Positions 1 to 27,084 of a stretch of 27,084 bases of DNA are shown here, piece by piece. The translations under genes were made by a program, and so were the position numbers. Positions within the stretch are counted from its first letter, which is position 1; each line of letters opens with the position of its first letter. The notes beneath the pieces were generated by a model. The model was not told where the DNA came from. It saw nothing but the letters and a program-made list of their open reading frames with translations, and did no database searches. Source of the stretch: a virus; the IMG/VR virus record IMGVR_UViG_3300006990_000126, positions 1 through 27,084 of that record. One strand, given 5' to 3'.

Positions 1-219
1 CCAGCCACCCCAGCAGCTCAAGAAGCTGTCGTCGAGGCCAGCGAAGCACCCCAAGAGTCCATCGTCGCCAATTACTTGAACGGCGAAATGGTCGAATCTT
101 CCGAATCTGTCTATGAGAAGGCATGGAACGCCTGGGCATCTGCTTGGAACGGCAACCTTTCTTCGATTGACAAGGATTTGAAAGCACCAACCTACAAAGA
201 AGCAAAGGAGATGATTTGA
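1..219 (+). CDS. C-terminal end of a virion morphogenesis protein (partial; scaffold/protease candidate)
   Basis: Reading frame 1 is open from the left edge to a TGA at 217-219, giving 72 visible residues. The visible part begins with an Ala/Glu/Pro-rich low-complexity stretch, then a segment with several Trp and acidic residues, and ends in KEAKEMI. No catalytic motif is in view. The gene lies one base upstream of the decoration protein and just before the major capsid protein. In HK97-like viruses that slot usually holds the prohead protease or scaffold, whose C-terminal ends are often low-complexity and helical. The function is therefore inferred from position only. The open frame and the ribosome-binding site for the next gene inside its last codons support it as real coding sequence. 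Confidence 0.6.
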   Translation, partial: PATPAAQEAVVEASEAPQESIVANYLNGEMVESSESVYEKAWNAWASAWNGNLSSIDKDLKAPTYKEAKEMI

Positions 220-220
220 A

Positions 221-628
221 ATGGCAACCTACCCCAGCAACGTTCGCACCCTGACTGTGAAAGACGGCGTTCTTCCAAAAGTCGGACACCTACTCAACTA
301 CGACGCAACCACAGGATCAGGAACGGTGGATTTGACCGCCGCTACTGACACTTGTTTCTTTGTCGCTCTCGACGAGTCAAGTCGAGATGCAGACCAAGCT
401 CTGGTCACCGCCGGTGCAACCATCACCGCTGCCCCTGTCGGTGGCCCAATGTTTGTTCGCATCAACGCTGGTGAAGCGATTCAATGCGGGCAACTTCTCT
501 ATGTCGCAGCAAACGGAGAAGCCACCAAAACGGCTGGCTCGAACAAAGTCCTCGGACACTACATGGGAGTGCAGACGACCACGGTTGCAGCAACTCTCTA
601 CCCTGTGAACACCAAACAAACCAACTGA
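221..628 (+). CDS. Capsid decoration / cement protein (DUF2190-like)
   Basis: This 135-residue protein probably binds the outer capsid surface and stabilises the expanded head. The sequence is small, beta-rich and Ala/Thr/Gly-rich. It has the pattern seen in DUF2190-type capsid cement proteins: a basic hydroxylated N-terminus, then an INAGEAIQCGQLLYVAANGEA stretch (a 'v.aGe.i..GqlvyvaanG' signature, residues about 81-101), then a VLGHYMG strand near the C-terminus. The start ATG at 221 has AAAGGAG at 204-210 with a 10-base spacer. The gene sits directly before the major capsid gene, which is the usual place for a decoration protein. No database comparison was possible, so the family name rests on motif resemblance and position. 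Confidence 0.6.
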   Translation: MATYPSNVRTLTVKDGVLPKVGHLLNYDATTGSGTVDLTAATDTCFFVALDESSRDADQALVTAGATITAAPVGGPMFVRINAGEAIQCGQLLYVAANGEATKTAGSNKVLGHYMGVQTTTVAATLYPVNTKQTN

Positions 629-630
629 TT

Positions 631-635
631 AGGAG
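631..635 (+). promoter_or_regulatory. Ribosome-binding site deciding the capsid protein start
   Basis: AGGAG lies flush against the ATG at 636, too close for that codon to be used. It is 9 bases from the in-frame ATG at 645, a normal spacing. The start at 645 also gives an MAT N-terminus like that of the preceding gene. Confidence 0.7.
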
Positions 636-644
636 ATGAAAAAT

Positions 645-1583
645 ATGGCTACAATGAACCTCGGACAAATCCTCGGACAGAACGTAAAGGCAGACGCTTT
701 GGTGTCGCCAGCAGACGGCCCATTCGTCAAGCAAGACGCTGTTCTCCAACAAACCCTGCGTGATTTCATTCAGCTGCAATCCACAACGATTGCAGTCGGT
801 ACAAAGGTCGTTGGCCTTCGCACCGTTCCTTGGATGACCTACAAGTGGTACACCGGCGCACAGGGAAGCTTCACCTTCCCTCTCGATGATAACGCAGTCG
901 TCGATCCCACCAAGATTGGAACCTCCAACTACACGGTCGTTCTTGAGAAGGGTCAGGGTCGAACCGTGTTCCTCGATTCGGTTCGCCTTCGAGGTGAGCG
1001 ATTTGAGACTCTCGACCGACAGCAACTCGCAATCGTGACCGCACGTGCTTCAACGATTGACAACCACATTCTCACCAAGCTCCACGGCGGCGCAGGTCAA
1101 ACCCAAGCGGTGACCTCCGGTGTCTGGACTGGTGCAAGCAACGACGCAGAACGAGATGTCCTCTTGACGATGGACAAGATTTTCGAGAACGCTCGAACCT
1201 CTGGCGATGAAGCCTTGGCTCTCATCCTCCCCACGACCTGCCGCAGCACCCTGTTGAACACCAGCTTGTTTGGAAACGTCATCGAATCCCTCGAAACGCA
1301 CTTGGGCCGAATCGCCAACCTCACCATCATGTATACGCGAGATGCTGGGTCAGGCGGTGCTATCGGAAACGACGGACTTATGCTCATCCCTGGCGCACAG
1401 ACCGCTGAGTTCTTCCAATACAACGGCCCAGGCTACATGGAAACTGAAATCACCCGTATCGAGGGTGTCGGCTTTTCCTACCTGCTCACCGGATTCATGG
1501 GAACTGTGATTCACCAGCACCAAGACGGCGCATCGTCTGGTGCTTCAAACCGTATCGCCAAGATCACCGGCGTTATCTCTTGA
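645..1583 (+). CDS. Major capsid protein (HK97-fold)
   Basis: The main shell protein of the virion, 312 residues, close to the usual size for HK97-fold capsid proteins that lack a long delta domain. Visible features fit the fold. After an N-terminal arm comes a WMTYKWYTGAQGSFTFPL segment and a beta-rich stretch. A helical spine with many Arg and Asp follows (RLRGERFETLDRQQLAIVTARASTIDNHI, described here only by its ends), then an A-domain-like second half ending in a hydrophobic FSYLLTGFMGTVIHQ strand. There is no obvious protease site. The neighbours (decoration protein upstream, SAP and connector genes downstream) place it in a head module. The start at 645 is chosen over 636 because of Shine-Dalgarno spacing. 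Confidence 0.8.
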   Translation: MATMNLGQILGQNVKADALVSPADGPFVKQDAVLQQTLRDFIQLQSTTIAVGTKVVGLRTVPWMTYKWYTGAQGSFTFPLDDNAVVDPTKIGTSNYTVVLEKGQGRTVFLDSVRLRGERFETLDRQQLAIVTARASTIDNHILTKLHGGAGQTQAVTSGVWTGASNDAERDVLLTMDKIFENARTSGDEALALILPTTCRSTLLNTSLFGNVIESLETHLGRIANLTIMYTRDAGSGGAIGNDGLMLIPGAQTAEFFQYNGPGYMETEITRIEGVGFSYLLTGFMGTVIHQHQDGASSGASNRIAKITGVIS

Positions 1584-1600
1584 TTCTGGGGTGTCCCAGA

Positions 1601-1843
1601 ATGGTACGCAGGGCTGATTTGCTTAACAAAGACAAGCGAGGCCGACTGGCTATCGCTCCTGTCGAGGAAGCACCGGCTCTGGAAGTCGTTGATGAAGTCA
1701 TTGACCTCGATAGCCTTTCATTCAATGAGCTTCGTGCTTTGTGCAAAGAGCGTGGCCTCGATGCAAAAGGCAAGAAAGCTGATTTAATCGCCAAGTTAAG
1801 TGATAGTGAAGAGGGCGAAGACGATGACGAGGAAAGCGAGTAA
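1601..1843 (+). CDS. Small acidic SAP-domain protein
   Basis: An 80-residue protein with a SAP-type helix-extended loop-helix motif at about residues 39-67. Its core is ELRALCKERGLDAKGKKADL, preceded by LDSLSFN and followed by IAKL. SAP and related HeH/LEM motifs bind nucleic acid in many families, and small proteins carrying them are common just downstream of capsid genes in tailed phages. The last dozen residues are almost all Asp, Glu and Ser. The ATG at 1601 is preferred, with GGGGTG at 1587-1592 as a weak ribosome-binding site. A TTG at 1580 would overlap the end of the capsid gene. Its exact role in head assembly or DNA contact is unknown. Confidence 0.65.
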   Translation: MVRRADLLNKDKRGRLAIAPVEEAPALEVVDEVIDLDSLSFNELRALCKERGLDAKGKKADLIAKLSDSEEGEDDDEESE

Positions 1844-2150
1844 AGCAGCATTGGTAAAGGAACTCCGTGAAAAGGGTGTTCCTGTCCCAAACAAACCTAC
1901 AATTGAAAACCTTACAGCTCGCTTGAGCTGGCTTGGAGGCAAAGGTTGGATTTTCCGACGTTTCAAACCCCATCCTGATCCAAACAACCCAGCGAACCTG
2001 CTTGAGCAAGGCGTTCTCACCTACGTTCCTAACTCTCGATTCGCTGAAAGTATTGTTAAATCGAAACGGGTTATGGTTGTAGCAAGGACACCTATGCCCT
2101 GGGACGGCGTAGCAATACTTGAACCAAGACCGGAGGATGAAGAGGAATGA
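1824..2150 (+). CDS. Small head-region protein with HeH/SAP-like N-terminus
   Basis: A 108-residue basic protein whose first 40 residues resemble a second HeH/LEM/SAP-type helix-loop-helix: KAALVKELREKGVPVPNKPT followed by IENLTARL. The rest is a small alpha/beta segment (GWIFRRFKPHPDPNNPANLL, then SKRVMVVARTPMPWDGVAIL) ending in an acidic tail. It overlaps the preceding SAP gene by 20 bases, which suggests translational coupling. GAGGG at 1811-1815 lies 8 bases before the ATG at 1824 and supports this start over the GTG at 1800. The function is not recognised. Two adjacent SAP-like genes may have arisen by duplication, but the C-terminal parts are unlike each other. Confidence 0.6.
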   Translation: MTRKASKAALVKELREKGVPVPNKPTIENLTARLSWLGGKGWIFRRFKPHPDPNNPANLLEQGVLTYVPNSRFAESIVKSKRVMVVARTPMPWDGVAILEPRPEDEEE

Positions 2151-2533
2151 CTGTAACAACTTCCCAGATTCGAGATTTGCTTAACCGACCGCCTAACTTG
2201 GTCGAAGGGACAATCACCGAATACATCAACATGAGAACAATCGAGGCTGACAAAGTGGCCCGAACCAATTCCTACAACATCGGAACAGATCATCAAGTGA
2301 CCACCTCACAAAAGGAAGAGTTCATCAAAGCCGCAGTCTGCGCTGACGTGCTGGCTGTTCTTGTCAACACCTTGCCTCACCACACGATGCCAGGAACCAG
2401 AGAAGGAACAGACGACAGGTTTCGCCGACAACTTGAACAATTCCAGCTTCGAGCTGCTGACCTCAAAGCCATGATTGCTGAACCACCCGCAGCTGCCTTT
2501 GTCGTTGATTCTTCAGCAACAAGGCAAGAGTGA
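2147..2533 (+). CDS. Putative head-tail connector / head completion protein
   Basis: A 128-residue, mainly helical protein. An N-terminal helix (SQIRDLL) is followed by an extended segment, a central hydrophobic helix (IKAAVCADVLAVLVNTLP, residues about 61-78), and a long charged helix (DRFRRQLEQFQLRAADLKAM). This length and helix layout are common in gp6/gp15-like adaptor proteins that sit under the portal. The ATG at 2147 overlaps the previous stop codon as ATGA and has GAGGATGAAGAGG just upstream. The position, between capsid and tail genes, fits an adaptor. Another helical head-region protein is equally possible. Confidence 0.45.
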   Translation: MTVTTSQIRDLLNRPPNLVEGTITEYINMRTIEADKVARTNSYNIGTDHQVTTSQKEEFIKAAVCADVLAVLVNTLPHHTMPGTREGTDDRFRRQLEQFQLRAADLKAMIAEPPAAAFVVDSSATRQE

Positions 2534-4917
2534 TCCAAGTGGCGAGCTATTATTGGATTTCTACAACGCCTGGGGCCAGCGCATCGGCCTTTGCTCAATG
2601 GTCTTCAACACCAGGCGGCGCGCCTCTTGGTTCGTGGCCTGGTTCAAGCCCTGACGCTTCCGACGATTTTTTCTTCACCCATGTTTCGACAGCAAACTGC
2701 AATTGGGACATAGCTGCCGTTCAGTCCATCCAACAGTCTCTTGTCACCGCCGAGCTTTACACAGGCGTTATCACAATCGCAACAAACGTAGCCCTCAAGG
2801 GATTGATTCTCAACGGCGAGATAACCGATGCTGGCGGGTCAAAGACGCTCACCTTCTCTGGAGCTAACCTATCAGCATTGAGCGACACATCGAGCCGGAA
2901 GCGATACGTTCTCAACGGACAAAAAGCAAAGCATGGTTCAGGTTCAACCTTGCTTTACAAAATGCAACCTGCAAGCAACGACGTTCACCTCGACAACGGC
3001 CCTTACAACAAACTCACCATTGACACCCAAACCATGACGCTCGCTTACAGCGTCCCTACGGCCAGCACACACGATAACGCAGACGATGGCACTATCCACA
3101 TCAAAGGGGCTTTTGTAGTGACTGCTGGTGCTGGATTTGTTCGTGCTTCAGCTCCCAATGGTGCGCTCGATACGCAAGTAAAAATCAAGTTCGACACGAC
3201 CAGTATCAGTTATGGGCATGATTCCTTGGACTTCAACATGGCGACAGCGTTCTTTCGAGGGACAGAGATACCCGTCACAGGATCACAAACCTACGGGACA
3301 TCAGCAAACGGCTTCACCGTCAAACATTACGGGGTAGTCGTATTTGCAGCTTCAAACGGAGAACAAGCAACGATCCGCAACGGCTTGTCCTTGAACTGCT
3401 ACTCGCTCGAAGTCAAGGCTGGTGCGAGGCTTACCTGCCAAACTGACAGCGGCAAGCCTGTTCAAATCAACTCTCAATCGCAACCTATCATCAGGGGCGT
3501 TTGGTCATTCCAGTCGAGCGACGGACATACCTACATTTCACCAAGGGCAACCTATGTTTCCGGTGTAGGTTCAGGCGGAACAGGATTGAGCGAGGTCGAA
3601 CCTAACGCCTTGCTGATAGGCAACGCATCGTCGGCTATGAGCGATCTTGTCGTTGTTCCTCCAGGGACAAACGGACACGTCCTAACCTTGGTTGCTGGCG
3701 TACCCACGTGGGCTGCTTCAAGTGGTGGTGGTGGTGGATCAGGAACCGTCACCAGCGTAGCCACTTCAGCTCCTATTACGGGTGGAACAATCACAGGTTC
3801 AGGCACTATCGGCATATCCGCAGCCACGACCAGCGCAGCAGGTTCTATGTCGTCTGCTGACAAGACGAAGCTCAACGGCATAGAGACTGCCGCTGATGTC
3901 ACCGATACCGCTAATGTCACCGCCGCTGGTGCGCTTATGGACTCCGAGGTGACAAACCTTGCTCAAGTCAAAGCATTCGATTCAGCAGACTACGCTACTG
4001 CGGCTCAAGGTGCAAAAGCTGACAGCGCACAACAACCCCCATCCGAGGGGCCATTTGTGAACGGCGATAAGACCAAGCTCGACGGTATCGCTGCAAGTGC
4101 TACTGCATATACAGATGCAAATGCTATCGCTGCTGTTGAAGGAGAATCAACGCTTGACCTCACGGGTGCAGTCACGGTGCAGACTGATCTCAAAATGACA
4201 ACCTCTTCGGATAATGCAATTATCGAGAATGTCACACAGGATAAAGACATTATTTTCAAAATCAATGACGGTGGCGCAAGCACAGAAGTTATGCGTATTG
4301 ACGGTGATGTTTCGAGAGTCGGTATCGGCACAGATTCACCAGAAAACAGACTCCATGTAAAAACGACTGTCACGCTTACTGATGCGGCGTATGCAGCTCG
4401 ATTTCAAACTGCCGAGGGAAATGTAGGTATCACAAGGTATGGTGGCCTCCACGTTGACAACGATAACACTTCACCACTTGACGGTGCGGCGTGGTCGTCC
4501 CAACGATGGCAGATAAGCCAAAGAGATTCAGATCATTTTGATATTGCATACGGCACACCAATCAACACAAACGTTCCTGCGGGTGATACCGACTTAAGAA
4601 TCACGAACACAGGGAATGTTGGTATCGGTTTAGGCAACACCAATCCGTCAGCAAAGCTACACGTCAATGGAACAATCCGTCAAACTAACGCTACATCAGC
4701 CGTTCTTGTCGCAGACTCAAATGGCGACATTTCAGCGGCAAGCAACCTTACTGACCAAGCGTACCTCGCTGCGGGTCAAGCGGAGACTGATGCGTTTAAT
4801 GCGATTGCCTCTGCTGCTGCTTGGGTTGCTCCCCCACCGGCCACCATTCAACAAGCAATTGACAGACTCGCCGCCTATGTCATCACGATACCTGGCGCAC
4901 CCCCACAAATCCCATGA
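2530..4917 (+). CDS. Fibre-like virion protein, likely host-recognition fibre
   Basis: A 795-residue, Ser/Thr/Gly/Ala-rich protein of low aromatic content, typical of tail or head fibres. Residues 1-390 are beta-rich with no recognised domain. A flexible GGGGGSG linker lies near residue 400. It is followed by fibre-type text common in marine phages: SSADKTKLNGIETAADVTD near 441 and a degenerate second copy (GDKTKLDGIAASATAYTDAN) near 511. Two beta-repeats then occur, VGIGTDSPENRLHV near 597 and VGIGLGNTNPSAKLHV near 697; such repeats often precede an S74 chaperone domain in fibres. No S74 domain is present: the protein ends in a short helix and a Pro-rich tail (IPGAPPQIP). The GTG start at 2530 overlaps the previous stop as GTGA. 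Its location among head-neck genes is unusual for a tail fibre. Confidence 0.7.
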   Translation: MIQVASYYWISTTPGASASAFAQWSSTPGGAPLGSWPGSSPDASDDFFFTHVSTANCNWDIAAVQSIQQSLVTAELYTGVITIATNVALKGLILNGEITDAGGSKTLTFSGANLSALSDTSSRKRYVLNGQKAKHGSGSTLLYKMQPASNDVHLDNGPYNKLTIDTQTMTLAYSVPTASTHDNADDGTIHIKGAFVVTAGAGFVRASAPNGALDTQVKIKFDTTSISYGHDSLDFNMATAFFRGTEIPVTGSQTYGTSANGFTVKHYGVVVFAASNGEQATIRNGLSLNCYSLEVKAGARLTCQTDSGKPVQINSQSQPIIRGVWSFQSSDGHTYISPRATYVSGVGSGGTGLSEVEPNALLIGNASSAMSDLVVVPPGTNGHVLTLVAGVPTWAASSGGGGGSGTVTSVATSAPITGGTITGSGTIGISAATTSAAGSMSSADKTKLNGIETAADVTDTANVTAAGALMDSEVTNLAQVKAFDSADYATAAQGAKADSAQQPPSEGPFVNGDKTKLDGIAASATAYTDANAIAAVEGESTLDLTGAVTVQTDLKMTTSSDNAIIENVTQDKDIIFKINDGGASTEVMRIDGDVSRVGIGTDSPENRLHVKTTVTLTDAAYAARFQTAEGNVGITRYGGLHVDNDNTSPLDGAAWSSQRWQISQRDSDHFDIAYGTPINTNVPAGDTDLRITNTGNVGIGLGNTNPSAKLHVNGTIRQTNATSAVLVADSNGDISAASNLTDQAYLAAGQAETDAFNAIASAAAWVAPPPATIQQAIDRLAAYVITIPGAPPQIP

Positions 4918-4927
4918 GGTGAAAAGA

Positions 4928-5107
4928 ATGACTCGTAAAGTAGGAAAAATTGTGTATGCGCCACCAGAGCGTTGTTTGAATCATATCGAGATTGAAGAGA
5001 CTCCGCATGGCTACAAACTGTACCAGAAGGGCGAAGAACGGTGTTTTAAGGTGATACCTTTTAGTGTCGTGCGGGAAGTGTCCTATCAAGGGGGAAACAA
5101 AAAATGA
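4928..5107 (+). CDS. Small hypothetical protein
   Basis: A 59-residue basic protein (MTRKVGKIVYAPPERCLNHI...) with two Cys, alternating hydrophobic strands and no known motif. It begins at ATG 4928, six bases after GAGGTGA at 4916-4922, so it has a good ribosome-binding site. It ends in an ATGA overlap with the next gene. The strong translation signals and tight packing argue that it is a real gene even though it is short. No function is assigned. Confidence 0.6.
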   Translation: MTRKVGKIVYAPPERCLNHIEIEETPHGYKLYQKGEERCFKVIPFSVVREVSYQGGNKK

Positions 5108-5313
5108 ACCTAACAATCGAAAATGTGGAACTTTGGCTCGCTGCTCTTGCAGCTCTTGGTGGTCTTGCTGTCTGGGGCTACAAGAAGTGGCTCGTACTCA
5201 AAGAAGGCGGTATCACGCTCGATGAAGTGCTTGATGCTGTGGAAGAAGCTACCGACAAGGCAGAAGAAGTGAAAGAGCAAGTCGAAGAAGCCATTGAAGC
5301 AACCAAGGAATGA
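5104..5313 (+). CDS. Small membrane-anchored protein (holin candidate)
   Basis: A 69-residue protein with one clear hydrophobic helix (WLAALAALGGLAVWGYKKW, residues about 11-29) ending in Tyr-Lys-Lys. The second half is a strongly amphipathic Glu/Lys coiled-coil helix (EEATDKAEEVKEQVEEAIEA). One transmembrane segment plus a short charged tail is compatible with a class III-like holin or a small virion membrane-contact protein. No endolysin is visible nearby, so lysis is only a guess. The gene overlaps its upstream neighbour by four bases, and GGGGGAAAC just upstream is an acceptable ribosome-binding site. Confidence 0.6.
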   Translation: MNLTIENVELWLAALAALGGLAVWGYKKWLVLKEGGITLDEVLDAVEEATDKAEEVKEQVEEAIEATKE

Positions 5314-5318
5314 TCCTC

Positions 5319-5846
5319 ATGTCCCACTACTGCGGAACTGCTGACGTGTCGTTGAGGCTGGGTTTGGACTCGGCTCAACGCCTTCGAGCCAACACCAGGC
5401 TTGAGTCTGCAATCCGCAGAGCCTCGATTTACATTGACTCAATCTATCGAGATTATGGCAGAGATGCACCTTCCGAAGCAATCGCTGAGACAACCCTCAA
5501 CGGTGCAATCAGCGCAGGTACAACGACTGTCACCCTGACCAGCGGATCATCCTTTTCAACTGCTGGGAACGGCAACATTGACGGCGACTCTTTCAAGTGG
5601 ACGGGCAAATCGAGCAACGACCTTACCGGTGTCACCGGCGTTTCGTTTGACCATGCTTCAGGTGTCACCGTTCAAGAGGGGGAACTGGCCCACATCATGC
5701 GTGAGGTATGCGCTGACTACGCCGCAGGTATTTACCTTCAAGACGATGCGGCCTTAGCTTCTCAAGACCCGCTACGATCCCCCATGCTGATTGAACGTGC
5801 GAATGACCTTTTGTTTCGCTACGCCAAGCTGGGGAGCGTGGACTGA
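5319..5846 (+). CDS. Head-tail connector with inserted beta-module
   Basis: A 175-residue protein with an N-terminal helical part (residues 1-55, including TRLESAIRRASIYIDSIY) and a C-terminal helical part (residues 122-175, HIMREVCADYAAGIYLQDDA...). Both resemble adaptor/connector proteins that bind the portal ring. The helices are separated by an inserted Thr/Gly/Ser-rich beta segment at residues 57-121 (TTTVTLTSGSSF...SFKWTGKSSNDLTGVTG...). Related segments occur several times in the giant hub protein encoded downstream. AAGGAA at 5305-5310 is 8 bases from the ATG at 5319, which is preferred over the ATG at 5310. The stop overlaps the next start as TGATG. Connector function is likely but not certain. 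Confidence 0.6.
   Translation: MSHYCGTADVSLRLGLDSAQRLRANTRLESAIRRASIYIDSIYRDYGRDAPSEAIAETTLNGAISAGTTTVTLTSGSSFSTAGNGNIDGDSFKWTGKSSNDLTGVTGVSFDHASGVTVQEGELAHIMREVCADYAAGIYLQDDAALASQDPLRSPMLIERANDLLFRYAKLGSVD
5487..5681 (+). repeat. Beta-module copy inside the connector gene
   Basis: This segment encodes the inserted strand-rich module: a 'tTvTLtsgssF...G' start, an SFKWTGKSSNDLTGV core and an H-x-x-G-V-T-V end. The last part, LTGVTGVSFDHASGVTVQ, closely matches LIGVSGISATHPAGTVIQ encoded at 18054-18107 in the hub gene. Confidence 0.6.
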
Positions 5847-6553
5847 TGGCGTACAAGGCATCCAAGTCCTACGGCGCACGTGGTGAGCGCAGAGGCGGTA
5901 TCAACTTCCGTGTCCACGTGGACGACTCGGAGCTGCAACGTGCTTTGAAGGACATTCAAAGCGAAGGGCAAGACGAGATTCGTAAGCTCATGAATGAAAT
6001 GATGATAAAGGCCAAGGCTGAATCCGAAGAGTTCCTTCTCGACCAGCGTATTTCCGAGCGAGGGACAAAGGGGCCGAGGGCTGGTCAAGCCACAGGCAAC
6101 ACACCAAACGGAGATCGCAACCCGTATGTTCGTATCGCTGACAGTCTCAAAATCAGCGACGACCCCCTCTTCGTGCGTTTGTTCTCTGCACCGTACCCGT
6201 CCGGCTACTTGTCGCAAGGTGGCCGTTCACGCTCTGGGTTCAAGGTCGCTATGGCTCACGCCGCTGGCGTATCGCCCTTCAATTATTCAAAAAACACACC
6301 GCTTCTCGTCAAGGCTTCAGTCTATTGGTTCCTCAAGACTCGAAAGGCTCTCGGTTACACACGAAGGCCAACGTCAGGCAAGCTCTCGCCTCAATTCTCG
6401 CCGCCGCCCTCCGACTGGCGAGAAGGACAACACCCTGGATTTCAACAGGTGGACTTTATCGGTGTCGCTCAAGACTACATGGAGGACAACTTCGAGGAAA
6501 TGACTCAAGGGCTGCTTCGAGACTACTTGGCGAAAAAGGGGTTTAAACCATGA
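5846..6553 (+). CDS. Neck / tail-completion protein, HK97 gp10-like
   Basis: A 235-residue protein expected at the head-tail interface, where gp10-like proteins join the connector to the tail tube. The family pattern is visible: an N-terminal basic segment followed by HVDDSELQRALKDIQSEGQD, a helix that pairs with a second long helix, and near the C-terminus GQHPGFQQVDFIGVAQDYME, matching the usual 'hPGf..rpFl.pA.d' signature. The start ATG overlaps the previous TGA by one base. The gene lies between a connector and the tail terminator, exactly where gp10-like genes sit in siphoviruses. It is longer than the typical 110-150 residues, with extra sequence in the middle (about residues 70-185). 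Confidence 0.65.
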   Translation: MAYKASKSYGARGERRGGINFRVHVDDSELQRALKDIQSEGQDEIRKLMNEMMIKAKAESEEFLLDQRISERGTKGPRAGQATGNTPNGDRNPYVRIADSLKISDDPLFVRLFSAPYPSGYLSQGGRSRSGFKVAMAHAAGVSPFNYSKNTPLLVKASVYWFLKTRKALGYTRRPTSGKLSPQFSPPPSDWREGQHPGFQQVDFIGVAQDYMEDNFEEMTQGLLRDYLAKKGFKP

Positions 6554-7635
6554 CGGTATCGAAAACAACGGATTATTGGACTTCTCGCTTGGACGGGAAT
6601 GACCCTTCAGCTCCTGTCGGAATGAATAATGAGCAGTTCACAGGATCAGCAGGTGCGGCTGATGGTTTGAATTGGAAAATAAACAGCTCAACAGGCTACG
6701 GCTACTACTCAATCACACCAACAACAAACGAATACACCCTCTGGGTTTCATTCTCTTACACCGATAGCGGTGATCTACCTGCTGATGGCACAGTCCTTGC
6801 AGAGCTTGACAACGGTACACATCAAGTCCAACTCCAGGCTGACGGAACGGCAGGGGGGTTGAAAGTCGTGGGTGCTACGGTTGAAACTTTCACAGGTCTT
6901 GATTTGATTATGGCTGGGATTGATGCAATACCCACAGTTATTCGTTTGACCCTATCATCATCGGGTCAAGTCAAAGCATATCTCTTTGACATTATGGAGG
7001 ATGATAACGGAGCAATCCTTAACAAAAGCTTGACGGGTGCTTCTGGTGCATCAAAGACTGCTCAATGGGGCAACTCCGATGGTGAGGTAACTTGGTATGC
7101 GGTCTATTTGACAACAATGGGTGCATTCAATCCAGATGAGATGGTCACCAGCAACTACTCGAATGTCACGCTGATTCAAACTGCATTCGGTATCATTGAT
7201 GTCCTCAAGTCAGCTCGGAGCTACAACTTGAAGAACGTCGTCCAACCAAACGCCATTCGCTACGGCTACGACATATCCTCGAACATGGCTGTTCGTCAAA
7301 GCCCTGCGATTCATGTCCTGATCCGCCGTGTGGACAGCCCCGATATGTACTCCTTGGCTGGGACATCAGCCGAGTATTTCTTCCAAGTCGAGGTCTATAT
7401 CGTGACCAAAGGAAGCGATTATCGCAACTCGTATCGTCTGGGTATGGACATCATCGGCGAATGTCTCGACGAGCTTTACTCAAAAACCGGACTCAAAGGA
7501 AGCACCGATTCGCTGATTGGACATGATGCTCGATTGGATGCTCGCCTTGATCCAGACGACCAAGTTTGCGTCCACGTTCTCAACTTGCGCTACATGAGGC
7601 GCGTCGATCTGTCAAAACGGGCTTCAACCTCTTAA
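6550..7635 (+). CDS. Tail terminator protein fused to a lectin-like N-terminal domain
   Basis: A 361-residue protein that appears to have two domains. Residues about 30-195 look like a concanavalin/LamG-type jelly roll: alternating strands with GLNWKINSSTGYGYYSI, YTLWVSFSYTD, VIRLTLSSSGQVKAYLFD and EVTWYAVYLTTMGAF. Residues about 208-354 look like a tail terminator/completion protein of the gpU type: a helix (TAFGIIDVLKSARSY), PAIHVLIRRVDS, YFFQVEVYIVTKGSDYRNSY, a long helix (GMDIIGECLDELYSK) and a final strand (VCVHVLNLRYMRRVDL). The ATG overlaps the preceding stop by four bases (ATGA). Its place between the gp10-like gene and the tail tube gene supports terminator function. The N-terminal domain is probably exposed and may bind glycans; that is inference. 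Confidence 0.6.
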   Translation: MTVSKTTDYWTSRLDGNDPSAPVGMNNEQFTGSAGAADGLNWKINSSTGYGYYSITPTTNEYTLWVSFSYTDSGDLPADGTVLAELDNGTHQVQLQADGTAGGLKVVGATVETFTGLDLIMAGIDAIPTVIRLTLSSSGQVKAYLFDIMEDDNGAILNKSLTGASGASKTAQWGNSDGEVTWYAVYLTTMGAFNPDEMVTSNYSNVTLIQTAFGIIDVLKSARSYNLKNVVQPNAIRYGYDISSNMAVRQSPAIHVLIRRVDSPDMYSLAGTSAEYFFQVEVYIVTKGSDYRNSYRLGMDIIGECLDELYSKTGLKGSTDSLIGHDARLDARLDPDDQVCVHVLNLRYMRRVDLSKRASTS

Positions 7636-7681
7636 TTGATATATCGCAACGCTCATCCAATAACTACCGAGAGGTTTCACC
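7636..7681 (+). promoter_or_regulatory. Intergenic leader of the tail tube gene, possible promoter
   Basis: One of the few real gaps on this strand. It contains an AT-rich palindrome, GATATATC (7638-7645), which could be part of a TATA-like or -10-like element, and GAGAGG (about 7670-7675) as a ribosome-binding site before the ATG at 7682. A separate promoter would suit a protein needed in many copies, but no full promoter consensus is visible. Confidence 0.25.
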
Positions 7682-8731
7682 ATGACCGCACTTACCAATC
7701 GTTATGTCACCCTCCAAAAAGAATCCGCATACGGTACAGAGCCAACAGCAGCCACCGCCAAACTGTTCTTAGGAGAGGTTGATGATGAGTCATTCTCCCA
7801 AAACTTCGACCTGTTGACCCGTCAAGACATCAGCCGCTACGGTGCTTCAAAGAGCGTAGCTGGTTTGAAATACTCCGAAGGAGATGTGAACTGCCCCTTG
7901 CAGCTTGACGACTTCAACTCATTCTGTTTGTTCTCTGCATTCGGTGTTGATACTTTCGCAAGTGGGGCAAGCCCAAAGACTCACACCTTAACAGAAGCAA
8001 CCGATGATTCACTATTCGCTTCATTCTGTATTCGTGTTGGTCGTGAAGACAAGGAACACACCTACTGCGGTATGGTTCTTGATTCGCTTTCATTGGCTGC
8101 TAACATCAATGAATACGTTATGATGACCTACTCTTTCGTTGGGTGTGGAGAATTAGCAGTCGCACCACTATCAACACCTGGTTCTGGTGTAGGAACTGAC
8201 CCACCAGCATTTAGCACCGTTGATGCACTACACTTCGCTAAGGCATTCGTGCGCTTTGAGGCTGCTGCCTCATCGAGCAACTTCTCCGCCTTGGTTAAGT
8301 CAATCTCACTTGACATTAGCCTTAACCGTGATACAGACAATGCAAACTCACTTGGAAACGCAACCTACGCAGTCGCACCTCCGCCTCAACTTCGTGAAAT
8401 CACAGGATCAATTGAGTTCAATACAAGCGGTGCTACTGCCGTTGATAACTCACCAACCTACGATGAACTACGAGGATTCCTTCTTCACAACGGCACAAAC
8501 GCTGCACCAGCAATTATGATTCGTCTTGAAGACGCAAGCGCAAATTACTTTGAAATTATGTTGCCAAAGGTTGTCTATGAAGCACCAGAACTCAACGTTT
8601 CTGGTCGAGACACCAGCACCCTTAGCGTTTCTTTCGTTGCTTTGTTTGATGAAACAGAAGGCAACATGGCTAAGGCAGTTATCGGTATGGATGGCATCAA
8701 CGCTGATACTGTTATGACAAAGGCAGCTTGA
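7682..8731 (+). CDS. Major tail tube protein
   Basis: A 349-residue protein that should polymerise as stacked hexamers to form the tail tube. The start (MTALTNRYVTLQKESAYGTE) carries the 'yvtlqkEs.yGt.p' opening typical of many long-tailed virus tube proteins. It is followed by beta-rich sequence with repeated acidic patches. Features include DDESFSQNFDLLTRQDISRY near residues 34-53, an insert around 160-175, and a C-terminal hydrophobic strand (DTSTLSVSFVALFDETEGNM). It is longer than minimal tube proteins (about 150-250 residues), which suggests an added outer domain. It follows the terminator gene and precedes the assembly chaperones and tape measure gene, the canonical order. No sheath gene precedes it. 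Confidence 0.7.
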   Translation: MTALTNRYVTLQKESAYGTEPTAATAKLFLGEVDDESFSQNFDLLTRQDISRYGASKSVAGLKYSEGDVNCPLQLDDFNSFCLFSAFGVDTFASGASPKTHTLTEATDDSLFASFCIRVGREDKEHTYCGMVLDSLSLAANINEYVMMTYSFVGCGELAVAPLSTPGSGVGTDPPAFSTVDALHFAKAFVRFEAAASSSNFSALVKSISLDISLNRDTDNANSLGNATYAVAPPPQLREITGSIEFNTSGATAVDNSPTYDELRGFLLHNGTNAAPAIMIRLEDASANYFEIMLPKVVYEAPELNVSGRDTSTLSVSFVALFDETEGNMAKAVIGMDGINADTVMTKAA

Positions 8732-8742
8732 GGTGAATAACA

Positions 8743-8937
8743 ATGCCCTTCGGAACAATAACCGTACCCGCCAAGGCAAGGGCTAAGGTCATCGAAGGAA
8801 GCCCTACTGCTGTCGAGGCGGAGCTTCAAACGTTCCTCCAAAGTCTTGATGCGAACACCCAGCTTCATTCATTTACGGCAACTCGTTCAAAGAACGACCA
8901 AGAGATCACAATAGTGCTGGGGTACGAGATACCCTGA
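8743..8937 (+). CDS. Small hypothetical tail-region protein
   Basis: A 64-residue protein (MPFGTITVPAKARAKVIEGS...) with a predicted helix in the middle (AVEAELQTFLQSLDA) flanked by strands, ending in EITIVLGYEIP. GAGGTGA at 8729-8735 gives a 7-base spacer to the ATG at 8743, a strong translation signal that overlaps the stop of the tube gene. It lies between the tube gene and the assembly chaperone gene. The family is not recognised. A minor tail or chaperone-accessory role is possible by position only. Confidence 0.6.
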   Translation: MPFGTITVPAKARAKVIEGSPTAVEAELQTFLQSLDANTQLHSFTATRSKNDQEITIVLGYEIP

Positions 8938-8954
8938 AGTTAAGTTAAGTTAAG
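8937..8954 (+). repeat. Tandem AAGTT pentamer repeat
   Basis: Three perfect copies of AAGTT followed by a partial AAG fill the gap between the small gene ending at 8937 and the assembly chaperone gene starting at 8969. The purine-rich continuation (AGAAGTGAAGAAAA) serves as its only visible ribosome-binding region. Confidence 0.75.
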
Positions 8955-8968
8955 AGAAGTGAAGAAAA

Positions 8969-9316
8969 ATGCCCGTCTTGAAAAAGGAAATAGAGCTAAA
9001 TGATGGCCGTAAGGTTTGGGTTCGCCAAGCCTCCGGTATGGACAAACTGAAAATCGAGGCCAAGCAAGGTCGAGTTATGCGAAAGTGCCGACACTTCGGT
9101 TCGGACTTAAGCAAATGGACTGAAGATCAAATGGATGAGTTCATGGAAATGTGCGAGCAAGAAGGCTGTGGCTTTGAGGCTCAGGTCGAAGCCTGGCTTC
9201 CTACTTGCCTTCTCGATGAAGAACTTGACCCGAACACCCTCACCTCGGACGAAATGGTTCGTATTGTCAATGTTATTCGAGGTGACGATAATGAGGGTGC
9301 AGTCCCTTTGGGCTGA
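8969..9316 (+). CDS. Tail assembly chaperone, G-type
   Basis: A 115-residue protein analogous to lambda gpG, which coats the tape measure protein and delivers tube subunits during tail assembly. The sequence starts with a beta segment (KKEIELNDGRKVWVRQAS), then a helical, acidic region with MDKLKIEAKQGR, WTEDQMDEFMEMCEQEG and LTSDEMVRIVNVIRGDDNEG. Its position directly before a frame-shifted second reading frame and the tape measure gene is characteristic of this chaperone family. The last codons (CCT TTG GGC TGA) contain a slippery heptamer. The upstream leader lacks a strong GGAGG motif. Family identity rests on context and secondary structure more than on conserved residues. Confidence 0.7.
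   Translation: MPVLKKEIELNDGRKVWVRQASGMDKLKIEAKQGRVMRKCRHFGSDLSKWTEDQMDEFMEMCEQEGCGFEAQVEAWLPTCLLDEELDPNTLTSDEMVRIVNVIRGDDNEGAVPLG
9304..9310 (+). promoter_or_regulatory. -1 ribosomal frameshift slippery heptamer (CCCTTTG)
   Basis: The G frame reads C CCT TTG here, an exact X XXY YYZ slippery heptamer. A -1 slip re-pairs the tRNAs on CCC TTT. The site lies one codon (GGC) before the G stop at 9314-9316. The -1 frame is open from 9295 to 9618 and encodes a T-like extension. Confidence 0.75.
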
Positions 9317-9618
9317 TATACAGGGCATCCCCGATCCTGTGTTCAACCTTCAAGGGGATTCTTCCCAGCGATTTGTTCGACCGATACAACACCAAAGGCG
9401 GATATTGGAAACTGGAGCTGGACTTGCTCGTAGCCAACGAGATAGCCGACCAACTCAACGAATCAGCTCAAGCATCAAAGGGCAAGAAAAAGAAGCGAGG
9501 TGGGGCTAAGAACGCCGTTGCTCGCAGAGATCAGCGAAGGCAACTGTTCACACCCGCCGAAACATCAAAACAACTCACGGCACTTTTGAATAATGAGAGG
9601 GGGATGAACGATGGTTAG
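9310..9618 (+). CDS. T-type extension of the tail assembly chaperone, made by -1 frameshift
   Basis: This frame supplies about 102 residues that would be joined to the first 114 residues of the G protein, giving a 216-residue GT product. In lambda, gpGT is made in small amounts and its T part recruits tail tube subunits. The sequence after the slip runs GLIYRASPILCSTFKGILPS, then a helical DLFDRYNTKGGYWKLELDLL, then a Lys/Arg-rich stretch (KGKKKKRGGAKNAVARRDQR) and a short C-terminal helix. There is no good independent start: the only early candidate, TTG at 9373, has no ribosome-binding site. The frame runs 8 bases into the tape measure gene. Expression as a fusion is therefore inferred from the heptamer, the hairpin, the open -1 frame and the position. 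Confidence 0.7.
   Translation, partial: GLIYRASPILCSTFKGILPSDLFDRYNTKGGYWKLELDLLVANEIADQLNESAQASKGKKKKRGGAKNAVARRDQRRQLFTPAETSKQLTALLNNERGMNDG
9318..9342 (+). promoter_or_regulatory. Hairpin downstream of the slippery site
   Basis: ACAGG (9320-9324) pairs with CCTGT (9336-9340). The stem extends by a G-U pair inside (9325/9335) and by U-G and A-U pairs outside (9319/9341, 9318/9342), with a loop of about 9 bases. The stem begins 7 bases after the heptamer, the usual distance for a frameshift-stimulating structure. Confidence 0.5.
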
Positions 9619-12445
9619 GCAGGGTGGCTCACGTGTCTTTTTCGACGTAGTGGGGCAGATGCAAGCTGCAAAGCTCATCTCCGACGCTGAAGAGATGTCC
9701 ACGGTGGTTCAAGCCATCGTCCTTGACGCATTCGACGGTATCAAAGGCTCTCTCGACGGTATTTTTGATTCGGTGGGTGCGGCGATTGAGGCTGTTCGAG
9801 AACCTGCTTTGGCTCTCGGTGAGTCAAGAGTCTATTTTGAAAAGTTCTTTGACTTCGAGGGCGTAAAGCAGTATGAAGAGTCAATCATTGACGTAGGACT
9901 TGCATTCGGTTTCACAGGAGCTGAAGCTCTGGATGCTGGCGCAAGGATGGCTCAATTGGGTGGTATCTTTGGTTCTGGTGCAGGTATTGAAGCTGGAACT
10001 CAAATGGGAACGGCATTCGGTATCATAGGTGGTATGGAAGCAGAAGAAGCCCAGAAACGTCTTATCTCAATTGCTCAACAGACGGGATTCTTATACGAAG
10101 GAATAGGAGAGGCCGCATTCAAGGCTGCTGATGCTGAAACTCAACGAGCGACTGTTATACGAAACTCGATGTATATGATGGATCAGCTAAACACCGTCGA
10201 ATCAAACTCGGTGGCTACGGTTCAACAAATCTCACAGGTGATGGATCAATTTGCATCGTCGGCAACCGCAGCGAACATGAGCATAGCAGAGCAAGCTGCA
10301 CTATCAGCCGTTCTGGTTGAGCAAGGTGAATCAGCGTCGAAAGCTGGCCGTGGTTTGAAACAAATGCTGGTTCGTATCGCCAGCGACACAGGAGGTGCTG
10401 CGGCTGCACTACATGAGTTCGGTGTGGCTACAACCGACATCAACGGCGACATGATAGGATTAACTCGTATCATGCAGCAGTTATCCGATAATGGCTTCCA
10501 CCAACTTGACTCAACTCAACAACAACAACTTGCGACTTCCGTTGCTGGTTCAAACCACGCTGAACGCTTTATGAAAATTATGACTCAACAAGAGCGAGTC
10601 ACAGAACTCACTACTCAAGCAGTCAATCGTGAAGTCGGTGCGCTTGAAGAATTAGAACGATTCACCCAATCAGCTACTTTTGGCGCAAATCAAATGACCG
10701 CTGCTCAAGAAACGCTGGCGGCTCAAATTGGTGAATCGCTTCTTCCAGCCATGACTGACGCTCAAATGGCGGCTTTCGGATTGAAGACATTCTTCCGTGA
10801 CGCTCTCGATGTCAATAGCGAATTGACAGGTGTTGCCGCAGGTTTGGATCAAGTCACCGCCTCTATGGTTGGGGGTGCGGCCAGAGGCTTGATTATGGCT
10901 CAAGGTGCGTACGATATCGCCGGTGGTGTGTTTGAAACATTCCTTAACATCCAATCTCTCATCATCTCCGTTCGAGTTTATCGAGCAATCATGAAGCAGA
11001 ACGTGGAGCTTCAAAACATGATAGCCCACGGTGTCACAGGACAAGCGGGAGCCATGAGGAACCTGCTTAATCTGCAACAAACCAGCCTTTCGACTGTCGG
11101 TAGAAGCGGTTTCATGACCGCCATGACTGTGAGCTTGGAAAAAGAAGCAACCTTCCTCGCAAACCACAAGGTTACGCTGATGAAAAAGGCTGAACGTATC
11201 AAGGCGGCTGAACTTGCAGCCGCTAACGCCGCCACCCAAGCCACCTCGCAAGAAGTCCAAGCGGAAGTCGCTCGAACCAGAGCAAAGGCTATGGCGGCAA
11301 GTATGACTCAACACGAAGCAGGGGTGGCTCAAACCAAGGCTCAGGCTGCTTTGACTGCCGCTATTCAAGAGCAAGAGTCCATTCGAGCGACAATCCTTCT
11401 CAAAGGCGAAGACGCTATGATTGGGAAAACGACAGCGAAAGAGGCTATGATAGCTTCCAATATCAAAGTAAATGACCTGCAAGAAGAGTTCACGGCTTTG
11501 ACAAACGTAGTGAATGTCCAACGACAATTAAGTGACGCAGATTCACGTCATATTGGAATCCTCAACCAAGAGACAAACGCTCGAATACGCAACATTAACG
11601 AAAAGCGTAAAGCATTCAAAGAAACACTCAACTTGCTTTTGGCTACGGGTCATTTAGACAAAGCTCAACATAAACAGATGATGACTACAATAAACAGTAT
11701 TAGTGCTGACAAAGCGAAGCAAGAATCAAACAAGTTCACCATGATGTCTTTCGTTACCCTACAAAAAGGAGTCCTCGGTGCTACATTCTCAATGCAGAGG
11801 ATGTCGGCAGCGACCAGTCTTGCTTCTATGGCTTTGATGATGTTTGGCGATAGCGAGGACGATATGCAAGCAAGCATGATCCTCATGACCGCTTCAATGC
11901 TTCCCGCTATTTTCAGTCTGCGAAGCTTCTCAATGGCAACTGACAGAGCCACCGCATCAACAGTCGCTTTCAGGTCGGTCACGACCCTTGGTGTGGGTCT
12001 TGTAGCTATCGGAGCTGCTCTTTTTGCTGCCAAGAAGTTGTTGAAAAATCACTCGGAAGACATGCAAGACATCACCACCGATACGGTAGGTGGGTTTGAA
12101 AACATTCAAACAGCCGCATCGGACTTCGCTTTTGAACTCGACAAGCCTGGTGGAGCTGCCGATTTGATGATGGACTTCGGGCGAACCACATCAGAGTCTA
12201 TGGACAAGGCCGAGAAGTCGGTCAAGGATTTCATGAGCGCACGTGAAGAATTGTTCTTCGGGTTTTCACCAAGTCGGATGAATCAAACGCTGTTCGAGCA
12301 ATTGGTCAATCAAGGCGTTGGCGAGCTATACTATCGAACCGAGGTCAATATCAATAACAACTTCTTCGGACTTACCGTTGATGAAATGGTGGCGCAGATC
12401 ACTCAAGACGTGAAAGAGCAAGTGGAAGTTATCGCGGGGTCTTGA
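9611..12445 (+). CDS. Tape measure protein
   Basis: A 944-residue protein that sets tail length and probably leaves the tail with the DNA. An N-terminal and middle region (about residues 60-390) resembles the TP901-type tape measure core: GFTGAEALDAGARMAQLGGIFG, LNTVESNSVATVQQISQVM, ALSAVLVEQGESASKAGRGL and SLLPAMTDAQ. A long Ala/Gln/Lys coiled coil lies at about 525-680. It is followed by hydrophobic helices near 735-775 (SLASMALMMF, SMILMTASMLPAIFS) and 790-811 (TLGVGLVAIGAALFAAKKLL). GAGAGGGGG at 9595-9603 precedes the ATG by 7 bases. At roughly 1.5 Angstrom per residue, a general rule for these proteins, the tail would be about 140 nm. Confidence 0.85.
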   Translation: MVRQGGSRVFFDVVGQMQAAKLISDAEEMSTVVQAIVLDAFDGIKGSLDGIFDSVGAAIEAVREPALALGESRVYFEKFFDFEGVKQYEESIIDVGLAFGFTGAEALDAGARMAQLGGIFGSGAGIEAGTQMGTAFGIIGGMEAEEAQKRLISIAQQTGFLYEGIGEAAFKAADAETQRATVIRNSMYMMDQLNTVESNSVATVQQISQVMDQFASSATAANMSIAEQAALSAVLVEQGESASKAGRGLKQMLVRIASDTGGAAAALHEFGVATTDINGDMIGLTRIMQQLSDNGFHQLDSTQQQQLATSVAGSNHAERFMKIMTQQERVTELTTQAVNREVGALEELERFTQSATFGANQMTAAQETLAAQIGESLLPAMTDAQMAAFGLKTFFRDALDVNSELTGVAAGLDQVTASMVGGAARGLIMAQGAYDIAGGVFETFLNIQSLIISVRVYRAIMKQNVELQNMIAHGVTGQAGAMRNLLNLQQTSLSTVGRSGFMTAMTVSLEKEATFLANHKVTLMKKAERIKAAELAAANAATQATSQEVQAEVARTRAKAMAASMTQHEAGVAQTKAQAALTAAIQEQESIRATILLKGEDAMIGKTTAKEAMIASNIKVNDLQEEFTALTNVVNVQRQLSDADSRHIGILNQETNARIRNINEKRKAFKETLNLLLATGHLDKAQHKQMMTTINSISADKAKQESNKFTMMSFVTLQKGVLGATFSMQRMSAATSLASMALMMFGDSEDDMQASMILMTASMLPAIFSLRSFSMATDRATASTVAFRSVTTLGVGLVAIGAALFAAKKLLKNHSEDMQDITTDTVGGFENIQTAASDFAFELDKPGGAADLMMDFGRTTSESMDKAEKSVKDFMSAREELFFGFSPSRMNQTLFEQLVNQGVGELYYRTEVNINNNFFGLTVDEMVAQITQDVKEQVEVIAGS

Positions 12446-12446
12446 C

Positions 12447-15400
12447 ATGAATGACATCAATCGCAGATTCACGGCTTGGCTGTCAGGCTACTACGAAGAC
12501 TTCCAATCCATGCGGGTGATCGGCGAGGGCGAGGACTACTCGGACGCTTCCTTCTTCACCAACCGTCGAGACTCCCATGCTGGCAACACAATGGCTGCTC
12601 AAGCCTTTAACAACTCTCGATTCACCTACGACTATCTTACCAGGTCTTTCGCCAACAAAGCTCCTTTGTCGCTTATCGGTTCAGCTGCACAGTCCGAGGC
12701 CGCATCACTTCACAACGAGGGGCCGAGTCAATGGCTGACCCACGATCCAAACCGACTAAGCTCATCGTTTTACGAAGGCCGAGCCAATTTGACATACCCC
12801 GATACGATAGGTGATGCAGCTTCTCTGCGAACAATCGCCTTCCCTCGAAGAGCTGACTACTCGCACTACGCTTCCGGCTGGGGAACGCATAACACCTATT
12901 GGGTTCGTCAAGGCGATACTGACGCAACGTATGAGCGAAGCGGCTTCGAGGTGGACTCTGCACATGGCTATCCGTTTGGAGCTTCCAGCACCAGAGGCTA
13001 CGGTAAGTTCGACCAAGGAGAACTTGACTCTGGCGTTCCTTCTGGGAGTCGGTACAGAAACCATAAAGTCATGATGAACTCAAGCCTCTGCGGTGTGTAC
13101 CTTGGCGAAACAGGCGATATAGCAGCCACCTCAAGCGGCATCGGCCTTCCTTACGCTTACCTGCACCCCATCAAGTCTCCATCAGGCAAACCGTTCTTCC
13201 GTCATTCAATGTCTCGTCGTATTGCTGATTGGGTTAGCGTTAGCAGCGTTGCTGACAACGGTTCAGGCTTGAAACGCTATACGATTGACCATACCGAGTT
13301 TGTGGACGAAGGCGCAGGTGGCGCAACTGACCAATGGTTTGCCTTGAACAAAAAGCTGAACACGGTTGTTGCGACGGGTCAAACGTATTCTTCGGGAGCA
13401 ACCAGCATCACCCTTCCATCCAGCACCAGCCCTGTTATCACAAACATTCTCAACCCAGCCACCGACCGTCATTTACCGGACAAATCCAGCGGAAGCCCAA
13501 CCCAGCAATTGTTCATTGAAGGGGCGACTCACACGTTTCAATCGTTTAACGTATCGTCTGGAGGTATCACCTTCAACAGCATTTCACCGGCTTTGAGTCA
13601 AACCTACATTCAACCCAGCGTCAAGTATTATACATGGGAAAATCAAGCGTCCGGCGACGACACAATCGTTGCGTACAACCTTTTGGGTTCGACCCCAAGC
13701 CCAACCCCCGTCTTTCAGTTTCGAGCAGATACCGACGATAGCCTCGGCTTCCCCTTAGTGTGCTTCAAAAGTGCAGGGAACGTTGTGACAACGACCAACG
13801 CTCGAACAACCAACGGTGAAACGGGTGTTCAAGATAGCCCCCATTTCACGGTGTCGAGCAACGCAGGTCTTGGCTACACCTATCACTTCATGACTCTCAA
13901 CTTGCAGTCGGGGCATGGTGGCTTCACCGCTGATCCAGAATTGAGTTTCGCTCAAGACCCGTTCTTTGAACTGGGGAACACCTACGGTCGCCTTGAGGTC
14001 GGCGACTATTTGAGCGAGTTCGATGTCTCGATGCCCGAAAAAATCACAGCGATTAGCAACGGCACGATTGACACCGATGGGTTGTTTGGCTCTGCTTCAG
14101 CAACACATATTCGACAAGCAACCTACGGCTCATACGCAGGGAGTCAAGGACGAGCCAAAGACGGTATGTTTGGATTTCAGCCTGTCATTGTTGGCGATAC
14201 CGAACTAAACGCCCAAGCAGACGGTGAACGCTTCACAATTCGTCTGGCGAATCAGTCATGGGGTATTCAAACAGCGGCCAAGCCGGTTCAGGTGTCTCCG
14301 AGCTACCTCTTGTCCATCGGCTACGACCAAACACAAACAGGGTTTGAACTCAACGAGCGAGGCAACATGGCTGACTCGAAGGCCGCAATCACGCACCTAT
14401 TCAACCCCGTGGTCGGCACAGGTTTGAACTCTGCTCGAAGCACCTTGTTCACCATGTTTGAGGAAGGAACAACAGGCAAGACCTCCTATACCGCTGACCA
14501 GCTTTGGTATGACCTCGACATCGTGGTGGACTTCGCAAACCAGCAATACTATGTTTTCGCCGAAGGAGCATATGTCTCGACAACCCCATTTAACCCAAAG
14601 CCAGGAGGCGGTCTTTGGACTGCGGCAGACTTCTATGGTTGGTCGCTGGGTGTGCAGCTACAAAGCGAGAAGGACACCAGCAGCACCGATACCTGGGCCA
14701 CCGCTGTCACGATGATTGACCGAGCTGGCTACATCTATGCTCTCCAAGATCGCATGACAAACGGTGCTATCGCTCCGACAATCCAGCAAGACGACGTGCT
14801 GATTGACAAGCTCAAAATCGTTTCAGTCGTTGATGGGATTAGCCAACTTGAAATCAGCATTCAAGACGACGACGACGAATTGAACCTGCCGCAGCTCGCC
14901 AGCGGTCGTCCTAACTGGAAGGTGCTTGTGTTCCGTGATAACGATTATCGCCCCATCCATTCGAGCATTGTTCAACAGGTTCAATGGAAGCAAAGCCACA
15001 CGAAGAAAACAAAGGAACTGGTATTGAAAGCGAAAGACTCGCTGGCTGAACTTGACTTTCAATTCCCGTACTTTGACATCGGACAGGAGAACGGCGCACC
15101 AAGTTTGGTCACCGCATACCGACGCTATGAGGTCACCAACTACGCTAACATCTTTCACTTCGGCGCAACCTCTCTGCTTAACCTCAACGCCTTCCTCGGA
15201 CTCGACGAGGACAGCAAAGGTTCGACGGGCGAATACCTGCCTCGATACGACCAACGGATGCGACTTCATTCTGGGCATCCTATCCAGATTTACTCCAATG
15301 AGAACACCAACGGCCCGAATTATGTTGAGGATGCGTGGGAAGTCAGTCGCTTGATTGACCACTTCGAGCCGGATGCAAACGACGCAACCAAGACCAGAGC

Positions 15401-18400
15401 CGTATTCACCTCGGATGCCATCAAATACGCCGAAAACCAAATCCCTGCCGGTGTCCAAGTCGCTATCAAGGGAACATGGCGCAACGTTGGAGACAACGAC
15501 GGATCGGACACCAGCGATAAATCAACACCCAACTTCGCTGAAAAAGGCTACTTGACTTCAAACGCCGGTGGTCAAAATCCAGAAATCACACCGCACAATG
15601 AGTATCGAGGGCTATTCACAGTCGAGCAAGCCCAAACCGTCACAACAGCCGACCTCATCTCTTCTGGGAACAGCATCAACGTGGCTGATACTTCCCTGTT
15701 CCCTGCTACGGGAACAATCAAGGTCGGAGGCACAGGAACAAGCCACTTCGGAGCTACACAATACACCTACACCTCAAAGAACTCAACGACCCTGTTCATT
15801 TCAGGCACACTTGGTCAAGCGTGGGGTGCTGGAACTGTTGTTCGAGAGACGACTTCTACCGACTACATCATCATTGACAAAGAATGGCAAGCGTCTTTGA
15901 TGATTGAAACCATTCGAGACAGCGGAGGGTTTCTTGAGTTCGACGTCGTAATCAGCCCTGACTTCCCATCATACCTGCGATACGAACTGATGGGTGGTTC
16001 AGGTGATGTGAACTGTGAATCAACGCTGGCAAAGAATGACCGCATGACTCCGACCATAGCACCAAGCGACGACCTTTTCCGCATTTACATCAAGCCAAAC
16101 GCAGCAGGTATCGCTCACGATGGGGATATGGCCGATCTTCCTTCAGAGGTCTATACGACAAGTGCTGTGAGCGCGAACACTAAGACGGGTGCGACATTCA
16201 AGACCACCAAGGCCGTTTCGAGCCTTTCTTCCGGCCTTCAAGCTGCGTTGCCTATCACGCTTGGTTCTGGGTCTGGTGGTCTTGCTGACGGCCTCGAATG
16301 TGACCTTGCCTACATGACCTTCCCCAAACAACAATCGAGGTCATTTTCGCTACGAAACACCGGTTCTTCTTACAACTATCGAAACGCCCACGCTCGATGG
16401 GCGCGTGATCTGCCGCAGTCGCTTTGGTTCCAGAAAACCTTCGGCGTTATCAGCGAATACCCTTACGGTGCTACGGCATGGAGAGGTGCTGGCTTCGTTG
16501 GAGCTGCACATGAAGACCTGGGGGCATCCTTCAACTCCGCATCGGACACGACGATAACACTTGGAGATACGACCAACTTCCCGTTTGGTGGCGTATGTGA
16601 GATATGGACAAATGACCCCAGCCCGTTTTCGCTCAACGGCGACCAAGCCGTGATGCTGACCTCGTTTGCTTATCGAGGCAAAACGGCAACCACGCTAACC
16701 AACGTCATGTTCGCTGATCCAAACAAAGGCGTTATCACGACCAGCGGTGCGGCAGGGAACAGGGTTGTTATCTGCCGAAACATTGACGGCGACTACAAGC
16801 ATTGTTTCGTGCTGTTTGCCGATATGCGAAACGACGGTTCAGCCGATGCTGACGGTGGAACTCGAAAGGAGGACTTCGGCCTTCTGCATCCAATCCAAGA
16901 AAACTACGACTTGAAGGTGGTTTGGGCCGACACCGGAAAAGACTTCGTGGACTTGAAGCTGGGTGCTGATGCCGATATATGGCAGTTAAGTGCAGAGAAT
17001 GATCCGGCAGGGACAATCCTTGGCGGAGGAACTGCTTCGCCCTGGTCTCAAGTCCCGACAGCCATCATGCTCGACTACGATGCCGCACCCATCTTGGTTG
17101 GCAAGCGTAGCAACAATACCGAGCTATCAACGCTCTATCACGATTGGCAAGACAAAGCAGGTGCATTCGTTGTCATTGACCTCTCGAAGTTCTTCAACCT
17201 GAACACCGAGGCCAACAACGGACGAATCGCTCAATCCGCTGGCGGCAACAAACAGCTCGGAGAATACCTCATCGAAGGCGCAGGTGCGCCCACGCTGATT
17301 GACAATTTCTATTATCACGCCTCGGCGACCTTCCAAAACTCCGCAGCTCCAATCCTTCAGCACCCCAACTCATACCGATGGGTCGTCGCCAAGACCACGC
17401 TTACACAGGACATCGTTTCATCCAATCCGACAGCAACAACAACAACAGAAACTCTCGCAGGTGCAACGCTGATTTTTGTTGACGACACCACCAATATGCC
17501 AGCAACAGGAACAAACTTTCTCATCGGCAACGACACCTTCAACTACACAGGAAAAGCAGGTACGATGGCGAGAGCGTTCCCCGCCAACCTCGGTGGTGAT
17601 GTCACAGCCAACGGCACGTTCACAACCACAGGCGGCGGCGGTTCGGGTGCGACAGGATCATACAAAGCCCAGTTCCTTCTCGATGCTGTCGCCTCTGGAT
17701 TCAATGCGGGTTCTGGGTGGGACACATTTTTAACAACATATCAATGGGTTGCGAACACAGGTCGAGCGAGAGGGACAGTACAAGCCTCCGGTGGGGTTCT
17801 TGTCTCTTCGTCCGTCACAATTGACATAAACGACTACTACGAAACAGCACCAAGCGTAACAATCACACGACCCAAGGCAGCTGCGGTAGGAGGCTTCGGG
17901 AGTCCAGCTTTCACGCTGAAAAGCACAGGCAATTTGAAGTTCGGTGAGGACTTCACAATCACCAACGCTGGTTCACTATACACTTCAGCTCCAACCTTCG
18001 TGTTCTCGACAAGCTCAACGGCAACGGCGGTGGCTACATTCACCACTACGCAACTTATCGGCGTTTCGGGTATCTCGGCGACTCACCCTGCTGGTACGGT
18101 CATTCAAACACAGTCCACGATACGAACACTTGATGTCGAGGACACAACAGACTTCCCAAGCAAGGTGGGTGTGGGCGGGTTCGCTGGTTTGAACACAGCC
18201 GGTATCATCGAGGCCAAAACAACTGATGCAGACGGAAATGATTTCGACATGAAGTATGTTTTCACTTATGACTCAAAGACAGCAACAACACTCGACAACA
18301 TCACTTATCGTCCTGTGAAGCAGGGTGAAACCGTTGATGTAGCCGCCGCTGGCCTTTGGTCTGGTGATACCTTCACGATTCAAGGTGTGCCTTCAATCAA

Positions 18401-21242
18401 GGCCGAAGGAAGCATTGTTCGTGCTTCTCTTGGATCGGCGTTTCCGATGGGCTTCATGTTGAAGCTTGAAGGCAAAGTCAAGAGTCCAGGGCAAGGCAAC
18501 TACTACGAGCATGACAAAATCCGTATTTACCAAACCTCTGCGCTGTATAACGACTGGTTCAAGCAACTGACCTTACCTGCCATCTCCGACATCAATAACG
18601 TGCCGATTATGCGAGACTTCAACGTGGACGGCAACGTGGCTGGGGCTGGCACAGTCGAGTCCTTCGGCAGCGTGACGGACGCTCAAAACAAGTCCATTTT
18701 CCAAACAATGAGAACGTTGGCTCAAGCTGCTGGTATCGGCGACGGCAGCTCGCTTCTAACGCTCAACTTCCAAATAGGCCGAGATAACCGCATGGAGTTC
18801 CGACCGACTTACAATTCTGGTATCAGTCTCGACAGGAACAATCTCAAGGTGTCCAACTTGAAGACCAGCAAGGCCGCATCGTTTAGCCACGTTCGAGTCC
18901 TGTTCAACGGTGGTTCGTCATTCGTGACCTTCCCTGCGCTCAACTACAAGACCAATGTTCGATTCAAGTTCGTTAGCGCAACATCGGTGTCCTCTTACGA
19001 ACAAGCCCTCCAAATCGCCAAGCACGAATACCAGAAGAAGAAAGACCCATCCTTCCAAGTTGAGGCAGAGGTTGTTCGAGAATCAAACGAAACTCAACGC
19101 GTAGGGCCGATGCTTGAGAACGCTCGCTACGGATATATCGCTGATCCAGCTCGCCAACTCACAGGGCCGCAGTCAGGGTATTGGACTGCTGAACATGGAG
19201 GTCTGCACTTCACAGGACAGAATAACGCACTTCACGGCAACATTCACGGCTTCGGCCTGTTAAGTCTGCTGAACTATCAGTCGTCCTCGGTTATTGGTGT
19301 CGGTATCGGTGGCTACACGGGAGGCAACAATTTCACTACGGCTTACGGCACAGGTCTTGCTCACTACCCAACCAACGACCTCTACAACATGTTCCCCTGG
19401 ACGCAGATGTATTATTGGTACGGAGCTAACTCGGTGTCTTACGCTGTTCAAATCGTGCATATTCCCAAGGGTATGCCGAAGGTCAGCGAGACAACCGGAG
19501 AGGAGCTGCGTGTTTTCATCGAGGATAAGGTCGCATCCACCCCATCAGCAGGTCGAGCGACCAACGACACGGACACGAAGAAGTTCCAGATATTCGTCGC
19601 TGACTACGACTTCGACGAGACTCAATCGTTAGGCCACACCCCAAAGCTGGCGGCAACGCAGAAGGGTATTGAGTCCATCACCACCAAAGGAAGCGGCTAC
19701 TTTGAGATGCCGATTCCTGCTTCGTATTGGTCGGCAGGGAATACGGCAGGTGCGAAAATGGTCGTATCGGTGAACGCAGAATACCTGAACGCTGTTGCTC
19801 GACACAAGACAGGTGACCAGTTCGGCGGCAATTTCAGTACAGCTCAAACAGGAGTTACGCCTGGGGCTGGTCAAACCCTGCCGACATTCACCAACGCTAA
19901 CGAATACTCAATTTTCCCTCTTGGCATTCGAGAATATCCAGAAATCGGTTCGTCAGCCGTTCAACGCACCGCTTACTACGCACCACGTATTCACATCACC
20001 GACGACATAAACTTCATTCCAGGCACTTACGCATCCTACAACGACCCCTACATTGACATTAACGAAACGCTGTTCATCACCAAAGTTGAATACTCGTACA
20101 CACCGAAAAGCCTTGACAAAACCAAAATACACCTTGAGCGTGAGTCTGGTCGCATCCCAGAAGGTCTTCAAGGCTACTTGGCTACGAACCCTCTCGAAGA
20201 CACGGGGGCAAGCGGTGGTGGCGTTGGCGGTGGCGGAGGAAGTCAGAACACCCCTCCCTCCGGCGGTGGCACAGGAGGACGAGGAAAACCCGACCCAGAC
20301 GAGTTCACCCCACCAACAAACGACCTTTACCCTCTCGGCTACACAGGAGGACAAAGAGGAACAGAATCAATCGGTGCAACGCCTCCGCTACGAGGCGGTG
20401 TTGGTGCTGATCTCGGTGGGGTTCAAGCTCCAATTCGTAGCGGCATTGACTTCATTCGCTTGAACAACGACACGGGCGTTCAGCAAATGGGCCAAGAAGG
20501 TGCGCTCATGAGTCCTTCGATGGGGTCGAACAATCTCAACGATGCCCTTATTCAGCGGTTGAACAACGCTATGAGCGTTGATAACCTGCTCCCATCAGGC
20601 ATTCAAGGCATCCCTGGTCAGCCTCGACCGACGAAGATACCCCAAAAGACGAGAGCGATTGAAGGGATCGACACGAAGTTCACTTCATCCGAAGGTCAAG
20701 CTGCACAAACCGACGATGGGTGGGTCTTGCCTGGTGCATCACAATTGACCGACAGCGAGGCCGTCACCAACCTTCAGCATTCGCTGGCTATGTCGGCTAC
20801 AACACCAATGGACTCATCACAGCCTGTCATCGGTATGACTGCCAGCGTTTCATGCGAAGTCCTCGCAGACTCGACGTTCTCGTTGACAACGACAATCACC
20901 TGCAAAGAAACCGGTGAGTCAATCACGCACACCCACGAAGAAGCCGTTACTGCCGCATCAAACGGTATCAGCCGAAAGAAAATCATGCTGATGCCTCAGC
21001 AATTCTTTGAGTCTGCTGGTGTCGAGGGTCGAAACCTGTCGGTGTCCATCGTGCGTAAGCCGAATCAAGGCAACGATAACGCCAATTTCTCAAGCGTCGT
21101 GATCCACGGCGTTCAATTCGAGAACGTGGTTCACAACAACCAAGGCGCACCTGCGACCGATAACTTGGCGGCATTCGCTGGAGCGGGCAAAGAAACCACT
21201 TCCGATGGCTTGAACCTAAACAGCAACAGCGACCCGTTGTGA
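12447..21242 (+). CDS. Giant tail hub / baseplate protein with adhesion modules
   Basis: A 2931-residue protein, the largest here, directly after the tape measure gene (1-base gap), where distal tail and hub proteins lie. Residues 1-560 are beta-rich and unrecognised. About 565-770 looks lectin/LamG-like (LWYDLDIVVDFANQQYYVFA near 684). About 780-880 resembles the first part of a gp27/gpD-type hub (IDKLKIVSVVDGISQLEISI, then WKVLVFRD). About 1066-1970 holds repeated small beta-modules. About 2080-2180 (FQTMRTLAQAAGIGDGSSLL, then IGRDNRMEFRPTYN) and 2535-2575 (LFITKVEYSYTPKSLDKTKI) look like the rest of the hub, so the hub appears split by insertions. A Gly/Pro-rich linker follows at about 2588-2650, then a beta C-terminal domain (about 2785-2890). 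No lytic enzyme motif was seen. Confidence 0.7.
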   Translation: MNDINRRFTAWLSGYYEDFQSMRVIGEGEDYSDASFFTNRRDSHAGNTMAAQAFNNSRFTYDYLTRSFANKAPLSLIGSAAQSEAASLHNEGPSQWLTHDPNRLSSSFYEGRANLTYPDTIGDAASLRTIAFPRRADYSHYASGWGTHNTYWVRQGDTDATYERSGFEVDSAHGYPFGASSTRGYGKFDQGELDSGVPSGSRYRNHKVMMNSSLCGVYLGETGDIAATSSGIGLPYAYLHPIKSPSGKPFFRHSMSRRIADWVSVSSVADNGSGLKRYTIDHTEFVDEGAGGATDQWFALNKKLNTVVATGQTYSSGATSITLPSSTSPVITNILNPATDRHLPDKSSGSPTQQLFIEGATHTFQSFNVSSGGITFNSISPALSQTYIQPSVKYYTWENQASGDDTIVAYNLLGSTPSPTPVFQFRADTDDSLGFPLVCFKSAGNVVTTTNARTTNGETGVQDSPHFTVSSNAGLGYTYHFMTLNLQSGHGGFTADPELSFAQDPFFELGNTYGRLEVGDYLSEFDVSMPEKITAISNGTIDTDGLFGSASATHIRQATYGSYAGSQGRAKDGMFGFQPVIVGDTELNAQADGERFTIRLANQSWGIQTAAKPVQVSPSYLLSIGYDQTQTGFELNERGNMADSKAAITHLFNPVVGTGLNSARSTLFTMFEEGTTGKTSYTADQLWYDLDIVVDFANQQYYVFAEGAYVSTTPFNPKPGGGLWTAADFYGWSLGVQLQSEKDTSSTDTWATAVTMIDRAGYIYALQDRMTNGAIAPTIQQDDVLIDKLKIVSVVDGISQLEISIQDDDDELNLPQLASGRPNWKVLVFRDNDYRPIHSSIVQQVQWKQSHTKKTKELVLKAKDSLAELDFQFPYFDIGQENGAPSLVTAYRRYEVTNYANIFHFGATSLLNLNAFLGLDEDSKGSTGEYLPRYDQRMRLHSGHPIQIYSNENTNGPNYVEDAWEVSRLIDHFEPDANDATKTRAVFTSDAIKYAENQIPAGVQVAIKGTWRNVGDNDGSDTSDKSTPNFAEKGYLTSNAGGQNPEITPHNEYRGLFTVEQAQTVTTADLISSGNSINVADTSLFPATGTIKVGGTGTSHFGATQYTYTSKNSTTLFISGTLGQAWGAGTVVRETTSTDYIIIDKEWQASLMIETIRDSGGFLEFDVVISPDFPSYLRYELMGGSGDVNCESTLAKNDRMTPTIAPSDDLFRIYIKPNAAGIAHDGDMADLPSEVYTTSAVSANTKTGATFKTTKAVSSLSSGLQAALPITLGSGSGGLADGLECDLAYMTFPKQQSRSFSLRNTGSSYNYRNAHARWARDLPQSLWFQKTFGVISEYPYGATAWRGAGFVGAAHEDLGASFNSASDTTITLGDTTNFPFGGVCEIWTNDPSPFSLNGDQAVMLTSFAYRGKTATTLTNVMFADPNKGVITTSGAAGNRVVICRNIDGDYKHCFVLFADMRNDGSADADGGTRKEDFGLLHPIQENYDLKVVWADTGKDFVDLKLGADADIWQLSAENDPAGTILGGGTASPWSQVPTAIMLDYDAAPILVGKRSNNTELSTLYHDWQDKAGAFVVIDLSKFFNLNTEANNGRIAQSAGGNKQLGEYLIEGAGAPTLIDNFYYHASATFQNSAAPILQHPNSYRWVVAKTTLTQDIVSSNPTATTTTETLAGATLIFVDDTTNMPATGTNFLIGNDTFNYTGKAGTMARAFPANLGGDVTANGTFTTTGGGGSGATGSYKAQFLLDAVASGFNAGSGWDTFLTTYQWVANTGRARGTVQASGGVLVSSSVTIDINDYYETAPSVTITRPKAAAVGGFGSPAFTLKSTGNLKFGEDFTITNAGSLYTSAPTFVFSTSSTATAVATFTTTQLIGVSGISATHPAGTVIQTQSTIRTLDVEDTTDFPSKVGVGGFAGLNTAGIIEAKTTDADGNDFDMKYVFTYDSKTATTLDNITYRPVKQGETVDVAAAGLWSGDTFTIQGVPSIKAEGSIVRASLGSAFPMGFMLKLEGKVKSPGQGNYYEHDKIRIYQTSALYNDWFKQLTLPAISDINNVPIMRDFNVDGNVAGAGTVESFGSVTDAQNKSIFQTMRTLAQAAGIGDGSSLLTLNFQIGRDNRMEFRPTYNSGISLDRNNLKVSNLKTSKAASFSHVRVLFNGGSSFVTFPALNYKTNVRFKFVSATSVSSYEQALQIAKHEYQKKKDPSFQVEAEVVRESNETQRVGPMLENARYGYIADPARQLTGPQSGYWTAEHGGLHFTGQNNALHGNIHGFGLLSLLNYQSSSVIGVGIGGYTGGNNFTTAYGTGLAHYPTNDLYNMFPWTQMYYWYGANSVSYAVQIVHIPKGMPKVSETTGEELRVFIEDKVASTPSAGRATNDTDTKKFQIFVADYDFDETQSLGHTPKLAATQKGIESITTKGSGYFEMPIPASYWSAGNTAGAKMVVSVNAEYLNAVARHKTGDQFGGNFSTAQTGVTPGAGQTLPTFTNANEYSIFPLGIREYPEIGSSAVQRTAYYAPRIHITDDINFIPGTYASYNDPYIDINETLFITKVEYSYTPKSLDKTKIHLERESGRIPEGLQGYLATNPLEDTGASGGGVGGGGGSQNTPPSGGGTGGRGKPDPDEFTPPTNDLYPLGYTGGQRGTESIGATPPLRGGVGADLGGVQAPIRSGIDFIRLNNDTGVQQMGQEGALMSPSMGSNNLNDALIQRLNNAMSVDNLLPSGIQGIPGQPRPTKIPQKTRAIEGIDTKFTSSEGQAAQTDDGWVLPGASQLTDSEAVTNLQHSLAMSATTPMDSSQPVIGMTASVSCEVLADSTFSLTTTITCKETGESITHTHEEAVTAASNGISRKKIMLMPQQFFESAGVEGRNLSVSIVRKPNQGNDNANFSSVVIHGVQFENVVHNNQGAPATDNLAAFAGAGKETTSDGLNLNSNSDPL
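15642..15848 (+). repeat. Hub beta-module, copy 1
   Basis: It encodes hub residues about 1066-1134. Key features are INVADTSLFPATGTIKVG, then YTYTSKNSTTL, ending GAGTVVRE. It shares the 'D-T-S/T-x-F-P' and 'Y-x-x-K-x-x-T-T-L' anchors with the other copies. Confidence 0.55.
16542..16769 (+). repeat. Hub beta-module, copy 2
   Basis: It encodes hub residues about 1366-1441. Key features are TTITLGDTTNFPFGGVCEI, then FAYRGKTATTLTNV and a Gly-rich end. The anchors match copies 1 and 4. Confidence 0.55.
17445..17621 (+). repeat. Hub beta-module, copy 3
   Basis: It encodes hub residues about 1667-1725. Key features are ATLIFVDDTTNMPATGTNFL, then FNYTGKAGTM and DVTANGTF. This copy has NMP in place of the xFP anchor. 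Confidence 0.5.
18054..18353 (+). repeat. Hub beta-module, copy 4, with an extra half-module in front
   Basis: The first part (18054-18107) encodes LIGVSGISATHPAGTVIQ, the end-strand motif also found in the connector gene. The full module follows: IRTLDVEDTTDFPSKVGVGG, then FTYDSKTATTLDNI and GETVDVAA (hub residues about 1870-1969). Confidence 0.55.
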
Positions 21243-21245
21243 TTA
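21240..21245. other. Zero-gap convergent gene junction
   Basis: The + strand hub stop TGA (21240-21242) abuts the - strand ERCC4 stop TAA (21243-21245, read as TTA on +). No intergenic terminator hairpin or T-run fits between them. Confidence 0.9.
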
Positions 21246-21950
21246 TTCGTACAAATCACGCAGAGATAGAATGGTTTGGGCCTTCTTTCGCCCGATGCCG
21301 TCAATTTCCATCAGCGACGATTGGGTGGTCTTGGCTCGAAGGAGCTTGGGGATGCTGCCGTATTTCTTGAGGATGGCTTCAGCGTGGATAGTGGTCAGCC
21401 CAGGCAAAGCGGCAAGGCAAGCGACCCGTGGATCGACCTTGGACGATAACTTGCGAACCTCATTCGGCACAGTCAAACGCTGACCGATAGCTTGTAGGTG
21501 ATGGACTTTGGCGATATACTCGACGAACTCATCCATCGAATTAAGCTGCATGAATTGGATTTTGGGGAAGCGGTGATACAGTTCTTGCTTGAAGGATTTA
21601 ATCACGTTATGCGCTCTGGCGTGGACTTGCCTTGGGTTCTGTCGAGGCGCACCAGGGCGTTGATACACGGTGATTTTGGTTCCGTACACAACGAGCATAG
21701 GGCGTTCAAACGCTTCGCACAGATCGGCGAGCTGGGCGTAAATCGTCCGAGAACGTCCGATGCCGAGGATGCTTTGCCACAGGTCGTTGATTTCTTTCGC
21801 TTCAATGCCGATGTCTCCCAGAATGTAGTCGGCTGCCTTTAGTCGCTTGACCTCGGCTTGACCGGCTGGGTTGTACTTACGATCTCCGAAAGCGACCAGC
21901 ATTTTGTTTATGACTTTGGGATTCTCCCTGTCGTCAATGACTACAACCAT
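21243..21950 (-). CDS. ERCC4-type (XPF/Hef-like) structure-specific nuclease with HhH domain
   Basis: A 235-residue endonuclease of the XPF/Mus81/Hef family, which cuts branched or flapped DNA at stalled forks and during recombination. Visible motifs are VVVIDDREN at residues 2-10, DYILGDIGIEAKEINDLWQS at 41-60, and RSRTIYAQLADL at 66-77. The usual GDx(n)ERKxxxD core is read here as GD...EAKEIND: catalytic Glu50, Lys52 and Asp56 remain, but Arg is replaced by Ala51. Two helix-hairpin-helix motifs follow: LAALPGLTTIHAEAILKKYG (179-198) and MEIDGIGRKKAQTIL (214-228), which bind DNA and drive dimerisation in the family. There is no helicase domain, as in the stand-alone archaeal forms. It is the last gene of the - strand block, 39 bases after the primase gene. 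Confidence 0.85.
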   Translation of the reverse strand: MVVVIDDRENPKVINKMLVAFGDRKYNPAGQAEVKRLKAADYILGDIGIEAKEINDLWQSILGIGRSRTIYAQLADLCEAFERPMLVVYGTKITVYQRPGAPRQNPRQVHARAHNVIKSFKQELYHRFPKIQFMQLNSMDEFVEYIAKVHHLQAIGQRLTVPNEVRKLSSKVDPRVACLAALPGLTTIHAEAILKKYGSIPKLLRAKTTQSSLMEIDGIGRKKAQTILSLRDLYE

Positions 21951-21989
21951 GAATCGCCATGTGCATTCGCCACTTTAATTCTCGCACTA

Positions 21990-22982
21990 TCACAGGGCTA
22001 CTGACCCATCATATCGCCAGCATTTGCCCTTGCACATACCCTTGCCAACAAACCATTGACACGAAGGCGTTCCCTTCATCTCGACAATTGAGGCAAGGTG
22101 AGTCCGTGTGATACCCTCCCTGAAGTCTCGCCATTCGAGAGGTCGAATGAACTCAACTGCCTGGTCTATGCAAGCCTGTTTTTCTTCTCTGCTCATGTGA
22201 GCTGGGTCAGCGAAGTTCCTCAAGGATTCCATGAGATGTTGCCCCAAAGCGACACGAACATGGTTCGCAGGGTTCGAGGTGTGGATTGAGTCAAGACAGG
22301 GCATCAAAGGAATGGTGTCGCCGTCCACGATGTCTCCGAAGCTGGTATGCACGTCATGTTGCACCTGTTCAGGCGGATTGTCCTTGACCCATTTAATCAA
22401 ACTGAAGCTGCTTTCGTGCTTACCGAAGGGGTCAAGACGGGTCATTGAGAGCTGCGGCTGCTTGGGTATCTCGTAGCCGTGTGGATCAGCAGCAAAGCGT
22501 TGAGCGTCAATAATGACTGCGAACCTCTTACGCTTGGGGTTGTATGTTCCTGGGATGCGACAGAGCCTATCCACCGTCCCGATGCAGTCGAGAGTCGCTA
22601 AATCGCCAGCCATCTCACGTTCATATCGAACAAGTTCAGTCGGCCATCGATCTTCACGCACAGGTTCTTTGAACAACTGGTGAATGTGAAAGCCCCGACC
22701 GGTGGCGACGGCCAAAACTGTGCCTTCGAGTCTGTTTATCAGCGTAGCTGCGTCTGTTTTGACCTGTGGATCATCCATACCGTCAAAATCCCACCAAGCC
22801 CTGTCAATTATGGCTGTCTGGTAGTCAAACACCATACGGCGACCGTTCCACTTTCGCTCGCTGAACCCGTAAAGACTGGTGTAGCAAGCCGTTTTGTCCC
22901 ACATTTTATGCACATATCGCTTGAAAGCGGCTGGATTGTCGCACGATGCCCTTTTCAGGCCAATTTCACGCGGATAATGCAC
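21990..22982 (-). CDS. Archaeo-eukaryotic primase, PriS-like catalytic domain fused to PriL-like Fe-S domain
   Basis: A 330-residue primase that would make primers for viral DNA replication. The catalytic part shows WWDFDG (Asp65, Asp67; metal-binding motif I), GRGFHIH (95-101; motif II) and GTVDRLCRIPGTYN (135-148; motif III region). The C-terminal part resembles the iron-sulfur domain of the large primase subunit PriL: LMPCLDSIH with Cys229, a helical NHVRVALGQHLMES segment, then PSCQWFVGKGMCKGKC with Cys308, Cys317 and Cys321. The Cys229-Cys308 spacing (79) is close to that in eukaryotic PriL. The start is GTG at 22982-22980, overlapping the upstream TAG by one base, with AGGGGGT six bases before it. 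The PriL assignment is motif-based. Confidence 0.8.
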   Translation of the reverse strand: MHYPREIGLKRASCDNPAAFKRYVHKMWDKTACYTSLYGFSERKWNGRRMVFDYQTAIIDRAWWDFDGMDDPQVKTDAATLINRLEGTVLAVATGRGFHIHQLFKEPVREDRWPTELVRYEREMAGDLATLDCIGTVDRLCRIPGTYNPKRKRFAVIIDAQRFAADPHGYEIPKQPQLSMTRLDPFGKHESSFSLIKWVKDNPPEQVQHDVHTSFGDIVDGDTIPLMPCLDSIHTSNPANHVRVALGQHLMESLRNFADPAHMSREEKQACIDQAVEFIRPLEWRDFREGITRTHLASIVEMKGTPSCQWFVGKGMCKGKCWRYDGSVAL

Positions 22983-23107
22983 TAAATGACCCCCTCATGG
23001 CCGCAGATGTGGCATTTGTACTCCGCTTTCGGGAGCTTACCCATCTCGCCCATGAGGACAAGTCGTTTTGGGTCGGGCAATTTAGCGTCACATTCTGGGC
23101 AAATCAC
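22982..23107 (-). CDS. Mini zinc-ribbon protein (41 residues)
   Basis: A very small protein with two CxxC knuckles: CPEC at residues 3-6 and CHICG at 32-36, separated by a basic, Leu/Lys/Pro-rich loop. This is the classic layout of a zinc ribbon, a fold often used to bind DNA or a partner protein. The GTG start at 23107-23105 overlaps the stop of the nuclease gene as GTGA, matching the tight coupling seen elsewhere in this block. A longer version from an ATG at 23206 would overlap the nuclease gene by about 100 bases and is less likely. It sits between the Fe-S nuclease and the primase, so a replication-accessory role is plausible but unproven. Confidence 0.55.
   Translation of the reverse strand: MICPECDAKLPDPKRLVLMGEMGKLPKAEYKCHICGHEGVI
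22989..22995 (-). promoter_or_regulatory. Ribosome-binding site for the primase GTG start
   Basis: AGGGGGT on the - strand lies 6 bases before the GTG at 22982-22980. It supports the non-ATG start and lies inside the end of the zinc-ribbon gene. Confidence 0.65.
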
Positions 23108-23958
23108 AGCATCACCGCCGTTTCGCCCGTTGTCAGCTCTGTTTCGCAGCTCATGTGGTAATCGCACCACTCGACGCAGAAATAATCGTTCCATTTCATC
23201 GGCCATTGGTGATTCTTGATACCCTCAACGGCTTCGGTGAGATTTTTCGTCATTCCATTGAGAGAACGCTTGCTGATTGGCTCAACAATGACGATACCTG
23301 ACGTATCTCCAAGGTAAATGTCCCTCTTCTGCCTCTTTTGGTTCAACATACCAGAAACCAGCTTTTCGTCCTCGCAATCGGGCGCAATAATGCAATAATG
23401 GGTGATTTCATCGGCTGCAAAGCGACCAGAGAGGGTTAGGACTCGATGATAAAACGCCAATTCCTTGCGATACCGGCTCATTTTGCTGGTCGTGAGGTTC
23501 CCCGTCTTTAGCTCCACGATCATAACGCCTCCGTCTGGGTGTCGAAACAATCCATCAATCATACCGACCAAGTTACAGTCGTTTTCCTCGTCGTACACGA
23601 CAATTTTCTCTTCGAGAGATATGATGTTGAGGACACCGTGATCCTCGCTCATCATCTGCAGCAGGTCGGATAATCGTTGTACGCCTGGGTCGTCTCCGTA
23701 GTCGCCCTTAGCCGCTTCTTCGGCGATAGCAACAGGTATCGGTCGAGGATCAAACGATGGCGTGAGAGCATCCTCCATGACCGTGTGAATCGCTGTTCCT
23801 CGGATCATAGCTTCGCTCTTGGGTGTCCTTATGTCGTAGAGAACACAATACTGAAACCAAAACTTGCGAGGGCAACCAAGGTATTGCATGAAAGAGGACT
23901 TGCTTACTCGAAGTGTCCCAGATGAGCGAGGGTCGTATGGGCTGATGGGGTCAGTCAT
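23104..23958 (-). CDS. Cas4/RecB-like PD-(D/E)XK nuclease with Fe-S cluster
   Basis: A 284-residue nuclease of the PDDEXK_1 group (RecB/AddB/Cas4-like), expected to trim or resect DNA ends. Key residues visible: Cys29 in YLGCPRKF, His58 in RGTAIHTVMED, Asp135 in GMIDGLF, Glu149 and Lys151 in VELKTG, and Tyr170 in the KELAFYHRV motif. At the C-terminus, Cys261, Cys265 and Cys271 (CVEWCDYHMSC) complete a four-cysteine set with Cys29, the arrangement that holds a 4Fe-4S cluster in Cas4 and AddB. The ATG at 23958 overlaps the upstream stop by 8 bases. A start at 24030 would overlap it by 80. There is no CRISPR array or other cas gene in the window, so replication or recombination is the likely role. 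Confidence 0.8.
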   Translation of the reverse strand: MTDPISPYDPRSSGTLRVSKSSFMQYLGCPRKFWFQYCVLYDIRTPKSEAMIRGTAIHTVMEDALTPSFDPRPIPVAIAEEAAKGDYGDDPGVQRLSDLLQMMSEDHGVLNIISLEEKIVVYDEENDCNLVGMIDGLFRHPDGGVMIVELKTGNLTTSKMSRYRKELAFYHRVLTLSGRFAADEITHYCIIAPDCEDEKLVSGMLNQKRQKRDIYLGDTSGIVIVEPISKRSLNGMTKNLTEAVEGIKNHQWPMKWNDYFCVEWCDYHMSCETELTTGETAVML

Positions 23959-24196
23959 CCTTCTTACCTGCCTTTTTCGTTGATTTCTTCGCTGGTTCAG
24001 GGAGTACGACGACTTCATCGAACTCTCCATATTCCTTTGCTTCCTTCAACGTCAAGGCATTCGGAAGGATTCTGCCTTCAAGCCCTTCAACAGAGCGAGG
24101 CAATCCTTTGCCATAGAACCAAGCCTTAGCGTCGGGGTTTGCTGCAACCCACTCTCGAACGAGAGTCAGGTCATCGCACAACACAAGGCAGTTCAT
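23951..24196 (-). CDS. Small hypothetical protein with Lys-rich tail
   Basis: An 81-residue protein with an alpha/beta start (MNCLVLCDDLTLVREWVAAN), a middle part (AWFYGKGLPRSVEGLEGRIL, then LTLKEAKEYGEFDEVVVLPE) and a basic tail (KKSTKKAGKKDD). The first strand, helix and closing EVVVLP strand suggest a mini Rossmann-like fold, but no active site is clear. The ATG at 24196 follows the upstream TAA with a single base between. AAGGGGGTT at about 24206-24214 could be its ribosome-binding site. An upstream start at 24262 would overlap the previous gene. It lies upstream of the Fe-S nuclease in the operon. Function unknown. Confidence 0.6.
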   Translation of the reverse strand: MNCLVLCDDLTLVREWVAANPDAKAWFYGKGLPRSVEGLEGRILPNALTLKEAKEYGEFDEVVVLPEPAKKSTKKAGKKDD

Positions 24197-24197
24197 G

Positions 24198-24434
24198 TTA
24201 CTCGGAACCCCCTTGCGACTCTTCAATGTTTTCTTCTGAGACGGGATGCTCGATGAACTCAACGCCGGTCTGCTTACAGAGAGCTTTCAGGTTGTCGTCG
24301 TGTCGGATAATGTCGTTTCGTGCTGACGATGCGATGAGGTTCACGAATTGCTGAAGCTCCCCAACGGCAGCTTCGAGGTGGTCAATGCGTTCTTGCGTCT
24401 GCTTTGCAGTTTGTTTTGGCTTGCTTCGGCTCAT
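24198..24434 (-). CDS. Small coiled-coil hypothetical protein
   Basis: A 78-residue protein with a basic start (MSRSKPKQTAKQTQERIDHL), a heptad-like helix (IDHLEAAVGELQQFVNLIA, residues about 17-35), a second helix (NLKALCKQTGVEF) and an acidic tail. Such small coiled coils often mediate oligomerisation. It starts 34 bases after the groEL-like stop. The gap carries a TTATAAGGGA run, which may include a weak start or promoter signal. No family is recognised. Confidence 0.55.
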   Translation of the reverse strand: MSRSKPKQTAKQTQERIDHLEAAVGELQQFVNLIASSARNDIIRHDDNLKALCKQTGVEFIEHPVSEENIEESQGGSE

Positions 24435-24468
24435 ACACCGACGACAACGCTTTCCCTTATAATCGTTC

Positions 24469-25992
24469 TTAAATATCGGCGACCAAGATTTCAGTTAGGA
24501 TCACCATTGAAGCAATCGAAACAGCGGCTCGAAGTGAGGATTTGACGACACTTGCTGCGTCCAGCACACCTTCTTCTCGAAGGTTGCCGAATCTTCTGAT
24601 CTTGGCGTTGAACCCGTAATCGTCGTTTCGCTCCGAAAGAGTCTCGACCAACCCATCAGCGTTGATGCCTACATTGAGAGCTAACTGACGAAGAGGTTCT
24701 TCAAGAGCGTTTGACAGCACTCTGGCGACTGGATAGTGTTCTTTGTCGAGGGAGTCGTAAAAGTCGCCAATCAGCCTTGAGACTTTAAATAGAGTCAAGC
24801 CACCACCGACGATAACACCTTCTTTGATGGCTGCTCTGGTGGTGTTCAAAGCGTCGTCCACACGTGCTTTCGTTTCTTTCATCTGTGTTGCGCTGGTTGC
24901 GCCCACACGGATCACACCGACACCGCCTTGTAGCTTCGCCAAACGCTCGTAAATCGCATCAGCCAGCTCCGTTTCGCCGCTAAGGTCTGCCTTCTTGATT
25001 TGTTCTTTCAATGTCTTAACTCGCTCGGTGATGTCGCCCTTCGCGCCAATCAGCCTGGTGTAGTTCTTGCCGATAACAGCTTTGCCGATGCTGCCGTCAC
25101 CAAGCAACGCTTCGTAGTCGAGCATAGCGTCGTCAAAGTGAAACGGCGGGACAACAACAGCACAGGCTCGCATCACGCCTCGCTGAACGTTCGTGATGAG
25201 CGTTTGCAGGGCTTCTCCTTCGATTCCCTTAGCGAGAACCAGCAACGCCTTCTGCTGACCAAGTGCGGCCTCCATAGCCGGTACGAGCTGGTCATTCTGC
25301 GTGATGATGTCTCTGGACAGGTGAACATGAACGTTGTCGAGAACAGACTCAAACGAACCCTGTTCATTGATGAGGTAAGGACTGGCGAAGCCAGAGTCAA
25401 TCTCGATGCCGTCCACGATGTCAAACGAATGTTTGGTCGTGTGGCTTTCCTCAACGGTGATGATGCCTTCGTAGTTCGTCTGCTGAAGCGCATCAGCAAT
25501 CAACGCTCCCAAGCCTGGGTCGTTGTTGGCGGCGACCGTAGCCACCTCGAAAATCTGTTGTTGCTTTTCTTCGTCGTTGTCTGGGTGGATAACCAGCTCG
25601 TCAATCCAAAGCTCCGACTGTTCGAGTAATGCGTCCATCGTGGCCTTGATGCTTAAGGGATTCAAGCCATCGTCGAGAAGCTTCAATCCTTCCTTGCAGA
25701 TTGCACGTGCGAGCAAGGTGGCTGTGGTTGTGCCGTCGCCGCCGTTGTCCTGTGCGTTAGCTGCGACCTCTTGGATTAGACGAACACCCATCATCCGATA
25801 GGGGTTCTCCGATTCGATGTCCTTCGTAATAGTCACACCGTCATTGATGGTCAGCGGCGAACCATACGGCCTTTCGAGCATGACATAACGAGCTGATGGG
25901 CCGAGCGTTGGTGCTACGGCATCAGCCACCAGGTCAATACCGGCCATCAAATGCTTTCGTGCTTCTTCTCCCTTAACTGCTATTTTCGTCAT
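24469..25992 (-). CDS. groEL: Group I chaperonin (GroEL/Hsp60-like)
   Basis: A 507-residue ATP-dependent folding chaperone. Clear GroEL motifs occur: TLGPSARYVMLERPYGSPLT (29-48), DGVTITKDI (51-59), GDGTTTATLLARAI (85-98) in the ATP site, the VDDALNTTRAAIKEG block and GGG at about 375-400, and VLDAASVVKSSLRAAVSIAS near the end. These mark it as group I, not an archaeal thermosome. It stops at TEILVADI, so the flexible Gly-Gly-Met tail of bacterial GroEL is missing and the protein is about 40 residues shorter than GroEL. The ATG at 25992 overlaps the GroES-like gene by 20 bases. Viral chaperonins may help fold capsid or very large tail proteins; the 2931-residue hub is an obvious client, by inference. 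Confidence 0.93.
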   Translation of the reverse strand: MTKIAVKGEEARKHLMAGIDLVADAVAPTLGPSARYVMLERPYGSPLTINDGVTITKDIESENPYRMMGVRLIQEVAANAQDNGGDGTTTATLLARAICKEGLKLLDDGLNPLSIKATMDALLEQSELWIDELVIHPDNDEEKQQQIFEVATVAANNDPGLGALIADALQQTNYEGIITVEESHTTKHSFDIVDGIEIDSGFASPYLINEQGSFESVLDNVHVHLSRDIITQNDQLVPAMEAALGQQKALLVLAKGIEGEALQTLITNVQRGVMRACAVVVPPFHFDDAMLDYEALLGDGSIGKAVIGKNYTRLIGAKGDITERVKTLKEQIKKADLSGETELADAIYERLAKLQGGVGVIRVGATSATQMKETKARVDDALNTTRAAIKEGVIVGGGLTLFKVSRLIGDFYDSLDKEHYPVARVLSNALEEPLRQLALNVGINADGLVETLSERNDDYGFNAKIRRFGNLREEGVLDAASVVKSSLRAAVSIASMVILTEILVADI

Positions 25993-26245
25993 GTTCCAAC
26001 ACCCCTATGATTTGTTCTATGTCAATGATGAATTGTCCCTCAACGGGTGTATCAACACTATGTCCTACGAAAAGAACACTATCGCCCTTGCTCACATGAC
26101 CGTTCATTTTCAAATGCTCGGACAGGTTCAACACCTTACCGATGAATGTCTTTTCATTTTCATTCTTCACGAAAAGACCGCTTGTTCGAGTGGCCCTCTC
26201 GATAAGTTCAATCAGCAAGCTGCTTCCAATAGGTCGTATTTTCAT
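25973..26245 (-). CDS. groES: GroES-like co-chaperonin
   Basis: A 90-residue lid protein for the chaperonin encoded next. It starts MKIRPIGSSLLIELIERATR. The mobile-loop region is ASGLFV-like (RTSGLFVKNENEKTFIGKVL, residues about 20-39), followed by the second barrel half with GDSVLFVGHSVDTPVEGQFI and IDIEQIIGVLE, as in Cpn10 proteins. It ends in an acidic EHDENSS tail. It starts as ATGA overlapping the methyltransferase stop, and GAGGG 7 bases upstream favours this ATG over the one at 26251. It overlaps the groEL-like gene by 20 bases, in the usual groES-groEL order. Confidence 0.85.
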   Translation of the reverse strand: MKIRPIGSSLLIELIERATRTSGLFVKNENEKTFIGKVLNLSEHLKMNGHVSKGDSVLFVGHSVDTPVEGQFIIDIEQIIGVLEHDENSS

Positions 26246-27084
26246 AACCATTCCCTCTCATCATTCAAGGTTTCTTTCTGTATTTGTGAAATGGATTCAA
26301 CTCGATTCGGGATGAGTTCTGCGTATTCCTCATTCAGCTCACACAGGATGGCATCTCGACCGTGTTTGATGGCGACCCCTGCCGTAGTCCCAGAGCCGCC
26401 GAAGGGGTCGAACACCACCGCAGGTACAATGTCGGCGTTGCATTCGCACGTCGCTTCCCAACCAACCGTGACCGCTTTCTTTGACATAGCGTCGAGCGTT
26501 CTCTGCTTGACCGTTCTGGGTGTCTGCTCGCTCATGGTGGTCGGTTTGTAGTCCTTCAAATCCTTGCCTTCGTATGTGCCTTGAGCGTTAGCCCCAGCGA
26601 CTTTCATGGCCTCTGTTATCCCCATGTCCTTCTTCTCGACGACACGGACATACGGTACGCCGCAGTCAGCGCAGCATCCGTGGGCTGAAGAACCAGCGAG
26701 GATGCAAGGCTCAATGAGTTCGGGTGGATAGACGGCGAAATGAGCCTCCCTGAACGGCTTGGGGTTCACCGTCCAAACGCTACGCTTGTTTCGCTTACCG
26801 GAGAACTCACGCATCCCGATTGGTCGAATGTGAACTTGATCTGTTTCGAGAAGTGTTTCATTCTTGATGCCGCCAAACGGTTGCGTGTATCGAGCTGCGG
26901 TTTTCTCGTGATCCGCGCTGGCTTCTTTGATGGCTTCGTGGTCAAAGAAATAAGAGTCTTTCTTGCTCAACAAAAACAGGTATTCATGGCTCTTAGTGCA
27001 TCGGTCTTTGACAGGTTCAGGCATACAGTTTGGTTTGGCCCAAATGATGTCTTGTCGCAGATACCACCCAGCTTCTTGCAGAGC
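26242..27084 (-). CDS. DNA methyltransferase, N4-cytosine/N6-adenine beta class (partial)
   Basis: The C-terminal 280 residues of a DNA amino-methyltransferase; the frame stays open to the window edge, so the N-terminal part with the catalytic (D/S/N)PPY motif lies outside. Visible family text includes EAGWYLRQDIIWAKPNC, EPVKDRCTKSHEYLFLLSK, RSVWTVNPKPFREAHFAVYP and the S-adenosylmethionine site FDPFGGSGTT (residues about 225-234 of the visible part), followed by GRDAILCELNEEYAELI. Motif I after the target region is the beta-class order. Between them is a Cys-rich insert (HGCCADCG...ATCECN), a probable zinc-binding element common in phage enzymes of this type. It could protect viral DNA from host restriction; no partner nuclease is visible. 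Confidence 0.9.
   Translation of the reverse strand, partial: ALQEAGWYLRQDIIWAKPNCMPEPVKDRCTKSHEYLFLLSKKDSYFFDHEAIKEASADHEKTAARYTQPFGGIKNETLLETDQVHIRPIGMREFSGKRNKRSVWTVNPKPFREAHFAVYPPELIEPCILAGSSAHGCCADCGVPYVRVVEKKDMGITEAMKVAGANAQGTYEGKDLKDYKPTTMSEQTPRTVKQRTLDAMSKKAVTVGWEATCECNADIVPAVVFDPFGGSGTTAGVAIKHGRDAILCELNEEYAELIPNRVESISQIQKETLNDEREWL
26253..26257 (-). promoter_or_regulatory. Ribosome-binding site deciding the GroES-like start
   Basis: GAGGG on the - strand is 7 bases from the ATG at 26245 but only 1 base from the ATG at 26251, so the shorter 90-residue product is preferred. The site lies inside the end of the methyltransferase gene. Confidence 0.6.

Follow-up and report, generated by a model that had tools for sequence, protein, structure and literature searches.

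In a marine virus from a little-studied group, two overlapping open reading frames, G and T, are very probably expressed by lambda-type -1 programmed ribosomal frameshifting, which would make G and a 216-aa fusion protein, GT. The analysis covered a stretch of 27,084 bases (positions 1-27,084 of the IMG/VR virus record IMGVR_UViG_3300006990_000126), referred to here as the window. The anatomy of the G/T junction, its conservation and the coding of the -1 frame were established directly, and we infer the slip itself and its rate. The initial annotation of the window had proposed a slip of this type at a pyrimidine heptamer, and this proposal drew support from the -1 frame, the heptamer and the codon bias seen in related viruses.

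Organisation of the G/T junction

G, the 0-frame product of 115 aa, lies on the plus strand at 8969-9316. Near its end is the slippery heptamer C CCT TTG (9304-9310), an X XXY YYZ site identified by sequence and conservation as the putative site of the -1 shift; it is in phase with G (C-CCT-TTG) and is followed by GGC (9311-9313) and the stop codon of G, TGA (9314-9316). ORF T, in the -1 frame of the same strand (9295-9618), is open from 9295 to 9615 and ends with a stop codon at 9616-9618, and the part of it expected to be translated, beginning GLIYR, spans 9310-9615. The deduced GT fusion (plus strand, 8969-9618) would thus have 114 residues of G, up to the L at 9308-9310, and 102 residues of T from 9310 onwards. 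The initial annotation had described an in-frame heptamer one codon before the G stop, a -1 frame open from 9295 and the lack of a credible start for T, and all three observations were confirmed. Past the heptamer, the only start-like codons of T in the window are TTG 9373, TTG 9424, TTG 9586 and ATG 9604, all of which sit inside or beyond its conserved block. A start at TTG 9373 would drop most of that block (P..LC..FKG.LPS), and ATG 9604, the first ATG, is four codons before the T stop. Gene callers will either overlook T or report a truncated ORF in its place, and the annotation is corrected here.

The two ORFs are flanked by the tail tube gene (plus strand, 7682-8731; PF18906, E 9e-21), with a 64-aa ORF (8743-8937) as the sole ORF between it and G, and by the tape measure gene (plus strand, 9611-12445, 944 aa; PF10145, E 3e-19; TIGR01760, E 1e-18), whose start overlaps the end of T. 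This order places G and T at the classical location of the tail assembly chaperone pair. A tandem repeat of AAGTT (plus strand, 8936-8965) directly precedes the G start, and the tape measure gene is followed by a single ORF of 2931 aa (plus strand, 12447-21242), each third of which was without a Pfam match. Across the 17 genes of the window, in-phase XXXYYYZ occurred 14 times in 8184 codon steps (0.17% per codon), and in-phase CCCTTT occurred once, at the G/T junction.

According to the proposed mechanism, ribosomes translating G would reach C CCU UUG, and most would go on to produce G by terminating at UGA 9314-9316. In a minority, a slip back by one base, in which tRNA-Pro re-pairs with CCC in place of CCU and tRNA-Leu with UUU in place of UUG, would cause base 9310 to be read twice, and translation would continue as GLIYR into T. 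The predicted junction of the resulting GT reads EGAVPL-GLIYR. By analogy with lambda, G would coat the tape measure protein and GT would additionally recruit the tail tube protein, in which case the slip would set the ratio of G to GT for tail assembly.

Conservation of the slip site and alternative explanations

IMG/VR was searched with the G protein and with the T protein, and not with the DNA of the heptamer; the T query began with two heptamer-encoded residues and one G pattern ended beside the heptamer. The G search gave 43 viral loci, and in all 39 that were long enough to cross the junction an in-phase CCCTTT and an open -1 frame were present. When T and G were each used by themselves in profile searches, the set grew to 100 distinct junctions from many metagenomes, which form 67 clusters if G is grouped at 85% nucleotide identity. 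T was in the -1 frame in every one of the 100, a closed frame being found in no relative, and CCCTTT followed by G, A or T was present in the same phase in 94. The other six keep a shorter slip site, the tetramer T_TTT, and all belong to one nested subclade reading CCCTTTT; outside this subclade the six bases CCCTTT are kept in 52 of 52 clusters.

Since the clusters are not independent, the following codon figures are to be read relative to the other columns of the alignment and not as probabilities: the slip-site proline was encoded by CCT in all 65 clusters that have it, whereas the share of CCT elsewhere in G was 34.5%, with a codon homozygosity of 1.00 in that column and at most 0.71 in other near-invariant columns of G; the preceding codon ended in C in 61 of the 67 clusters, where about 13% would be expected from Val and Ile codons, and stood for various residues (Val, Ile, Thr, Pro, Ala, Cys); and the A-site codon was TTG, TTT or TTA and never CTN. 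The distance from the heptamer to the G stop, which the initial annotation had put forward for comparison along with the heptamer and the frame, was not conserved (0, 3, 6, 9, 12 or 15 nt across clusters); it is instead the distance from the slip site to the FKG motif of T that is fixed, at 16 codons in 67 of 67 clusters. Between the G stop and FKG, we counted 1084, 1100 and 4872 differences at -1-frame codon positions 1, 2 and 3, respectively. This pattern of substitutions downstream of the G stop indicates coding in the -1 frame and points to translation of T through the junction. In the structure model of T a helix is predicted from residue 2, at the shift point, with low confidence in the C-terminal half.

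The six exceptions (L180, L184, L188, L189, L205 and L208) carry ACCTTTT, GCCTTTT, GCATTTT or ACATTTT at the slip site. In a tree built from G and T together, they were found at four places within one clade, the other members of which read CCCTTTT, and this is the sole subclade in which the heptamer decays. A slip by a single tRNA, either by the P-site tRNA-Pro from CCU to CCC in the window or on U_UUU in the TTTT subclade, would account for exceptions that have lost CCC and keep T_TTT, and in E. coli both of the tetramers concerned, U_UU.U and C_CC.U, are prone to shift (PMC4066793). This is a variant of the two-tRNA slip and not exclusive of it, and we consider it unlikely, since C_CC.U alone needs less than the whole CCCTTT kept in every cluster outside the subclade.

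In most of the CCCTTTT subclade, codon 6 of T is an ATG that overlaps the stop of G (TGATG or TAATG), which makes reinitiation on T a live alternative in these viruses. Such an ATG was observed in L026 (5333-5360), L166, L167, L173, L177, L180, L184, L188, L189, L200, L205, L209 and L212, mainly members of this subclade. Translation of T on its own, either from an internal -1-frame start or through reinitiation after termination at the G stop, with no fusion being made, is nonetheless very unlikely. L208 (A CAT TTT C), which has also lost CCC, and L182 have no stop-overlapping ATG, coding constraint on the -1 frame is also seen upstream of the candidate starts, and neither the fixed spacing between slip site and FKG nor the position of the start-like codons in the window fits a separate start. 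For the lineage itself we tentatively suggest that, once the A-site codon had become UUU, a two-tRNA heptamer (C CCU UUU) may have been cut back several times to a tetramer slipped on by one tRNA (U_UUU), alongside the stop-overlapping AUG, although the odds are somewhat against this history. If true, it would mean that nature has supplied a graded set of sites for archaeal ribosomes, running from a slip on a heptamer to a slip on a tetramer or to coupled reinitiation.

Transcriptional slippage, in which RNA polymerase slips at homopolymers and produces mixed mRNAs, occurs in some genes of bacteria and viruses that contain long runs of A or T. We regard it as extremely improbable at this junction, where the runs are only 3 bases long and where the conserved in-phase X XXY YYZ pattern is not something that slippage requires. 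A sequencing error or a decayed gene, to which the split reading frame and nothing further points, has a negligible probability, as it is contradicted by the relatives, in which 100 distinct junctions, drawn from many metagenomes, show the same split together with a conserved T. Ribosomal frameshifting at the heptamer is thus the explanation we favour; the points against it are that the heptamer is not of top efficiency in E. coli, that a family-wide stimulator is lacking and that no safe match to a chaperone was obtained.

Candidate stimulators, protein families and host

A downstream stem had been proposed in the initial annotation as part of the signal. Folding gave a candidate hairpin at 9318-9342 (plus strand) with a 7-bp stem (9318-9324/9336-9342), separated from the heptamer by a spacer of 7 nt (9311-9317). 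Structures 5-9 nt downstream of such heptamers are common in -1 frameshift signals, though not obligatory. The 57-nt fold from 9304 had an MFE of -22.7 kcal/mol and a z of -2.5, but its outer part pairs the heptamer with a downstream CAAGGGG; the 30-nt hairpin alone had an MFE of -8.4 and a z of -2.1. We set the pairing with CAAGGGG aside, because it is unavailable when the ribosome sits on the heptamer, and the encoded FKG is conserved in any case. Among nine near relatives, the window included, seven had a hairpin with z <= -1.8 in a shifted register, two of them very strong. Stem covariation in this near clade amounted to one double change, with no excess over shuffles, and sliding folds of 55 nt and 36 nt across the family gave no excess of structure at the expected place. 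The stem therefore exists in the window and recurs in the nearest clade, but its pairing is shifted there and is not conserved beyond.

Upstream, a Shine-Dalgarno-like GAGGG (plus strand, 9293-9297) lies 6 nt before the heptamer; stimulators of this kind are of bacterial type and are not obligatory. Such sequences were enriched in comparison with other segments of G, but the enrichment was gone against a synonymous-codon null, which predicted 62.7 clusters where 65 of 67 were observed, and 29.7 5-nt matches where 29 were observed. As the counts equal the null there is no sign of selection for this element, and the importance of GAGGG is doubtful. Conservation thus extends through the whole family for the heptamer but not for the stimulators.

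The structure of G was modelled by AF2 with a pLDDT of 94. A Foldseek search with this model gave one unnamed close viral relative (43% identity), and its best-named matches were tail assembly chaperones at weak E-values of 0.04-0.4; the HK97 chaperone 2ob9 was second among the PDB matches, with a weak E of 0.46. One of 32 family members matched phrog_344, a tail assembly chaperone, again weakly (E 0.04). Neither by profile nor against solved structures was a named chaperone family assigned to G or T at a safe E-value, and the fold search with T returned only one unnamed relative of 85 aa. We infer the chaperone role of G and GT mainly from gene order and the frameshift.

The host is quite likely archaeal, a matter on which the initial annotation had made the interest of the frameshift conditional. 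An archaeal-type nuclease with ERCC4 and helix-hairpin-helix domains is encoded on the minus strand at 21243-21950. ERCC4 was found in 17 of 23 related virus records as well as in the window, and had no match in INPHARED phages; in a control with 14 genomes, the model was positive only in the 4 archaea. ERCC4 has been reported for nearly all magroviruses (PMC10160649). The best matches of the PolB of a close relative, among those listed, were haloviruses at 22-24% identity, and DnaB was not found, which was also counted toward an archaeal host. Counted against it were the absence of PCNA and small primase from 12 related records and of TFB/TFIIB from 23, contigs that are smaller than magrovirus genomes, and a window GroEL that is nearest to bacteriophage GroELs (40%). 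The window encodes GroEL (507 aa) and a short, divergent GroES (92 aa) in overlapping genes on the minus strand (24469-26251). GroEL-like genes occur in only 4 of 12 related records; GroEL/GroES, which were counted toward an archaeal host, have been reported for the magrovirus family Aoguangviridae (PMC10768690). No relatives of G or of PolB were found in GTDB genomes.

MCM was considered as host evidence and rejected, because the MCM-like matches are AAA_5 proteins beside DUF7192 and resemble a CobS/CobT-type pair, which is known in tailed viruses (PMC8651126). The AAA_5 ATPase adjoins a DUF7192 protein in L216 (90-3393) and L217 (73-3149). No tRNA genes were found in the window; among three relatives (L213, L214 and L215), tRNA-Ala(TGC) was present in two and tRNA-Pro(TGG) in one, around 1501-1576, and these are not decisive for the host.

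Comparison with known systems

Xu, Hendrix and Duda reportedly described the lambda G/GT chaperones and their -1 frameshift at G GGA AAG in 2004. The pair described here shares with them the two overlapping ORFs between the tail tube and tape measure genes, a T in the -1 frame without its own start, and an X XXY YYZ site that is in phase with G and close to its end, and by analogy a low-ratio fusion is expected. The heptamer differs, being the unusual C CCU UUG, all-pyrimidine up to the last base, and neither G nor T showed sequence similarity to lambda or to any other phage in INPHARED (no relatives among 50,697 records). In lambda, G and GT are needed at a ratio of about 30:1, with G binding the tape measure and T the tail tube protein (PMC5009743).

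The mechanism is already known, archaeal viruses included (PMC8211752, PMC7911831). For the haloarchaeal viruses HVTV-1, HCTV-1/2/5 and Hardycor1 (at G GGA AAT) a -1 frameshift was inferred in the same gene pair, and for HSTV-2 a +1 shift is given (PMC8211752, PMC7911831). Our virus has the probable -1 frameshift of the pair in common with haloarchaeal tailed viruses, and the PolB of its family is nearest, among the matches listed, to that of haloviruses, whereas the heptamer differs from that of Hardycor1, the lineage is not the haloarchaeal one, and conservation extends here over 67 clusters. Magroviruses (Aoguangviridae and Apasviridae) are viruses of Poseidoniales (PMC10768690, PMC12999244, PMC10160649). 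The likeness to them is one of gene content: PolB, clamp loader, ERCC4 nuclease, GroEL and GroES are shared, as is the arrangement of head/tail and replication genes in opposed clusters. Magrovirus genomes measure 90-110 kb, in contrast to about 60-74 kb for the longest related contigs here; the related records also differ in the missing PCNA, small primase and TFB noted above.

In an E. coli survey, C_CC.U_UU.G,.A and.U were among the heptamers that shifted by >0.10% without stimulators, C_CC.U_UU.G lying outside the most efficient ones (PMC4066793). Together with U_UU.U, these shift-prone sequences are the variants found here; the survey figures come from bacterial ribosomes, and not from archaea or from this virus. 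A full-text literature search, with most subscription papers outside its reach, returned no report of a tail gene with CCCUUUG frameshifting, an absence that is not proof of novelty. What we regard as new, besides the lineage itself, is that such a virus carries a C CCU UUR/U site, that this site is so deeply conserved and that it decays in a natural series from heptamer to tetramer. Archaeal frameshifting is thinly documented, a 2021 review having counted a single demonstrated -1 case besides a few in haloviruses that were inferred (PMC8211752), and the heptamer described here is conserved over 67 clusters of probably archaeal marine viruses. The natural variants of its last base and the natural losses of its first three bases are ready-made alleles for testing what governs slipping on archaeal ribosomes.
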